Shown one piece after another: positions 1 to 64,000 of a stretch of DNA of 64,000 bases. The first letter of the stretch is position 1. Each line of letters starts with the position of its first letter. A model generated the notes under the pieces. The model was not told the origin of the DNA, searched no databases, and saw only the letters and a list, made by a program, of their open reading frames with translations. The DNA lies in NCBI GenBank assembly GCA_009839485.1, contig VXPQ01000014.1, forward strand, positions 1-64,000, written 5' to 3'. Made by a program: the position numbers and the translations under genes. The stretch is from Bacteroidetes bacterium SB0662_bin_6 (lineage in GTDB: Bacteria; Bacteroidota; Rhodothermia; Rhodothermales; VXPQ01).

Positions 1-84
1 CAAGGTCCCTGTTCTCGGTTGCGATTTTGCGGTTCGGCGTTGGATGATCTTGTTGCGCGCTCGAGGACCTAATCATTGCTTAAG

Positions 85-122
85 CAGCCTCTGAACTTTG
101 TCGATTTAATCAGAGGTTCCCT
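85..122 (-). repeat. Dispersed repeat copy (GGATACTCTGAT family, diverged)
   Basis: Read on the minus strand, this 38-base segment matches 32 of 38 positions with the right half of the element at 22745-22782. It carries its own 7-bp inverted repeat (CCTCTGA and TCAGAGG), so it can fold into a hairpin. The GGATAC core has decayed to GGAACC. No protein function is implied. Confidence 0.6.
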
Positions 123-138
123 CAGTATTTATCCGATA

Positions 139-190
139 GTCCGCCCAAAAAGGAGGGCGGACACCGGGGTTTCCTTTGTTTAATTTCCCC
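139..190 (+). terminator. Rho-independent terminator-like hairpin
   Basis: GTCCGCCC (139-146) and GGGCGGAC (155-162) form a perfect 8-bp GC-rich stem with an 8-base loop. A T-rich tract follows from about 170. The arrangement fits a terminator for a plus-strand gene lying upstream of the window. The gap of several bases between stem and T-tract makes it imperfect. Confidence 0.45.
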
Positions 191-268
191 AAAATCTGTC
201 CAATCAACGCGAACCACCTCCCCCGTTCCGGACGAATTCGTTCAGCATATTTGTCCGGATAGTCCTGT

Positions 269-330
269 CAATGCGAATTATTAGGAGTATTTGAAATATC
301 AATGCGAATTTTTGGGAGAATCTGAAATGC
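269..330. repeat. Two-copy 31-bp tandem repeat
   Basis: Copies at 269-299 and 300-330 share the opening CAATGCGAATT and a later GAAAT, with about 25 of 31 positions identical. A related stretch (TAGGAGTATTTGA) occurs near 2743-2755, upstream of the AraC-type gene. Function is unknown; a binding-site array or simple duplication are both possible. Confidence 0.5.
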
Positions 331-450
331 ACGGGGCTGTGTGAGACCATTATAATAGATCCACAGAAGCCATAGCAGACCCTTGGTCGTGTGCTTCTCG
401 TTCAGTGCCTGGTTTTGGCTGGGTGTCGTGTTTATCTAACTGGTAATGCC

Positions 451-843
451 ATGAAAAACCAAATCGCCTTTTTGTTTGTCGCTCTCTTTATGCTTTTTGC
501 AGGTCCACATGTAGTTTAATATCAAGTGGCTAATGCTGCTGATGAAGTTGTGCCGCGAGAGAAGCAAACTTCGGATATAAATCTTGTATATGAAGATTGT
601 AGTGAAGGTTCAACATCTAATGCAAATTGCAATAATGGTGGAAGCGGTTTGGGTAACGGTCCGAGTGGTGGTAATAACGATGGTGCTTGCTGTGGCAACA
701 ATAAATTAAGAGTTAATAATGCATGTTGGTCTTGTTGGGAAGTTGGATTTCTTCCGGGTCTTGCTGTGGCTGCTTCTGGAAATTTTTTTGGTGGAATTGC
801 TGTTGGAGTCGGATTGTGGCTGGCGTGCAAAAGAGCTTGTTAA
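451..843 (+). pseudogene. Cys/Gly-rich secreted peptide gene with in-frame TAA in its signal peptide
   Basis: From ATG 451 the frame reads a classic signal peptide (MKN, then a hydrophobic run). It hits TAA at 517-519 and continues in the same frame through YQVANA|ADE, a plausible AxA signal peptidase site, to TGT-TAA at 841-843. The mature part is about 105 residues, with eight cysteines (single, single, CC, CxxxC-like, CKRAC), a Gly/Asn/Ser-rich centre and a hydrophobic glycine-rich tail ending CKRAC. That composition resembles small secreted antimicrobial-type peptides, but I recognise no family. Either the stop is a recent nonsense mutation, or a GTG at 526 starts an unexported product. 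Base composition is AT-rich, like the gene after it. Confidence 0.5.
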
Positions 844-910
844 TTACACAACTTATCTGATTCCTTGCTAACCTGTAATGGATTCTCCGTTACATAAACC
901 CCTTAAAACC

Positions 911-1498
911 ATGACAAAATACCCTTTTTTCTTTGTCTTTATCGTTTCCTTGTTGAGTGTGAATATGGTTCATGCCCAACATCGCAGTGGTCTTGGTGGT
1001 TCATATTCCGTTTCTGTCGGTTATGTGAATATGTATTCTGCCTCCGCAGACAACTACCTTCCTACTCATGTTTCTAATGTGTTTTGGAGGGGGATGTATG
1101 TTCGTTATAGCTTTGAATACGATAAAATACTAAGCCCCTTCATGTTTGTTTCTTATAATCGTAAGTATGATGATTCCATTATTCCTGTTACTCCTCAATT
1201 GTGGAATGTAATGGGGGGTGTTAAAATTAGAAACTTCCATGGTAAAAAGTGGCCTTTTTATAGTATGATTTCCGGAGGAATTGAGAATGCCAAGCTAAGG
1301 ATCAGAGAAGATACTTTCTTGTTGAAAACGACAGATAAAAACGCCGTCATTAATATAGAACTTGGTCTTGAATACCCCGTTGATTCCTTTGTTTCCGGAG
1401 ATGTCGCCTTTGGGTTTAGAAAACCGTTTACTTCTGTCTATAAAGGGTTTTCTACGCATTGGCGTTTAGGTGTTTCGTTTGATTTTTCTAAACGTTGA
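911..1498 (+). CDS. Small outer-membrane beta-barrel-like protein
   Basis: The preferred start is ATG 911 (MTKYPFFF); an earlier in-frame ATG at 878 adds 11 residues that weaken the signal peptide. The product is about 195 residues. It has a signal peptide ending near VHAQ and then alternating aromatic/polar strands (SYSVSVGYVNM, MYVRYSFEY, PFMFVSYN, WRLGVSFDF) typical of eight-stranded barrels. It ends with Phe-rich SFDFSKR rather than a clean terminal Phe. It lies 67 bases after the Cys-rich peptide gene and shares its AT-rich composition, so the two may have arrived together. The family is unrecognised, and the barrel call is from strand pattern only. Confidence 0.6.
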   Translation: MTKYPFFFVFIVSLLSVNMVHAQHRSGLGGSYSVSVGYVNMYSASADNYLPTHVSNVFWRGMYVRYSFEYDKILSPFMFVSYNRKYDDSIIPVTPQLWNVMGGVKIRNFHGKKWPFYSMISGGIENAKLRIREDTFLLKTTDKNAVINIELGLEYPVDSFVSGDVAFGFRKPFTSVYKGFSTHWRLGVSFDFSKR

Positions 1499-1595
1499 CC
1501 TTCTTTCCTGCTCTCCTGTTCCCTTGAGGGAACCTTCGCAGTGGGGAACCTACCCCAGAAATCCCTTCGGTTGGGAACTGGATCCGTATAACAGG

Positions 1596-1635
1596 GCCTG
1601 TCAAGAGACAGCCGGGAAGCCGCCTCTTGACAGGC
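1596..1635. terminator. Perfect 12-bp inverted repeat, possible bidirectional terminator
   Basis: GCCTGTCAAGAG (1596-1607) and CTCTTGACAGGC (1624-1635) are perfect inverted repeats separated by 16 bases. They sit between convergent genes ending at 1498 (plus) and 1701 (minus). No strong T-tract follows on either strand, so a processed or structured RNA, or a remnant of a mobile-element end, are alternatives. Further small stems (GGGG...CCCC at about 1542-1555) lie just upstream. Confidence 0.45.
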
Positions 1636-1700
1636 TTCGGGGCTATATTGGAAACTCAGTGCTTCGCTCCAACTGGATTTCCGTTGGCCGTGAAGAGACT

Positions 1701-2069
1701 CTATTCCTGTGCCTTAACTGACTTCCTGTTTATACGGCACTCAAGATAATCCGCCGCAACGAAGCCTGCGCCCACATACACACCGTATATACCCACATCG
1801 AAAACAAGGCCAGAGATCATGCCGTACTGCATAAGTTGCAGGCGGTCGAATTTTTTATCTCGGCCTTGCCAGCACTGGACCGGCTCTTCCTCCGAGACAT
1901 TCCCCTCGTGAAGCCTTATCGACATCACAAGCGGCTCGATTGGAATAACATCCACGCCAAGAACCTCTACCGCCTGGACTGGACGCTGTACCTCCTCGGT
2001 CTCATCATCGGCTTGCGCTGGTGCGACAAGCACAGTGGCGGCGATCAATAAGGCAAGTAGATTTTTCAT
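1701..2069 (-). CDS. Secreted hypothetical protein
   Basis: The product is 122 residues. It has an N-terminal signal peptide (MKNLLALLIAATVLVAPAQA, with cleavage expected after AQA) followed by an acidic stretch (DDETEEVQ). The rest has two cysteines (CW and EC) that could form a disulfide in the periplasm, and a hydrophobic segment near residues 80-108 (GMISGLVFDVGIYGVYVGAG). I do not recognise a family. It is convergent with the upstream barrel-like gene and codirectional with the AraC-type gene, 119 bases away. Confidence 0.6.
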   Translation of the reverse strand: MKNLLALLIAATVLVAPAQADDETEEVQRPVQAVEVLGVDVIPIEPLVMSIRLHEGNVSEEEPVQCWQGRDKKFDRLQLMQYGMISGLVFDVGIYGVYVGAGFVAADYLECRINRKSVKAQE

Positions 2070-2188
2070 GGTTCAGCAGTTTGGTTAAACGCAAAGCAGG
2101 TGTTCATAACATACAAATCCGATCCGGAAGTTGCCAACAGCACTTGCCCTTCAGGGCATTATGGACGGGGTCACGCCACCCGATTTCC

Positions 2189-2671
2189 TCAATCCTTCCC
2201 GTTCACCTTCGCCGCTTCCGACGGTTTGCATCCGAGGTGTTTACGGAAAGCCCGCCAGAAAGTCGTATAGGAATTGAATCCGAGCGCATGTCCCAGGTCC
2301 GTCATATTACAGGCGCCGTGTTCAAGTATGCGCCGTGCCACTTGCATACGCGCCCATGTTATGTATTCTCCGGGCGTTCTTCGCGCATTGCCGTTCAGCG
2401 TAACTTCGTCCGCGAATCGGTCGTGGAAGCAGTGGGTCTTAATGTTGTTTTTTTCGATTACATCCTTTACGGACAAGGTATCCGAAAGAAGGTTTTCATG
2501 GATATAATCGAGCGCGAGTCGGATATCCAACTTTTCCGCATGCGCCGCATCCGTTTTGAGGAAATTTTCATAAGCCTTCTCAATGATTTTATTGTCAGAT
2601 TTGTGTGAATTCCGGGAGGGAGGGGGTAAATAAGACGGTTTAAGCATTTCGACCGCATATCGTTTGTACAT
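2189..2671 (-). CDS. AraC-family DNA-binding protein lacking a sensor domain
   Basis: The product is 160 residues. Residues about 65-157 form an AraC/XylS double helix-turn-helix. The second HTH is clearest: MTDLGHALGFNSYTTFWRAF, then the usual conserved Pro-Ser (KPSEAA). The N-terminal 60 residues are charged and do not resemble a cupin or other ligand-binding domain, so the signal input is unknown. It is divergent from the PSCyt1/DUF1553 gene at 2962 across a 290-base spacer, a typical position for a local regulator. The start could also be the internal Met at residue 9. The DNA-binding fold call is firm; the target is inferred from position. Confidence 0.82.
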   Translation of the reverse strand: MYKRYAVEMLKPSYLPPPSRNSHKSDNKIIEKAYENFLKTDAAHAEKLDIRLALDYIHENLLSDTLSVKDVIEKNNIKTHCFHDRFADEVTLNGNARRTPGEYITWARMQVARRILEHGACNMTDLGHALGFNSYTTFWRAFRKHLGCKPSEAAKVNGKD

Positions 2672-2961
2672 CCGATTTTTGCTTGTTTTCCACGCACAAT
2701 ATCAAGGAATATTTCGCAATAAATCCATTGCCATTACATTTTTAGGAGTATTTGACAACTTCGCTGCACGTTTGATATTTTCTCGAAAGGCGTGCATATT
2801 ACAGAGATATCCACGTCGCCCGCGTCACCCGTTTTCCAACCGATTCCGTGTTCGAGTTATCGGCCGTTGCTTCAGGCCCTTTCTTCCTCTGTACGATTAC
2901 CCGGCCCCGGCATGGCAAGCCTGCGCCTTCTTCCGGTCGATGCACCCGAGGCGTAGCGCCT

Positions 2962-5310
2962 GTGCGCCGTTCGGGGGCAGTGTTTTCGATCCTGTGCGCT
3001 GTGCTGTTTTCCGCGTGCAGTTCCTCGACGGACCTCCCGGAGGAGGTTACCTTCAACCGCGATATCCGCCCCATCCTCTCCGACAAATGTTTCGTGTGCC
3101 ACGGGTTCGACCCCGGCACGCGCGAGGGCAACTTGCGGCTCGACTTGCGCGAGACGGCGATCGCCCGCCGGGAAGATTATGACCGGCCCGCCATCGTACC
3201 CGGCGATCCCGGCGGCAGCGAACTGGTCAAGCGCATCCATGCGTCGAACCCCGACAAGATCATGCCGCCGCGCGACACCCGCGCTCCGCTGACCGAGCGC
3301 GAAAAGGCCTTGCTCGAACGATGGATCGCGCAGGGGGCGGAATGGGAGCCGCACTGGTTATATATCACGCCTACCCGACCGGAACCGCCCATCGAACCGG
3401 AGGGGGAAGGCATTCGCAATCCCATTGACGCCTTTGTAGTCGCCCGCCTCCGGCAGGAGCATCTGGAACCCTCGCCGCAGGCCGACCCTGTTACGCTCGC
3501 CCGCCGCCTTTCCTTCGATCTTACGGGTTTGCCCCCGGCCCCCGACATGGTGGCGGCGTATCTCGAAAACCCCGATGATGCGGGGTACGAGCGCCTCGTC
3601 GACGACCTGCTGGCCTCTACGCATTACGGCGAACGCATGGCCGTGATGTGGCTCGATCTGATCCGGTATGCGGATACGGACGGGTACCACTCGGACCTGC
3701 ACCGTAACGTGTCCCCGTTCCGCGACTATGTGATCCATGCCTTCAACACGAACAAGCCGTTCGACCGGTTTACCCGGGAACAACTGGCGGGTGACCTGCT
3801 GCCGCACGCTACGACCGAGCAGCTCGTTGCCGCGGGCTACAATCGGCTTGGACAGGCTACGAAGGAAGGGGGTGCGCAGCCCAAGGAGTATCTGGCGAAA
3901 TACGCCGGCGACCGCGTGCGTACGGTATCCACCGTATGGATGGGTTCCACGGTCGGTTGCGCCGAATGCCACGATCACAAATTCGATCCGTTTACGCAGC
4001 AGGAATTCTACCGGATGGCGGCGTTTTTCGCCGATGTGAAGGAGGAGGGCGTATTCCCTAACGAGAACCTGCTGCCGCCGGAAATGCCGCTCCCGGACCG
4101 GGACGAGACGCAGGAAATCCGGGAACTGGACAGGCGTATCGAGGAGGGTCGTCGCCAGGGGGTTCCGGTCGAGGCCGTGCTGAAACAGCGCGAGGAATTG
4201 CTGGCGAACATTCCGCATGTGCTTGAAACCGTCTCCATAGAGCCGCGGATGGTGCGTCTGTTGCAGCGGGGCAACTGGCAGGACAAACGCGGTACGGTGG
4301 CGGAACCCGGCGTGCCCGCTATCCTGCCGGCTCTTGCGGTGGAGGGACGACGCGCCAATCGTCTCGATCTGGCGGACTGGCTGGTCGCTCCCGAAAACCC
4401 GACCACGGCCCGCGTGTTCGTGAATCATCTATGGGCGCGTTTCTTCGGGAACGGCATTGCCCGGGTGCTCGACGACCTCGGCTCGCAGGGGGACTGGCCC
4501 ACACATCCGGATCTGCTGGACTGGCTGGCTGTCGAGTTCACGGATAGCGGATGGGACGTCAAGCATATCGTGAAGCGTATCGTGATGTCGGCGACGTACC
4601 GGCAGGATTCCCGAAGCAATGAACTGCTCGATACGGTCGACCCCGAAAACTTCCTCCTGGCCCGCCAGACCAGGCTGCGGTTCGACGCGGAGACGATCCG
4701 CGACAATGCGCTGGCCGTGAGCGGGTTGCTGGACCGGCGTCTGGGCGGCGAGAGCGTCAAACCCTATCAGCCGGAAGGGTACTGGAAAGATATCCGCACG
4801 TTCGGCACCGAGGGTCCGGCTTCCACATGGGAGGCGTCGGACGGAAGCAATCAGTACCGCCGCGGCCTCTATACGTACTGGAAGCGCTCGTTTCTGCATC
4901 CTTCGATGATGGCGTTCGATGCGTCGGACCGCCAGGAATGCACGGCGGAGCGCGCCCGTTCGAACACCCCGTTGCAGGCGCTCGTGCTGCTGAACGACCC
5001 GTCCTACGTGGAGGCGGCCCGCGTTTTCGCCGACCGCATCGTAGACGCCGCCGGTCCTGCGGTGGACGAGCGGTTGCAATGGGCTTTCCGGCAGGCGCTT
5101 TCCCGCGACCCGACACCGGAGGAAGTCTCCGCACTGAAAGAACTCGTCCGGCAGGAGGAAACATGGTATGCCGACCGCCCGGACGAGGCGGCGCAACTGC
5201 TGGCGGTAGGACAGGCACCCTCCAGCGAGGGAGACTTCGTGCAGCGCGCGGCATGGACCAGCGTGGCCCGCGCCGTCTTCAACACCCATGAATTCATCAC
5301 GAGATACTGA
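2962..5310 (+). CDS. PSCyt1-DUF1549-DUF1553 surface cytochrome (lipoprotein)
   Basis: I choose GTG 2962 because it gives a lipoprotein signal (CAVLFSAC); the longer frame from 2848 has no sensible leader. The 782-residue product has a planctomycete cytochrome c domain with haem motif CFVCH near residue 43. DUF1549 follows (PIDAFVVARL, LSFDLTGLPP), with a second CxxCH (CAECH) near residue 333, and then DUF1553 (NHLWARFFG, SATYRQDS) in the C-terminal half. Such proteins are exported redox proteins of unproved substrate, nearly always paired with DUF1501, as here 8 bases downstream. It is the first gene of a five-gene run. A second, diverged homologue lies at 45331-47943. Confidence 0.9.
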   Translation: MRRSGAVFSILCAVLFSACSSSTDLPEEVTFNRDIRPILSDKCFVCHGFDPGTREGNLRLDLRETAIARREDYDRPAIVPGDPGGSELVKRIHASNPDKIMPPRDTRAPLTEREKALLERWIAQGAEWEPHWLYITPTRPEPPIEPEGEGIRNPIDAFVVARLRQEHLEPSPQADPVTLARRLSFDLTGLPPAPDMVAAYLENPDDAGYERLVDDLLASTHYGERMAVMWLDLIRYADTDGYHSDLHRNVSPFRDYVIHAFNTNKPFDRFTREQLAGDLLPHATTEQLVAAGYNRLGQATKEGGAQPKEYLAKYAGDRVRTVSTVWMGSTVGCAECHDHKFDPFTQQEFYRMAAFFADVKEEGVFPNENLLPPEMPLPDRDETQEIRELDRRIEEGRRQGVPVEAVLKQREELLANIPHVLETVSIEPRMVRLLQRGNWQDKRGTVAEPGVPAILPALAVEGRRANRLDLADWLVAPENPTTARVFVNHLWARFFGNGIARVLDDLGSQGDWPTHPDLLDWLAVEFTDSGWDVKHIVKRIVMSATYRQDSRSNELLDTVDPENFLLARQTRLRFDAETIRDNALAVSGLLDRRLGGESVKPYQPEGYWKDIRTFGTEGPASTWEASDGSNQYRRGLYTYWKRSFLHPSMMAFDASDRQECTAERARSNTPLQALVLLNDPSYVEAARVFADRIVDAAGPAVDERLQWAFRQALSRDPTPEEVSALKELVRQEETWYADRPDEAAQLLAVGQAPSSEGDFVQRAAWTSVARAVFNTHEFITRY

Positions 5311-5318
5311 ATGGCGGC

Positions 5319-6770
5319 ATGGATTTCCTGAGACGACTGAAAGAGCGGGAAACGCGCCGGGAATTTCTGGTGCGTTCGGCGCAGGGCATGGGTACGATGG
5401 CGCTTGCTTCCCTCCTGAATGGCGTGGGGTTCGCTTCCTTGCGTGCGCAATCCCTGGGCCCCAAAACCACCGTAGACCGCTGGCCCGGCATCATCAGCCC
5501 CCCGCATGTGGCGCCGCGCGCCAAGCGCATCATCTACCTGTATATGGCGGGTGGGCCGTCCCACCTGGAAACCCTCGATTACAAGCCCACCCTTGCCGCC
5601 ATGCACGGCAAGCCCATGCCGGCTTCGATCACGGCAGGCCAGCAACTGGCGCAGCTTCAGGGCCAGCAACTGAACTGCCTGGGGCCGCAGGCGGCATTCC
5701 GGCGATTCGGCGAGTCCGGGCAGATGATGTCCGAGTATCTTCCGCATATCGGCCAGATCGCCGATGACATTTGCATCGTTCGTTCGATGCAGACCGAGCA
5801 GATCAATCACGATCCGGCCCATACGTTCATGAACACCGGGTCGATGATTTCCGGGCGTCCGTCCATGGGTTCCTGGATGCTCTACGGGCTCGGCAGCGAG
5901 TCCGAAAACCTGCCCGGTTTCATTGTGATGACCTCCGAGGGCGGCGGGCAAGGCCAGCCCATCGCCGCCAGACAGTGGCACAGCGGGTTTCTTCCCGGAC
6001 GTTTCCAGGGCGTGCAGTTCCAGTCCACGGGCGACCCGGTGAATTATGTCGAATTGCCGGATGGCGTGGATATTTCCCGCCAGCGCGAACTGGTCAATAC
6101 GATCCGTTCGCTGAACGAGGCGAAGCATGCCTCTGTGGAGGATCCGGCTATCCAGACACGCATTGCCCAGTACGAGATGGCCTTCCGGATGCAGGCCAGC
6201 GTACCCGATCTCGTCGATTTCTCCGACGAGCCGCAGGCCATCAAGGACCTGTACGGGACCGAAGGCGCCGACGGCACGTTTGCCGCGAATTGCCTGCTGG
6301 CCCGGAGGCTGGCCGAGCGCGGTGTGCGATTCATCCAGTTGTATCATCGCGGCTGGGATCATCACGGCAGTATCAAGGAAGCATTGCCTGCGGCAGCGAA
6401 GCATGTGGATCGCGCCTCGGCAGCGCTCATCATCGACCTGAAGCAGCGTGGTATGCTCGAGGATACGCTCGTCATCTGGGGCGGCGAATTCGGGCGCACC
6501 CCCATGGCCCAGGGATCAGGCCGCGACCACCACATCAAGGGCTTCTCGTTGTGGATGGCCGGCGGCGGCGTGCGCGGTGGCATGTCCTACGGCAAGACCG
6601 ACGATTTCGGGTTCGATGTCGTGGAGAATCCTGTCCATGTGCACGATCTGCATGCGACGATTCTGCACATCATGGGTATTGACCACGAGAAGTTGACGTA
6701 CCGCTATCAGGGGCGCGACTTCCGGCTGACGGATGTGCATGGCCACGTCGTTCACGATATTCTGACTTGA
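5319..6770 (+). CDS. DUF1501 family protein with Tat signal
   Basis: The product is 483 residues. The N-terminus carries a twin-arginine signal (TRREFLVRSAQGMG and a hydrophobic stretch), so it is folded before export. The body matches DUF1501, a family distantly related to sulfatases and alkaline phosphatases: IIYLYMAGGPSHLE near the start of the mature part, FGRTP at about residue 390 and HDLHATILH near the end. Its gene starts 8 bases after the DUF1553 cytochrome gene, and this pairing recurs at 43843-47943. The enzymatic activity of the family is not established. A hydrolytic role alongside the cytochrome is inference. Confidence 0.9.
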   Translation: MDFLRRLKERETRREFLVRSAQGMGTMALASLLNGVGFASLRAQSLGPKTTVDRWPGIISPPHVAPRAKRIIYLYMAGGPSHLETLDYKPTLAAMHGKPMPASITAGQQLAQLQGQQLNCLGPQAAFRRFGESGQMMSEYLPHIGQIADDICIVRSMQTEQINHDPAHTFMNTGSMISGRPSMGSWMLYGLGSESENLPGFIVMTSEGGGQGQPIAARQWHSGFLPGRFQGVQFQSTGDPVNYVELPDGVDISRQRELVNTIRSLNEAKHASVEDPAIQTRIAQYEMAFRMQASVPDLVDFSDEPQAIKDLYGTEGADGTFAANCLLARRLAERGVRFIQLYHRGWDHHGSIKEALPAAAKHVDRASAALIIDLKQRGMLEDTLVIWGGEFGRTPMAQGSGRDHHIKGFSLWMAGGGVRGGMSYGKTDDFGFDVVENPVHVHDLHATILHIMGIDHEKLTYRYQGRDFRLTDVHGHVVHDILT

Positions 6771-6772
6771 GT

Positions 6773-7858
6773 ATGTCCATTTCTTCAAGAAGACATTTTC
6801 TGAAAGCCACAGCATCGGCGGTCGGTGCGGTTTCATTGGGTGGGGTGGTTCCTGCCGCGGCTTCGTTCCGGGCGGCTCCGCAGATCATGACGCGGCCGCC
6901 TCTTTCGGACGATATCCTCGGACACGGGGATTTCCGGTACCGGGTCGAGACGGACTGGAGTGACCTGGATCCCGCGAACACGCCGGTGAAGAATTGCCAC
7001 GAGATGGTCATGTCCCGCGACGGACGGCTTTTCATGGTAACCGACGAGGTGCGTAACAACGTGATCGTTTTCGACAAGTCCGGGGGCCTGCTCGATACGT
7101 GGGGCACGGGATATCCCGGGGGGCACGGCCTTACGCTGTGGGACGCCGGCGGGGAAGAGTTTCTGTTCCTCTGCGATTTCGACCGGGGCATTGTCGACAA
7201 GACCACGCTGGACGGCCGCGTGTTGCTCACCATCGGACACCCGTCGAGCGTGGACGCCTACGATGCGGAGGCGCCGTTCAAACCCACCGAAACCGCGGTC
7301 GGACCGAACGGGGATATTTACGTGGCCGACGGGTATGGCTCCCAGTACATTTTGCAGTATTCGCCGACAGGAGAGTTCATCCGCAAATTCGGCGGCGCAG
7401 GTGATGGAGACGACCAGTTCGCCACAGTCCACGGTGTGGCGGTCGATGCGCGTTCCGGTACGCCGACGCTTCTGTGCACGTCCCGGGCCCACAACAGCTT
7501 CAAGCGCTTTACGCTCGACGGTGAATACCTTGAAACCATTTTTCTGCCGGGCGCCTATGTGTGCCGTGCCGTGCCGGACGGGGATAACGTGTATGCGGGC
7601 GTATGCTGGTCGCGGCTCCGGTACCTGAACCAGACGCCGGATTCGGGTTTCGTAACGATCCTGGATCGCAACAACCGCGTGGTGTCCAATCCCGGCGGTA
7701 CCGCACCGGTCTACGAAGACGGGGTTTTGCAATTGATGGTGCAGGCGGAACCTGTGTTCAGGCATTGCCACGATGTCTGCGTGGACGACGACAAGAATCT
7801 GTACGTATGTCAGTGGAACGCCTCCGGGACGTACCCTGTCAAGCTTCATCGCGTTTGA
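6773..7858 (+). CDS. Tat-exported NHL-type beta-propeller protein
   Basis: ATG 6773 lies 2 bases after the previous stop and gives MSISSRRHFLKATAS, a Tat signal (the TTG at 6767 overlaps the upstream gene). The 361-residue product contains repeated NHL/SMP-30-like blades: GPNGDIYVADGYG, GVAVDARSG, DGNVYAG-like and DDDKNLYVCQ. The closest named relatives I can suggest are peptidyl-amidating lyase-like six-bladed propellers, but no catalytic residues can be assigned by eye. Its tight spacing makes it part of the PSD1/DUF1501 operon, and it probably works in the periplasm. Confidence 0.8.
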   Translation: MSISSRRHFLKATASAVGAVSLGGVVPAAASFRAAPQIMTRPPLSDDILGHGDFRYRVETDWSDLDPANTPVKNCHEMVMSRDGRLFMVTDEVRNNVIVFDKSGGLLDTWGTGYPGGHGLTLWDAGGEEFLFLCDFDRGIVDKTTLDGRVLLTIGHPSSVDAYDAEAPFKPTETAVGPNGDIYVADGYGSQYILQYSPTGEFIRKFGGAGDGDDQFATVHGVAVDARSGTPTLLCTSRAHNSFKRFTLDGEYLETIFLPGAYVCRAVPDGDNVYAGVCWSRLRYLNQTPDSGFVTILDRNNRVVSNPGGTAPVYEDGVLQLMVQAEPVFRHCHDVCVDDDKNLYVCQWNASGTYPVKLHRV

Positions 7859-7871
7859 GTATCCGTTTATT

Positions 7872-9386
7872 ATGCGCAAGAAAGGCTGGATATGGGGTGC
7901 GGCGCTGCTTCTCGCAGGCATTCTCCTCATTTTGATGCTTGGTCTGGATCGCGGCAATGCGCCGGGGTTCGTGCTCTTTTTCGGCAGGTTCCATCCCGCC
8001 ATCGTGCATTTCCCGATCGCGTTGCTGCTCCTGGCGGCATTCGTCGAATTGTTCGGAGCGCGTTCCGATAGGATTGCGAAGGTGCGACCGGCAGTCCCGT
8101 TTCTGCTTCTGCTGGGGGCGCTGTCCTCGCTGGCCGCGGTCGCGCTTGGCTATATGCTTTCCCTTGCCGGAGGATATGAAGAGGGGTTGTTGACCCTCCA
8201 CATGCGCCTGGGACTCGTCGTGACGGTGCTGGCATTCGGCCTGGCGTTTGTTTCGGCCTGGTTGCCGGAGGCGGGCAAGATATACCGGACGGTCATGGCC
8301 GCGCTGATCGTGCTGGTCGTGCTTGCCGGGCATTTCGGAGGCAGTCTGGCGCGTGGGAGCGGGTATCTCACCTACTATCTTCCGGGGCCGGTCAAGTCCC
8401 TTTTCGGGGTCCGCAGCGGCGCTCCCGAGGGGCTGATCGCCAATGTGGATTCGGCGTACGTGTATGCCGATCTGGTGCAGCCGGTGCTGGACCGGCGATG
8501 CATCTCGTGCCATGGCCCCAGCAAGTCCCAGGGGGCCTTGCGGCTCGATACGCCTGAGGGTATTGAAGAAGGGGGCCGAGACGGCCCGGCTTTTGTCTCC
8601 GGGTATCCGGCGCAAAGCGAAATCGTGCGCCGCATCACGCTCCCGTCGTACGACGAGGACGCCATGCCCCCCGACGGAGGCCCGCCGCTCGATGTGGGTG
8701 AAACCGAGGTGATCCGGTGGTGGATCGAAAACGGTGCCTCATTCGATATGCGCGTGGCGGAGATTGAAGAGACCCCGACGGCGGTAACCACTTTTCTCGC
8801 CCGCGTGTCGCAGCCCCGCGCGGAGCGTCGTTCCGGCATTTTTGCGCTGGATGTGCCGGACGCGGATACGAGTGCGGTTGCCGCCTTGTCCGGAACGGGT
8901 CTGATCGTGTCGCGCATTGCGCCGGATGCACCATTCCTGCAGGTGGCCGCCACCAGCGTGCGCGGGGCTTTCGGGGATGCTGAATTGGAAGCCCTGCAAT
9001 CCGTGGCGCCACAGATCGCTATGCTGGATATCGGACATACGCAAGTGACCGACGCCGGCGCCGCATTTCTTGCAGAGATGCCGCACCTTGTTCGCCTGCA
9101 TCTCGAAGGCACGAGCGTGAGCGATGCGGCGCTCGAACAGGTAGCCGGTCTGGAACACCTCGAATACCTGAATCTGTACGGTACGGGGGTGACCGACGCT
9201 GGTCTTGAACATGTGTACGACCTGCAAGCGCTGCAATCCATATATCTCTGGCAAAGCGGCGTGACCGATTCCGGCGCCGATGCCCTGCGCGCCGCCCGGG
9301 GCGATATCGAGGTGAATATCGGGAATACCCTGAGCACCGTGCCTGATTCCACGGCAGCGGAAGGAGCAACCGGCGGGGCGTTGTGA
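7872..9386 (+). CDS. DUF2231 membrane domain - cytochrome c - LRR fusion
   Basis: ATG 7872 (MRKKGWIWG) follows the previous stop by 13 bases. The 504-residue product has an N-terminal DUF2231-type membrane region: FHPAIVHFPIALLLL, with several transmembrane helices up to about residue 165. A planctomycete-type cytochrome domain follows, with haem motif CISCH near residue 210 and MPPDGGPP. The C-terminus has leucine-rich repeats (LDIGHTQVTDAGAAFL, LNLYGTGVTDAGLEHV). The architecture suggests a membrane-anchored electron carrier presenting a protein-binding surface. The LRR ligand is unknown, and the link to the DUF1553 cytochrome is inferred from operon position. Confidence 0.88.
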   Translation: MRKKGWIWGAALLLAGILLILMLGLDRGNAPGFVLFFGRFHPAIVHFPIALLLLAAFVELFGARSDRIAKVRPAVPFLLLLGALSSLAAVALGYMLSLAGGYEEGLLTLHMRLGLVVTVLAFGLAFVSAWLPEAGKIYRTVMAALIVLVVLAGHFGGSLARGSGYLTYYLPGPVKSLFGVRSGAPEGLIANVDSAYVYADLVQPVLDRRCISCHGPSKSQGALRLDTPEGIEEGGRDGPAFVSGYPAQSEIVRRITLPSYDEDAMPPDGGPPLDVGETEVIRWWIENGASFDMRVAEIEETPTAVTTFLARVSQPRAERRSGIFALDVPDADTSAVAALSGTGLIVSRIAPDAPFLQVAATSVRGAFGDAELEALQSVAPQIAMLDIGHTQVTDAGAAFLAEMPHLVRLHLEGTSVSDAALEQVAGLEHLEYLNLYGTGVTDAGLEHVYDLQALQSIYLWQSGVTDSGADALRAARGDIEVNIGNTLSTVPDSTAAEGATGGAL

Positions 9387-9456
9387 GGCGGGTGACAGGG
9401 CGGCGAACATACATGGGCTCCTGTATAACCGGTTTTTGCATGGATAGGGCGGTCGC

Positions 9457-11322
9457 ATGAAAAAATGGATGCTCATCGCGGGTCTTGTGGTATTGTGCGT
9501 GCTTGTGGTGCTGGTGCGGCAAAGCGGGGGCGAGCAGGAGACATCGGCGGATGCGATCGTGGCTTCCGTGTTGGGGAATATGGAACTCGTGGCCGAGGCC
9601 GGCGCCGGTACGTTCACCTATGCGGTGGATGCGGACGGGGCACGGGCGGTTTTCGGGCGCGGGCGCCATCTCGTGGTAGTGGATGTGTCGGATCCGGCCC
9701 GCCCTTCCGAACGGCATGCGGTCTCTTTATCCGGGGATATCCTTGATGTGCGGCTTTCCGGGGACCGGGCCTATGTGGCCGCCGACACGGCCGGGCTGCG
9801 GATCGTCGATGTGGTTGAGGGGGTTGAGGTCGGCAGCCTGGGCTTCGATGACCGGGCGTACGGCGTGGAGGTTTCCGAGCCCTATGTCTTCGTAGCGGCC
9901 CGGTCAGAGGGGTTGCGCGTGGTGGATGTTTCCGACCCGGCCAACCCGGTGGAAATCGCGGCGCTCCCCACGCCCGACGAGGCTGTGGGCGTCGTGATCC
10001 AGGGAGCGTATGCATATGTCGCCGATTCGTACGAAAGCATGCGCGTCGTGAATGTGAGCGATCCATCGGCGCCCGAAGAGGTGAGTTTTGTGCCTTTTTC
10101 GAGTTATGATCATGGGGCTGCGTGGAACGTAGCTGTGGATGGGGAACTGGCGGCTTTCACCATCCCCGAAAAAGGCCTCCGTACGGTCGACATTACCTGG
10201 CCGGACAGTGTCCGCAACCACGGGTTGTATTACCAGAAACTCCGCGCCCCGGCCGATGTGGCGTTGCGCGGACATCTTGCCTTCGTAGCCGATCAGGAAG
10301 CGGGTCTGCGGGTGCTCGATCTGACCGATCCGCAAAACCCCCTGGAGATCGGCGCTGCGCCGTTGCCGGGCAGAGCATTGAGTATCCGACTGGAGGGGGA
10401 TATCGCCTACGTGGCGGCAAAGGAGGCCGGGTTACGTCTTGTGGACATTTCAGCGCCGAACGATCCGTGGGAAATCGGTTTTCTCGATGACGGGGACACC
10501 GTACTGGATGTGGTTTCGGCAGGGGGAGCGTTGCTTGTCGCCGGGTTGGAAAATGGGGTGTACCGGTATGATGGCGGGAGCGAACTTGTACGCCGGTTCG
10601 AAGGCCGGGTTGGGCGGATCGTGCTCGACGGCCCTCGCGTGGTGACGGCGGGACGGGATGGCGTGCAGGTGCATGAAGAAGAACAGGTGTCTGTCAGCAT
10701 GACCGGCAAGGCGCATGGCGTGGCCGCCCGGGGCGGCGTCATTGCGGCGGCGGAGCCGTTGGGCGTGCGGATTCTGGAGGCGGGTTCCGGCGGCGCCTTG
10801 CAGGAAGTCGGCTTTTTCGGCGTGGATTGGGCGGATGATGCCCAAGAGAAGGAATTCCTGCGCACTCCGCCCGCTGCCTGGGACGTACTTCTTGAAAAGG
10901 GCCGGGCCTATGCCGCATTCAACGACGGTCTCTATGTGCTTGATCTGGAGGGCCCCGATGCGCCGCGTCTTGCAGGACGGATGGAAACCCCTGAGCGGGT
11001 CTACCGGCTTGTCCGGTCCGGGGGCCGGCTGTTTGCGGCTTGCGATGACGGGCTTCGGGTAATCGATGTGAGCGGCTCTTCTCCAGAGGAGGTGGCTTTC
11101 GTTCGGACCCCCTCCTATGCGACGTCTCTGCTGATGGACGGCGACACGGTGTATGTCGGCGATCTGAGCGGAAGAGTGCTCGCTGTCGACATATCCGGCG
11201 AAGAGGTGCAGGTTACCGGTATGTGGCGTGTCGCCGACCGGGTCTATGCGCTTGCCCGCGCCGAAGAGGGGATTGCCGTTGCTGCCGGGACGCAGGGCCT
11301 GCGTATTGTATCGCTACAGTGA
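9457..11322 (+). CDS. LVIVD-repeat beta-propeller protein, membrane-anchored or secreted
   Basis: The product is 621 residues. It has an N-terminal hydrophobic anchor (MKKWMLIAGLVVLCVLVVLV) and then at least eight LVIVD repeats of about 45 residues, recognisable from LRVVDVSDPANPVEIA, LRVLDLTDPQNPLEIG and LRVIDVSGSSPEEVA. Each repeat pairs an Asp-Pro turn with a following A-Y-V-A strand (AYVADSYE, AYVAAKEAG). LVIVD proteins are extracellular propellers with no assigned chemistry. The gene starts 70 bases after the LRR-cytochrome gene and probably closes the operon. Confidence 0.83.
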   Translation: MKKWMLIAGLVVLCVLVVLVRQSGGEQETSADAIVASVLGNMELVAEAGAGTFTYAVDADGARAVFGRGRHLVVVDVSDPARPSERHAVSLSGDILDVRLSGDRAYVAADTAGLRIVDVVEGVEVGSLGFDDRAYGVEVSEPYVFVAARSEGLRVVDVSDPANPVEIAALPTPDEAVGVVIQGAYAYVADSYESMRVVNVSDPSAPEEVSFVPFSSYDHGAAWNVAVDGELAAFTIPEKGLRTVDITWPDSVRNHGLYYQKLRAPADVALRGHLAFVADQEAGLRVLDLTDPQNPLEIGAAPLPGRALSIRLEGDIAYVAAKEAGLRLVDISAPNDPWEIGFLDDGDTVLDVVSAGGALLVAGLENGVYRYDGGSELVRRFEGRVGRIVLDGPRVVTAGRDGVQVHEEEQVSVSMTGKAHGVAARGGVIAAAEPLGVRILEAGSGGALQEVGFFGVDWADDAQEKEFLRTPPAAWDVLLEKGRAYAAFNDGLYVLDLEGPDAPRLAGRMETPERVYRLVRSGGRLFAACDDGLRVIDVSGSSPEEVAFVRTPSYATSLLMDGDTVYVGDLSGRVLAVDISGEEVQVTGMWRVADRVYALARAEEGIAVAAGTQGLRIVSLQ

Positions 11323-11564
11323 ACCCAGGTATGGAAATGCCCGATCCCCGGTAGACCGTCCGGAAAAATCTGCTTGCGCTATCGGTCCGGATTGCGGCGT
11401 TTCATGATATGGCCGTGCCGGGCGAAGGTAATGTCTCCAGCAATCGGTTTGAGTTCCGGCGCCGGGGCGCGCAATTGTTTTTGCGCCAGTCTTTGCATTG
11501 CCCTACATTGCAACGGGGCATTATGGCCTCCTCCAGCCTTTTCACCCAATCTTTTAAGGACATC

Positions 11565-11969
11565 ATGATCACAGGAATGCGTTCTTTTTCTCTTTGGAGT
11601 CTTGCGGCCGTTGTACTGATCCTGAGCGGTTGCGCCGGTTCGGGCCAGACGGCCCATCCTCTTGCCGGCAACTGGGACTACGTCGTCGAAACGCCCGACG
11701 GCAATTATGAGGGTACGTTCACGTTCACGGACGGCGAAGAAGGGCTCATGGGTTCGATTATCGGGGACGGTTTTTCGGAAGCTCTTTCTCTGGCGGGTAT
11801 TACGTTCGCGGAATCCATGCTCGATTTCGAGTTCAATACGCCCGATTTCGGTAGAATGCAGGTCAGCGTCCAGGTGGACGGCGACTCGTTTTCCGGAACC
11901 CTGAACGTAGTCTCCTACGGCATGGACGCGCCTATATCGGCCATGCGGGCTGCCTCGGAAGACGAATAA
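11565..11969 (+). CDS. Small lipoprotein, hypothetical
   Basis: The start ATG 11565 is preceded by TAAGGA at 11555-11560, a reasonable ribosome-binding site. Earlier in-frame starts give no signal. The product is 134 residues with a lipobox (LILSGC, Cys near residue 22). The mature domain is rich in short strands with a W-D-Y-x-x-x-T-P-D-G start (GNWDYVVETPDGNYEG) and GDGFSEALSL, like small calycin or lipid-binding barrel domains that measure substrate levels. The exact family is not recognised. It ends acidic (AASEDE). Confidence 0.68.
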   Translation: MITGMRSFSLWSLAAVVLILSGCAGSGQTAHPLAGNWDYVVETPDGNYEGTFTFTDGEEGLMGSIIGDGFSEALSLAGITFAESMLDFEFNTPDFGRMQVSVQVDGDSFSGTLNVVSYGMDAPISAMRAASEDE

Positions 11970-12129
11970 AACCCGCTTGCCGAGAGACGGCGCCGTTCCG
12001 TTTCCGCGCATCCTTGCAGGGGTACGCCGCGGACGCTTTCAGGAAAGTGTCACGCCGGAATAATGCGTCCGCGTGGTTCATTTTGTCATGCCGGCAAGAC
12101 ATTGCCGGTACGTTTGTCACAGATACGTC

Positions 12130-13365
12130 ATGGAGCGCCTGATCAGTCTTCTGGGCCTTGTCGTCTTCGTGGCGCTGGCATGGGTGATCGGCGAGCGCAG
12201 GAAGTCGATAGACCTGCGCATTGTAACGGGCGGCCTTTTGCTGCAATTCGGGCTGGCCCTTTTCATTTTCAAAACACCGATCGGAGCCGCCGTATTTCAG
12301 GTGGTGGGATATTTTTTCGAATCCCTTCTGGGGTTTGTCGATGCCGGGACAAGCCTTGTATTCGGAGAGGAGTACGTGCATCACTTCTTTGCTTTCAAGG
12401 TGCTGCCGACCATCATTTTCTTTTCGTCGCTGATGTTCGTGCTGTATCACTTGGGCCTGTTCCAGAAGGTAGTCGAGGCGTTCGCGTGGGTCATGCGGCG
12501 TACGCTGGGCACATCGGGAGCGGAAACGGTGTCCGCCGCGGCGAATGTCTTCGTGGGACAGACCGAGGCCCCGCTGATCGTGGGTCCCTACGTGGAAAGC
12601 ATGACGAAATCCGAACTGATGGCGCTGATGGTGGGAGGGTTCGCCACCATTGCCGGGGGGGTGATGGCGGCCTATGTGAGCATGGGCGTGGATGCGGTGC
12701 ATCTGCTTGCGGCCTCGGTGGTTTCCGCGCCGGCCGCGCTGCTGGTCGCCAAATTGATGATCCCCGAAACGGAACAGTCCCCTACCATGGGGCATGTTTC
12801 CGTGCAGGTAGAGAAAAAACATGCGAATGTCGTGCATGCGGCGTCGGAAGGCGCCCTCGAAGGGCTGAAACTGACCCTGAATGTGGCGGCCATGCTTATC
12901 GCCGTGCTGGCGCTGGTGGCGCTGGTCAACGCCGTGTTGTCCGCTACGGGCGGATGGGTAGGCGGGCTTTTCGGGTACGATAACTGGGACTGGTCGATGT
13001 CCAATATTTTCGGGTACGTTTTTGCGCCGTTTGCCTGGTTGATGGGGATTCCCTGGATAGATGCGCTCCACGCCGGCGAATTGATGGGCATGAAAATGGT
13101 GTTCAACGAGTTTATCGCCTACACGCAGATGATCGAGTGGCAGCAACCGGGTTCGGGCGTCGAGCTCAGCGAGCGCAGCACGCTTATTCTTACCTACGCC
13201 CTGTGCGGCTTCGCCAATTTCGGGAGCATAGGTATCCAGATCGGAGGGATCGGGGGGATCGCGCCCAAGCGCCGCGCAGACCTGGCGCGGCTTGGCATAC
13301 GGGCCATGATCGGCGGCACGCTCGCCATGATGATGACGGCGTGCGTGGCCGGGATACTGCTTTAA
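12130..13365 (+). CDS. nupC: Concentrative nucleoside transporter (CNT/NupC family)
   Basis: I take ATG 12130 (MERLISLLGL), which places the first membrane helix at the N-terminus as in the family. The 411-residue product shows the CNT signatures VSAAANVFVGQTEAPLIV near the middle and the gate/core region IGGIGGIAPKRR near the C-terminus. There are about ten hydrophobic segments, plus NEFIAY, which holds conserved Asn/Glu of the nucleoside site. CNTs import nucleosides with Na+ or H+ across the inner membrane. It sits alone, so salvage context is not evident locally. The family call is strong; the substrate is uncertain. Confidence 0.9.
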   Translation: MERLISLLGLVVFVALAWVIGERRKSIDLRIVTGGLLLQFGLALFIFKTPIGAAVFQVVGYFFESLLGFVDAGTSLVFGEEYVHHFFAFKVLPTIIFFSSLMFVLYHLGLFQKVVEAFAWVMRRTLGTSGAETVSAAANVFVGQTEAPLIVGPYVESMTKSELMALMVGGFATIAGGVMAAYVSMGVDAVHLLAASVVSAPAALLVAKLMIPETEQSPTMGHVSVQVEKKHANVVHAASEGALEGLKLTLNVAAMLIAVLALVALVNAVLSATGGWVGGLFGYDNWDWSMSNIFGYVFAPFAWLMGIPWIDALHAGELMGMKMVFNEFIAYTQMIEWQQPGSGVELSERSTLILTYALCGFANFGSIGIQIGGIGGIAPKRRADLARLGIRAMIGGTLAMMMTACVAGILL

Positions 13366-13394
13366 CGGCTTCGGGTAAGGAAACCGTTGCGGGT

Positions 13395-13406
13395 TCCGGG
13401 CCCGGA
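13395..13406. repeat. 12-bp perfect palindrome in a convergent intergenic region
   Basis: TCCGGGCCCGGA at 13395-13406 reads identically on both strands and lies between the convergent ends of the transporter gene and the DUF1761 gene. It could help a bidirectional terminator, but there is no T-tract, and such GC palindromes arise by chance in GC-rich DNA. Confidence 0.3.
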
Positions 13407-13501
13407 CAGGCGGATGTCCCGTATCCGCTCGCATACAGGGCAGCCGCGTTCTTCCGAACGGCATGCCCTTATGAATCCTGTCCGCAGATGGGGCCCGGGA
13501 A

Positions 13502-13903
13502 CTACCAGGCGCCGAGGATGCCGCCCATCACGGTGAAGTTGACGGCATGGTATCCCGCATTGATGAGAAACAGTTTCAGGGATTTCTGCTCGAACAGGTA
13601 CATGGTGCCGATTGAGGCGGCTACCCATCCGACTCCGGCGAGCGCGCCGGCGGTCAGGCCCCAGGAAAACGTGGCCTCCGCCCCGAGGAACATGTCGAGG
13701 TTGAAGGCAATGATCAGCCCCAGAATGAAGGCGGTGCCGTAGGTGCGCAGCATATTGCCGCCCTGCACGTCTTCGTCCGAAAAGCCGTTCTCCGCCATCC
13801 AGGCCTTGCCGAAAAGGACGGGTGAATACCAGAGCATGCCTACGACGAAGCTGGAGAGGGCCGCCACGACGACGGAGAGGTAGTTTATCGAGGAGAAATC
13901 CAT
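13502..13903 (-). CDS. DUF1761 family membrane protein
   Basis: The product is 133 residues. The N-terminal helix (YLSVVVAALSSFVVGMLWYS) is followed by the conserved WYSPVLFGKAWM, a second helix around TYGTAFILGLIIAFNL, a third around AGALAGVGWVAASIG and a C-terminal helix with GGILGAW. This matches DUF1761, small inner-membrane proteins of unknown role. It is monocistronic and convergent with the CNT transporter gene. Confidence 0.85.
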   Translation of the reverse strand: MDFSSINYLSVVVAALSSFVVGMLWYSPVLFGKAWMAENGFSDEDVQGGNMLRTYGTAFILGLIIAFNLDMFLGAEATFSWGLTAGALAGVGWVAASIGTMYLFEQKSLKLFLINAGYHAVNFTVMGGILGAW

Positions 13904-14048
13904 GGTACTGCGGAAATTGGTGGTGAGGCAGTGATTCGCGTCATCAACCTAACAAAAACTTCATTTTAAAGCGAGGGTGCGGGGGAGGACGTTCGCTTCG
14001 CGGGTCGAATAATGCGCCCGGGTACGAAAATCCCGATGCGGCTTGACG

Positions 14049-15212
14049 ATGCATGAGGAAGTGGATTATACTTTCCGGCAACTATCCGCTATGTTCGTTG
14101 GAGAATCTTCCGGGAGTATGAAACCTGTCACTGTGCTTACGATCAACGGCGGCGGCATGCGCGGGCTCTACGCGACGTACGTGCTGCACACGCTTGCGGA
14201 GTGTTTCGCCACTCGCCGGGAAGTGAACGGACTCGATATCGGCAAGGGCTTCGATCTGGTCGTGGGAACCAGCACCGGCGCGATTCTGACAGCCGGTATC
14301 GCAGCAGGCATTCCCCTCGAGCGGATTATGGCCCTGTACAAGGAGGCGGGTCCGCAGATATTCAAAGATCCGGTGCCGCCTTATGACAAATCGCTCAAGC
14401 TCTCCCGAAGAATCAGCTTTTACCACTGGTTGTGGCGACATCGCCGCCGGGCCGGAAATTCCAACGAGAAACTGGAATCCGCGCTTCGCGATACGTTCGG
14501 GGAACTCACGTTCGGTGAACTCTACGAGCGGCGCGGCATCGGGGTCTGTGTCCCGGCCACGTCTTATCTGCACCACACGCCGCGCATATTCAAGACGCCG
14601 CACATCCCCGACAAACAACGGGACAACGATGTCCTGTTGGCGGACGCCTGTCTGGCCAGCAGCGCGGCGCCCATCTATCTTCCGCTCGCATCCATCAAAG
14701 CGGATGGGCTGGAAGACCAGATCTACGCCGACGGCGGCTTGTGGGCCAACAACCCCGTGCTCATCGGGCTTTTGGAGGCGTTAGCGGTTTCGGCGCCCAG
14801 ACAACCGGTAGTCATCCTGTCGGTTGGAACCTGTCCTCCTCCCTCGGGAACGCTGCCGCCGGAAAATCTCGATCAGGGCGTTGCGGAGTGGCGAAGCGGC
14901 ATCCGCGTCATGGAATTGGCGATGAACGTCCAGGTGTATGCCGCCTGTAATGCGGTGCTCCGCCTTGTGGATCAACTGAATCGCCTTAAAAAACGGGTAC
15001 ACATTCTCCGCTGCGAGGAGTCTATCCCGTCCTCGAAACAAGCCGAACTGCTTCAACTCGACTCGGCTTCGCAGGATGCCCTGGACCTGATGAAGCGCCT
15101 CGGAAACAAGGATGGCCACGACACCTTTCGCTGGTGCCAGAAACCTGTAGGCGAAGACGGCAAGTTGCTCGACGATATTTTTGATCGGATGCCGGCGTAT
15201 GAGGTGTTGTGA
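14049..15212 (+). CDS. Patatin-like phospholipase
   Basis: ATG 14049 is used; internal Met codons at 14091 and 14118 are alternatives because no clear ribosome-binding site decides. The 387-residue product carries the full patatin set: oxyanion loop GGGMRG near residue 37, nucleophile elbow GTSTG near 77 and catalytic Asp in DGGLW near 232. Patatins hydrolyse acyl esters of phospholipids or lipids, usually in the cytoplasm. The N-terminal part resembles stand-alone patatins and those used as CBASS effectors, but no nucleotide cyclase gene is near. It has no signal peptide and ends 95 bases from the tRNA gene. Confidence 0.88.
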   Translation: MHEEVDYTFRQLSAMFVGESSGSMKPVTVLTINGGGMRGLYATYVLHTLAECFATRREVNGLDIGKGFDLVVGTSTGAILTAGIAAGIPLERIMALYKEAGPQIFKDPVPPYDKSLKLSRRISFYHWLWRHRRRAGNSNEKLESALRDTFGELTFGELYERRGIGVCVPATSYLHHTPRIFKTPHIPDKQRDNDVLLADACLASSAAPIYLPLASIKADGLEDQIYADGGLWANNPVLIGLLEALAVSAPRQPVVILSVGTCPPPSGTLPPENLDQGVAEWRSGIRVMELAMNVQVYAACNAVLRLVDQLNRLKKRVHILRCEESIPSSKQAELLQLDSASQDALDLMKRLGNKDGHDTFRWCQKPVGEDGKLLDDIFDRMPAYEVL

Positions 15213-15306
15213 GGCGCCGTCGGCTTATGCTGCCTTGAGGGGGCTGGGGCGCCGGCTTTGGAGCAATGGAATCCTGATACTTGCTCGCCCGGATCAAACA
15301 AAACAG

Positions 15307-15380
15307 TGGCGCGGGAGAGACTCGAACTCTCGACCTTACGATTATGAGTCGTACGCTCTAACCTGCTGAGCTACCGCGCC
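15307..15380 (-). tRNA. tRNA with CAU anticodon (Met, possibly Ile2)
   Basis: The minus strand folds into a complete cloverleaf of 74 nt. The acceptor is GGCGCGG/CCGCGCC, the D stem GCTC/GAGC, the anticodon stem TACGA/TCGTA with loop CTCATAA, and the T stem GAGAG/CTCTC with loop TTCGAGT. The anticodon is CAU. The lack of a mispaired first acceptor base argues against initiator tRNA. Elongator Met is the simplest call, but a lysidine-modified Ile2 tRNA has the same anticodon and cannot be excluded by eye. CCA is not encoded. Confidence 0.93.
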
Positions 15381-15590
15381 GGATCCGGAAACCGGACCGG
15401 GGCGCATTATACGAGCCGCGCTGCAGAGAGTTCGAGCGCTTCCGTATGCATATGCCATGAATGCGCTTCGTACATTGGAGGGTGTTCGCCGCATGGATTT
15501 CCGGGGCGCATGCGCTTCCGCCGGCACACCGGCCTGTGCGGCCCGAATTGCCGCCCGCAACTTCTCGTTTCCCGATCCGCAGTAGAGTAC

Positions 15591-16784
15591 ATGTCCTGGA
15601 CTTCCGTCATAGGCCAGCAGCGCGTCTCGGATGCGCTTCGCCGCACCATCTCCACGGAGCGGGTGGCTCATGCCTGGCTGTTCTACGGGCCGGAGGGCGT
15701 GGGTAAGCGGGCTGCCGCCATAGCGTACGGCAAGGCGCTGCTTTGCGAGCAGGGCGGGGACGAAGCGTGCGGTGCCTGTTCATCCTGTGGAAGAGTGGAC
15801 CGGATGGTGCATCCCGACCTGCATATTCTGATGCCGTATCCTTCGGATGCCGACCCTGCGGATATTGGCGAACGCATCCGGCTCATCGGACAGAATCCGT
15901 ATGCGGCGGTCGACTTCGTGCGCCGGCCCTCGCTGGACGACCCGACCCGCTCTTCCAACAAACAGGCGCTGTATACCGTGGCGCGCGTTCAGGAAGAGAT
16001 GTGCCGGGCCATGAGTTTCCAGCCCGTAGAGGGCCGCTACAAGGTGGCCGTGGTCAGCGATGCGGAGCACCTGCGTACGGACGCCGCCAACATGTTTCTC
16101 AAGATGCTGGAAGAGCCTCCGCCGAAGACCGTTTTCATCCTTACGACCAGCCGTGCGGATCGCATCCTCGCCACCATTGTTTCCCGTTGCCGCCGCCTGC
16201 GGTTCGATCCGCTCACTCCCGAGGCCATCGAGCAGGCGCTCATCGGGAAGGAAGGCGTAGCGCCGGAACTTGCCGCAACGCTTGCCCGCATGGCGGACGG
16301 GTCGTACACCGCCGGACTCGACCTGGCGAAGAACGAGGATTTGCGCGCGCTGCGGGAGCTGGTGCTGGACTTTTCCCGGGCGGCATACAGCCGAAACGTC
16401 GGGAAAATAGCCGATATCGTGGAGCGGACCGCGCGGTTCGGGCGCGATCAGGTAGGGCATGTGCTGGAACTGCTCCTCCGATGGATCCGGGACCTTATGC
16501 TCTACCGGGCGATGGGCGGGGCGGCTCCGCTGGTCAATGTGGATCAGGCGGAAGCCATTGCCGGATTCACGGAACGCCTTCCCAAGGCCGATATCGAGGC
16601 CATGGCGTCGGTCGTCGAAGAGGCGATCGTGCTGGTCCGGAGCAATGTGCATGTGGCCCTGACCTTGACCGTGCTGGCCGGGGAGCTGGGCGAGGCCATG
16701 CGCGGTCCGCATTCCGGCAAATTGTATATGCCGCTGAGCGATGCCTACGGCGGCAAGGATGCATCCCTTGGAAGGACCGGATAG
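15591..16784 (+). CDS. holB: DNA polymerase III subunit delta'
   Basis: ATG 15591 (MSWTSVIGQQRVSDAL) gives the usual delta' N-terminus; longer in-frame starts cross the tRNA-side spacer. The 397-residue product has a Walker A-like loop (GPEGVGKR) near residue 33 and a four-Cys zinc site (C..C..C..C in ACGACSSC) near 60. It also has the clamp-loader region with LKMLEEPPP and SRCRRLRF, the sensor/arginine-finger segment. It is part of the replicative clamp loader, acting at the replication fork. The length is slightly above the usual 330 residues, with an extra segment around residues 85-115. It is read as a single gene. Confidence 0.93.
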   Translation: MSWTSVIGQQRVSDALRRTISTERVAHAWLFYGPEGVGKRAAAIAYGKALLCEQGGDEACGACSSCGRVDRMVHPDLHILMPYPSDADPADIGERIRLIGQNPYAAVDFVRRPSLDDPTRSSNKQALYTVARVQEEMCRAMSFQPVEGRYKVAVVSDAEHLRTDAANMFLKMLEEPPPKTVFILTTSRADRILATIVSRCRRLRFDPLTPEAIEQALIGKEGVAPELAATLARMADGSYTAGLDLAKNEDLRALRELVLDFSRAAYSRNVGKIADIVERTARFGRDQVGHVLELLLRWIRDLMLYRAMGGAAPLVNVDQAEAIAGFTERLPKADIEAMASVVEEAIVLVRSNVHVALTLTVLAGELGEAMRGPHSGKLYMPLSDAYGGKDASLGRTG

Positions 16785-16863
16785 TTTGTTTCCCGTTCCC
16801 GGTTGTTTCGCAATCGTATAGAGAAGCTCTATTTCTCGAGAGAAAATCATATCCATGCATTTA

Positions 16864-16891
16864 TTGCATAGATATAATATATTCTATGCAA
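16864..16891. promoter_or_regulatory. Operator-like inverted repeat in an AT-rich spacer
   Basis: TTGCATAGA (16864-16872) and TCTATGCAA (16883-16891) are a perfect 9-bp inverted repeat, centred on an AT-only 10-base spacer and flanked by further TGCAT words. It lies in the 255-base gap between holB and the GroES-like gene, both of which end here, so it is not obviously upstream of either. It could bind a dimeric regulator or be a terminator without a GC stem. Confidence 0.4.
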
Positions 16892-17039
16892 AAATTGCAT
16901 GATTCAAATAATGCCCTTAAAAACCGATGTTGGCCCACAGATTGTGTAGAGCGCTACGCTACGCCCGACGAGGTAAAAACACTTGCACAATTTCGAATCC
17001 GGCTCGCCAAGCTTTTCTTTCCCGCCCGATCCGCGGCGC

Positions 17040-17438
17040 CTACCGCAGCAGATCTTCGATATCCATCTGCTCGATATCTCCGGCAAGGTCTTCAGGTTGC
17101 CGGCGCACCAGCGCGAGAATGGCGGAGTGGGGTATGATGAGATAATCCCGCCCGTTAAACTTGATTTCGACCGCTTCCTTCTTGAGAAAAAAGGCCTGAT
17201 CGCCCGGTTGCGCCTGCAAGGGCAGGTAGCGCACCGAATCGCGGTCGGTGCTCCAAGGCTCTCCCGTATAATCGGGATTGGGCATCACATAGCCCGGGCC
17301 GACCTGCTCGACCCTGCCTATCCGCACATCCTGGCGTTCGGCCACGGACGCCGGAAGCACCAGACCGGCTTCCGTTTGCGTTTCGCCCTCCTGGGGGGCG
17401 ATGAGGACGCGATCTCCTACGACAATCAGTTCACTCAT
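17040..17438 (-). CDS. GroES-family co-chaperonin-like protein
   Basis: ATG at 17436-17438 (MSELIVVGDRVLIAP) is chosen; the longer frame adds unrelated sequence. The 132-residue product has the GroES start (VVGDRVLIAP), a mobile-loop-like segment (ETQTEAGLVLPASVA), GRVEQVGPGYV and the basket end (IKFNGRDYLIIPHSAILALV). A C-terminal acidic extension (EDLAGDIEQMDIEDLL) and an insertion around residues 55-70 make it longer than canonical GroES (about 95). No groEL is adjacent. It may be a second, specialised co-chaperonin. The family call is good; the function is inferred. Confidence 0.8.
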   Translation of the reverse strand: MSELIVVGDRVLIAPQEGETQTEAGLVLPASVAERQDVRIGRVEQVGPGYVMPNPDYTGEPWSTDRDSVRYLPLQAQPGDQAFFLKKEAVEIKFNGRDYLIIPHSAILALVRRQPEDLAGDIEQMDIEDLLR

Positions 17439-17518
17439 AACGAAGCAAGTATGCGCGTTGCGGCATATCGTTCCACCCGGTATGCTTAGGTATGCGGTGC
17501 AGCTTTGTCCCAAGGGAC

Positions 17519-18709
17519 TCAGCGCCTGTCCATCCGCCGGAGTTCCTCCGCGTACCGGTCCAGGACCCTGTCGCGGTCGTAAAACGCCGCCCGCTTTGCG
17601 GCGTTTGCCTTCCATGCAGCATACTCGTTTTGGTCCACGGACTTGAGCAAGGCCGGCAGGTTTTCCGCTTCCGGCCATGCAAACCGGGGGCCGGGCCGGT
17701 GCGCTGTCATTTCCGTGCCCAGCGGGCTGTCCGCGTCGCACACGGCGAGGACCGGCGTTCCTGCCGCGAGCGCCGGAATCAGCTTGGAAGGGAGAAAGGA
17801 ACCCCCGGCGCCCGATCGTTCCGGGATGACCACGAAATCCGCTTCGTGGAGCGCCCGGGCCAGTTCCTTTTCGTCCGACAGACCCCGTACGTCGAAACGC
17901 TCATCGCCCGTTTCTTCCGCCCATTTCCGCAACGCCCCGGCGCTGCTGCCCTCCGCCTGGATCCGAAACGCGAACGGGGCGTCGCTGCGGTGCAGGATGC
18001 AGCACAATTCGAGCAGATTCTGTTTCGTACCCAGATTGCCGGAATACAGGAGCCGTACGGGAGAACCCGGGCCTTGCGTTTTCGGCGCCGTCTCCAGGTG
18101 CCTTGCCAAGGATTCATGCAGCCAGTTCGGCAGATAGAGGAGGGGTTGATCGCGCCGCCGCCGGGGCTCCAGCCGCTCGATCATGGTCGGCGAAATCGTG
18201 CTCCACACATCGGCCTTGTTGAAAAGCGCATCCTGTACGCGAACCATCCAGCTTCCCTGGCCGATGCCTCCGGCCTGTGCGGCTTCGGCAGGCAGATCCT
18301 GGACGTTCAGCCACAGGGGCAGGCCGGTTTTTCGCCGGCATGCGGCGGCGTAGGCTACCGCGCCCAGCAGGGGACAGAAGACCATCATGGCGTCGTAGTC
18401 GCCGCGCCGGGGAAGGCGTCGCATGAGCGAGGCGCCAAAGGAGCCTTCGTAGATAAGCCGTTCGTGGAGCGCCTGCGGGTTCCGGGGAATGTACAGGCCG
18501 AACCGCTCGATGCGTACGCCGCGCCGCGTTTCGGACCGGATGCGCAAGCCGTTTTCGCCCGATTTGTCGCGCCATTCGGGATAGTAGGACGAGGCGCACC
18601 GTACGGTTACCTCGAAACCGCGCTCGGCCAGCCCGTAGCACAGGTCGCTGAAGAGCACGCCGCCCCCGAGGTCCGGTTCGAAGACATTGACGATGACAAG
18701 CAGGCGCAT
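17519..18709 (-). CDS. Glycosyltransferase, GT4-like
   Basis: The product is 396 residues. The N-terminal Rossmann half starts MRLLVIVNVFEPDLGGGV, a typical acceptor-side loop with GGG. The C-terminal half has a donor-site pattern (VIPERSGAGGSFLPSKLIPAL and GTPVLAV) near residues 300-330. Members transfer a sugar from a nucleotide donor at the inner face of the cytoplasmic membrane, in glycan or glycolipid synthesis. It is codirectional with, and 27 bases downstream of, the SSF symporter gene. Acceptor and donor cannot be told from sequence. Confidence 0.85.
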   Translation of the reverse strand: MRLLVIVNVFEPDLGGGVLFSDLCYGLAERGFEVTVRCASSYYPEWRDKSGENGLRIRSETRRGVRIERFGLYIPRNPQALHERLIYEGSFGASLMRRLPRRGDYDAMMVFCPLLGAVAYAAACRRKTGLPLWLNVQDLPAEAAQAGGIGQGSWMVRVQDALFNKADVWSTISPTMIERLEPRRRRDQPLLYLPNWLHESLARHLETAPKTQGPGSPVRLLYSGNLGTKQNLLELCCILHRSDAPFAFRIQAEGSSAGALRKWAEETGDERFDVRGLSDEKELARALHEADFVVIPERSGAGGSFLPSKLIPALAAGTPVLAVCDADSPLGTEMTAHRPGPRFAWPEAENLPALLKSVDQNEYAAWKANAAKRAAFYDRDRVLDRYAEELRRMDRR

Positions 18710-18736
18710 GGCCGGGCGGCGGAATGAACGAAACGG

Positions 18737-20563
18737 TCAGGCGTCCTGTGCGGCAGCGGACGCGTCAAGGCGGCTGAGACTTCTCCAGAGAAAGGCGCCG
18801 GCGGCAGTGATTCCGCCCAAGCAAAGCAAGACCCATCCGGTGTTGCCCATCAGCAGGTGCCCCGTGCCGAACAGGGCGCAATAGACCAGCACGATTCCGG
18901 CCACGCAATCTCCCGCGAGCCGCACCATGCCCGTATCCTGGCGTACGTCCGGATTGCGTTCGGCGATACGCTTCCACCCGGGTCCTCCGGGGTGAATCCT
19001 GCGATAGAAACGGTCCAGCACCTCGTTTCGTGTGGGTCGGGAGAGGAACGTGGCCGTGACCCATACCACCGTGGTGAATGCGGTGACGGCGAAAAGATTG
19101 TTAGGAAACTCGGCTTGCAGGCCGGGCATCCTGATGCCGAATGTCCCAAGGATCAGGGCAAGCACGAGCAGAAAAACGGGGGAAAGCGTGGCGGCCAGTT
19201 CGCTCCATGCATTGACTCGCCACCAGTACCACCGCAGAATCAGGACGAGCCCGAGTCCGGCGGAAGCGGTCAGGAGCAGCCCCCAGGCTTCGCTCACCGA
19301 ACCGAGGTTCGCCGTGATGAAGACGGACGCGCCGGCCAGTGCGAACGTCAGCACGCGGGACACGAGGACGTAATGCTTCTCGCCGGCGTTCGGTTTCACG
19401 AACCGTTTCCAGAAGTCGTTTACGAGGTACGATGCCCCCCAGTTCAATTGCGTGGAGAGGGTGCTCATGAAGGCGGCCAGAAAAGCGGCGAGCATGAGAC
19501 CGAGCAAACCCGGCGGGAGCACGTCCCGCATGGCCAGCACGAACCCTTCGCGCGGGTCGTCCAGGCCGGGGTACAGCACCAGGGCGGCAAGGGCCACGAT
19601 GATCCAGGGCCACGGGCGCAGGCAGTAATGCGCGACGGTGAACCAGAGCGTCGCCAGCAGGGAATGTTTTTCGTCTTTTGCGCTCATCATGCGTTGCGCA
19701 ATGTAGCCTCCTCCTCCGGGTTCGGCGCCCGGATACCAGCTCGACCACCATTGCACCCCGACATAGGCGAAGAAGCTCGCGGCGGTCAGCGTCAGCACGG
19801 CTCCGCCCTCGGCGGCGTTTCCGAGGGTGGGAAGCATGCGGAAGGTCTCTTCCGGAAGGGCCGCCATCAGGCCGGTCATGCCGCCCACTTCAGGCATGTC
19901 CAGTACGAATACGGCGAGAATGATGCTGCCGGCAATGGCGATGACGAACTGGAACGCATCGGTCACGACGACGCCCCACAGGCCGGAAAGGAGGGAATAG
20001 ACGCCCACGAGGAGCATGAGCAGAACCACCACGACGAGCGGCGCCCCGATCTCTGCACCGAGGATATGGAACGATTCATGCCCGAACACGGTCAGGCCGG
20101 GGAACACGATGTCGATGACGGTTTCCATGGCCAGCGCCACCCACCCGATGATAATGCCGTTGAGCACGAGCCCGAAGTAGATGGCTTTGACGCCGCGCAG
20201 CACGGCGGCGGCCTTGCCGTCGTAGCGCATCTCGACGAATTCCACGTCCGTGAGCACGCCGCTGCGCCGCCACAGGCGGGCGAAGAAGAAAACGGTGAGG
20301 ATGCCGCCGAAGGCGAAGTTCCACCAGAGCCAGTTACCGGCGATACCGTTTTGGGCCACGAGTTCGGTAACGGCCAGGGGGGTATCTGCTGCGAAGGTGG
20401 TGGCCACCATGGAGGTGCCGGCCAGCCACCAGGGCATATTCCGGCCCGACAGGAAGAATTCGGAGGTATTTCGCCCGGCCCGCCGGAAATAATACACGGC
20501 GATCCCGAACGAGAGCGCGAAATATCCTGCTATGAGAAGCCAGTCGAGGGGAGCAAGGAGCAT
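18737..20563 (-). CDS. Sodium:solute symporter (SSF family)
   Basis: ATG 20563 (MLLAPLDWLLIAGYF) starts at the first transmembrane helix; a TTG 30 bases upstream is possible. The 608-residue protein has about 13 hydrophobic segments. SSF features include AGRNTSEFFLSGRNMPWWLAG early, AADTPLAVTELV, and GLMLAAFLAAFMSTLSTQLNW near the middle, which holds the Na2-site serines. Substrates of this branch include sugars, and the GH3 gene just upstream (65 bases) suggests uptake of a released sugar. That pairing is inference. Confidence 0.9.
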   Translation of the reverse strand: MLLAPLDWLLIAGYFALSFGIAVYYFRRAGRNTSEFFLSGRNMPWWLAGTSMVATTFAADTPLAVTELVAQNGIAGNWLWWNFAFGGILTVFFFARLWRRSGVLTDVEFVEMRYDGKAAAVLRGVKAIYFGLVLNGIIIGWVALAMETVIDIVFPGLTVFGHESFHILGAEIGAPLVVVVLLMLLVGVYSLLSGLWGVVVTDAFQFVIAIAGSIILAVFVLDMPEVGGMTGLMAALPEETFRMLPTLGNAAEGGAVLTLTAASFFAYVGVQWWSSWYPGAEPGGGGYIAQRMMSAKDEKHSLLATLWFTVAHYCLRPWPWIIVALAALVLYPGLDDPREGFVLAMRDVLPPGLLGLMLAAFLAAFMSTLSTQLNWGASYLVNDFWKRFVKPNAGEKHYVLVSRVLTFALAGASVFITANLGSVSEAWGLLLTASAGLGLVLILRWYWWRVNAWSELAATLSPVFLLVLALILGTFGIRMPGLQAEFPNNLFAVTAFTTVVWVTATFLSRPTRNEVLDRFYRRIHPGGPGWKRIAERNPDVRQDTGMVRLAGDCVAGIVLVYCALFGTGHLLMGNTGWVLLCLGGITAAGAFLWRSLSRLDASAAAQDA

Positions 20564-20608
20564 GGAGGGTACTGATTGTGTTCCAGGGATCAACGAATCA
20601 ACTACGCG

Positions 20609-20634
20609 CTCTGCTTAATCAGAGTATCCTATAG
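20609..20634 (-). repeat. Dispersed repeat copy between GH3 and SSF genes
   Basis: The plus strand reads CTCTG-cttaat-CAGAG followed by TATCCTATAG, so a 5-bp hairpin abuts the repeat core. On the minus strand, which both genes use, the core GGATACTCTGATTAAG starts at the GH3 stop codon (TAG). It may act as a terminator or as an RNA stability element between two codirectional genes. Confidence 0.6.
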
Positions 20635-22641
20635 TTCCTGGGCCTCCGTTTCCATGGCGGCGGTAGAGTCGGCGGCGTAACTCAGCCCGTGCCCAAAGGG
20701 AAAAAGCGGATTTTCGGAATCGTAGGGTACGTCTTCATGCTGGTTGCGCACGGCTTCCATGGACGAAGGCATCTCGAAGGGCAATTTCCCTGTGGGGTTG
20801 AAACCTCCGAAAATCACGTCCAGTACGGCATCGTCTTCTGCGCCGAAGTTGGCCAGCAAGCCGACGCTTCGTTCGGCGATTTCAGGAATGACCGCGGGCC
20901 GCTCCATGTACATGTCCACGATGGTGGGTACGGTATCGAGAATGCCGAGAAGGCGTTCTTTTTCCGGGCTTTTGAAATCCAGGTCTCCCTGGTGGAAGAA
21001 ACTTTCCAGAAGACTTCCCGAGCGGGGTTGGTACGGGGTGCTGAGCCGCAGAATCGCGTAGTCGGCGGAATCCGGGGTGGACACCACGTTTCCATAGTTT
21101 GCTGCCGCCGCCGGATCCATGTTTTCGATGTACAGGTTGGGTCTGTCCCCGAGAGGGAGCGCGGGCATGCCTCCCGTTTCGGCGTTCTTCAGCAGTACGA
21201 TCGCCTTGCGCTGAGCAAGCAGACCCGCTTCCCTGAAATCCGCCCGCCCGACGATTTCTTCGGCCGTGTCAGGATCTATGTACGGGTCGTCAAAAAGACC
21301 AAGCGTGAACTTGTCTTTCAAGATGCGGCGGGCGGAATCGTCCAGCCGGGTTTCCGGGAGCTGCCCGCTTTCGACAAGCCCGACAAGACTATCCGGTATC
21401 CACTCTCCGCCGAACTGATCGACGCCTGCGTTCAGGGCTTTCAGCAAGCGTTCTCCGGGAGACAGATGCTCGACTCCCCACGCCGGCGCGTGAAGGATGG
21501 TCATACCGAACGGGCCTTTGTCGGTAAGAATGCTCCAGTCCGTACAGATCACCCCCTCGAATCCGTACCGGTCGCGCAGGATATCGATGATCTCCTTGTT
21601 GAACGGAAACCCCGTTTCCTCGCTCGTTTGGCCCACAGGGATACTGTAATACGGCATGATCTGCGCCGTGTGGGCTGCCAGCACGCCCTGCTCGAAAGGA
21701 ATCAGGTGGTAGTCGAATTGTCCGCCGGGATAGACCTGTTCCTTTCCATGGTCGAAGTGGGCGTCTTCGCCGTCTGCTTGCGGTCCTCCGCCGGGGAAGT
21801 GTTTCGCCATCGTGGCGACGCTTTCGGCGCTGAGCGTATCCCCTTGAAATCCCTTGATGTAGGCGTAGACCATCCGGCTGGCCAGATCCGCATCTTCGCC
21901 GAAGGTGCCGCCGACCCGCCCCCAGCGCGGTTCCGTGGCCAGATCGGCCATGGGATGGAGGGCCGTGCGAATGCCTATTGCGCGGTATTCCTGCCGGGCG
22001 ATCTCGCCGAACTGGCGGACCAGCGCGGTATCCCGTGTGGCGGCAAGGCCTGCCGGTTCGGGCCATTGGGAGAATGCCGAGGCGGACATGGCGGCGGCAG
22101 GATTCTGCCCGAATCCGTGCCGAGGGTCGGAGGAAATCGTGACGGGAATACCCAGGCGCGTCCGCTCAGCCAATTTTTGAAGGTTGTTGTGCCAGATTGC
22201 CGTCAATTGGGGAGAACCCGGTTGCATCAGATTGAAATGGTTCATCAGACGGCCTGCCACCAACTCCGAGTTAATGGGGATCATGAAGGAGAAGGGGTTG
22301 CCGGGACCGGGTCGTTCCGCCAGGTCGCCGTTGTTCTTCATCACGATCATCCCGTGGAACATCAATCCGGCTTTTTCCGCGACAGTCATCTGTCCCAGCA
22401 GATTCTCTACACGTGTCTCGACGGGCAGTCGGCTATCCTCGTACGGATCGAGTTGTCCGTTTTTGTTGAGATCGCGGAAGGCATGCCCCGCTTCGGTGAT
22501 AACGGACGCCTCCGGTCCGGCCTCCGACAAATTGCCGGAGGACTGGAGCGAGTAGTAGCCCCGAAATCCCAGAATCAGGCCGACCACGAGAAGAAGGAGG
22601 ACCGCCAGGATCCACCCCAGGATTTTGAAAAGTTTTTTCAT
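20629..22641 (-). CDS. Glycoside hydrolase family 3 beta-glucosidase-like enzyme
   Basis: The product is 670 residues. An N-terminal hydrophobic anchor (WILAVLLLLVVGLIL) suggests membrane attachment outside the cytoplasm. An EF-hand-like loop (DLNKNGQLDPYED) precedes the TIM barrel, as in many Bacteroidota GH3. Barrel signatures include RWGRVGGTFGED, the KHFPGGG segment and the catalytic aspartate in GVICTDWS near residue 367. The C-terminal alpha/beta-sandwich has LLKN and PFGHGLSY. It removes terminal beta-linked sugars; exact linkage is unknown. A dispersed repeat lies at each end of the gene. It probably supplies sugars to the SSF symporter. Confidence 0.92.
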   Translation of the reverse strand: MKKLFKILGWILAVLLLLVVGLILGFRGYYSLQSSGNLSEAGPEASVITEAGHAFRDLNKNGQLDPYEDSRLPVETRVENLLGQMTVAEKAGLMFHGMIVMKNNGDLAERPGPGNPFSFMIPINSELVAGRLMNHFNLMQPGSPQLTAIWHNNLQKLAERTRLGIPVTISSDPRHGFGQNPAAAMSASAFSQWPEPAGLAATRDTALVRQFGEIARQEYRAIGIRTALHPMADLATEPRWGRVGGTFGEDADLASRMVYAYIKGFQGDTLSAESVATMAKHFPGGGPQADGEDAHFDHGKEQVYPGGQFDYHLIPFEQGVLAAHTAQIMPYYSIPVGQTSEETGFPFNKEIIDILRDRYGFEGVICTDWSILTDKGPFGMTILHAPAWGVEHLSPGERLLKALNAGVDQFGGEWIPDSLVGLVESGQLPETRLDDSARRILKDKFTLGLFDDPYIDPDTAEEIVGRADFREAGLLAQRKAIVLLKNAETGGMPALPLGDRPNLYIENMDPAAAANYGNVVSTPDSADYAILRLSTPYQPRSGSLLESFFHQGDLDFKSPEKERLLGILDTVPTIVDMYMERPAVIPEIAERSVGLLANFGAEDDAVLDVIFGGFNPTGKLPFEMPSSMEAVRNQHEDVPYDSENPLFPFGHGLSYAADSTAAMETEAQEL

Positions 22642-22976
22642 ACCGGTTTTTTCATGCGGGCGAAGTGTTTATGCACCGCATGAATATGCTTCCATTTCGC
22701 GGCAAATACAAACATAGGGATACTCTGATCAAAACCACCCCTCTCAGCCTCTGAGCTTTGCGGACTTAATCAGAGTATCCCTTGGCTTCTGTGGCGCGGG
22801 CTGCTCAATGCACAGGCCGGATTCCGGGGTGTATTCTTGACCGTCAGGTATCCGGTGCGTATTCTTATGCGCGCACGTCGCGCGCAAGCGGCACCCGGTT
22901 CATACGACAGGACAGGCAACGCGCTGTCCGGTCTTTACGAATCCCTTCTCTTTTGCAAAATCCCGGTTTTGGCGCA
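22642..22976. other. Divergent intergenic region carrying a 65-bp inverted-repeat element
   Basis: The gap separates the divergent GH3 and PQQ-dehydrogenase genes and must hold both promoters. It contains the inverted-repeat element at 22717-22781. The open frame running through 22782-22976 upstream of the dehydrogenase lacks a signal and is read as non-coding. I cannot place confident -35/-10 elements. Confidence 0.5.
22717..22781. mobile_element. MITE-like 65-bp element with 16-bp terminal inverted repeats
   Basis: GGGATACTCTGATCAA (22717-22732) is mirrored by TTAATCAGAGTATCCC (22766-22781) with one mismatch in 16. The inside has a smaller stem (CTCAG/CTGAG near 22743-22755). No target-site duplication is evident. 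Single ends or diverged copies occur at 85, 20609, 45311, 59116 and 59416. It is best described as a MITE- or REP-like intergenic element; a parent transposase is not in the window. Confidence 0.6.
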
Positions 22977-25673
22977 ATGCGTAACAGAACAACCATATCG
23001 GCGCTGGCATGGATCGCTTTTCTCGCAGGATGCGCCGATCCCGGAAATCGCGCGGACTCGTCCGAGCCGCCGGCTCCCGAACGATTCACGAAAGTCGTGT
23101 TCGACGAAGTGCTCTACGAGCCCATGGAACTGGAACTGCTCGATGACGGCCGCATCCTTTTCGTGCAGCGGCGCGGCGAAGTGAATATCCATGATCCGCA
23201 GACGGGCCTGACCGAGACGATCGCCGAACTGGATGTGTTCATAGAGTTTGAAGAAGGGCTGCTCGGCGTAGCCCTCGATCCCGATTACGCAGACAATCAT
23301 TGGGTCTATTTTACGTATTCCGCTCCGGACGAGGCTGTGATACGGGTGGCCCGTTTCGTGCTTGAAGATTCCCGACTCGACATGGAGTCCGAGCGGGTCC
23401 TGCTGGAGATTCCCGTTCAGCGCGACGAGTGCTGTCACGTAGGCGGTTCGCTGGAATTCGGTCCCGAAGGCAATCTGTTCGTGTCGATAGGGGACAACAC
23501 CAATCCGTTTGCCTCGGACGGATTTAATCCCATTGACGAACGCGAGGGCCGCAAGGCTTGGGACGCACAGGGATCTGCCGGCAACACCATGGACCTGCGC
23601 GGGAAGATATTGCGGATTACTCCGGAAGACGACGGCGCCTACCGCATTCCGGAAGACAATCTCTTTGCGGACGATCCAACGAGGGGGCGGCCCGAGATTT
23701 ACGTAATGGGAAACCGAAATCCCTTCCGGATCGATATCGACGCCCGGACAGGGTATCTGTACTGGGGCGAGGTGGGGCCTGATGCGGGCGATTCATCCGC
23801 CACAAGGGGGCCCATGGGGCATGACGAAGTGAATCAGGCACGGCAGGCGGGTAACTTCGGCTGGCCGCATTTCATCGGAAATAACAAGGCGTACCACGAT
23901 TACGATTTCGAGGCGGAGGTGGCAGGCGAGCCTTTCGACCCGGCCGCTCCCGTAAACGATTCCCCGAATAACACGGGAGCGGAGCTTCTTCCGCCGGCGC
24001 AACCGGCCTTTATCTGGTATCCTTACGAGGCATCCGAGGAATTTCCGGTCGCAGGGGACGGCGGACGCAACGCCATGGCAGGTCCCGTCTATTATTATGA
24101 CGATTATGCCGGTTCCGATCGCAAATTTCCGCGCTATTACGACGGGAAACTGTTTATCTACGACTGGATGCGTAACTGGATCAATGTCGTCACGATGAAT
24201 GAGGACGGAGACTATGTGGACATGGAGCGGTTCATGCCGACGACCGAGTTCAGTCGCCCCATGGATATGCTCTTCGGCCCCGATGGGGCGCTCTACATGC
24301 TCGAATACGGCCAGACCTGGTACGGGCATAATCCGGACGCCCGGTTGTTCCGCATCGAGTATGCGGTCCATAACCGCGGGCCCATTGCGCGCATTTCGGC
24401 GGATCGTCCTGTCGGCGCGGCTCCCCTTACCGTGACGCTTTCCGCCGCCGATTCTTTCGATCCGGACGGCGATCCTTTCACCTGGTCCTGGCGCCGCGAG
24501 GGAGACCAGGATGACATATCCGGCGAGGAGGCCGTTTACTCGTTTGAGGAGCCGGGGACCTACCCGGTAACGCTCACCGTCACCGATAGCGAGGGTTTAA
24601 CGGGTACGGAAATCATCGACATTCTCGTCGGCAACGACATACCGGAGGTGCGCCTCGAACTTTCCGGCAACCACACGTTTTTCTGGGATGGCAGGGCCAT
24701 CGAGTATAACGTGGTCGTGACCGACCTGGAAGATGGTGAGATTGCTGCCGAGGAGGTTGCCTTTACCATCGATTACCTGGCGCAGGGCAGCGATCTGACG
24801 GTTCAGGCTCAGGGCCATCAGGCGGCGCTGGAACAGGCTTCAGGGCTTATCGGACAGGCCCTTATAGAACGGCATAACTGCGGGGCGTGCCATCTCCGAA
24901 CGGATGAGTCCATAGGTCCGTCCTTTGCGGCCATCGCCCAAAAGTACCCGGACAACGATGCTTCGCGCGAATATCTCACGGATAAAATCCTTAATGGCGG
25001 CATGGGTGTCTGGGGGGATCGGGCGATGGCGCCGCAGCCGCAGGTTGCTGCCGAAGAAGCGAACCGCATGGCGGACTTCATCCTTGGTTTGGAGAGCGCA
25101 GCTGTGCGGGAGGCGGAGCTCCCGTTGCAGGGCACGTATGTCACCGACCGGCACGATGCGGACGAGGAAGAAGGGCGCTATTTCCTGGCGGCTTCGTACA
25201 CCGATCACGGGGCGTCGGGTATGCCCAGCCTCACCGGTCGGAGTGTCGTAACCCTGCGGCATGCGAGGTTGCAGGCGGAAGACTATGACGAGGGCGAAGA
25301 GGTCATGGCGTTTCCCATGCCGGAAGAGGCGTTCGGGGAAGACGCCACAGGAAATGTCCTGATAGGGAATGACGGGGGGTATTTCGTTTTCCGGGATATC
25401 GATCTTACCGGTATCCGGTCGCTCACTGCACAGATCGGAACCGTAGCCGAGTTGACCACGGGAGGGCGGCTGGACCTGCGCGCTGGCGGCCTGGACGGAG
25501 AGGTCCTCGGCACGTTCGAAGTGCCGATACCGAACGAAACCAGTCTCCAGACCTATGAAGTAGTGCTTGACGAGGCCAGCGGTATGACCGACCTGTATTT
25601 TGTGTTTGCGGCGGACGAACCGGGCAGGCCATTTCCGGTCTGCTTCATCGACTGGATTGTGGCGGAACAGTAG
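22977..25673 (+). CDS. PQQ-type sugar dehydrogenase fused to PKD, cytochrome c and CBM6-like domains
   Basis: ATG 22977 (MRNRTTISALAWIAFLAGC) gives a lipoprotein. The 898-residue product has four parts. A glucose/sorbosone dehydrogenase propeller spans about residues 37-460 (EEGLLGVALDPDY, HVGGSLEFGPEGNLFVSIGD, GDGGRNAMAGPVYY). A PKD domain follows at about 471-548 (SFDPDGDPFTWSW). A class I cytochrome c has haem motif CGACH near 635. A C-terminal carbohydrate-binding-like sandwich starts at about 714. The fusion would let sugar oxidation at PQQ pass electrons directly to haem at the cell surface. Cofactor and substrate are inferred from the family. Confidence 0.9.
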   Translation: MRNRTTISALAWIAFLAGCADPGNRADSSEPPAPERFTKVVFDEVLYEPMELELLDDGRILFVQRRGEVNIHDPQTGLTETIAELDVFIEFEEGLLGVALDPDYADNHWVYFTYSAPDEAVIRVARFVLEDSRLDMESERVLLEIPVQRDECCHVGGSLEFGPEGNLFVSIGDNTNPFASDGFNPIDEREGRKAWDAQGSAGNTMDLRGKILRITPEDDGAYRIPEDNLFADDPTRGRPEIYVMGNRNPFRIDIDARTGYLYWGEVGPDAGDSSATRGPMGHDEVNQARQAGNFGWPHFIGNNKAYHDYDFEAEVAGEPFDPAAPVNDSPNNTGAELLPPAQPAFIWYPYEASEEFPVAGDGGRNAMAGPVYYYDDYAGSDRKFPRYYDGKLFIYDWMRNWINVVTMNEDGDYVDMERFMPTTEFSRPMDMLFGPDGALYMLEYGQTWYGHNPDARLFRIEYAVHNRGPIARISADRPVGAAPLTVTLSAADSFDPDGDPFTWSWRREGDQDDISGEEAVYSFEEPGTYPVTLTVTDSEGLTGTEIIDILVGNDIPEVRLELSGNHTFFWDGRAIEYNVVVTDLEDGEIAAEEVAFTIDYLAQGSDLTVQAQGHQAALEQASGLIGQALIERHNCGACHLRTDESIGPSFAAIAQKYPDNDASREYLTDKILNGGMGVWGDRAMAPQPQVAAEEANRMADFILGLESAAVREAELPLQGTYVTDRHDADEEEGRYFLAASYTDHGASGMPSLTGRSVVTLRHARLQAEDYDEGEEVMAFPMPEEAFGEDATGNVLIGNDGGYFVFRDIDLTGIRSLTAQIGTVAELTTGGRLDLRAGGLDGEVLGTFEVPIPNETSLQTYEVVLDEASGMTDLYFVFAADEPGRPFPVCFIDWIVAEQ

Positions 25674-25694
25674 GGAGGTTCGGGGCCTTTCGGC

Positions 25695-27103
25695 TCAGAA
25701 CGATATCCGGGCTCCCAGGGCCAAACGACCGCCCGGATGGACGCCGATAACCGGCGTAATGGAGACGGCGCTCTGATCGGGAATATCCACACGCTTCCAT
25801 CTTTCTGTCCGGTTTGCTACGCCGACGAGTGCGCCCAATAAGGTGCCTCCTCCGCTTCCAAGCAGAAATATCCCTGTCGCAGCTATCGCCTCGCCGACGC
25901 AAGATTCGTTATTGCACTCGATGTTGCTTGCTCCACTAATCCCCACAATCATACCGGCGCCTAAACCGATCAAAGTACCTTTTAGAACATGCGAGCGGAC
26001 TCCCAGACTTCTATGCAACCGCGCCATATCGGTATACGCTATACTTTGTTCTTTCGAGTCTGTAAGGATGGTCAGGGAATCGGCATCATATCCTTTCACT
26101 TGCCCGATGAGTTTCTCTCCGTTTTTTGTCGTGACCCGCATGCGGTTTTCCAGGGTCACCTGACTGCCTGGGCGATCGTCGGTATCCGGCATAACGAACG
26201 CAGCATCCTGATCGGGAATATCCAGACGCTTCCATCGCTCGCGCCGGATTGCTCTGCCTGAAATCATGCCACCCAAGCCGAGTGCCGGCGTGAAAAAACC
26301 TATCCCCAATATTGCCGCCCAGCCGTCCTGCAGGATGGCTGCGACGGCTATGCTACCCCCCACACCAACTGCAAGACCCGTCATGGCGGCATCTCTGGAA
26401 TACGAGCGAATTCCCAGGCTTCTTTGCAGCCGCGCCATGTCGGTATACGCTATGCTTTGTTCTGTAAAGCCCGTAAGGAGAGTCAGGGAATCGGCATCGT
26501 ATTCCTTCAAGTGCCCGATGAGTTTCTCCCCGTTTTCAGTTGTTATCCGCACGCGGTTTTCAAAGGCCAAAGGGCCGGGCGGTTGGACGCCGATACCCGG
26601 CGTAACGGATACACTGTCTTGAGCGGGGATCTCGGGTGGCTGGATGCCGATTTCCGGCATAATCAATGGGGTGTTCTGACCGGGAATATCCACACGTTCC
26701 CATCTCTCTCGCCTGATTCCCGCGTTGACCAGACCACCCATCCCCCCAAAAGACCTACTCCAGCCACCGTCGCAAATTGGCTGGAGGCTCCCGTGATGTC
26801 TCCTGCCGCGACAAGTCCCACAACCATACCAGCGCCCAAGCCAACCATGGCCCTGTTCTTATAACGCGCTCGCCCTCCCAAACTCCTTTGCAGCCGCACC
26901 ATATCGATATACGCTATGCTTAGTTCTATCGAATTTGTAAGGATTGTCAAAGAATCGGCATTATAGCTCTTCAGTTGCCCGATGAATTTTCCTCCATCTT
27001 CCGTCTTTATCCGCATGCGGTCTCCGATGAATTGCGCATGTGCGGGATGTGCAAGGAAAAAAATCACTCCAAGGGTCAGGCTTAGCAATGCGTTTCTTTG
27101 CAT
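25695..27103 (-). pseudogene. Three-module Sm-like/glycine-hairpin protein, frameshifted at a G-tract
   Basis: Two overlapping frames reconstitute one gene. The first runs from ATG 27103 (MQRNALLSLTLGVIFF, signal peptide ending AHAQ) through module 1. The second carries the rest to the terminal ALGARISF. The break is at a run of six G on the minus strand (plus-strand C6 at 26742-26747). Adding one G restores the frame, and 1409+1 bases equals exactly 470 codons. Each module has a strand-rich Sm-like part (RITTENGEKLIGHLK, DSLT, DMARLQRSLG), a glycine-rich hydrophobic hairpin and a linker RRERWKRLDIPDQ. The last module has a C-x4-C pair (ECNNESC). It is a pseudogene, a phase-variable gene or a sequencing error. 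Confidence 0.75.
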
Positions 27104-27225
27104 CGTAGCGTTCCGGTTGGAAAGGGTTCGTAAAGGCCGGAAAATTCTAAGAGTGCACCGTCGCGTCGGAGTATGTCGTCCTGGTGAGTGGGTTTGTGGG
27201 GGTGTTTTACGAACTTGTGAATTTT
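27104..27225 (-). promoter_or_regulatory. Duplicated leader of the modular gene family
   Basis: Bases 27104-27205, upstream of the frameshifted gene, closely match 30038-30145, upstream of the two-module gene. Shared words include GCGTTCCGGTTGG, CGTCCTGGT and GTGGGTTTGTGGGGGTGTTT. A shorter version (28996-29035) precedes the four-module gene. Conservation of non-coding DNA implies recent duplication of gene plus promoter, so the paralogs are probably controlled alike. Confidence 0.55.
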
Positions 27226-28995
27226 TCAAAACGATATCCGAGCCCCCAGGGCTAAACGACCACCCGGATGGACGCCGATAGTCGGTATAGCAGACGCGGT
27301 GCCCTGGCCGGGAATATCCAGACGTTCCCATTTCTCTGTCCTGATTATTGCGCCGACAATCAGGCCCAATAAGGCGCCTCCCCCGCTTCCAATCACAATC
27401 GAAAACCATGTCGCAATAGCGGCGCCGAGACAGGATTCGTCACGACATTCAATGTTTAACGCTGTACGAATCCCCCAAAACGAGCCGGCGCCTAAACCGA
27501 TGACAAGGCCTTCTATCGGATACCTACGGACCCCCAGGCTCCGTTGCAGCCGCATCATGTCGGCGTACGCTATGCTTAGTTCTGCGGCGTCTGTAAGGAT
27601 TGTCAGGGAATCGGCATCGTATCTGTTCATCCGCCCGGTGATTTCTCCTCCGTGCTGCATCGTTATCCGCATGCGGTCTTCCAGAGTCCAAAGTCCGGGC
27701 GGATGGAGGTCACTATTCGGCATAAGAGATGCAGCGCCCTGATCGGGAATATCCGGCATGAAAGACGCGGTGTCCTGATCGGCAATAGCCGGCATAACAA
27801 ACGCAGTGCCCTGATCGGGAATATCCAAACGCTTCCATCTCTCCCGACTGATTTCCCTGCCGACCATGGCGCCGGTTAGACCACCCAGTCCCCCAAAACC
27901 AACCGCCAGTCCCACGCCTGAGGTGCCTATGCCATACAACAAACCAACTGTAAAACCCATCATGGCGCCGTCTCTATAATACGAGCGGCTTCCTAAACTT
28001 CTTTGTAGCCGCGCCATATCGGCATGCGCTATGTTTTGTTCGGTGGAGTCTGTGAAAATTGTCAAAGAATAGGCATTATAGCCCTTCAGCTGCCCGATGA
28101 ATTTATCTCCGCTTTTAGTTGTTATTCGCATGCGTTCGTCTAGGGTCAAAAGACCGGCCGGGTGGATGCCAATAATCGGCATAACAGGTCCAGCGTCCTG
28201 ATCGGGGATATCCAAACGCTTCCATCCTTCCCGCCTGATTTTCCTACCGACCATGGCGCCGGTTAGACCGCCCAGAACTCCTAAGCCAAGTGCCAGCCTC
28301 CCATCTGAGACGACCACGCCAGACAATAAACCCGCTGAAAACCCCATCATAGCGCCTCCTCTATGATGCCGGCGGATCCCCAAGCTCCTTTGTAGCCGCG
28401 CCATGTCGGCATGCGCTACGTTTTGTTCGGTGGAATCTGTAACGATTGTCAGGGAATGGCTTTCGTATCCTTTCAGTTGCCCGACAAACTCCTCTCCGTT
28501 TTTAGTCGTTATCCGCATGCGGTTTTCCAGGGCCGAAAGACCGTGCGTGCGAACGCCAATGCCCGGCATTAGAAATGCGGCGCCCTGGTTTGGAATATCC
28601 AAAGGCATCCATCTCTCCCGTCTGATCATCGCGCCGACAAGCATGCCGGTTAGACCGCCCAATCCTCCCCAAAAGCCTGTCAGTATCCCCTGATCTCTGA
28701 TCGCGCCGCCGTAATGAACACCCATACCTAAACCTATTATGGCGCCATCTCTGTAATGTGCCCGGACGCCCAAACTCCTTTGCAGCCGCACCATATCGAC
28801 ATACGCTATACTTAGTTCTGTCGAGTTTGTAAGGATTGTCAGGGAATCGGCATTATAGCCCTTCAGTTGCCCGATGAATTTCTCTCCATCTTCCGTCGTT
28901 ATCCGCATGCGGTCTCCAGTGAACTGCGCATGCGCGGGATGTGCAAGGAAAAGTATCACCCCGAGAATCAGGGTTAGCAATGCTTTTCTTGTCAT
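27226..28995 (-). CDS. Four-module Sm-like/glycine-hairpin repeat protein
   Basis: ATG 28995 (MTRKALLTLILGVILFLAHPAHAQ) gives a clean signal peptide. The 589-residue product has four tandem modules of about 140 residues. Each starts RMRITT, continues with a GEKFIGQLKGY-type hairpin and SLTI-T-DSTEQ-IAHADMARLQRSLG, then a glycine-rich hydrophobic hairpin (GVLGGLTGAMVG), then RRERW and LDIPDQ. The first half resembles Sm/SH3-like barrels; the second resembles glycine-zipper membrane segments. Module 3 ends with a 13-residue mini-repeat (DIPDQGTAFVMP-like) in three copies. The C-terminus is ALGARISF. No named family is recognised. It is an envelope protein by signal and composition. Confidence 0.8.
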   Translation of the reverse strand: MTRKALLTLILGVILFLAHPAHAQFTGDRMRITTEDGEKFIGQLKGYNADSLTILTNSTELSIAYVDMVRLQRSLGVRAHYRDGAIIGLGMGVHYGGAIRDQGILTGFWGGLGGLTGMLVGAMIRRERWMPLDIPNQGAAFLMPGIGVRTHGLSALENRMRITTKNGEEFVGQLKGYESHSLTIVTDSTEQNVAHADMARLQRSLGIRRHHRGGAMMGFSAGLLSGVVVSDGRLALGLGVLGGLTGAMVGRKIRREGWKRLDIPDQDAGPVMPIIGIHPAGLLTLDERMRITTKSGDKFIGQLKGYNAYSLTIFTDSTEQNIAHADMARLQRSLGSRSYYRDGAMMGFTVGLLYGIGTSGVGLAVGFGGLGGLTGAMVGREISRERWKRLDIPDQGTAFVMPAIADQDTASFMPDIPDQGAASLMPNSDLHPPGLWTLEDRMRITMQHGGEITGRMNRYDADSLTILTDAAELSIAYADMMRLQRSLGVRRYPIEGLVIGLGAGSFWGIRTALNIECRDESCLGAAIATWFSIVIGSGGGALLGLIVGAIIRTEKWERLDIPGQGTASAIPTIGVHPGGRLALGARISF

Positions 28996-29074
28996 CGTAG
29001 CGTTCCGGTTGGGAAGGGTTCGCAAAAGCAGAGCAGTTCTATACGTGCCCTGGCATGTCGGAGTATTTTGTGTT

Positions 29075-30037
29075 TCAGAACGATATCCGGGCTCCCAGAG
29101 CCAAACGACCGTTCGGCTGGACGCCGATAACCGGCGTAACAGACGCGGCGCTCTGACCGGGAATCTCCAGAAGTTCCCATTTTTCTGTTCTGATTGCTAT
29201 ACCGACGATCAGGCCAAGCAGGCCGCTCCCCGTGGTCCAAGCACCTATCTCATACAGATCCGCCAGAGCGTCCCCCAAGGCAGCTCCCCAAGAGTGATAT
29301 TCTTCGGTATTCTCTTTGTCGCCGGCTACGGAGACAATGCCCACAAGTGCGCCAGCGGCTAAACCGACCACGATACCTTCTAAAAAATACGAGTGGACGC
29401 CCAGGCTTCTTTGCAGCCGCGCCATATCGGTATACGCTATGCTTATTTCTGTCGAGTCTGTAAAGATTGTTAGGGAATAAGCATCGTACACCTTCATTAG
29501 CCCCATGAGATTCTCTCCGTGTTCGGTCGTTATCCGCATGCGGTTTGCAAAGGCCAAACGACTGGTCGAATGGACGCCAATAACCGGCATAATGGATGTA
29601 GCGTCCTGATCGGGAATATCCAAAGGTTTCCATCTCTCGCGTCTGATCGTCGCGCCGGCGATCAGGCCGGTTAGACCGCCCACTCCTCCCCCAAGACTTG
29701 TTGCAATCAATGCCGCAAAGGGGTCGCCCTGGGCTACTGCAGCAGATATGCTTAAAAACGCAGCAACGCCTAAACCCATCTTGGCGCCCTCTCTATAATA
29801 CGAGCGGACCCCCAGGCTCCTTTGCAGCCGCACCATATCGGCATATGCTATGCTTTGTTCTGTCGAGTTTGTAAAGATTGTAAGGGAATGGCTATCGTAC
29901 CCCTTCATTCGCCCAATGAGCTCCTCCCCGTTTTCGGTCGTGATCCGCATGCGGTCTCCGATGAACTGCGCATGCGCGGGATGTGCAAGGAAAAGTATCA
30001 CCCCGAGAATCAGGGTTAGCAATGCTTTTCTTGTCAT
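29075..30037 (-). CDS. Two-module Sm-like/glycine-hairpin repeat protein
   Basis: ATG 30037 gives the same signal peptide as the neighbouring four-module protein. The 320-residue product contains two modules. Module 1 has RMRITTENGEELIGRMK and GGGVGGLTGLIAGATIRRERW. Module 2 has RMRITTEHGENLMGLMK, a glycine/alanine-rich hydrophobic stretch with an extra acidic insert (GDKENTEEYHSW) and the shared end RLALGARISF. The terminal Phe recalls outer-membrane proteins recognised by BamA. It is the promoter-proximal member of three tandem copies, 79 bases from the next gene. Function is unknown. Confidence 0.8.
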   Translation of the reverse strand: MTRKALLTLILGVILFLAHPAHAQFIGDRMRITTENGEELIGRMKGYDSHSLTIFTNSTEQSIAYADMVRLQRSLGVRSYYREGAKMGLGVAAFLSISAAVAQGDPFAALIATSLGGGVGGLTGLIAGATIRRERWKPLDIPDQDATSIMPVIGVHSTSRLAFANRMRITTEHGENLMGLMKVYDAYSLTIFTDSTEISIAYTDMARLQRSLGVHSYFLEGIVVGLAAGALVGIVSVAGDKENTEEYHSWGAALGDALADLYEIGAWTTGSGLLGLIVGIAIRTEKWELLEIPGQSAASVTPVIGVQPNGRLALGARISF

Positions 30038-30412
30038 CGTAGCGTTCCGGTTGGGAAGGGTTCGCAAAGACCGGATAATTCTATACGTGCGCCGTCTCGT
30101 CGGGGTATGTCGTCCTGGTAAGTGGGTTTGTGGGGGTGTTTATCGCGTTCGCTCCGTTGTGGGTTGACCCAGCCCTCACCATTAATTATATACAGATAGT
30201 TGTACTCATTCCGTGATTATTTAGAGTTAATTAGTAAACTTTTTGTGACTAATGGGGAATCACGTTCCAAACAACGTACACGTCATGTTGGACAGAGACC
30301 GACTACGAAGCCCTTTGGCAGCTTTTGTATATAATCCTCCAATGATTATTGTCAACATCATTATTTAATATTGAAATTGACATGATCCAATGTGTGTGGT
30401 ATATTAGCCTCT
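30038..30412. other. AT-rich divergent spacer with duplicated leader
   Basis: The first part (30038-30145) is the conserved leader shared with 27104-27205. The rest (about 30170-30410) is strongly AT-rich, with runs such as ATTAATTATATACAG and TTATTTAATATTG. It separates the divergent modular-protein gene and the DUF4143 ATPase gene and presumably holds both promoters. I see no gene in it. Confidence 0.5.
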
Positions 30413-31615
30413 ATGATTGCCAGACACCTCACTCCCGCACTCAGGCAGGCTGCCGAAAGCTGGCCCGTCGTAACCGTTACCGGGCCTCGACAGTCGGGCA
30501 AGACGACCCTTGTTCGGGCTGTTTTTCCGGGGCATCTCTATGTCTCGCTCGAAGCGCCCGATGTGCGCGAACGCGCGCTGTCGGACCCGAGAGGCTTTCT
30601 GGCGCAGGGGGATCGTATGATTCTCGACGAGATTCAGCGTGTCCCCGACCTGCTATCCTATATACAGGTACTCGTTGACGACGACGACCGTCCCGGTCGT
30701 TTCATTGTCACCGGATCCCAAAACATCCTGCTCATGGAGTCGGTGTCGCAAACGCTGGCGGGCCGAACCGCCTTGTTGCGTTTGTATCCTTTTTCGCTTG
30801 CCGAGATACGAGGGCTGCCTCCTGTGGATCCATTCACGCTGGACCGGGATGCGCCAACAGGTCGCCCCGCCGGATCGTTGCCCGCCGACGGCCTTTGGGA
30901 AACGCTCGCCGCCGGTTTCTATCCGCCGGTGCATGATCGGGGTATTGCCGCGAACGAATGGTTCGGGGACTATTTTCGAACCTATGTCGAACGCGACTTG
31001 CGCGAAGTCCTGCGCGTTGCGGACCTGCGGGCTTTTGAGACGTTCATGAGACTCGCAGCAGCCCGGACCGCCTCCGAGTTGAATCTGAACAGTCTGGCTG
31101 GCGATGCGGGTGTTACCCAAACCACTGCCCGGCGTTGGCTCACGGCTCTTGAAATCGGGTATCTCGCGGCTACGCTTCCGCCTCATCATATCAACTATCG
31201 TAAGCGTTTGCGCAAGCGCCCCCGGTTACATTTTCTGGACACAGGCCTCATTTGTTACCTGCTCGGTATTCGCGACGGCGCTACACTGGAGCGGCACCCG
31301 TTGCGCGGGGCCATTTTCGAATCGTTCGTGGTGGCGGAACTGATAAAGGCGTTCGCCGCTATGCGCCGGGACGCTCCGCTTTTCTTCTGGCGAGACGCCA
31401 CGGGCCACGAGATCGATGTTCTGATCGATGCCGGGGACCGGCTGATCCCGATGGAGATTAAATCCGGGCAAACGGTTGCTCACGACGCCATGCGCACGCT
31501 GGACTGGTGGACATCTATTCCCGCAAACCCTAACCGCGGCGGCGTGCTGGTGCACGGCGGGGGCGAGCGCTTCGCCTTAAGGGATTATCAGGTGCTTCCC
31601 TGGTTTTTGAGGTGA
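30413..31615 (+). CDS. DUF4143 AAA ATPase
   Basis: ATG 30413 (MIARHLTPALRQAAESW) places the P-loop at the usual distance from the N-terminus. The 400-residue product has Walker A GPRQSGKTTL, Walker B MILDEIQRVP, TGSQN as sensor 1, and PFSLAEIRGL. The C-terminal DUF4143 part contains GLICYLLGI and a PD-(D/E)xK-like core (HEIDVLID then MEIKSGQ). This family is widespread in Bacteroidota and often mobile. Its role is unclear, with toxin-antitoxin, defence or DNA-handling roles proposed. It stands alone between the modular genes and the sorted propeller gene. Confidence 0.9.
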   Translation: MIARHLTPALRQAAESWPVVTVTGPRQSGKTTLVRAVFPGHLYVSLEAPDVRERALSDPRGFLAQGDRMILDEIQRVPDLLSYIQVLVDDDDRPGRFIVTGSQNILLMESVSQTLAGRTALLRLYPFSLAEIRGLPPVDPFTLDRDAPTGRPAGSLPADGLWETLAAGFYPPVHDRGIAANEWFGDYFRTYVERDLREVLRVADLRAFETFMRLAAARTASELNLNSLAGDAGVTQTTARRWLTALEIGYLAATLPPHHINYRKRLRKRPRLHFLDTGLICYLLGIRDGATLERHPLRGAIFESFVVAELIKAFAAMRRDAPLFFWRDATGHEIDVLIDAGDRLIPMEIKSGQTVAHDAMRTLDWWTSIPANPNRGGVLVHGGGERFALRDYQVLPWFLR

Positions 31616-31731
31616 TGGGGATTGAATTTCCGGGTGCGCTGCTATTTATTACCCGCATGACCTGCATCCTGAAACCTGGCATCGGGATCAAGGAATATCA
31701 GCGGTTTCGGTTACAATGGCGGGGACGAATC

Positions 31732-33057
31732 ATGATCTACTTGCTTGCCAAGGCAAAAAGGGCTCTATGTTCAAAGTATGTCGCCCTTACTTGCTCAACC
31801 TGTGCGGTCCTGTTCTTCTCTGGAGATTTTCTTTCGACCCCGCTCCTTGGGCAGAACATTGGTACGGGCCCAGCCTTTTTGTCTCCTCGCGGCCTTGCGG
31901 TAGAAGACGATGGGAGTTTGTTGATGGGAGTTACTTCCCGGTCGGGCCCCGGGTCGATATTTCGGATTGATCCGGTCACTGGCGACCGTACGATCATGTC
32001 GGATGACACTACTGGCAGCGGTCCGGGTTTGTCGGAGCCAATAGGGCTTGCAGTTGAGGCCGATGGTAGTCTGGTGATGACAGATATTTACCATTACGGG
32101 GTAGTTCGTGTGGATCCGGTTACTGGCGATCAGATGGTTGTATCGAATTACCGAACCGGAAGCGGTCCATTCTTTGATTGGCCTCGTGATCTTGCGATAG
32201 AGGCCGATGGCAGTCTGGTAATAATGGATACTGATGCGCTGGTACGGGTCCACCCGGTCACTGGCGACCGCATGATCATGTCGGATGACACTACTGGCAG
32301 CGGTCCGGTTCTTTCGTTGGCTCGTGGACTTGCGGTAGAGGCTGATGGCAGTCTGGTGGTGGCATATATGTCTGAACGGGGCCCACGTCACAGGGTACTG
32401 ATGCGGGTCGATCCAGTCAGCGGTGATCGCATGATCATATCGGATGATACTACCGGGAGCGGCCCAAATCTTTTGCATGTCATAGACCTTGTGGTAGAGT
32501 CCAACGGCAGCATAGTGGCGCTGGATGGGCGCCGAAAAGCAGTGATGCGGATTGATCCGGTCAGTGGTGATCGCATGATCGTATCGGATGATACCACCGG
32601 AAGCGGCCCAATTTTTTCGCTGCCCAGTGATCTTGCGATAGAGACCGATGGCAATTTTGTGGTGCCGTATTATATAGGTGCGTATGAAGAAGGTATGGTG
32701 GCGCTGGTCCGGATTGACCCGGTCAGTGGCGACCGAACGGTCTTCTCATTCAGCTCGGTCGTAACCGGTATTGAAGACGAGGCAGAAGTGCCGGAGCGCT
32801 TCTCGTTAACGGGCGCCTATCCTAATCCATTCCGGGCCACGACGCGCATCGGATATGAATTACAGCGCCCCTCCTCTATCGAATTGGTGGTCTACGATGC
32901 GGCAGGTCGTGAAGTGGAGGTGCTGGTTTCGTCGATGCAGCCGGCGGGCTTGTACGAGGCGAGCTTCGAGGCGGAGGGATTGCCGAACGGGGTGTATTTC
33001 TACCGCCTGTCCGCAGGATATTCCACCCAAACCGGCCAGGTGGTGCTTTTTCGGTGA
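31732..33057 (+). CDS. T9SS-sorted repeat propeller protein
   Basis: ATG 31732 (MIYLLAKAKRALCSKY) is taken as start; earlier in-frame ATGs overlap the spacer. The 441-residue product has a signal region and then about six repeats of about 50 residues with the pattern IDPVTGDRTIMSDDTTGSGP followed by LAVEADGSLVV, a propeller blade. Residues about 355-441 form a Por/type IX sorting domain (YPNPFRATTRIGYEL, VVYDAAGREVEVL, LPNGVYFYRL). The protein is expected to pass the outer membrane through the type IX system and stay on the cell surface. Ligand unknown. Confidence 0.88.
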   Translation: MIYLLAKAKRALCSKYVALTCSTCAVLFFSGDFLSTPLLGQNIGTGPAFLSPRGLAVEDDGSLLMGVTSRSGPGSIFRIDPVTGDRTIMSDDTTGSGPGLSEPIGLAVEADGSLVMTDIYHYGVVRVDPVTGDQMVVSNYRTGSGPFFDWPRDLAIEADGSLVIMDTDALVRVHPVTGDRMIMSDDTTGSGPVLSLARGLAVEADGSLVVAYMSERGPRHRVLMRVDPVSGDRMIISDDTTGSGPNLLHVIDLVVESNGSIVALDGRRKAVMRIDPVSGDRMIVSDDTTGSGPIFSLPSDLAIETDGNFVVPYYIGAYEEGMVALVRIDPVSGDRTVFSFSSVVTGIEDEAEVPERFSLTGAYPNPFRATTRIGYELQRPSSIELVVYDAAGREVEVLVSSMQPAGLYEASFEAEGLPNGVYFYRLSAGYSTQTGQVVLFR

Positions 33058-33078
33058 GCGGGCTGCGGGGGATGCGAC

Positions 33079-34932
33079 TCAATATCCCGCCGCCGCATCG
33101 TCTCCTCTCGGGTCGGCGCCGCCCCGGTACAACACGCCTTCCGCGTCCCGGCGCACCACAATGCCGTCCGCTCGTCCCCATGCGCCGTTGTTATTCAGGG
33201 TCCAGCCCCGGCGCTCCAGCCCGTGTCGGGTGTCTTCGGAAAGCGCCTGCGCCTCGTAGAACAACACATCCGGCAACCACTGGTGGTGAATCCGGGGAGC
33301 CGCTACCGCCTCCTGAATGTTCATTTCATGGTCGATGACGTTCAGCATCACCTCGAATACCGTCGTGATGATACGCCCTCCTCCGGGCGATCCGATCACC
33401 ATGAACAGTTCTCCCGAGGGATCCTCCACGATGGTGGGCGTCATGGACGATAACATGCGCTTGCCCGGTTCGATGGCGTTGGCCTCCGATCCGAGCAGCC
33501 CGAACATGTTGGGCGCTCCCGGCTTGGCGGAGAAATCGTCCATTTCGTTGTTCATGAAGAAGCCGGCGCCGTCGATCACCACCTTCGATCCGTAGCTGCC
33601 GTTGATCGTGGTGGTTACGCTGACGGCCTGCCCGTCCGCGTCGACTACGGAATAATGTGTGGTTTCGGACGATTCGAAGGCAAGCGGGTCCCCGTACGCC
33701 ACGGCTGCACTGGAATCCGCTCTGTCGGGGTCGAATCCTGCCATGCGTTGCTGCATGTATTCCTTCCGGATGAGTGCGGCTGCCGGGACCGCGAAATAAT
33801 CGGGGTCGCCCAGCCACTGCGCCCGATCGGCGTAGACGCGCCGCATTGCTTCGCCCATCAGGTGGGCCGCGGATGCCGTATGATGGCCCATATCTGCCAT
33901 GTTGTATGGCTCCACGGCATTGAGCAATTGCGCCAGGGCCACGCCTCCGGAAGACGGGGGCGCCATCGCAAAGAACCGGTAGCTCCGGTACGTACCCGAA
34001 AGCGGGGCGCGCTCCACGGCCTCGTAGGCCGCAAGGTCTTCCATCGTGATCCATCCGCCGCCGCGCGCCATCTCTGCGGCGATCAGTTCGGCGGTCTCGC
34101 CTTCGTAGAATCCGGCCCAACCCCGGTCCCGGATTCGCCGGAGGACCTCCGCAAGGTCCTGCTGCACAAAGCGCTCCCCTGCTTCATAGCGCTGGTCGGG
34201 AGCGGATTTCGTGAAATACTTTGCGGTGCTCTCGAACTGTGCAAAGACGTCGCGCTGCGCATTCAGTCCCCCCGCATCCCGCCGGCTCAACACAAACCCT
34301 TCCTCCGCAAGGCGAATCGCCGGAGCCATCACCTCCGCCAGGGAGAGACGGCCATATTTCTCATGCGCCATGACCAGTCCCGCCGGAGAACCCGGCACGC
34401 CCGAGGCAAGGTATCCCAGTCGGCTAAGTTGGGGAATGGCCTGTCCCTCGTTGTCGAGATACATGTCCCGGTGGGCCGCGGCGGGCGCCTTCTCGCGGTA
34501 GTCGATGGTGGTTACCGCCGGGGTGGGAGATTGTCCTGCTTCACCCCCGCCATGTCCCGCTCCGCTCCCTGATTCTCCAACCTTGTCCCCGTCCGCGAAA
34601 CGGATCACCATGAAACCGCCGCCGCCGAGGTTGCCCGCCGGAGGGTAGGTAACCGCCAGCGCAAACCCGGTGGCCACCGCTGCATCCACTGCATTGCCGC
34701 CTTGCCGGAGCACCTCGACACCCGCCTCGGAAGCCTTGATCTTCGCGGAAACGACCATGCCGTGCCGCGATTCGACCGGCGTGGCGGGCGCTTCAACAGG
34801 AGCGATGGGTACGGACGGACGCGTGCATCCGGCTATCCACAGGAGGGTCGCAGCCAGCGCGGTTGCAAACAGGCGCCTCCCCATGCGGAAGCACAGAGAC
34901 TGAAACGAAGGCATGGTCCGGTTACCGTTCAT
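33079..34932 (-). CDS. ggt: Gamma-glutamyltransferase
   Basis: I choose ATG 34932 (MNGNRTMPSF), which leads to a lipobox (LLWIAGC); internal Met at 34884 is also possible. The 617-residue product has GGT hallmarks. These are ASEAGVEVLRQGGNAVDAAV and GNLGGGGFMV at the front, the autocleavage/catalytic Thr in SSETTHYSVVD near residue 425, NGSYGSKVV, SSMTPTIVEDP and IGSPGGGRIITTV at the back. GGTs cleave glutathione and other gamma-glutamyl compounds in the periplasm after self-processing into two chains. Convergent with the sorted propeller gene, 21 bases apart. Confidence 0.94.
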   Translation of the reverse strand: MNGNRTMPSFQSLCFRMGRRLFATALAATLLWIAGCTRPSVPIAPVEAPATPVESRHGMVVSAKIKASEAGVEVLRQGGNAVDAAVATGFALAVTYPPAGNLGGGGFMVIRFADGDKVGESGSGAGHGGGEAGQSPTPAVTTIDYREKAPAAAHRDMYLDNEGQAIPQLSRLGYLASGVPGSPAGLVMAHEKYGRLSLAEVMAPAIRLAEEGFVLSRRDAGGLNAQRDVFAQFESTAKYFTKSAPDQRYEAGERFVQQDLAEVLRRIRDRGWAGFYEGETAELIAAEMARGGGWITMEDLAAYEAVERAPLSGTYRSYRFFAMAPPSSGGVALAQLLNAVEPYNMADMGHHTASAAHLMGEAMRRVYADRAQWLGDPDYFAVPAAALIRKEYMQQRMAGFDPDRADSSAAVAYGDPLAFESSETTHYSVVDADGQAVSVTTTINGSYGSKVVIDGAGFFMNNEMDDFSAKPGAPNMFGLLGSEANAIEPGKRMLSSMTPTIVEDPSGELFMVIGSPGGGRIITTVFEVMLNVIDHEMNIQEAVAAPRIHHQWLPDVLFYEAQALSEDTRHGLERRGWTLNNNGAWGRADGIVVRRDAEGVLYRGGADPRGDDAAAGY

Positions 34933-35070
34933 CGGGTTCGATCTGAATGGCGTGATGCCGCCAATATAGGCAGGGGGGCGGAATGGCGCATTCGTGGCGG
35001 TGGATTGGTGGGAGATGGGATACGTCTGGGCAGGCGCGTTTGACGTGAAATAATTCATATAATCCATTAT

Positions 35071-35099
35071 TTGACATTTTATGTTTTGTTTTGTATCAT
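35071..35099 (+). promoter_or_regulatory. Sigma70-type promoter candidate for the defence-like island
   Basis: TTGACA (35071-35076) is followed after exactly 17 bases by TATCAT (35094-35099), with an AT-rich spacer. It lies about 100 bases upstream of the mini SNase gene. The textbook spacing contrasts with the looser elements usual in Bacteroidota and may point to imported DNA. Pattern evidence only. Confidence 0.45.
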
Positions 35100-35201
35100 T
35101 CACATGTACGGTCCGGATACAGTATCCGGGCCATGTAATTGAGCACGGGATGAGAAAAGAGAATTGGTCATGCCGAGTTCGTCAACCAGGAGGAAGCAAT
35201 T

Positions 35202-35462
35202 ATGGAATACGTTACCAACGTTATCGATGGGGATACCTTTGAAACATCTAGTGGTCATCCCCGAGTCCGGCTTGCCAATGTCAATACCCCCGAACGAGGG
35301 GCACCCGGGTATGCGGCAGCGAAGAATGCGCTTACGCGTCTTGTTTTGAACAAGTACGTCACTATTCAGACGAATGCACACGATGTTTACGGGCGTCGCG
35401 TAGCGCATGTTTGGGTTGGCAGTACTCATGTCAATGCAATCATGAAGCAGTACAGTCGCTAA
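35202..35462 (+). CDS. Minimal thermonuclease (SNase)-like protein
   Basis: A strong ribosome-binding site (AGGAGGA, 35188-35194) precedes ATG 35202. The 86-residue product shows the SNase core in order: VIDGDTFE (metal-binding Asp), RVRLANVNTPERG (catalytic Arg and Glu, with Asn where many family members have Asp) and DVYGRRVAHVWVG (second catalytic Arg). SNase proteins cut single- and double-stranded nucleic acids with Ca2+. This one lacks a signal peptide and the C-terminal helices, being about two thirds of the usual domain. It heads the accessory island. Activity is uncertain. Confidence 0.75.
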   Translation: MEYVTNVIDGDTFETSSGHPRVRLANVNTPERGAPGYAAAKNALTRLVLNKYVTIQTNAHDVYGRRVAHVWVGSTHVNAIMKQYSR

Positions 35463-35530
35463 AGTGATGGAACGAAGCAGCCCACGATCGGTAGGAACTT
35501 GCAAACCCACCAAGCCTAAACCTATTAACT

Positions 35531-36790
35531 GTGGCTATCACGCAAGGCGAGCTCGCCCGCCGAATCCGCGCAGCGCGTGAAGCTTGTCAGATGACCCAGG
35601 AAGAGGTGGCCGACCACCTCGAAATTTCCCGTGCGACCATTTCTCAAATGGAGCAGGGCCGGCGCGGGGTGTCGAGCCTGGAACTTCATCGGCTCGCGCA
35701 TCTCTATGGGCGGAACCTTCAAGACTTTCTCGAAGAGGATTATCCGGAGGGCGAGGCAGTCATGGCGCTTTTTCGGCGGCAATCGGGTGTTTCGGCAGAT
35801 ACAGAGGTCCTGGATTCGTTGCGCCAATGCGTCACCCTTGGGCGTGAGATCACCAATCTGGAACGTCGCCTTGGTCTGGATCGTGGGCTAGCTACCATTC
35901 CGATCTATCCGGTTCCTCCGCCGGATTCCAAATGGGATGCGGTTCAGCAAGGATCGCTCGTAGCAGCGAAGGAGCGCCACCGCCTCAATCTTGGGGATGC
36001 TCCGCTGCCGGATGTAGTCGATCTTCTTGAGGGCCAGGGTATCCGCACTGCACAGGTGGACTTGCCCGACGATATATCCGGATTGACTTTGATCGATGCC
36101 AGACATGGCATGCTGGTTGCGGTTAATCGGCAGCACCATGTCTTGCGCAGGCGCTTTTCGTGTGCGCACGAATACGCTCATGTGCTTCTTGATCGGGAAA
36201 TCCGCGGCATGCTGAGTCGTTCGAGCGACCGATCCAATCTCAACGAAGTGCGAGCCAATGCATTCGCCGCTTCTTTTCTGATGCCTCAGAACGCTGTCCG
36301 ATCCTTCGTGCACGGCCTCGCCAAGGGTCGCCCCAGCCGGGGCCAAATGGATGTATATGATGGGGAGTCTGCCCTGCATGTGGAGGGGCGTATGGAACCG
36401 GGGAGCCAGGATATTCAAATGCATGATCTTGTTCGACTGGCCCATCATTTTAACGTGAGCCGCACCGCGATGCTGTATCGCCTGAAAGGCCTTCGCATAA
36501 TTGACGAGAGCGAGCGAACGAGATTGGCTGCTGAGGATAAGGTTGGTCGTGGCCGCGTTATAAGTGAGATTCTTGGTCTTCCCGAACCAGATCATAAGAC
36601 TGCAAGGAATCAATTTCACTCGCGGTTTCTCTCGCTGGGAATCGAGGCGCTGCGGCGCGAGGCAATTACCCGGAGCAAACTCCGGGAACTCGTCCAGTTG
36701 GCAGCTCCCGAACGCGATGCGGATGCGCTGCTGGAGAAAGCCGGTTTAGGCGAAATCGAACCTGTCGACGTGATGCGCGGGGAATGCTGA
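35531..36790 (+). CDS. XRE-family regulator fused to ImmA/IrrE metallopeptidase
   Basis: GTG 35531 starts the frame. The 419-residue product begins with an XRE helix-turn-helix (MTQEEVADHLEISRATISQM, residues about 20-40). It continues to an ImmA/IrrE protease domain with zinc motif HEYAH in SCAHEYAHVLLD near residue 218 and the third-ligand segment NEVRANAFAASFLMP. Such fusions bind their own promoters and are relieved by proteolysis. They act as regulators of phage, mobile-element or toxin modules. A PIN-domain gene follows after 21 bases, a toxin-antitoxin-like layout. That role is inference. Confidence 0.9.
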   Translation: MAITQGELARRIRAAREACQMTQEEVADHLEISRATISQMEQGRRGVSSLELHRLAHLYGRNLQDFLEEDYPEGEAVMALFRRQSGVSADTEVLDSLRQCVTLGREITNLERRLGLDRGLATIPIYPVPPPDSKWDAVQQGSLVAAKERHRLNLGDAPLPDVVDLLEGQGIRTAQVDLPDDISGLTLIDARHGMLVAVNRQHHVLRRRFSCAHEYAHVLLDREIRGMLSRSSDRSNLNEVRANAFAASFLMPQNAVRSFVHGLAKGRPSRGQMDVYDGESALHVEGRMEPGSQDIQMHDLVRLAHHFNVSRTAMLYRLKGLRIIDESERTRLAAEDKVGRGRVISEILGLPEPDHKTARNQFHSRFLSLGIEALRREAITRSKLRELVQLAAPERDADALLEKAGLGEIEPVDVMRGEC

Positions 36791-36811
36791 AGTTTACGGC
36801 AGAGGGGGGAG

Positions 36812-37300
36812 ATGCATACCGTTGCAGTCGATGCCAGCGTTCTTATCAATTTCCTTCTTCTGAACCGGGTAGACATACTGGGTGCCATTTCCGGTTACCG
36901 TTTTGTTGTAGCGGATGCAGTGCATAAAGAAATCACTCGTCCAGATCAGCAAACATTGCTCTCCGATGCGTTTGACGCTAGCCTGCTTCAAAAGCAGAAA
37001 GGCGCCGATCCGAGCGAGTTACGCATCTTCGCCGATTTGACGGAAGTGATGGGTGTCGGAGAAGCGGCCTGTCTTGCAACGGCCGAGTACCGGGGGTGGT
37101 TATTGGCTTCGGATGAGCGCGGCCTGTTTCTTCGCATTGCCCGCGAACGTATCGGCGAGCACCGGATTTTGACCACACCAGAGATATTGTTGCGGGCAAT
37201 CAGAGCCGGGATTATTACTGTCGAGCAGGCCGACGAGGCCAAGGCTTACCTTGAAAAGAATCGATTCAGGATGAAATTCGATTCGTTTGCCGATTTGTGA
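36812..37300 (+). CDS. PIN-domain (DUF3368-like) putative ribonuclease toxin
   Basis: A purine-rich ribosome-binding site (GAGGGGGGAG) directly precedes ATG 36812. The 162-residue product has the PIN layout. It has the first acidic residue in VAVDASVLINFL, a helix-rich centre, MGVGEAACLATAEYRGWLLASDERG, where Glu and Asp complete the metal site, and a helical tail. PIN proteins are Mg2+-dependent RNases, commonly toxins. It lies 21 bases after the XRE-ImmA gene and is probably cotranscribed. It may be held in check by that protein rather than by a classic small antitoxin. Confidence 0.8.
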   Translation: MHTVAVDASVLINFLLLNRVDILGAISGYRFVVADAVHKEITRPDQQTLLSDAFDASLLQKQKGADPSELRIFADLTEVMGVGEAACLATAEYRGWLLASDERGLFLRIARERIGEHRILTTPEILLRAIRAGIITVEQADEAKAYLEKNRFRMKFDSFADL

Positions 37301-37409
37301 ACATTGAGGCAGGCGTGATGTGCAAGACGGAGCGATTATAGAACCCTGAAGACCGCTTATCTCCAAAGATAATCCTCGCTAATAGAAGGCATTTCACAGA
37401 CAAGGAGCA

Positions 37410-38804
37410 ATGCGCCCAATTTCTCAAGATCGTTTCAACATCTTGGCTGGTTACTGCCGCAAACCGCTGGCCGGTCAGATCGCAGAAGAACTCGGGTGGT
37501 TCGAACATGGTCGGGAGCGTGTTCTGGGTGTCGTCATCCGAGATCGAATAGATAACGACTTCGGCGGAATAGTTCTGGGACGTGATCGGAAAGGCCGCTT
37601 TCGATGCATTGGGCAAACAAAGGATTTCTGCCCCTCGAAACGTCGCTCCGAGGTAGCATTGCGAAGGGAGATGGAGCGCTTGTCCATGGCGCCCGACGAG
37701 GAATACTACCAAGGCGATGAAGCTGGAACGCCAGTAGATTTTTTTGCTCCACTCGGGCCATCCAAGCAATACAGCGAGGATTTTATAAAGTTATCCAAAC
37801 AGGAGGAATTTTCGCCAGCCCGCGGTGTCATTGAGTCTATGATGCATTGGTATGAAGATGCTGACGGCAACTTCGTTGAGCAATTCCAGACCATTGGCTT
37901 CAACGCCCGACTTTGGGAATTATACATCTTTGCGACGCTCGTGGAGATGGGCTACCATATCAAGAGGGATTATGCCGTTCCCGATTTTACATGTGTCGGC
38001 ATTTCCAGAGAATTTACGGTCGAAGCACTGACTACAAATCCGACCTTGGACGAGGCCGGAGCGATTGTGCCACCACCGTCTCGGAACACCCCAGAGGAAC
38101 TCCACAATTTTCTTCGCGAATATATGCCGATCAAGTTTGGAAGTCCGTTGACTTCAAAGCTTAAAAAGGAGTATTGGAAGAGGCGAAATGTTTCAGGAAA
38201 GCCCCTTTTATTCGCTATTCAGGACTTTGCAGAACTTGGTTCAATGGTCTTTACGCGTTCGGCCTTGCCGGTATATCTCTATGGGTTCGATTACGATTGG
38301 CATTATGAGAGCACAGGAAATCTGAAAATCACACCCCGAAGGTTGACGAAGCATCAACGCGGTGAGAAGATTATTCCTTCAGGATTTTTCGATTTACCAG
38401 GCGCAGAGAATGTAAGCGCAGTACTGTTCAACAATAGCGGTACGATCTCGAAATTCAATCGCATGGGGATAGTGGCTGGTTTCGGGTCTCAAAAAGTGAT
38501 CCTTGTCCGCGAAGGATTCTCTTATAACCATAATCGGAATACGGCAGAGCCCCGTCCATTTAGGCATGTCGTGAATACGCCCGGTCACTCCGAGACATGG
38601 ACTGAAGGCCTGGATGTATATCACAACCACCGAGCCAAACATCCTATTGCCCCAAAGGCACTGCCTGGTGCAGCACACCATTGGCTTCTTCCAAACGGGA
38701 AATTGGATAGCTACGTACCTGATTGGCATCCCCTCGGTTCTTGGACATTTATTACACTCGCAGAAAATGAGGAAAAAGCGCGTCGTTTTATCGAGACAAC
38801 TTAG
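37410..38804 (+). CDS. 464-residue protein with degenerate PD-(D/E)xK-like core
   Basis: AAGGAGC lies just before ATG 37410. The 464-residue product is unfamiliar to me as a named family. Around residues 168-210 it reads RLWELYIFATLVEMGYHI, then VPDFTCVG, then EFTVEAL. This spacing and these residues resemble the Glu...PD...E-x-K nuclease core, but the Lys is replaced. The N-terminal part has RERVLGVVIRDRIDNDFGGI and the C-terminal part has several His (TPGHSETW, YHNHRAKHP, GAAHHW). It sits between the PIN and DUF262 genes in AT-richer DNA, so a defence role is plausible but unproved. Confidence 0.7.
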   Translation: MRPISQDRFNILAGYCRKPLAGQIAEELGWFEHGRERVLGVVIRDRIDNDFGGIVLGRDRKGRFRCIGQTKDFCPSKRRSEVALRREMERLSMAPDEEYYQGDEAGTPVDFFAPLGPSKQYSEDFIKLSKQEEFSPARGVIESMMHWYEDADGNFVEQFQTIGFNARLWELYIFATLVEMGYHIKRDYAVPDFTCVGISREFTVEALTTNPTLDEAGAIVPPPSRNTPEELHNFLREYMPIKFGSPLTSKLKKEYWKRRNVSGKPLLFAIQDFAELGSMVFTRSALPVYLYGFDYDWHYESTGNLKITPRRLTKHQRGEKIIPSGFFDLPGAENVSAVLFNNSGTISKFNRMGIVAGFGSQKVILVREGFSYNHNRNTAEPRPFRHVVNTPGHSETWTEGLDVYHNHRAKHPIAPKALPGAAHHWLLPNGKLDSYVPDWHPLGSWTFITLAENEEKARRFIETT

Positions 38805-38908
38805 GATGGAAACCTTGGTTATGATTTTCATTTCTCGATATTTCACCAGAGTGTCCCCAATCAAATGAAACCAACTCTACTCGCATACAGACTGTTTGAC
38901 CTTGCTTT

Positions 38909-39325
38909 TTATATGAAATCATCAATCGTCACGTACCTACGCGAGTGATCAGAGGTTTGTCTGCTTGCACGGCGCCAAAGTATTGGCCAATCCGTGTTTG
39001 CAATTGACCAAGGGGCATTCCGATATAGGTGCTCCAAGACAGAGGCAAAACCGCCCATGTCCCCTATATCTATCCATAACTCTATAGGTGTCACCTCACC
39101 GTACTCTGATAGCATCATAATACTTGCCAGAAAAGTATATTCACTGTGTTTTTTCAGTAGCAAGTAATATGGCTTGTGGTTACGCAGTCCCTCAGCAATC
39201 ACCCTGTATGCACGAGTCCCCGGGATTATTCCTTGGATAACATGCCACTTAATGCTCTCAGACCAAGCATAATTTGCGTGGACACGTACAGCTTGGCTAT
39301 TTGGATTTACAGTTTCGAGCGGCAT
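38909..39325 (-). CDS. Hypothetical protein, 138 residues
   Basis: ATG 39325 (MPLETVNPNSQAVRVH) is preferred because the longer frame to 39529 adds low-quality sequence. The product is mixed alpha/beta with HANYAWSESIKWHVIQG, HKPYYLLLKKHSEYTFLASI and VTPIELWIDIGD. No signal peptide and no recognised domain. It is convergent with the 464-residue protein gene and codirectional with the DUF262 gene further on. Composition is AT-rich like the whole island. Coding potential is moderate. Confidence 0.5.
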   Translation of the reverse strand: MPLETVNPNSQAVRVHANYAWSESIKWHVIQGIIPGTRAYRVIAEGLRNHKPYYLLLKKHSEYTFLASIMMLSEYGEVTPIELWIDIGDMGGFASVLEHLYRNAPWSIANTDWPILWRRASRQTSDHSRRYVTIDDFI

Positions 39326-39744
39326 AGTTAGTTGTTTTGTCGGCCGTAACTTCTGGCTGTGTCGAAGGTTACAATCGCCAATGGAGGCAGTACATATAGA
39401 CCAAATGTAGACAATTACAAGAAAAGAATCAAGATATTGCGTTCGCAATATAGTCATTGTAGTTGATGTTCCCTCGCCGGACAAATAGAGGTCGATGGGG
39501 CTTGTCCTGTAAACAGTGTGAATATTCAAAGGTGGACATAGTTTACTTGGATCAGGAGGTAGTTAACCTGACCGAGTTCACGGAGAGACATCAGACGTTT
39601 CTACATGGGTTTTTGACCGATACGAGACTGGAAGGCCATACTCAACCGGTTCGTCATACTCTATCGCGACAGAGTACTGATCGAAACATGAAATTCGGTT
39701 ACACAATTATGCGAAGATTCCTAACCCTACTACCTGTCCGGCGA
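39326..39744. other. Spacer within the accessory island, no gene seen
   Basis: This 419-base AT-rich stretch lies between the start of the 138-residue gene and the end of the DUF262 gene. Open frames on both strands (for example 39463-39750 on plus) have no ribosome-binding site, signal or recognisable sequence and are read as chance. I see no repeat or structured RNA in it. Confidence 0.45.
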
Positions 39745-41550
39745 CTATGAATCTCTATTCCAAGCGGAGGAATCTGGTCCCGGCCAGACCTCAGCCACCA
39801 TCTCAGCCATTTTCTTGCTGCGGGCCTCAATGAATTGCTCGTCCCAAGTAGTATCCTTTGATTCGGCCAATAGTACCCGGTTCAGGAAAAAAACGCTGTG
39901 TTTTTCCAGCGTTTCCCGCTTACGTTCCCAAGGCGCATTTTTTGCTGACGAATTCAGACGGCCTGAGATCAGCGTGAGATTGCCAATTGTGTCGATTAGT
40001 GAGTTTCGTTTTTGTTTTGCTTCGAGTTCATCAACGCCATTCGGAAGCGGCCAATGTGTTTCCCAACTCTGAGGGAGCACATGTTCTATGGTCAGATATT
40101 TTGGCACATCGGTTTCTTCGGCAAAATGATTTTCGCGGTACTTTTGCTCGATTCCCTCCAGAACCAACCTTAGTCTGCCCCTCGTCAGGAGTCGGTAAAG
40201 TGGCAAAGTGCAGAGGGAATTTTCCAAGTCTTCGTCAGTCGGCCACCGCCTGGAATCTGCCTCCTGATCTCTTAGAAATCCGACAACTGCCTTATCGGCA
40301 CTCTCCGGCCCACATTTGTCCAGCAGTGCGCGGACAAGGTCAAGCGACAGCCTGTTGTAGTCCTTGGTAGTATTCCGGCACACCATTCGTCTAACAAGAA
40401 AACTTTCGAGCGCCTGCAAGGCTCCGAAGCGAGCTTTATCTGGCCTGGATAAAATGGTTAGAAGCGCTGGGGTAAATGCACCCATCTGCATGACGCTTGC
40501 TCGATAGTGAAACACCTCTTCTATCGGCTTGCGAGGTCCCTCCTCGTAGCGGCGATAGTTTGACAGATCAGCTTTGACAGCTGACATAATATCTGCGATT
40601 TGCCGACTGTCTGCGACTTTCTTGAACACGTTGAAGACTCTGCCAGCGGTGACGTCATCTTTCGTATCCATCTCTAGCCAATAGTCGAGAAGGGCATCGA
40701 TACGCGGTCTGATCAGGCGCCCTTGCCTGAGTTCTTTTCGCCACCAATCGTCGTCAAGATCCCCCCAGATGTCATCCTGAACAGTTTGTCCAGCTTTGGA
40801 TGTGACGTAGTTCTTGATGAGGTCGGACTCCAACAGAGGTGTGCCACGCGCGTTCAGAGTCTCAAAGATAATGTGCGGGTCATCCTGAGACCCCAAATCA
40901 ATCACCACCATCTGAAGCATCTTGGTTACTGCTGTCTCAAGTGCTTCCGCACGGCCTTGAATTGACTCGGGGTTTGAGCCGATCCATTCTTTTGCCTGTA
41001 ATTGGAAGTACTCATGTGCCTGCACGATACGGGAATTTTCGTGGCCATCGGTTGCCAAACCGTTGTGCATGGTACGCCTGAACGCCTCTCTGTCACTCGT
41101 TGTTGGCCATAGCTTGAATATTTCATCATCATCTTTCACCAAGTCTTGATCGTTGGTAACAAGTTTGGAGAGACGTGTTGCCACGCCCCGCACATCATGA
41201 TTTTCACAGACATACTGAATTGCATCCAGCAAGAGTTGGAGCGTCGTAAGCCTTTGCTGGCCATCTATGACTTCACGTCGCTCTATATCTTTGGTTGCCG
41301 TATTAACTTGTTGAACGACAACGGCACCCAGGAAGTGGCGGGCGGTTTTCTGCTCAGCCGGAATTTCCTTCTCCTTGTCGTTCGACTCACCTAATTTCTC
41401 CAGATAATCTTCGGCGGTGTTGCGTGTATCTTCCCAAAGTGGTTCCCATTGGTCCTCTTGCGTCCACACATACCGTCGCTGGAAATCGGGAACTGTGTAT
41501 CGAATATCCTTTCCAAATAAACCTTTAGGTGTCAGAATACTAGTGTCCAT
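39745..41550 (-). CDS. DUF262-DUF1524 (GmrSD-like) restriction/defence protein
   Basis: ATG 41550 (MDTSILTPKGLFG) is chosen; an earlier Met adds nine hydrophobic residues. The 601-residue product has an N-terminal DUF262 (VPDFQRRYVW, EVIDGQQRLTTLQLLLDAI), a nucleotide-dependent domain. The C-terminal DUF1524 has an HNH-like core (LTIEHVLPQSWE, GNLTLISGRLNSSA). In GmrSD these act together in one chain or pair to cut modified phage DNA. This single-chain form is probably a type IV-like defence nuclease. It belongs to the AT-richer island but is transcribed opposite to the PIN/XRE genes. Confidence 0.9.
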   Translation of the reverse strand: MDTSILTPKGLFGKDIRYTVPDFQRRYVWTQEDQWEPLWEDTRNTAEDYLEKLGESNDKEKEIPAEQKTARHFLGAVVVQQVNTATKDIERREVIDGQQRLTTLQLLLDAIQYVCENHDVRGVATRLSKLVTNDQDLVKDDDEIFKLWPTTSDREAFRRTMHNGLATDGHENSRIVQAHEYFQLQAKEWIGSNPESIQGRAEALETAVTKMLQMVVIDLGSQDDPHIIFETLNARGTPLLESDLIKNYVTSKAGQTVQDDIWGDLDDDWWRKELRQGRLIRPRIDALLDYWLEMDTKDDVTAGRVFNVFKKVADSRQIADIMSAVKADLSNYRRYEEGPRKPIEEVFHYRASVMQMGAFTPALLTILSRPDKARFGALQALESFLVRRMVCRNTTKDYNRLSLDLVRALLDKCGPESADKAVVGFLRDQEADSRRWPTDEDLENSLCTLPLYRLLTRGRLRLVLEGIEQKYRENHFAEETDVPKYLTIEHVLPQSWETHWPLPNGVDELEAKQKRNSLIDTIGNLTLISGRLNSSAKNAPWERKRETLEKHSVFFLNRVLLAESKDTTWDEQFIEARSKKMAEMVAEVWPGPDSSAWNRDS

Positions 41551-41690
41551 ACAGCCAGTCTTTAAGAGTACTATCACATCGGGTGCCTGCCGCCTCGCAT
41601 AGCGGTTGGCGCAATAGAATACGCAGTCGGAGCTCGATTGTCAATTAACTGACGATGCAGCACAAATCCAGCTCAAACGCGAGCTTTCCC

Positions 41691-42674
41691 CTACACCTCC
41701 ACCTCCATCCCCAAACCGCGCTTCTCCGCCTCCTTGGCTATATGCGCGGCAGCCGCCAGGTCCTGCGCAGCATTTCCCACTGATTTGAACAGGGTGATTT
41801 CGTCCGGCGAGGTTCGCCCCGGCATATCTCCTGAGACGATCTCGCCTATCTCGCTGTAGATATGGTTTTCGTCGATGAGTTTCCGGTTCAGGGCCTGTAT
41901 AATGTCCCCCGCTTCGGCCAGACAGGCTGCGCGCTGATCCACGACGATTTTTGCCGCCTGTATCGTTTCTGCAGGAATTTCGGCCATATCGGGGCGAAAA
42001 GAGCCCACGCCGTTGATGTGGACGCCGGGGGCCAGATCCGCGTGCGCAAACACCGGGGTGCGTGACGAGGTGGCGGTGCATACGATATCCGCCTCGCGCA
42101 GTTGACCCGGCTCGGTCGCCGGGAGCACCTCATGGTTCAGCAGCGCCGTCATTTCGCGGGCGAACGCCCCGGTTTTTTCGGGGGTCCTTCCGAAAACGTA
42201 CGTACGCCGGATGTCGCGCACCGCGCATACGGCTTCCAGTTGCGTCTGCCCCTGCACGCCGGGGCCAAAAACAGCCGTCACCCCGGCATCCTTTCTTGCG
42301 AGCAAATCCGTGGCCAGTCCCGCTCCGGCTCCAGTCCGCAGCGCCGTAAGATATTCGCCATTCATGATGGCGAGGGGGCGGCCCTCCTCAGCATCCAGCA
42401 CCACCACGAGGCCCTGGATGAAGGGTAACTTTCGGCCCCGATTCTCCGGATACGCCGAGACGATTTTAACACTGACCAACCCGGTGTGCGGCAACCAGGC
42501 CGGCATAATCAGGACCTGCCCCTTGTGTTCAGGGATGGGCAGGCTCTGGCGTACGGGTACCGTGGCTCGTCCGCCGGACAGGGCGGCATAGGCTTCTCCC
42601 ATGCGCGCAATGGCGGTGGGCATATCCAGCGCTTGCCGGACATCCTCGCGGGACAACAAACGAATCCGGGACAT
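41691..42674 (-). CDS. Delta-1-pyrroline-2-carboxylate reductase (ornithine cyclodeaminase/mu-crystallin family)
   Basis: The product is 327 residues. It has the OCD/mu-crystallin N-terminal part ([18 protein letters not shown]), the conserved [18 protein letters not shown] and the Rossmann loop [15 protein letters not shown], then [16 protein letters not shown] and ETIQAAK. The family includes ornithine cyclodeaminase, but the gene follows a trans-3-hydroxyproline dehydratase gene by 15 bases. A reductase that turns pyrroline-2-carboxylate into L-proline with NAD(P)H is therefore the best reading. The family call is from sequence; substrate is from context. Confidence 0.88.
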
Positions 42675-42689
42675 GCAGAGGCAGGTTAG

Positions 42690-43730
42690 TCAGCGTAGCA
42701 AAAAGCCATGATGCAAGGGGTCGTCGGGGTCCAGGCAGAATGTGCTGCGGCCGGTGATATAGGCCTCCCCGGACACTTCCGGGATAATCGCTTCGTGAGC
42801 ACCGAAGGTGGTGCGGGCTTTGACGCGCACGGTAAACGTGCTTCCTATGATGCTTTCGATGACCAGCGGTTCGTCCGTTGCAATTTCACCCCGGGCATGA
42901 TGGATGGCGGCCCGTGCGCTGACCCCCGTACCTGTGGGGGAGCGATCCACCTCGCCTTCGGCAAAGATGCACATGTTCCGGCTGTGCGAGCCGTCATGTT
43001 CGGCCGGACCGATGAAAATCGTCCCGTACAGGAAGCCCATGTCTTCTTCGAAGGGATGCCGGATGGCGCGGCTGTCCATGATGGCGTGCTTGATCGCCAT
43101 TCCCTTTGCAATGAGCTCCGGCGTGTGGCGCCCCTCGCAGGCGAGACCAACCTCTTCCGCCCGGACAAAAGCATAGTACGCGCCGCCAAAGGCCAGATCG
43201 TAGTGTACCGAGCCCAATCCCGGGACATCCACCGTCTGATCGAGACTGTCCACATAGGACGGCACATTCTCGAAGGAAACGCGCCGTACCTGTCCGTTTT
43301 CCCAATGCCCGAAGGCTGTAACCAGGCCTGCCGGGGTGTCGATGCGCACGCAGGTTACGGGATCGGTTCCGGGAAGCAGGCCGGTTTCGAGCGCTACTCT
43401 GGTCACGGCGATGATTCCGTGACCGCACATGGTGCTGTAGCCTTCGTTGTGCAGAAACAGGACCCCGAAATCCGCCTCTTCCGTGACCGGTTCCGTAAGC
43501 AGGCATCCGTACATGTCCGCATGACCGCGGGGCTCCCACATGAGCGCCCGGCGAAGATGATCCAGGCGCTGTTGCGCATGGCGCCGTCTGGCCAGAATGG
43601 AATTACCTTCGAGGGGAGGGTAGCCGTCGATGATCACGCGCAGCGGTTCGCCCGCCGTATGCGCATCGATCACGGTGATCCGGGGCCACTCCGGCGGCGG
43701 TCTCCAGCGGGAAATGTTTTCGATATGCAT
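42690..43730 (-). CDS. Trans-3-hydroxy-L-proline dehydratase (proline racemase family)
   Basis: The product is 346 residues. It has the proline racemase fold: VIDAHTAGEPLRVIIDG, the first catalytic Cys in MCGHGIIAVTR near residue 113, and the second active-site motif DRSPTGTGVSARAA near 255, where racemases and epimerases have Cys. The Cys-to-Thr change is the known mark of trans-3-hydroxy-L-proline dehydratases. These remove water to give pyrroline-2-carboxylate. The reductase gene lies directly downstream, completing a route to proline. It is cytoplasmic with no signal peptide. Confidence 0.92.
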   Translation of the reverse strand: MHIENISRWRPPPEWPRITVIDAHTAGEPLRVIIDGYPPLEGNSILARRRHAQQRLDHLRRALMWEPRGHADMYGCLLTEPVTEEADFGVLFLHNEGYSTMCGHGIIAVTRVALETGLLPGTDPVTCVRIDTPAGLVTAFGHWENGQVRRVSFENVPSYVDSLDQTVDVPGLGSVHYDLAFGGAYYAFVRAEEVGLACEGRHTPELIAKGMAIKHAIMDSRAIRHPFEEDMGFLYGTIFIGPAEHDGSHSRNMCIFAEGEVDRSPTGTGVSARAAIHHARGEIATDEPLVIESIIGSTFTVRVKARTTFGAHEAIIPEVSGEAYITGRSTFCLDPDDPLHHGFLLR

Positions 43731-43842
43731 GCTGAGCCGATGACCGAAAAATCGCCGGGTCTGCGCTTGGGTGCAATCCGGCGATCCTCACTCCATGTAA
43801 CGTGCCGATGAGGGGCGAAAGCTGTTCTGTCGGCGGAACTGT

Positions 43843-45312
43843 TTACGCCAGAATCTGCCGCACCACTTTTCCGTGTACGTCCGTCAGGCGGTAGTCCCGT
43901 CCCTGGTGTTCGAAGATCAGCCGTTCGTGATCCATGCCCATCAGGTGCAGGATGGTTGCCTGCAGGTCATGGATGTGTACGCGGTCTCTCACGGCCGAGT
44001 ATCCGATCTCGTCCGTTTCGCCGAAGGTGAACCCGCGCTTGACGCCGCCGCCCGCTACCCACATGGTGTACACGTCCGTGTGGTGATCGCGGCCTACGAA
44101 GGGATTGTCGTCCCCGGTGCGGTTTTCCAGCATCGGCGTACGGCCGAACTCGCCGCCCCATACCACGAGCGTATCTTCGAGGAGTCCCCGCTGTTTGAGG
44201 TCCAGCAGGAGGGCCGTTGTGGGTCGATCTGTCTCGTCGCAGCGCTCCTTGAAACCGATGTTGAGTGCTTCCGCTGCACTGGCGCCGTGCGCATCCCATC
44301 CCCAGTGGAACAGCTGCACGAAACGCACGCCCCGTTCCACCAGTCGCCGCGCGAGCAGGCAATTGTTCGCATAGGAGACCGCGCCGGGTTTCGTGCCGTA
44401 CATGTCGTGGACCCACTGCGGTTCGTCTTCTATGTTCATGGCTTCCGGTACGGACATCTGCATGCGGAAGGCCATTTCGTATTGGGCCATACGCGACAGC
44501 GTTTCGGGGTCGCCGACCTCCTCGTAGTCCCGCTGGTTGATCGCGTTGATCGTTTCAATGGATTTCCGGCGCAGTTCGCGGCTCATGCCCTGGGGATTGC
44601 CCACATACAGTACCGGATCGCCGTGCGAGCGGCACTGTACGCCCTCGTAGACGGTGGGCAAAAAGCCGCTGCCGAATACGCTGCGTCCCCCGTCGGGCTG
44701 CTTGCCTCCGGAGAGCAGCACGATGAAGCCCGGCAGATTCCGGTTCTCCGAACCGAGTCCGTAGATGGCCCAGGATCCCATACTCGGCCGCCCCGGGCGG
44801 GCATGTCCCGTGTGCAACAGGAGTTGCGCCGGGGCATGGTTGAATTCGTCCGTGTGCATCGCCTTGAGGAACGTGACCTCGTCGGCCACCTTTGCGAAGT
44901 GCGGGAGCATGTCCGAGACCCATGCGCCGCTCTCTCCGCGCTGCGCAAACGCAGCCTGTGGCCCCAGCATCTTCGGAGTCCCCTTGATGAAGGGGAAGAA
45001 CCTGCCTTCCAGCAGGGATTCCGGGCACAACTGCCCATCCAGACGGTGAAGTTCGGGCTTGTAGTCGAACAATTCGAGCTGGGACGGCGCCCCGGCCATA
45101 TGCAGGAAAATGACCCGCTTTGCGCGCGGGGCGAAGTGGAGCCCCCGGACACTGTTCGCAGCACCCTGGATCGCGGAATCGGCGGCGGCGCATCCGGCGA
45201 GGGTCGGCAGGGCCAGACCGCCAAAGCCTGCGGCGGCGGTTTTCAGAAAGTGACGCCGGGTGATCCGGTGGAGCGCGTCAAGACGCCGCTCCCTGTACGC
45301 TGCATCAGTCAT
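43843..45312 (-). CDS. DUF1501 family protein with Tat/lipoprotein signal (second copy)
   Basis: The product is 489 residues. The leader has TRRHFLKTAAAGFGG followed by LAGC, so it may be a Tat-exported lipoprotein. The body has VIFLHMAGAPSQLELFDYKP, PSMGSWAIYGLGSENRNLPG, FGRTPML and HDLQATILHLMGMDHERL, the DUF1501 pattern also seen at 5319-6770. It is 18 bases downstream of the second PSD1 cytochrome gene, and the spacer holds a dispersed repeat overlapping its start codon. Role unknown, presumably joint with the cytochrome. Confidence 0.9.
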   Translation of the reverse strand: MTDAAYRERRLDALHRITRRHFLKTAAAGFGGLALPTLAGCAAADSAIQGAANSVRGLHFAPRAKRVIFLHMAGAPSQLELFDYKPELHRLDGQLCPESLLEGRFFPFIKGTPKMLGPQAAFAQRGESGAWVSDMLPHFAKVADEVTFLKAMHTDEFNHAPAQLLLHTGHARPGRPSMGSWAIYGLGSENRNLPGFIVLLSGGKQPDGGRSVFGSGFLPTVYEGVQCRSHGDPVLYVGNPQGMSRELRRKSIETINAINQRDYEEVGDPETLSRMAQYEMAFRMQMSVPEAMNIEDEPQWVHDMYGTKPGAVSYANNCLLARRLVERGVRFVQLFHWGWDAHGASAAEALNIGFKERCDETDRPTTALLLDLKQRGLLEDTLVVWGGEFGRTPMLENRTGDDNPFVGRDHHTDVYTMWVAGGGVKRGFTFGETDEIGYSAVRDRVHIHDLQATILHLMGMDHERLIFEHQGRDYRLTDVHGKVVRQILA

Positions 45313-45330
45313 GATCAGAATATCCCATAG
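45311..45330 (-). repeat. Dispersed repeat copy between second PSD1 and DUF1501 genes
   Basis: On the coding (minus) strand the sequence is CTATGGGATATTCTGATCAT, matching CTATAGGATACTCTGATTAA after the GH3 gene. It fills the 18-base spacer: it begins right after the upstream stop codon and its end overlaps the downstream ATG. It may modulate coupling between the two genes. Confidence 0.55.
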
Positions 45331-47943
45331 TTATTCTTTGGTCAGGAAGGCGTCGAGATTGAGGATAGCGTTCGCCGCGACGGCAAGGGCGCCTTCTTCC
45401 GGCGAAGCGGATCCTGTCATTGCCGGGGAGGCCGGACCGGGCACGGCATACGCCGGTTCGGAGCCGTAATCCGTTTGCACTGTCTCTTCGTATCCGGCGA
45501 AGGCGTTCTCTTTTATATGAACGAGCGCGGCGGCGGCTTCCGGACGTTGCCGGTAGTCGGCCAGCGCCGTTTCGTACAGGGTTACCAGATGTTCCAGTGC
45601 TTCCTCAGGCGGGTCCCGTTGCAGTGCAAGGCGATATCCCTGCCGCAGCCAGTCTTGGGGCGTGTCGTATCCTTCTTCCTGCATGCGGCGGGCGAGCGCC
45701 ACGGCCGCTTCGACATACACGGGGTCGTTCAGCGTCACGAGCGATTGCAGCGGCGAATTGGTGCGGATACGCCGGGAAGTGCACAACTCCCGGCTCATAG
45801 CGTCGAAAGCGAGCAGCGACGGGTACGGGACGGTTCGGCGCCAGTAGGTATACAGCGCGCGGCGGTAGCGGTCTTCTCCTTCGCTCGTTACCCACGTGAG
45901 GTCACTGTACGGATTGGTCCAGAGCCCCGGCGGTTGCGGGGGAAACACGCTGGGTCCCAGCATCTTGTCGCTGAGCAGTCCGCTGACGGCGAGGGACTGG
46001 TCTCTGATCTGCTCGGCGGATAGCCGGAAACGCGGTCCTCTGGCGAGTAACCTGTTGTCCGGATCGATGTCGAGCAATTCAGGCGAGACATGCGACGACT
46101 GGCGATAGGTGGCGCTGGTTACGATTTCCTTGAGCAGCCGCTTTACACTCCATTCGAAGTCCTGCGAAAATTGCAGGGCAAGGGCGTCCAGCAGTTCCGG
46201 GTGGGTAGGCGGTTCGCCCTGCGTCCCGAAATCCTCAACCGTTTCGACGATGCCGGCCCCGAACAACTGCTCCCAGAAACGGTTCGTCGCGACCCTGGCC
46301 GTGAGCGGGTTGGCGGGGTCGAAGAGCCACTGCGCGAGCCCCAGGCGGTTTCTTGGAGCATCCTCCGAAAAGGCCGGCAGCGCATCGGGCACATCGGGCT
46401 CGACGGGTTCGCCGTGTACGAGCCAATTGCCCCGGTCGAATATATGCGTGGTGCGCGCCGAGGCCGCCGGGAGTTCCCGGATGACAGGCGTGGTAAGCGG
46501 TTCCAGTTCGGCAATGGCTTCTTGCAGGCGGGAGCGCTCTGCACGCATCGCCTCGAAGGCCGGTTCCATGTCGATGAACAGGCTGCGCAGAACGAAGATA
46601 TCGTTCGGGCTGCGCCGGTCGGCTTCTTTCTGCGCGATCCGGATAACCGGCGGGAACAGGGCGCGTTCCTCGAAAAAAGGAGGACGGTCCGTATCGCGGG
46701 CGTATTCCTCAAAGCGTTGGGTCCATGCCGCGAAATCGTCGGGGTTGACGGCGGCATGCATCTCCTCTTCCAGCTTCTCCAGGTCGGCAATCAGCCGGTG
46801 GCCCTCTTCCGGTCGTTCGTCGAATTCGTAAAGCTTCGGCTCGTTATTGTCCCGATCCGTATCGGCCGTGTTGTTGAAGAAGGCCAGGAGTTGGTAAAAT
46901 TCTTTGCCCCGGAACGGGTCGTACGGATGCCCGTGGCACTGCACGCAGCCAATTGTAGTGCCCTGCCACACCTCGAAGGTGGTGTTCAGGCGGTCCATGA
47001 CAGCGGCGACACGAAACTCCTCGTCGTCCGTGCCGCCTTCCGTATTGGTCATCGTGTTCCGGTGGAACGCCGTGGCGATGAGTTGCTTCGTGTCGGGATC
47101 GGGCAACAGATCACCGGCCAGTTGCTCCGTCGAGAACCGGTCGAACGGCATGTCCTCGTTGAATGCCTCGATCACCCAGTTGCGGTATTTCCAGATCGTG
47201 CGGGGGGTGTCTTTTTCGTATCCGTTCGAGTCGGCGTAGCGGGCCAGATCCAGCCAGTACCCCGCCCATCGTTCTCCGAACCGTGGAGAGGCGAGCAGCT
47301 TGTCCACGGCTTCTTCATACCGCATATCGGACGGGTCTTCGCAGAAGAGATCCGTGTCCTCCGGAGAGGGCGGCAGCCCTGTCAGGTCAAGGCTCACGCG
47401 GCGCAGCAACACGCTGCAATCCGCTTCCGGCGACGGGCGCAGGTTTTCCCGGTCCAGTCGGGCCAGCATGAAGCGGTCGATGTCATTGTTCGGCCATGCA
47501 GGATCGGATACTTCCGGGAGATTCGGCGTTCCCGGCGCCACGTAGGCCCAATGGGGTTCCCAGGCGGCGCCCTTGTCGATCCAGCGTTTCAGCAGGTTGA
47601 TTTCCTGATCGCTGAGCGCCGGGCCCTCGGCAGGCATACGCTCGTCAGGATCGGTATGCGTGACCCGTCGAATGAGCTCGCTTTTTCCCGCCTGGCCCGG
47701 TACGATCGCGTACTTCCCCGATTCCGCAGGCTGGAGCGCATCATCGCGAAACAGAAGGCTTAACTCCGCCTGCTGTTTTACGCCGCCGTGGCATGTTACG
47801 CAGTTTTCGTTGAGAATCGGACGGATATCCTCGTTGAAATCCACCTCGCTTCCACCGGCCCTGGACGCCCACAGGGCGATGGCGCCCACCGCCAGCACGG
47901 CGGCGACCGTAAGGTTTCGGCGGCGAAGTAGAGAGGAGAACAT
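45331..47943 (-). CDS. PSCyt1-DUF1549-DUF1553 surface cytochrome (second copy)
   Basis: ATG 47943 (MFSSLLRRRNLTVAAVLAVG) gives an N-terminal export signal; an upstream Met at 47994 is less likely. The 870-residue product has FNEDIRPILNENCVTCHGG with the first haem motif near residue 45. It then has the DUF1549 segment (DIDRFMLARL, SLDLTGLPPSPEDT), a second haem-like CVQCH, and DUF1553 with TNRFWEQLFGAGIVETV and TSATYRQSSHV. It is a diverged paralog of the 2962-5310 product and is again followed by DUF1501. Reaction unproved. Confidence 0.9.
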   Translation of the reverse strand: MFSSLLRRRNLTVAAVLAVGAIALWASRAGGSEVDFNEDIRPILNENCVTCHGGVKQQAELSLLFRDDALQPAESGKYAIVPGQAGKSELIRRVTHTDPDERMPAEGPALSDQEINLLKRWIDKGAAWEPHWAYVAPGTPNLPEVSDPAWPNNDIDRFMLARLDRENLRPSPEADCSVLLRRVSLDLTGLPPSPEDTDLFCEDPSDMRYEEAVDKLLASPRFGERWAGYWLDLARYADSNGYEKDTPRTIWKYRNWVIEAFNEDMPFDRFSTEQLAGDLLPDPDTKQLIATAFHRNTMTNTEGGTDDEEFRVAAVMDRLNTTFEVWQGTTIGCVQCHGHPYDPFRGKEFYQLLAFFNNTADTDRDNNEPKLYEFDERPEEGHRLIADLEKLEEEMHAAVNPDDFAAWTQRFEEYARDTDRPPFFEERALFPPVIRIAQKEADRRSPNDIFVLRSLFIDMEPAFEAMRAERSRLQEAIAELEPLTTPVIRELPAASARTTHIFDRGNWLVHGEPVEPDVPDALPAFSEDAPRNRLGLAQWLFDPANPLTARVATNRFWEQLFGAGIVETVEDFGTQGEPPTHPELLDALALQFSQDFEWSVKRLLKEIVTSATYRQSSHVSPELLDIDPDNRLLARGPRFRLSAEQIRDQSLAVSGLLSDKMLGPSVFPPQPPGLWTNPYSDLTWVTSEGEDRYRRALYTYWRRTVPYPSLLAFDAMSRELCTSRRIRTNSPLQSLVTLNDPVYVEAAVALARRMQEEGYDTPQDWLRQGYRLALQRDPPEEALEHLVTLYETALADYRQRPEAAAALVHIKENAFAGYEETVQTDYGSEPAYAVPGPASPAMTGSASPEEGALAVAANAILNLDAFLTKE

Positions 47944-48250
47944 CGATGAAGGATTTCGATGTGGGATATTATTCCAGGCGTTTCCGTCGTACAATCACCC
48001 GATAAAAGGTACGCAATTCGTTAAAAATACGTAATTCGCTTTCACTCGTTTTCGTCCTTGAAGACCAGAGCGTACGCCAGCAACGGATGCTTTCCTGTGC
48101 AGCAGGCATTGCGGTACCCTGCCTCACCCGGAGCACTGTGTCCTCGTGCCGCGCTCGAAGCATGGGAGCACGCCGACAGAGCATTCCGGCGCGTGATGCA
48201 CGGGACAAACTGGCGGAACCAGACGGCTGATACCGGCCCGCTGCGGGCTG
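47944..48250. other. Spacer containing a decayed purF 3' end
   Basis: Between the start of the second PSD1 gene and the end of the SRPBCC gene, 307 bases carry no intact gene. The interval 48042-48136 is the purF remnant described separately. The rest has a short direct repeat (ACGCAATTCG/ACGTAATTCG near 48011-48038) and a small GC hairpin (CCCGC/GCGGG near 48238-48248). Confidence 0.55.
48042..48136 (-). pseudogene. Decayed copy of the purF 3' end
   Basis: On the minus strand the frame ends EAGYRNACCTGKHPL...KDENE-stop, closely matching the last residues of PurF (EAGYCNACFTGNYPV...KEENEW) with about 16 of 27 identical. At DNA level about 80 percent of some 90 bases agree with 53317-53405. 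Upstream of this segment the similarity stops. Orientation matches the intact purF. It is read as a diverged or displaced purF tail left by insertion of the intervening operon. Confidence 0.7.
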
Positions 48251-48703
48251 TTACCCCCGGTACCGTTCCTCTGCCGTCCGCTTCAGCGCCCGGCCGACAT
48301 CTTCGAATCCTCGGCGCATGGCCCGGCCGAACAGCAGGATGGCCAGTGGCGCCAACGGGCCCTCGAGCGTATCCGTGTTGAAGTACGAGCAACGGGTCTC
48401 GCTCCGTTTTTCGAGTCGCTGTTCCCGCAGTGCTTTCAGCAGCAACTCGTTTCCGATCTTCGTGCTCCATGACAGGAGGGTCGGCGGCTCGACTTCCTCG
48501 AACCGTTCTGTCTGCTTCCGGTCATAGCGGCCCAGTTTGACGTCGAAGTCGACAAAAGAGCCCACGCGCACGTCGGTCTGTGTGTACGTCCGGGCAAAAG
48601 GGTTCCATTCGCAGTAGCGGTCTACATCTGCCAGGATATCCCAGACCGTGTCGATCGGGGCATGGATTTCTACCGGTTCCGAAGTGATGGCGTACTTGAA
48701 CAT
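48251..48703 (-). CDS. SRPBCC/polyketide cyclase-like protein
   Basis: ATG 48703 (MFKYAITSEPVEIHAPIDTV) is chosen; it follows the upstream SDR stop by one base. The 150-residue product has the SRPBCC start (IDTVWDILADVDRYCEWNPF) and strands SFVDFDVKL and TLLSWSTKI, with a C-terminal helix (LFGRAMRRGFEDVGRALKR). The fold binds hydrophobic ligands in a deep cavity. It is the last gene of the five-gene operon, so it may carry or modify the operon's lipid-like substrate. Confidence 0.85.
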   Translation of the reverse strand: MFKYAITSEPVEIHAPIDTVWDILADVDRYCEWNPFARTYTQTDVRVGSFVDFDVKLGRYDRKQTERFEEVEPPTLLSWSTKIGNELLLKALREQRLEKRSETRCSYFNTDTLEGPLAPLAILLFGRAMRRGFEDVGRALKRTAEERYRG

Positions 48704-48704
48704 G

Positions 48705-49712
48705 CTATGTCTCCTGTTCCTGATCAAGTGATCTGAACCAGCGTTCCGATTCTTCCCACAGGCGCTGGGCCGCTGCTGCATCCCGGGCGTCGGGGGCGGG
48801 CTCGACCGGATGGAAGCGCTCATAATAATAACTGTCTTCCGGCACAGGACCTGTTGCACAGTGAATGACGGCCTGGGCGGCCTGGGCCGGTGTCAGGAGG
48901 ACCAGCGAGCCCAGCGGCATTACGAGGGGCTTCATCGTTCGCAGCCAGGGAGTTTTGTTCAGCCAGCCGAGGGTCATGTTCGTGCAGACAGAGCCCGGAT
49001 GCAGTGCAACCGATCGCAGGTTGTAGTCCGCCCTGTAGCGGCGTTGCAACTCGAAACTGTGCTGGATCAGCGCCAGCTTGGACTGGCCATAGGCGGTCCA
49101 GGAATCAAGCCTGCCCGTGTTCCGGAAGGGGCGATCGTTTTTTCCCTTGTCGTGATGGTGAGAAGAGACGTTGATCACCCGTGCGTCGCCGGTACGCCGG
49201 CCGGACTCGAGGAGCATTGGCAGCAGCAGGCGCGTGAGATGGAACGCACCGAGGTAATTCGTCCGCCAGTGCATCTCGAACCCGTCGGCGGAGAACTTGG
49301 GCTTACGCCAGCGGAAGATCACATTCAGGAGGATGCCGGCGTTGTTGACCAGCACATCCAGTCGTCCGCCGGAGTATTCCCGGTACCAGGCGGCGAAGTC
49401 CGCGACGCTGGCCGAGTCGGAGAGATCCAGCGGGCCCGCCTCGATGTCGCTCGGGCACTGACTGCCGTCATGCATATCTCTCCGGAGGGCTTCTCTGAGA
49501 GAAACGATATTTTTCAGGCCGGTAGCGACGACGCGGGCGCCCCAACCGGCCAATGTTTTGGCAACTTCGTAGCCGATCGATCCGGGCGTTGCACCAGTGA
49601 CAATGACATATTTGCCGGACATGTCGACGTGTTCGGCTATCGGCTTACGCGTGAAGAGTTCCGCTGTGTGGTGGAGTGTCTTCGAGAGCGAGGATGTCGG
49701 TCGGTGCTTCAT
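48705..49712 (-). CDS. Short-chain dehydrogenase/reductase (retinol dehydrogenase-like)
   Basis: The product is 335 residues. The NAD(P) loop is YVIVTGATPGSIGYEVAKTL near residue 35. NNAG (DVLVNNAGI) lies near 130 and the catalytic YGQSK near 220 (with SSHHH as the Ser region). The C-terminal part resembles retinol dehydrogenase-like SDRs of marine and actinobacterial genomes. Its start overlaps the next SDR's stop by 4 bases (ATGA-type), so translation is coupled. Substrate unknown, probably a hydrophobic alcohol or ketone. Confidence 0.9.
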   Translation of the reverse strand: MKHRPTSSLSKTLHHTAELFTRKPIAEHVDMSGKYVIVTGATPGSIGYEVAKTLAGWGARVVATGLKNIVSLREALRRDMHDGSQCPSDIEAGPLDLSDSASVADFAAWYREYSGGRLDVLVNNAGILLNVIFRWRKPKFSADGFEMHWRTNYLGAFHLTRLLLPMLLESGRRTGDARVINVSSHHHDKGKNDRPFRNTGRLDSWTAYGQSKLALIQHSFELQRRYRADYNLRSVALHPGSVCTNMTLGWLNKTPWLRTMKPLVMPLGSLVLLTPAQAAQAVIHCATGPVPEDSYYYERFHPVEPAPDARDAAAAQRLWEESERWFRSLDQEQET

Positions 49713-50719
49713 GGTGTAGCGGGTCCTCTCTCGTGTATAGTCGCCGGGGGCGGTGCGAACCTGTGGAGCAGCACTTCACTGGCCTCCCACAATCTGGCGC
49801 CGTTGGACCGGTTCATGGCGAGTTCGGACGGTTGCTTCTCGCGCAGCATATGCAGGTAGATGCCGCTGCGCTGACCGGCGTCGTCGGCGCAACAGAGGTA
49901 GTTCACGGGCGCCGCGGCGCTGGCCGGCGTGAGGAAGAAGAACTTCATCACCGGATAGATGAGCGGCTTGAGGAGTATCGGGGCGTTCCGGGCAATGGCG
50001 GAGTGTACGGGGCCGGGGCAGAGCGAGTGAACCGCCACGTGCCCGCCGCCGTCCTGGTTGAGGCGGCGGGAGAGCTCGATTGCAAACGTGGACAGGACAA
50101 GTTTGCTTGCGCCGTAGTGCTTGAGTCCGTCGCGCAGGCCGTAGTTTTCGAACGCGCCGAAATGCTCGAAGTCGATCGGTTCGGCGGAGCGGTGGGCCTC
50201 GGACGAAACGAGCACGATGCGGGGCGCCGCCTCGATCCTCGTCGCCGGGCGGAGCGTTCCGTCTTTCAACCAGCGATCGACCAGCACGCGGTTGGCGAGG
50301 AAGTGGACGGCGAACATCGCCTCGAAACCCTGGGCTGTCCGGAGGGCGCGGCGCGGCATCAGGCCCGCGTTGAGGACCGCGATATCAATCCTCGTTCCTC
50401 GCTCGCGCAACTCATCGCAGAGCCGGTGCACCGAATGCAGGTCGGAGAGATCGACCCGCAACATCTCGACGCGGTCGGAGCCGGAGGCGGCTTTGACGTC
50501 TTCGCCCGCATCAGGGTGTCCGCTCCGGCAGGCCATCAGGACGTGGCCGCCGCGTGCGGCCAGATCGATGGCCACGGCTTTGCCGAGCCCACTGTTAGCC
50601 CCTGTCACCAGACACGTCTTGCCATCGATCCGAACGGAAGCCGGCAGGGGCTCGAGGTTCGGACGGATGGCGATGCGGTCTTTTACCGCCCTGCGGAGGG
50701 CCTCGAAGATTTTGTTCAT
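49709..50719 (-). CDS. Short-chain dehydrogenase/reductase (second of pair)
   Basis: The product is 336 residues. The cofactor loop is CLVTGANSGLGKAVAIDLAA near residue 33. AVLNAGLM lies near 118 and the active site YGASK near 195, preceded by VSSEAH. It resembles the neighbouring SDR in length and overall order, which suggests an old duplication. It starts 16 bases after the sulfotransferase stop. Substrate unknown. Confidence 0.9.
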   Translation of the reverse strand: MNKIFEALRRAVKDRIAIRPNLEPLPASVRIDGKTCLVTGANSGLGKAVAIDLAARGGHVLMACRSGHPDAGEDVKAASGSDRVEMLRVDLSDLHSVHRLCDELRERGTRIDIAVLNAGLMPRRALRTAQGFEAMFAVHFLANRVLVDRWLKDGTLRPATRIEAAPRIVLVSSEAHRSAEPIDFEHFGAFENYGLRDGLKHYGASKLVLSTFAIELSRRLNQDGGGHVAVHSLCPGPVHSAIARNAPILLKPLIYPVMKFFFLTPASAAAPVNYLCCADDAGQRSGIYLHMLREKQPSELAMNRSNGARLWEASEVLLHRFAPPPATIHERGPATP

Positions 50720-50735
50720 GGGCTTTATTCCTCGC

Positions 50736-52016
50736 CTACTCGTACGGAATGCCGTGCCTGCGCCGGTACGGCGCCATGCGATGCTCGATCGCCTCCCTTG
50801 TCAGGCCGAAACGGCCTGCATCGTAGATGTGGCGTCCGTAGCGGTGCTGGACGTTGCGGCTCGCAGTTTGTTCGGTCGCGCGCAGTGCGTCTGCCCCGAA
50901 GGGGATACCGGCCCGTTCGTAGATATTTCTAAGTTGCGCCATCGGATCGCTGACGAGATCGTAGTAGGAAATGTCGATGAAGCGGTGCGGATCCGCCGCT
51001 TCGCGCGCGCTGGCAGTGCGCGCGAGCAGGCGGCACGTCTTCGCAAGCCAGTGTGCGCCGATCTCCCGAGGATCGACGCGGTCGCTGAACATCCCCCTGC
51101 CGTGGGCGACCATGCTCCAGAACGAGGGGATGGATTTGAGCGGGTCCCGGTGCGTCTGCACGATCGTGGCGGCCGGAAATACCTTGAGGACGATGTCGAG
51201 GTACTCCATGTGATGGGGCGTCTTGAGCACCCAGTGACGACACGGACGTTGCCAGTGCAGGATCCGGAGGAGGGTTCGGAATTCCTCGTATGTTTTTGTG
51301 TGGTCCTGGTCCTCGAGCCAGTGCGCGTAGGTGGGCACATGCATGGTCGCTTCCGCCGACTGGCTCATGAAGGACACGTCGAGCAGCAGTACATCCTCCT
51401 CGGGGGCATCGTGTTCAGCAGGATGTACGGCGAAGAAGGCGGGGGCCAGGTAGGCGATGGTGCGTTCGGCGATACGCGCCTGTCTGATCCGGACGTGCGG
51501 GTCGCCCGGCTTCTCGCCTGGGAGGGGCAGCGGATTCAGTCCTTCCCAGGCTGTAACTGCACGTATATCCGGGTGGGAGGCGATCAGTCGATGCAGCGTG
51601 GTTGTGCCGGTTCTTTGGAGGCCGGCGATTACGAGGATGCTGCCGAGGTCGATTTCCCGTATCTCCGGGCGCCTGCGGATCAGTTCCTCGACCCGCAGGC
51701 GTGTTGCCAGCGCCCCTTCGATCCGCTTCTTCTGGATCCACCGGCCCAGAGGCGTGAGATCGGCCTCCTCGTTGATCGAGCGGACGAGTACGGACAACGC
51801 TTCCATGAACCACTCGTCACCGAAGTTCGACAGGCCGGTCTTTCTGCGCGCCGCGGCGATCATCTTGTCGATGTCGAGCCCGCCGGAATCTCCCAGACGA
51901 TCTGATACGCGCCCGGCGGCATTCAGCAGCGCGACGGGAAGAGGCCGGTACGGCCGCTCGTAGTCCGTCGGTGTCTCGGTAATCCGCTTCGCCATCTCCT
52001 CAACGGCAGAGCGCAC
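50736..52016 (-). CDS. Sulfotransferase family protein
   Basis: The product is 426 residues. The PAPS 5'-phosphosulfate loop is ILVIAGLQRTGTTTLHRLIA near residue 145. Later it has WVLKTPHHMEYLDIVLKVFP and TIVQTHRDPLKSIPSFWSM, the 3'-phosphate region. It transfers sulfate from PAPS to an alcohol. Its start overlaps the upstream DUF1214 gene by 17 bases, so the genes are cotranscribed. The acceptor is not known; the operon suggests a lipid, sterol or polyketide-like compound. Confidence 0.9.
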   Translation of the reverse strand: MRSAVEEMAKRITETPTDYERPYRPLPVALLNAAGRVSDRLGDSGGLDIDKMIAAARRKTGLSNFGDEWFMEALSVLVRSINEEADLTPLGRWIQKKRIEGALATRLRVEELIRRRPEIREIDLGSILVIAGLQRTGTTTLHRLIASHPDIRAVTAWEGLNPLPLPGEKPGDPHVRIRQARIAERTIAYLAPAFFAVHPAEHDAPEEDVLLLDVSFMSQSAEATMHVPTYAHWLEDQDHTKTYEEFRTLLRILHWQRPCRHWVLKTPHHMEYLDIVLKVFPAATIVQTHRDPLKSIPSFWSMVAHGRGMFSDRVDPREIGAHWLAKTCRLLARTASAREAADPHRFIDISYYDLVSDPMAQLRNIYERAGIPFGADALRATEQTASRNVQHRYGRHIYDAGRFGLTREAIEHRMAPYRRRHGIPYE

Positions 52017-53193
52017 GGAGTTCGCGCAGTTTGACGCACCGAGTCACAGGGGTCGGGTGCTCCTCGGCCCGGATCCAACGGAAGCACATGGTCCCGGAGG
52101 TGTGCCCGGCGGTGTCGAGCCAGTTGGGGAGTCCGGGGTCTTCGTGCGCGACGATGAGGCGGACGGAACCGTCGCGCTCGTACTCCGCGATATGCTTGTT
52201 GGTATGGATGGTGTGGTAGCGGTAGTCGAGCGATTCCATCCAGTAGTTGTTGAGTTGAAAGTTCCAGAATTCACATGCCGGCGGCGTGGCCTCGATGACC
52301 AGCGCCTCGTCCTCTTCCAGTTGCCAGTGGCTGTGGTAGTAGGCGATGTTGGGGTCGCCCCCGGCCTGGTTCGATGTCTCCTGGTCGAACCGGGGCAGCG
52401 TATTGGTGTGTTTCTGGAAGTCGCGCGCCCACTTTGCGAACAGGAGAGAGGCGCCTGCAACGAGGGTGCTCGCCGACCGCAGTCCTTCGTCGAGTTTTTT
52501 TGCGGTCAGCGGCGCCGGGCGTTTCTCGTCCGGGGAGCAGTTGATGCGCTCGATGTGCAACTCGGCCGGGATTTCCGCACGCCGGTCGAAAAACGTCTGG
52601 CGGACGATAAGGACCCCGCTCTCGGGGGTCATCGGGAGCCAGTTTCCTTCCTGCCGTTCGCAACTGAGCACCAGTTCGAAGCGGCCGTCGTCGTCGATCT
52701 CAAGTTCCGCAGCTTCGACGTAGCCGGTCGGAGGCATGCCGCCTCCCTGCCCGTAATGCCCGGCCTGGGTGCCGAATCCGAGGTAGGCGACGGTGTTGCG
52801 CCGTCCGGTGATCCGGTACTCGAAAGCGCCCGAGATGGCGGCGGTCAGGTAGTGGTTGTCCGGGTTGTCGGCCCCGAGTTTGACCGTTTCGTGGGCGATG
52901 CGGTGGAGGACCGGCGCCCTCGGATCGGCGTGCTCGAGAAAGGCCATGAGGCCTGCGCGTGTCAGGCGGCTGAGGTAACGATAGCCCTCGGCCTGATTGA
53001 AGGCATCGCGCGGCGCTCCCGGAAAGTTCAGCGATGCGCCTGCTGCCTTCAGTGTGTCGCAGAACTCGTCCCAGGCCTGGCCACTGACGACTCGCTGTGC
53101 AGCGGCATCGTCCCCGGATTGCCCACGGAGTTTGCGCATCGCCAGAGAGACCCGGCGAAAGAGCGCAAGCAGACCGATCACGAACCTTCTCAT
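52000..53193 (-). CDS. DUF1214 domain protein
   Basis: The product is 397 residues. It starts with a hydrophobic N-terminus (MRRFVIGLLALFRRVSLAM). It ends with the DUF1214 region: CEFWNFQLNNYWMESLDY, TNKHIAEYERDGSVRLIVAHEDPG, NWLDTAGHTSGTMCFRWI. The conserved NWLD/H-x-S-G part suggests a sugar- or lipid-related enzyme, but no activity is known. It is the first gene of the operon leading to the sulfotransferase, two SDRs and SRPBCC. Confidence 0.85.
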   Translation of the reverse strand: MRRFVIGLLALFRRVSLAMRKLRGQSGDDAAAQRVVSGQAWDEFCDTLKAAGASLNFPGAPRDAFNQAEGYRYLSRLTRAGLMAFLEHADPRAPVLHRIAHETVKLGADNPDNHYLTAAISGAFEYRITGRRNTVAYLGFGTQAGHYGQGGGMPPTGYVEAAELEIDDDGRFELVLSCERQEGNWLPMTPESGVLIVRQTFFDRRAEIPAELHIERINCSPDEKRPAPLTAKKLDEGLRSASTLVAGASLLFAKWARDFQKHTNTLPRFDQETSNQAGGDPNIAYYHSHWQLEEDEALVIEATPPACEFWNFQLNNYWMESLDYRYHTIHTNKHIAEYERDGSVRLIVAHEDPGLPNWLDTAGHTSGTMCFRWIRAEEHPTPVTRCVKLRELRALCR

Positions 53194-53226
53194 CGTTTTC
53201 TCTCCAGGATCAGTCGATGGGGCGGC

Positions 53227-53290
53227 GGGTGTGCCGTATGGGACCGGCTGCCGGAAGACCTCTCACGGTTCGACCGCGCCCGGCACACCC
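53227..53290. repeat. 10-bp inverted repeat between purF and the operon
   Basis: GGGTGTGCCG (53227-53236) and CGGCACACCC (53281-53290) are perfect inverted repeats with a 44-base loop. They lie downstream of purF and upstream of the DUF1214 gene, exactly at the suspected island boundary. They may be a terminator for purF, an operator or a recombination site. Confidence 0.45.
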
Positions 53291-53312
53291 CTGGAGAGGT
53301 GGTCGCGAAGCG

Positions 53313-54794
53313 TTACCACTCGTTTTCTTCCTTGACGACCGGGGCGTGCACCGGCACCGGATAATTTCCTGTAAAACAGGCATTGCAGTAGCCCGCCTCG
53401 CTCCGGTTGGCGCTGCGTACGGCTTTCATCAATCCCTCCACGGACAGGTAGGCCAGCGAATCGACGCCGAGCCATTTCGCGCGCTCCTCGTCGGAGCCGA
53501 ACTCGTGTGCAAACAATTCGCCGTGGCTGGGAAAATCCATGCCATAGTAGCAGGGGTTGATCACAGGAGGCGCCGCCACCCGGAAATGCACTTCTCGTGC
53601 GCCGGCCTCACGGATCATGTTGACAATATACCGGGCCGTTGTGCCGCGCACGATGGAATCGTCCACAATGACGACGATGCGATCCTTAAGTACGCCCTCC
53701 ACCGTGTTGAACTTGCAGCGCACCCGCATTTCGCGCCGGTCCTGTCCGGGGGCAATGAACGTGCGTCCCACATAGTGGTTGCGGATGAGGCCGATCTCGA
53801 ATTTGCCCGAATAGCCCTGTTTTCGGCATTCGCTTACATACCCGAGCGCACTGGTATTGGATGAGTCGGGCACCGAGATGACGATGGGCTGCCTTTCCCC
53901 TTTCTTTGTGGACGGGACCGGCGCCTCGCGCGCCAGTTCTTTGCCGATCTGCCGGCGCACCTTGTCCACCATCTCCCCGTAGATCCGAGAATCCGGACGC
54001 GAGAAATACACGTATTCGAAGACGCACTGGCTGATCTCGTTCGACCGGGGCAGATGGAAGCTCTGGAATGACCCCGTTTCGGCTCCTTCCCGGTCGATCA
54101 CCAGGATCTCCCCGGGTTCCACGTCGCGCACATATTCGGCCCCGATCAGGTCGAAGGCGCAGGTTTCGCTGGCTGCGCACCACGAAGTTTCGTTCAGGCG
54201 TCCCAGCGATAACGGACGGAACCCGTTCGGGTCGCGGATGGCGATGAGGCTGTCGTCCGTGAGTATAAGGAGCGAAAAGGCTCCTTCCAGTTGAGAGAGT
54301 GCGTCCCTGATCTGGTTGATCTGCTTGCTTCGCCGGCTTTGTGCGATGAGGTGGAGGACCAGTTCCGTGTCGCTGGTTGTCTGGAACAAGGTGCCATGGT
54401 CGCTGAAGGACTGGCGCAACTCGCGCGCGTTCGACAGATTGCCGTTGTGCGAAATGGCGAGGTTGCCGCCTTTGTAATGCACAACAAACGGCTGGATGTT
54501 CGCCTTGTTGTCCGAGGCGCCCATCGTGGAGTACCGATTGTGTCCGATGGCGGCAGTGCCGAGCAGCTTGGTTTCGAAGAGGGACTGATCGGCGAAAACG
54601 TCCAGCACCAGTCCTCGTCCCCGGTGGGCCTGCATGACGCGGCGCTGCTTCGTTTCGTCGTAGGTGGAGGAGACGATTCCTGACGACTCCTGACCGCGGT
54701 GCTGGAGAGCGTGCAATCCGTAATACGTATGCCGCGCTGCATCCTCGGCGTTGAATATCCCGAAAATGCCGCAATACTCTCGTATCTGACGCAT
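53313..54794 (-). CDS. purF: Amidophosphoribosyltransferase
   Basis: ATG 54794 (MRQIREYCGIFGIF) gives the usual short propeptide with the catalytic Cys at residue 8, exposed after cleavage. The 493-residue product has the Ntn glutaminase domain (HRGQESSGIVS, IGHNRYSTMG) and the PRPP-binding loop VIVDDSIVRGTTARYIVN near residue 350. C-terminal cysteines (GYCNACFTGNYP) could bind an iron-sulfur cluster as in the Bacillus-type enzyme. It makes 5-phosphoribosylamine, the first step of purine synthesis. A decayed copy of its 3' end lies at 48042-48136. Confidence 0.95.
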   Translation of the reverse strand: MRQIREYCGIFGIFNAEDAARHTYYGLHALQHRGQESSGIVSSTYDETKQRRVMQAHRGRGLVLDVFADQSLFETKLLGTAAIGHNRYSTMGASDNKANIQPFVVHYKGGNLAISHNGNLSNARELRQSFSDHGTLFQTTSDTELVLHLIAQSRRSKQINQIRDALSQLEGAFSLLILTDDSLIAIRDPNGFRPLSLGRLNETSWCAASETCAFDLIGAEYVRDVEPGEILVIDREGAETGSFQSFHLPRSNEISQCVFEYVYFSRPDSRIYGEMVDKVRRQIGKELAREAPVPSTKKGERQPIVISVPDSSNTSALGYVSECRKQGYSGKFEIGLIRNHYVGRTFIAPGQDRREMRVRCKFNTVEGVLKDRIVVIVDDSIVRGTTARYIVNMIREAGAREVHFRVAAPPVINPCYYGMDFPSHGELFAHEFGSDEERAKWLGVDSLAYLSVEGLMKAVRSANRSEAGYCNACFTGNYPVPVHAPVVKEENEW

Positions 54795-54868
54795 TCGGCT
54801 CCGGTTAATTGATGGGAGGGCCTGTGCCCGGTACAAAGTTAGGCAATTTCCGCGCGGTATACAATGGC

Positions 54869-56248
54869 TCAGGCCGGATTGTCCGGTGCGTTTGCATCGC
54901 TTGCCCGCTTGCCTGAAAGCAGAGCGCGCCGCACGTGTACGCGGCCTATCCGGTTGTTTTCGACCGTTACCACCCGCATGACAAGACCCTCGATTTCCAT
55001 CGTGTTGCCTTCTTCCGGGATCGTTCCTGTCTCGTGAAAGATCAGTCCCCCGAGCGTTTCGAAGTCGTATGCTTCGGTGTCGAGCGAGGCGTCCAGCAGT
55101 TCGTTCACGTCGTCGAGGTCGATGCGCGCATCGAACAGGTACGTAGCATCGTCGAGCCGCTCGTACAGTTGGTCTTCGGTTTCGTCGTGCTCGTCGCGGA
55201 TTTCTCCTACGATTTCTTCCAGGATATCTTCGAGCGTGACCAACCCTGCCGTACCTCCGTATTCGTCGACGACCACAGCCATATGGGTTTTTTTCGCTTG
55301 CAGATCCTTGAGCAGATCGTCCAGCTTCTTGCCCGGAGGTACGAAAATGGCCGGCCGGGCTACTTCCGTCCAGTCGAGAGGCGTATCCCCATTGGCGCCC
55401 AGCAGATAGGGTAGCAGGTCCTTGGCGTACACAATGCCCAGTATATTGTCGAGGTGATCGGCGTACAGCGGAATACGCGAATGCCCCGTGTTGCGGATCA
55501 GTTTGAGGGCTTCCCCGATGCCGGAGGTCACCGGAAGCGCCACCACATCGAGGCGGCTCACCATGATTTCCCGCACGGACGTTTCCCCGAACTCCACGAT
55601 CGAGTAAATGAGTTCTTTTTCCTCTTCTTCAAGGGTGCCGTGCGCCTCTCCCACATCGGCGAGCGTTTTCAGATCCTCCGGAGAGATGCGCGTTCCTTCG
55701 GTTTCAAGGCGCTCCCGCATGAATCGTGTGGAGCGGGCCAGGAAGCCGGACAGGGGATACAGGATGCGATGCAGTGCCGCCAGCGGTCCGGAAACCGCCC
55801 GGCTGAAGGCCCCGGCATGGCGAACCGCGAGCAATTTCGGCGTGATTTCGCTCATGACGAGGATGATGAAGGTCAGCACCACGACTTCCAGAACGACCGT
55901 GACGGCGTAACTCCAGCCCATTGCCGTTGCGATCCTGGCGGTCAACAGGGCGGCTACGATGGCGGCGGCCACGTTCGCTCCCGTGTTCAGGATCAGAATC
56001 GTGATGAGCAGCCGCCGGGGGCGTTCAAGAAGTTTCAGCACCCGCCTCGATGCGCGGTCGCCCGCTTCCGCAAGCGATGCTTTCGCCGAGCCGGTGAGCG
56101 AAAAAAGCGCTACCTCCGAGCCGGAGAAGATCGCTGACATCAGGAGGAGTACAAGCAGCGCGATTATGCAGGCGGCCACGAATGTCCCGCTCAGCAATAC
56201 AGGCGCGTTCTGCAGGAGAATGAATAACGAAGCAGTGTCAGGGTCCAA
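54869..56248 (-). CDS. CNNM/CorC-like CBS-domain membrane protein
   Basis: The product is 459 residues. The N-terminal part has the CNNM region (LLLMSAIFSGSEVALFSLTG) with about four helices to residue 190. A CBS pair follows (REIMVSRLDVVALPV, HSRIPLYADHLDNILGIVY, residues about 215-330), then the C-terminal CorC/HlyC domain with VDEYGGTAGLVTLEDILEEIVGEI. Relatives affect Mg2+ or Co2+ efflux, and one branch (GldE) works with gliding in Bacteroidota. Which applies here cannot be told. It sits 74 bases from purF. Confidence 0.9.
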   Translation of the reverse strand: MDPDTASLFILLQNAPVLLSGTFVAACIIALLVLLLMSAIFSGSEVALFSLTGSAKASLAEAGDRASRRVLKLLERPRRLLITILILNTGANVAAAIVAALLTARIATAMGWSYAVTVVLEVVVLTFIILVMSEITPKLLAVRHAGAFSRAVSGPLAALHRILYPLSGFLARSTRFMRERLETEGTRISPEDLKTLADVGEAHGTLEEEEKELIYSIVEFGETSVREIMVSRLDVVALPVTSGIGEALKLIRNTGHSRIPLYADHLDNILGIVYAKDLLPYLLGANGDTPLDWTEVARPAIFVPPGKKLDDLLKDLQAKKTHMAVVVDEYGGTAGLVTLEDILEEIVGEIRDEHDETEDQLYERLDDATYLFDARIDLDDVNELLDASLDTEAYDFETLGGLIFHETGTIPEEGNTMEIEGLVMRVVTVENNRIGRVHVRRALLSGKRASDANAPDNPA

Positions 56249-56369
56249 CGGAGGGGCGGCAAGTTCCTGATGACAGATGGAAAAGTAGGGATTTGCGCAT
56301 ACATTCGCGCAGGAATAACGGGTGCGGAGGCGTGAGGCAGGTCATGCGGGAGCAAGCGGGGGCGGTCGG

Positions 56370-57137
56370 TTATTCGTACAGGTCGTCGAGATCGGCGTCC
56401 GCCAGTTCCTTCAGGAACGCCGCGATTTTCGTGGTCACATCGTCAAAGAATCGAGCGCCCTTGTCCGGAGTGGCCCGCGAAGGGTCTCCAACCCCGGTAC
56501 TGTCGGTTACCTTCGACCACTGTCGTTCGGCCCAGACCCATTTTTCCCGTAACCCCTCGATGTTGAACCGCCGCTCTGCACCGTCGCCGGCTTCTTCGAG
56601 CGGAAGCACCAGTTCAGGGCAAAGGTACATTATAAGGCTTGTTTCCATTTCACCGGCATGATCCACCGGCATTTCGAAATACTCCGCAAGGTTCATAATC
56701 CGGAACCAGTGCATTTCACACAGAAACATCTCTGGATGCGCGGCGCCGATTTCCCGGAGCATTTGTCGAAAATCGTTGCCTCCGTGGCCGTTGAGTATAA
56801 GCAGTTTCCGGATTTCGGTGCGCGATACCGCATCGACAACATCCCCGAGAATGGCGGCCTGCGTACTCGGGTAGAGGTTCATATCGAGCTTTATGTCCAG
56901 TTGCCCGGTATTGACGCCGAAAGGAATCGTGGGCAGGACAATGATGTTGGCGCCGGTTTCCCATGCCTTGCGCGCTGCCTCGGCGGCGATATGATCGCAT
57001 TCGACCACATCGGTGGAGTAGGGCAGGTGATAATTGTGCGCTTCCGTTGCGCCCCAGGGCAGGACCGCCACATCGTATGTGGTTTGCCGAACGGACTTCC
57101 AGTTTGTTTCGGCAAGGATGTACGGGCGAATGGACAT
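56370..57137 (-). CDS. Creatininase-family amidohydrolase
   Basis: ATG 57137 (MSIRPYILAETNW) is chosen. The 255-residue product has the metal-binding set: GATEAHNYHLPYSTDVV (Glu, His, Asp), LILNGHGGNDF and DHAGEMETS. The family includes creatininase and enzymes of mycofactocin or flavin pathways, all Zn/Mn-dependent. It is cytoplasmic without a signal. The gene starts 53 bases downstream of the methylase gene's stop on the same strand. Substrate unknown. Confidence 0.88.
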   Translation of the reverse strand: MSIRPYILAETNWKSVRQTTYDVAVLPWGATEAHNYHLPYSTDVVECDHIAAEAARKAWETGANIIVLPTIPFGVNTGQLDIKLDMNLYPSTQAAILGDVVDAVSRTEIRKLLILNGHGGNDFRQMLREIGAAHPEMFLCEMHWFRIMNLAEYFEMPVDHAGEMETSLIMYLCPELVLPLEEAGDGAERRFNIEGLREKWVWAERQWSKVTDSTGVGDPSRATPDKGARFFDDVTTKIAAFLKELADADLDDLYE

Positions 57138-57190
57138 AAGGGCAAGGCGGTTCGTCGGAGAAGAATATAAGCGTCTTTGGATAACGCTTT

Positions 57191-58036
57191 TCACTGCCCG
57201 CTATGCCGTTGGCCGGGATCGTACACGGGTTTCCCCATGGGGCGCGTGCGGAGCGTGCCGTCGTGCAGCGCCTGAACCCGCTCGCGGGCGATCGCCACGT
57301 ATTCGGGCACGATGTCGCAACCGTATGCTTTTCTGCCGTGCATCAGGGCTGCGATGATCGACGATCCAACGCCCATATACGGATCGAAAACCGCATCGCC
57401 CGGATCGGTCATGGACAGTACGAGCCGCTCCACCAGTTCAACGGGAAACTGGCAGGGGTGGATCGTTTTTTCCACGTGATTGCTCTTGACGTTGGGGAAT
57501 AGCCACACATCGCTGGGATTTTTACCATTCGGGTTGCCCGAAAGCCGCCCGATGTTCGGTCCCTTGAAATGCCGCTTGTTCGGATATTTGGCCGGAATGC
57601 GTACCGGGTCCAGGTGAAACGTATAATCGTTGCTCCGGGTCCACCAGTTGATCGTTTCGTAGCGCCCGGAGAACCGCTTCGAGCAATGCAGGCCATGCCC
57701 GAAGTGCCACACGATGCGGTTCCGCATCTTCAGATCATGCTTGCGGAAGAGGGGGTACAGCACGGTATCGAGCGGGATAATTTCTCCCTGCTCCACATAG
57801 TTTCCGACCTGCCAGCACAGGGAGCCCGAGGGGTGCAGGAGCCGCACGCACTCGGAAATGACGCGATCCTGCCGGTGCAGGTACTCTTTCAGGGGCGCCC
57901 GTTTTTCGTAGGATTTTCCGAGATTGTAGGGAGGGGACGTGACGATCAGTTTCATCTGCTCGTCGTCGAGTTCCCGCATGAATGCAAGGTTATCCTTGCA
58001 TTCCATGACCGGTGTGTCCTGCCCGTTCACCCGCAT
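57191..58036 (-). CDS. DNA methyltransferase (DNA modification methylase, TSPPY class)
   Basis: ATG 58036 (MRVNGQDTPVMECKDN) is preferred; the longer frame overlaps the deoxyribosyltransferase gene. The 281-residue product has the catalytic motif VTSPPYNLGKSY early (near residue 34) and the AdoMet motif FDPYMGVGSSIIAALMHGRK late, the order of beta-class N4-cytosine or N6-adenine methylases. KNPSDVWLFPNVKSNHVEKTIHPCQFP is the conserved KThHPaqfP-like segment. No restriction gene is adjacent, so it looks like an orphan or housekeeping methylase. Base specificity is unknown. Confidence 0.9.
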   Translation of the reverse strand: MRVNGQDTPVMECKDNLAFMRELDDEQMKLIVTSPPYNLGKSYEKRAPLKEYLHRQDRVISECVRLLHPSGSLCWQVGNYVEQGEIIPLDTVLYPLFRKHDLKMRNRIVWHFGHGLHCSKRFSGRYETINWWTRSNDYTFHLDPVRIPAKYPNKRHFKGPNIGRLSGNPNGKNPSDVWLFPNVKSNHVEKTIHPCQFPVELVERLVLSMTDPGDAVFDPYMGVGSSIIAALMHGRKAYGCDIVPEYVAIARERVQALHDGTLRTRPMGKPVYDPGQRHSGQ

Positions 58037-58050
58037 CCGCACGTTTCGTA

Positions 58051-58536
58051 TCAGGTGGACGTTTCTCCGCGCAGCCACGGAACCAGCGCCTTGTTCGGGT
58101 CGGCGATCTCCTCCATGGAAGTGTACCACCAGCGTTCCCATCCCCGGGCCGGAAGCCCTGCGAAGAGCATCAGGTTGAGCGGATAGGTTTCGCTGTCCGT
58201 ACAGCGCCGGAAGTCGTCCCGGAACAGAAACGTCGGTTTGCCCCAGGCAATGGCCAGACCCAATTCCACCATGACGCCTTCATCCGGGGGGCATCCGTTT
58301 ACCACAGCGAATATCCCGTCGGCTTCGCGCACGTCCCGCACATCGGCCTGTCCTACCTCGTAGGCCCAGCCTTCCTTGCTGAAGTCGATCTGATTGTTGC
58401 GTTCGAAGGGCTCCCACACTTCCGCACCGGCTTCGTTCAGCGCGGCCGCGAGATCAGCCAGCGGTCCGGCCTTTTGCTGCGCCGAGAATCCGTAGGGGTT
58501 GGCGAGATACAGCGTCTTGCGGGCGCGTTCCGGCAT
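58051..58536 (-). CDS. Nucleoside 2-deoxyribosyltransferase-like protein
   Basis: The product is 161 residues. It starts LYLANPYGFSAQQ (nucleotide-ligand loop). It has ADGIFAVVNGCPPDEGVMVELGLA, where Asp and Glu of DEGVMVE are the catalytic set, and an N-terminal A-A-L-x-x-A-G-A-x-V-W-E-P helix. The enzyme swaps bases between deoxyribonucleosides in salvage. It lies between ssb (3 bases) and the methylase (14 bases), which suggests one operon. An odd W-rich C-terminal segment (RGWERWWYTSM) is noted. Confidence 0.85.
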   Translation of the reverse strand: MPERARKTLYLANPYGFSAQQKAGPLADLAAALNEAGAEVWEPFERNNQIDFSKEGWAYEVGQADVRDVREADGIFAVVNGCPPDEGVMVELGLAIAWGKPTFLFRDDFRRCTDSETYPLNLMLFAGLPARGWERWWYTSMEEIADPNKALVPWLRGETST

Positions 58537-58539
58537 GGA

Positions 58540-59001
58540 TCAGAACGGGAGATCGTCGTCCGGTTCGAACCCTGCCGTATCCTCGACGGGGGCTTTGCTT
58601 GCGGCCGCCGCATTCCGGGATCGATTCGCTCCCCCTCCGGAAAAACCGCCTCCCGACCCGTTCTCGCCCCGCGAGTCGAGCATCATCATTTCGCGGGCGC
58701 GGACTTCCGTCGTATAGCGTGTGTTACCGTCACGGTCTTCCCAGGAGCGCGTCTGCAATTGCCCCTCGAAATACACTTTGGATCCTTTTCGCAGGTATTC
58801 GCCGCAGATTTCCGCAAGACGGGCCCAGGCTACGATGTTGTGCCATTCGGTCCGCTCGACCATTTCGCCGTTTGCGTCCTTGTAGCGCTCGGTGGTTGCC
58901 AGCCGCATGTTGCATACCGGCGTCCCGTTTCCGGTGTAGCGCATTTCCGGGTCCTGCCCCAGATTTCCAATCAGAATGACTTTGTTGATGGCATATGCCA
59001 T
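58540..59001 (-). CDS. ssb: Single-stranded DNA-binding protein
   Basis: The product is 153 residues. The OB fold starts [20 protein letters not shown] and contains [20 protein letters not shown] and [20 protein letters not shown]. The linker is Gly/Ser-rich (residues about 110-135) and the acidic tail ends DDDLPF, the tip that recruits DNA repair and replication partners. It acts at replication forks and repair sites. It is the promoter-proximal gene of an apparent operon with the deoxyribosyltransferase, methylase and perhaps creatininase genes. Confidence 0.96.
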
Positions 59002-59499
59002 AAGACTACCTCTGTATGTATAGTGAGTACGATGCCGGCGACGACACAGTGGTTGCAGGCTCGTGCTTATAGACCCGCGCTGTCCTTAAACATAACCCCC
59101 GAAACGAATTTTATAAGGATACTCTGCTCGGGCAAGGGCATCCCGAACCTCTACGTTACGCACAAGGTCGGAGATCATGGCGATTAGTTACGCACATTTT
59201 TTGGACACGTAGCGTTTCAGGCTGTGGATAAAAGCCTTGGCCCTCCGCGCCCGGTGTACATTTTGTGAAAAACCGGGTAATTGTCCACATCGTGTACGCC
59301 TGTCCCCAGCCCGCCCAAGGGTGCGTTCTGTCCGCGGCGCACCGAATCCGCTGATTTTAACGATGCAATCATGACGTCATTTACGCACGAACGCGGAGCG
59401 CTGAGGGAAGGGGTCTTGATCAGAGTATCCTGTAGCATCTGCATCCTTTGCACACGCCGATCCGTATAATCGGGAGTATCCTTGTCCCGGTAATAATAT
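59002..59499. other. Divergent intergenic region with DnaA-box-like sites and repeat ends
   Basis: This 498-base region separates divergent ssb and mazG. It has one perfect DnaA box (59223-59231, TGTGGATAA), one consensus box (59264-59272, TGTGAAAAA) and a near match (59281-59289, TTGTCCACA). TTACGCAC(A/G) words occur at 59156, 59188 and 59381. It is bounded by two inverted dispersed-repeat ends (59116, 59421). It could be a replication-related region or a DnaA-regulated promoter. I see no gene. Confidence 0.5.
59116..59431. repeat. Interval bounded by inverted dispersed-repeat ends
   Basis: AGGATACTCTG (59116-59126) and CAGAGTATCCT (59421-59431) are perfect 11-bp inverted repeats 316 bases apart. 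The right end extends as CTTGATCAGAGTATCCTG, matching the copies near 20616 and 22766. The interior has no transposase-like frame. It may be a non-autonomous element or two independent insertions. Confidence 0.5.
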
Positions 59500-60369
59500 A
59501 TGTACAAAGAACATATGCCCTCGGTTCCCGCGAAAAAAGTCTCCACGAAAAAAAACGCATACGACCACATCGTTGACCCTGCGTTTACGCCGGACGAGGA
59601 AGAGCAGGCGGCGTATGCCACATTTTCCGCGATTGTCCGGCAACTGCGGCGGGATTGCCCCTGGGATCGGGAGCAGACCCATGAATCCGTAAAGCACCTG
59701 CTGATCGAGGAGGCCTACGAGACCGTTTCGGCGATCGACGAAGGAGACCTGGACGGGTTGTGCGAGGAACTGGGCGACCTGCTGCTGCATGTGGCGTTTC
59801 ATGGCGTGATTGCCGAGGGAGACGAGCGGTTTTCGATCACGGACATTATCCGCAAGGAAACCGCGAAGCTGGTGAAGCGCCACCCGCATGTGTTCGAGGA
59901 TACGCAGGTGAAAGATTCGGGATCGGTGATGCGTAATTGGGAACGGATCAAGTTGGCGGAGGGGGCAAAGAAATCGGCGCTGGAGGGGGTGCCCCGGCAA
60001 CTCCCCGCCCTCCTCAGGGCGCATCGCATCCAGCAAAAAGCCTCCGGCGTGGGGTTCGATTTTCCGGAGCGGGCGGATGCCTGGAAGAAAGTCGTCGAGG
60101 AGATCCGGGAATTTGCGGAGGTGGACGCCCCGGGCGTTTCACCCGAAGAAAGGGAGCGCGAGTTCGGCGATGTGCTCTTTGCCCTGGTGAATTATGCGCG
60201 GATGAGCGGCCTCAATGCAGAAAACGCGCTCTCCCGTACGAACGATATGTTCGTACGGCGCTTCAGGCATATCGAGGAGCGGCTGGCGGCGTCGGGCCGG
60301 ACCCCTGCCGAAGCTGACCTGACGGAAATGGATGCCTTCTGGGAGGAGGCGAAGGGACTGGATGCGTAA
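59500..60369 (+). CDS. mazG: Nucleoside triphosphate pyrophosphohydrolase
   Basis: The product is 289 residues. It has the MazG start RRDCPWDREQTHESVKHLL, the EExxE-like Mg2+ site (IEEAYETVSAIDEGDLDGLC then EELGDLLLHV), and a second half with RVGFDFP-like ASGVGFDFPERADAWKKV and the EFGDVLFALVNYAR repeat of the motif. MazG hydrolyses noncanonical or excess NTPs and affects growth under stress. The N-terminal 40 residues are a charged extension. ATG 59500 is used; an internal Met at 59515 is possible. It is divergent from ssb. Confidence 0.93.
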   Translation: MYKEHMPSVPAKKVSTKKNAYDHIVDPAFTPDEEEQAAYATFSAIVRQLRRDCPWDREQTHESVKHLLIEEAYETVSAIDEGDLDGLCEELGDLLLHVAFHGVIAEGDERFSITDIIRKETAKLVKRHPHVFEDTQVKDSGSVMRNWERIKLAEGAKKSALEGVPRQLPALLRAHRIQQKASGVGFDFPERADAWKKVVEEIREFAEVDAPGVSPEEREREFGDVLFALVNYARMSGLNAENALSRTNDMFVRRFRHIEERLAASGRTPAEADLTEMDAFWEEAKGLDA

Positions 60370-60441
60370 GACGGCAGCGGCTCGGCTTGACCGTCCTTGT
60401 AGCCGACCCGGGCATTTGGCGGCGGAAATCCGATCAACCTG

Positions 60442-62355
60442 TTATTCCACAAGCCGCTTCAATTCCTGCACGCGCCGGATGATGGCTGCCCGTTCCATCT
60501 TTTGATATTTTTCGGGCAGCAGGGCTCTGCTTGTACATTCCAGTACCGCTACCAGCGTTTGCAACTCCACTTCCTCAGGGTAGGCGGGCGGGATGAAATC
60601 GCGTACGGCTTCTTCGAGAATCTTTTTTGTAATGGGGTATACGCCCGTCGCCATGCTCGGTAGCACGATACCGTCTTCTGTCCGTTGCACGCCCGCCCGG
60701 AACTTTGCCCGCGTAAACAGCGCCTCCATGTCTGCTCCGCTGAACGGGCGGTCACTGTCAAGCAGTACATCCGGTATGTCGCGCATGTCCAGCCGGGCGC
60801 CGGTCCGCTGCATGGTGACACGGAGCAGTTCTTCTCGTTCTTCTTTCTCTTCCGGGTAGAAAAGAGCGATGTGTTCTTCGGCGCGTCCCTGTCGTTTCAG
60901 GTCGATGGGCATCAGGTCCGGGCGTGCCGTGACGAGGAAGAAGAGAATGCGCCCCCGGTGCGACGGGTTGCTCATGAAGGTGGCGATCTGCCCGAATACC
61001 CGGCTGGAAACGCCCGAGTCGCCCTGGGCGTCGCGGTTGCCGAGCGCCGTGTCCGCCTCGTCGATCATTACCGCCACCGGCGTCATGGCCTCGAGCAGAT
61101 GGAGAATCTTTTCGAGATTGCCTTCCGTGACGCCCTGCCACTGCGAGCGGAAGTTTTTCAGCGTGACCATCGGGATGCCTATCTCGCCCGCAAAGCAGGT
61201 GATCAGGAAGGTTTTGCCCGTTCCCACGGGACCGCTGACCAGATACCCCATAGGCAGCACATCCGGGCGGGCGGCCCGCAACGCGTCGGCAGCCTGCCGG
61301 AGATGCGCCTTCGCTTCCCGGTGCCCCGCCACCATGTCGAGCGTGAGTTCGGTTTCCACGAATTCCAGCATACCGTATGCTTCCGCTTCGATGAACTCCT
61401 TTTTCATGCTGGAAAGCGCCTCGAACGTCAGCAGGGTGCGGTTTTCGAGCACGTCGGCAAGAATCGTGCGGAGTTGGATATAGCCCAGTCCGGCGGTATG
61501 GTGGGCTACGGCTTCCGGGGAGACCTCCGAATGTTGCGCAAAGATATTTGCCCGGTCGAGGAGAGACCAGCGCACGAAGGCGTGCCGGGCTTCTTCGTCC
61601 GGCATGGGAATCCGTATTTCCGCCGTGTACGGACTTTGCACGAGTTGCCGGTTCAGGTCCGTGAGGTTTTCCGCAATGAGGCAGAGGGTGAAGTCGCCTT
61701 CAAGGAAGAGGGGGTCGTGCGCCCATTTCTGGAGAAACACGAGCGCGTTCCGATCTTCGGCGGAATACATGGAAGCCTCGGCCATCGGAACGATGGTTTC
61801 CGCAAAATCCACGATACAGGCAATGCGCAGGCCGTCGGCAAGGCGGGTGCGAAAATAATTTTCCAGCACGGAAAACACGCGGACCGGGTCTCTTGGGAGG
61901 GCGCGCGCATAATCGGTGCCGAAAATGGCGTCGTACCCCGAAACGGCCCGGTGGAAGTCTTTTCGCGATGCGGCGTCGGCAAAGTGGATGCCAGCGGAAC
62001 GGTCGTAAAAAATGACCACGTCCCGCGCTGCAAACAGGTCGTTTATCAGAAATTCCCGAAGCGGGGCGTATCCGGGCTTTCCTTCTTCGGTTTCTCCCGG
62101 GACGAGATCGCGGACATTGCCGTACAGGATGAACTGCGTGAGCGTCTTCGTGAGGTACTTGCGCGCAAGATCACGGGCCCAGGATGGATATCGGGACCAG
62201 GTGTCGGGCAGGGAAGCCTGGTCCGTTCCGGCGGGTGTTTCGATTGGGGGAGCGTCGTTGCGCAGCATTCCTTCCGGCGACGAATGCTCCGTCGCCTCCC
62301 CGGATTCGGGGGTCTGCCGTTCCACCGGAGAAGGCGTGTGGCTTTGATCGGTCAT
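60442..62355 (-). CDS. AAA+ ATPase, Ycf46-like
   Basis: The product is 637 residues. The N-terminal 55 residues are disordered and Pro/Ser-rich. A degenerate AAA-like half follows with TQFILYGNVRDLVPGE near residue 73 and FAETIVPMAE near 185. The C-terminal half is a full AAA+ module with Walker A GPVGTGKTFL near 375, Walker B VAVMIDEAD, sensor-like FFLVTARPD and RQGRAEEHIALF. Similar proteins in bacteria act as remodelling ATPases of unknown partners. It has no signal peptide and is monocistronic, convergent with mazG. Confidence 0.85.
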   Translation of the reverse strand: MTDQSHTPSPVERQTPESGEATEHSSPEGMLRNDAPPIETPAGTDQASLPDTWSRYPSWARDLARKYLTKTLTQFILYGNVRDLVPGETEEGKPGYAPLREFLINDLFAARDVVIFYDRSAGIHFADAASRKDFHRAVSGYDAIFGTDYARALPRDPVRVFSVLENYFRTRLADGLRIACIVDFAETIVPMAEASMYSAEDRNALVFLQKWAHDPLFLEGDFTLCLIAENLTDLNRQLVQSPYTAEIRIPMPDEEARHAFVRWSLLDRANIFAQHSEVSPEAVAHHTAGLGYIQLRTILADVLENRTLLTFEALSSMKKEFIEAEAYGMLEFVETELTLDMVAGHREAKAHLRQAADALRAARPDVLPMGYLVSGPVGTGKTFLITCFAGEIGIPMVTLKNFRSQWQGVTEGNLEKILHLLEAMTPVAVMIDEADTALGNRDAQGDSGVSSRVFGQIATFMSNPSHRGRILFFLVTARPDLMPIDLKRQGRAEEHIALFYPEEKEEREELLRVTMQRTGARLDMRDIPDVLLDSDRPFSGADMEALFTRAKFRAGVQRTEDGIVLPSMATGVYPITKKILEEAVRDFIPPAYPEEVELQTLVAVLECTSRALLPEKYQKMERAAIIRRVQELKRLVE

Positions 62356-62433
62356 GGTCTCGCGTCCGGGCCTGTGTACCTTTGGAGGCGCCTTCGGACA
62401 GGGCTTGGAAAACGGGCGCGACTTTGCCGGAAC

Positions 62434-64000
62434 TCACCGTATCCGTACAAGCGAATGCGTTTGGTCGTAGGCCGTGCCGGAAAAACCTTCTATCCGTAAA
62501 CGATAAAAGTACGTACCCGACGGGAGTCGGGTTGCATCGAAGGGAATATGATGCCACCCTTCGCTCTCGGCAGCTCCTTCGGCGAGATTCGCCACGCTGC
62601 GTCCAAGCGCATCGAACACGGTCAGGTGGACGATGCCGTCCCGGGGCAGATAATACCGGATGGTCGAGGTGTGGAAAAACGGTTCCGGATAGTTCTCGGT
62701 GAGCACATGGCGTTCCGGGCGTTCGAGCGTTGCGGCGACCGTAGCCAGCAACTGTTCCCGTCCGCTTGCCGAGCGGCCATAGAGCCGGTACGATATCTGC
62801 CCCGACCAGGTCGCGCCCCCATCCGTGAAATCGCCTGGATGCAACTGGTCCCCCTCGAAAATAACCACGGAAGCAGGACCTTCCACACGCTCTATGCGAT
62901 AGCCGGCGATGTTGCCGGCATCGAGAAATTCCCAGGACAGATGCACCACGCCGTCTTCATCACTCCGGACGGCAAGCGCGGCGCGGCCGAGCGGGGCATT
63001 GCCCGTTACGAGCAGGGTGCGGATGCGCTCGACCAGATCATCGAAGATGGCAAGATTGTTTTCCCCCGGGCAACTCGTAGCCGCGCCGGGAAACTGGCCG
63101 TGTCCGCGCAGGTTGTCCGGCGAAACCCCGTAACTTTCGGAAAGAAACGAAAAGGTGACGGCCAGCGAATCGAAGGTGGGCGGCGCCAGCGTGTCTATAC
63201 ACCGGGCGATATAGGGGGGATGATAGCACCCCAGCATACACACCCCGATATTTCCGGTGTTGTGGCCGCCCACATGTGCGCCCATCGCCAGGGGGGGCAC
63301 GGAATCGAGCGAGGCGTCACCCCGTAAAAAGGGCCGACCCTGGTAGAGCCGGCCGCTTTGGTCCAGTACGAAATGGTATCCGATGTCGCTCCATCCCCGG
63401 ATATTCTGGTGCAGGTTCTGGATGGCTTTCAGTTGCTCCAGTCCCTCTTCGTGCGTGGTAGCCCAGAAACCGGCGGCATGGTGGAAGGCCATGTTCCGGT
63501 AATTGGGGCGGGCCAGCGCCACGGGATTGCCCCGGAAGGGATCGGCGTTCCATGCCTTTCTGTCGTACATGAAGGGCGGGAGGATGATGCCCGATTTCTG
63601 CAGACGGACTTCGCCGGTTTCTTCGGGGGGCGCTTCCCCTTGATCGCCCCGTTCTCCTTCGCGTTTCTCGACGGCTTCCCCCCGGTCCGCATCCTGGCGG
63701 TTATCGAAGACGCCCGCAGCGGCGAGGCGAACGGCCGCCCGCGTTTCGAAGCGGATCTCGAACCGGCCCGCCGTAAACACATCATCTCCGTGAAAACCGG
63801 CGAAGAACGTATCTCCGGTGGCCGAAAACACGACACGCAGCGCGCGCCAGGGACCGTTTTCGAAGCGCACCCATCCGGTCAGATTTCGGTCTGAAGTAGT
63901 GCCCTGTACGACGAAGCCGGTGGCCTCGGCGGGGATGGGTTCGGTGACCCATGCCGGTTCTCCCGTTTTGGAGAGAGGGGACGGCGCCAGCGTTACGGCG
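62434..64000 (-). CDS. N-acetylmuramoyl-L-alanine amidase/PGRP-like protein with T9SS sorting domain, truncated by window end
   Basis: The frame is open to the end of the window at 64000, so the N-terminus is missing. The visible part has an N-terminal discoidin/SLH-like region. An amidase_2/PGRP domain follows (MAFHHAAGFWATTHEEGLEQ, GYHFVLDQSGRLYQGRP, IGVCMLGCYHPP, GHGQFPGAATSCPG; His and Cys as Zn ligands). Then comes a fibronectin-like stretch, and the C-terminus has a Por-sorting domain (LTENYPEPFFHTSTIRYYL, VFDALGRSVANL, LPSGTYFYRLRI). It likely cleaves or binds peptidoglycan outside the cell. Confidence 0.88.
   Translation of the reverse strand, partial: AVTLAPSPLSKTGEPAWVTEPIPAEATGFVVQGTTSDRNLTGWVRFENGPWRALRVVFSATGDTFFAGFHGDDVFTAGRFEIRFETRAAVRLAAAGVFDNRQDADRGEAVEKREGERGDQGEAPPEETGEVRLQKSGIILPPFMYDRKAWNADPFRGNPVALARPNYRNMAFHHAAGFWATTHEEGLEQLKAIQNLHQNIRGWSDIGYHFVLDQSGRLYQGRPFLRGDASLDSVPPLAMGAHVGGHNTGNIGVCMLGCYHPPYIARCIDTLAPPTFDSLAVTFSFLSESYGVSPDNLRGHGQFPGAATSCPGENNLAIFDDLVERIRTLLVTGNAPLGRAALAVRSDEDGVVHLSWEFLDAGNIAGYRIERVEGPASVVIFEGDQLHPGDFTDGGATWSGQISYRLYGRSASGREQLLATVAATLERPERHVLTENYPEPFFHTSTIRYYLPRDGIVHLTVFDALGRSVANLAEGAAESEGWHHIPFDATRLPSGTYFYRLRIEGFSGTAYDQTHSLVRIR

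Follow-up and report, generated by a model that had tools for sequence, protein, structure and literature searches.

Three adjacent genes on the minus strand (A, B and C) occupy positions 25695-30037 of the window, the 64,000-nucleotide stretch of contig VXPQ01000014.1 of Bacteroidetes bacterium SB0662_bin_6 that was analysed. ORF calls and splitting of the translations into repeat units gave two, four and three copies, respectively, of a module of ~130-157 residues (Table 1). The complete modules within the window share 42-69% pairwise identity and the gene copies match one another in tblastn searches at E 1e-29 to 1e-70, which excludes chance resemblance. Module B2 is closest to B3 (69%) and is likely the most recent internal duplicate. 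All three genes encode a cleavable-type signal peptide ending AHPAHA before a Q, and all end in ALGARISF. These points agree with a preliminary description of the locus. It had also counted three genes, of which A and B are intact; a one-base frame break inside module C1, which it missed, makes gene C read as two ORFs. Apart from this break, which lies in a homopolymer run, both fragments are open. The G003 orthologues are intact at the corresponding site and one base longer, and the break may be a real mutation or a draft-genome error. No further family copies were detected elsewhere in the source draft genome by tblastn.

Table 1. Features of the module gene array and its surroundings (window positions).
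Feature	Position	Strand	Basis or remark
Gene A, 320 aa, two modules	29075..30037	-	ORF and module split
Signal peptide of gene A, MTRKALLTLILGVILFLAHPAHA before Q	29969..30037	-	read from sequence
Module A1	29543..29953	-	module split, identity comparison
Module A2, terminal, ends ALGARISF	29078..29542	-	module split, identity comparison
Gene B, 589 aa, four modules	27226..28995	-	ORF and module split
Module B1	28522..28911	-	module split, identity comparison
Module B2, closest relative B3 (69%)	28135..28521	-	identity comparison and tree
Module B3	27676..28134	-	identity comparison and tree
Module B4, terminal, hairpin-loop Cys pair, module used for AlphaFold	27229..27675	-	hydropathy, AlphaFold, Foldseek
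Gene C, whole, three modules	25695..27103	-	ORF and module split
N-terminal ORF of gene C: encodes the signal peptide and the bulk of module C1, leaving frame at the break	26663..27103	-	ORF
C-terminal ORF of gene C: last part of module C1, followed by C2 and C3	25695..26741	-	ORF
Homopolymer run TTTTGGGGGG, site of the gene C frame break	26742..26751	-	sequence; G003 comparison
Module C2	26145..26555	-	module split, identity comparison
Module C3, terminal	25698..26144	-	module split, identity comparison
Leader of gene A, ~110 nt	30038..30147	-	sequence comparison
Leader of gene C	27104..27213	-	sequence comparison
ACCGCATGCGGATAA copy, module start	28899..28913	-	up to 2 mismatches; junction sequence between relatives
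Other ACCGCATGCGGATAA copies (start positions)	26132, 26543, 27007, 27663, 28122, 28509, 29530, 29941		motif search
Glucose/sorbosone dehydrogenase-cytochrome c gene	22782-25673		flanks array
DUF4143/AAA_14 ATPase gene	30392-31615	+	flanks array
NHL-repeat protein, repeated SGDRMIVSDDTTGSGP units, type IX secretion sorting tail (PF18962)	31612-33057	+	

The genes also resemble one another upstream of and across their start codons. The leaders of A and C (~110 nt) are 86% identical, and the signal-peptide DNA of A and B is 98% identical. The leader common to the paralogues ends CAACCGGAACGCTACG before the ATG, and that of the G005 module gene is nearly identical despite a different locus. Such a conserved leader may carry a common regulatory signal.

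As in the window, the module genes of G001-G004 lie next to the dehydrogenase and gamma-glutamyltransferase genes; the G005 gene lies on a short contig with other neighbours. The flanking DUF4143/AAA_14 ATPase matches the PADLOC candidate defence family PDC-S01 (E 2e-109), and a similar ATPase gene sits between two module genes in G001 and G002. Among the window neighbours, the adjoining genes revealed no functional tie to the module proteins, and no immunity-like or exporter genes were recognised next to the array.

Whole proteins match the LSM profile PF01423 at 53.6 bits (B), 33.6 bits (C part) and 27.9 bits (A), exceeding its gathering cut-off of 23.4 bits because the scores of the repeats add up; single modules, the search proposed in the preliminary description, reach at best 22.7 bits, just below it. 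The Hfq profile PF17209 was not reached (19.7 and 15.2 bits vs a cut-off of 27), and profile matches to solved structures were to Sm proteins (best E 0.004). We modelled module B4 with AlphaFold on a 37-sequence alignment; a model from 20 modules of the genus was poor (pLDDT 58.7), and the barrel was resolved only with the 37-row alignment. The B4 model has a pLDDT of 81, with ~95 for the Sm part and ~52 for the poorly modelled C-terminal tail. Its strands at residues 5-10, 15-23, 27-31, 36-40 and 44-55 form a five-stranded Sm barrel, its helices at 57-77 and 86-114 form the glycine hairpin, and a strand at 116-123 (KWERLDIP) follows that holds a near-invariant Trp. All fifty Foldseek matches listed from the PDB are Hfq, the tightest with an rmsd of 1.0-1.3 A over 43-47 residues; their E-values are weak (best 0.011) because the barrel alone is common to the module and Hfq. 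The top viral Foldseek match was set aside (rmsd 17 A). The hairpin comprises 15-26% Gly and shows hydropathy peaks and two predicted helices.

In combination, the model and profiles predict that the module consists of an Sm/Hfq-type barrel, then a helical hairpin rich in glycine, and lastly one more strand. The Sm/SH3-like strand unit and glycine-rich hairpin described earlier are both recovered by this prediction. The segment RRERW-LDIPDQ had been taken for a linker; it is a predicted strand directly after the hairpin and probably belongs to the fold. Profile searches of Pfam, NCBIfam and PHROGs returned no family that covers the module, in line with the earlier statement that the pattern has no named family.

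Sm folds are chiefly familiar as RNA-binding rings of the cytoplasm or nucleus, and in Hfq a Tyr-Lys-His motif contacts RNA. At this place the module reads Tyr/His-(Ala/Thr/Val/Ile/Asp)-Asp, as judged by eye against textbook Hfq. With Sm/LSm proteins (PF01423) and Hfq the window proteins share the five-stranded barrel, the whole-protein LSM match and the top structural matches, whereas they differ in being exported and tandem, in having a membrane hairpin and extra strand after the barrel, and in lacking the Lys-His pair. SlyB and the glycine zipper 2TM families (PF05433, PF13488) resemble them in export, in a two-helix, glycine-rich predicted membrane hairpin and in the lipoprotein-type starts of distant relatives; unlike these, the window modules are repeated, place an Sm barrel ahead of the hairpin and have no lipid anchor. 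The window proteins have AHA-Q signal peptides and lack a lipid-anchored N terminus, and the lipoprotein look is limited to distant relatives. Glycine-zipper profiles match weakly: gene B scores 11 bits against Gly-zipper_Omp PF13488 (cut-off 25), and the window proteins have no match above cut-off to Rick_17kDa_Anti PF05433 or SlyB. When relatives were checked against PF13488 and PF05433, one distant relative reached 25.3 bits. The Leptospira families LB_137 (NF047503) and LA_0442/LA_0875 N-terminal domain (NF047433) show weak similarity in the Sm region (LB_137 E 7e-6), but the match covers ~40 residues, scores far below the curated cut-off and leaves the hairpin unmatched. Single-module exported Sm-hairpin proteins of the class and phylum (for example L039, L064 and L094) are built alike, from a signal peptide, a barrel, a glycine hairpin whose loop often contains Cys, and the Trp strand, but have one module per gene. 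In alignments and the tree, the window modules have the same order of parts as this single-module family.

We identified the family in all six genus genomes searched. Each of G004 and G005 has a single one-module gene, whereas G001 and G002 have two genes of two modules, and G003 two genes of three. Of two scans of named genomes, the first gave no match and the second found matches in four 'Rhodothermales bacterium' MAGs (OX638293.1, OX638295.1, JAJDWX010000037.1 and JAJECT010000037.1). Outside the genus, up to 27 further genomes of the class, out of 240, have single-module genes, and weaker single-module matches occur in the rest of the phylum; the weakest include false matches, so both the class and phylum counts are upper bounds. 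Four weak phylum or class matches (L073, L081, L087 and L104) were set aside because they are another kind of glycine-rich protein, one that lacks the barrel. Single-module genes alone were found outside the genus, with no tandem-module gene among them. Seven distant relatives resemble lipoproteins with the order of parts unchanged, and the profile of these lipoprotein-like relatives aligns across barrel and hairpin (98.4% probability, E 5e-15).

In a tree that includes 16 single-module proteins from outside the genus, all modules of the genus group together as one clade (support 98/95), which places the multiplication of modules inside the genus; the tandem genes arose there from a single-module ancestor. 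The array is a genus-specific tandem variant of a widespread, unnamed single-module envelope family. The pattern reported earlier for this locus is therefore special in its tandem multiplication, whereas the module itself also occurs in single-module versions through the class and phylum. Two relatives have unusual forms. One (L030 1730-2158, G029) is shortened, with the barrel present and almost no hairpin, and runs directly into a GVQIIF end, perhaps by hairpin deletion. At L099 1396-2382 (G106), outside the genus, two single-module genes stand in tandem, the second incomplete at the sequence end; the pair is a possible intermediate toward fused modules.

Plasmid collections, phage collections and viral contigs contained no relative, and PHROGs and PADLOC gave no match for the module proteins. 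A reading as phage or defence genes was set aside, as none of these sources gave a sign of it. Literature searches for Sm-like combined with glycine zipper or with signal peptide, together with outer membrane, found no paper in the library searched. An association with a host, such as a sponge, was considered and did not emerge from the analysis.

Module number differs between species (1; 2+2; 3+3; 2+4+3). Compared with G003 gene a, the single-module gene of G004 lacks 855 nt in frame, which are precisely modules 1 and 2. The alignment of the two genes spans the leader, signal peptide and third module, the last being 95% identical, and the join lies inside a 15-bp sequence, ACCGCATGCGGATAA, found where each of the joined modules begins. 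Within two mismatches, this sequence occurs at 9 of the 9 module starts in the window (9 matches vs 0.22 expected). Because an exact two-module difference joins inside the repeated 15-mer, the claim that recombination between module starts alters module number is well supported, in agreement with the expansion and contraction suggested in the preliminary description. The simplest reading is that entire modules are gained or lost at ACCGCATGCGGATAA, in either direction. Modules largely hold their position in the gene, since labels of first, middle and last change 5 times on the tree vs 12.3 times when shuffled. In G003 (L023 10254-11335), the 3′ ends of the gamma-glutamyltransferase and dehydrogenase genes are repeated as fragments between the module genes, the footprint of a segmental duplication.

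Among pairs of related modules, dN/dS is 0-0.34 in the Sm part and 0.27-1.6 in the hairpin, exceeding 1 in three hairpin pairs; these values derive from short stretches and leave out the last pairs, beyond an incomplete module. Values above 1 could have recombination as their source. A cautious interpretation is that purifying selection constrains the barrel, and the hairpin far less.

Sm domains oligomerise laterally via strand pairing, which makes tandem Sm-hairpin chains plausible as prefabricated arcs of a ring. Under stress, the outer-membrane lipoprotein SlyB assembles into rings that surround membrane proteins (PMC13067283). By analogy, we lean toward a SlyB-like scaffold inserted in the outer membrane, with module number setting subunit valence, and give this reading somewhat less than an even chance. 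Once the signal peptide is cleaved, the Sm barrels would remain periplasmic, with the glycine-zipper hairpins entering the outer membrane from that side. The hairpins would then pack side by side while the Sm domains join laterally into arcs or rings, and the scaffold would work like SlyB, ringing membrane proteins. With two to four modules fused, the size or stoichiometry of the assembly would be set by the chain itself, and changes in copy number would tune it. Charge is positive on the hairpin flanks next to the Sm barrel (mean +2.0, +1.0) and negative in the loop (-1.5), and the loops often carry Cys pairs; an outer-membrane hairpin would account for both.

Hairpins in the inner membrane, with periplasm-facing Sm domains serving as envelope-stress sensors or chaperones, seem unlikely. 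The signal peptide and the two hydrophobic helices per module permit any membrane reachable from the periplasm, but because the signal peptide exports the barrel, the charges of such a hairpin would run opposite to the positive-inside rule and its Cys pair would face the reducing cytoplasm; the lipoprotein-type relatives also point to the outer membrane. It is more doubtful still that these are variable surface proteins in which module number, frame breaks and fast hairpins yield variants altering phage or host recognition. Variation in module number among species, the three hairpin pairs above 1 (up to 1.6) and the position of the gene C break in a homopolymer run fit this idea. Yet the loop between the helices has just ~4-24 residues, most of the fast-evolving stretch is membrane helix, in which relaxed constraint accounts for the rate, the break occurs in one genome only and may be a sequencing error, and many lineages carry single-module versions as ordinary lone genes. 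The frame break, together with the duplication of the G003 locus along with neighbour fragments, might instead point to an expansion of repeats without function, the duplicated modules forming a neutral array. We consider this improbable, given open frames kept over 1-4 modules in all module genes but C, the low dN/dS of the Sm part and the clustering of modules by position.

Two further readings take one half of the module as their guide. Export, glycine-zipper helices and adjacent paralogues would suit a secreted bacteriocin of the CdzC/CdzD type, and glycine-zipper surface bacteriocins are already known (PMC5380434). The Sec-type signal peptide and the Sm domain, the occurrence of the single-module form mostly as a lone gene through the class, and the lack of recognised immunity-like or exporter genes beside the array make this very improbable. 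The fold and LSM profile could equally suggest an exported RNA-binding protein of the Sm/Hfq type, but the protein leaves the cytoplasm and the RNA-contact residues are lost (Tyr/His-x-Asp for Tyr-Lys-His), so that we give this idea hardly any weight.

Returning to the outer-membrane scaffold, a wider and more speculative form of it, which we hold to be doubtful as a whole, is that the family represents an unnamed, widespread envelope class in which an exported Sm/Hfq barrel and a glycine-zipper hairpin build outer-membrane rings. In this genus the subunits would be fused, and ring composition would be encoded by, and altered via, module recombination. The Sm fold is here exported and tied to predicted membrane hairpins, in an architecture that is unnamed in curated libraries and recurs across the class and beyond. 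The natural series of one-, two-, three- and four-module proteins offers a handle on the size, stoichiometry and function of the assemblies that they may form, and the locus provides a clean case in which whole protein modules appear to have been gained or lost by recombination.
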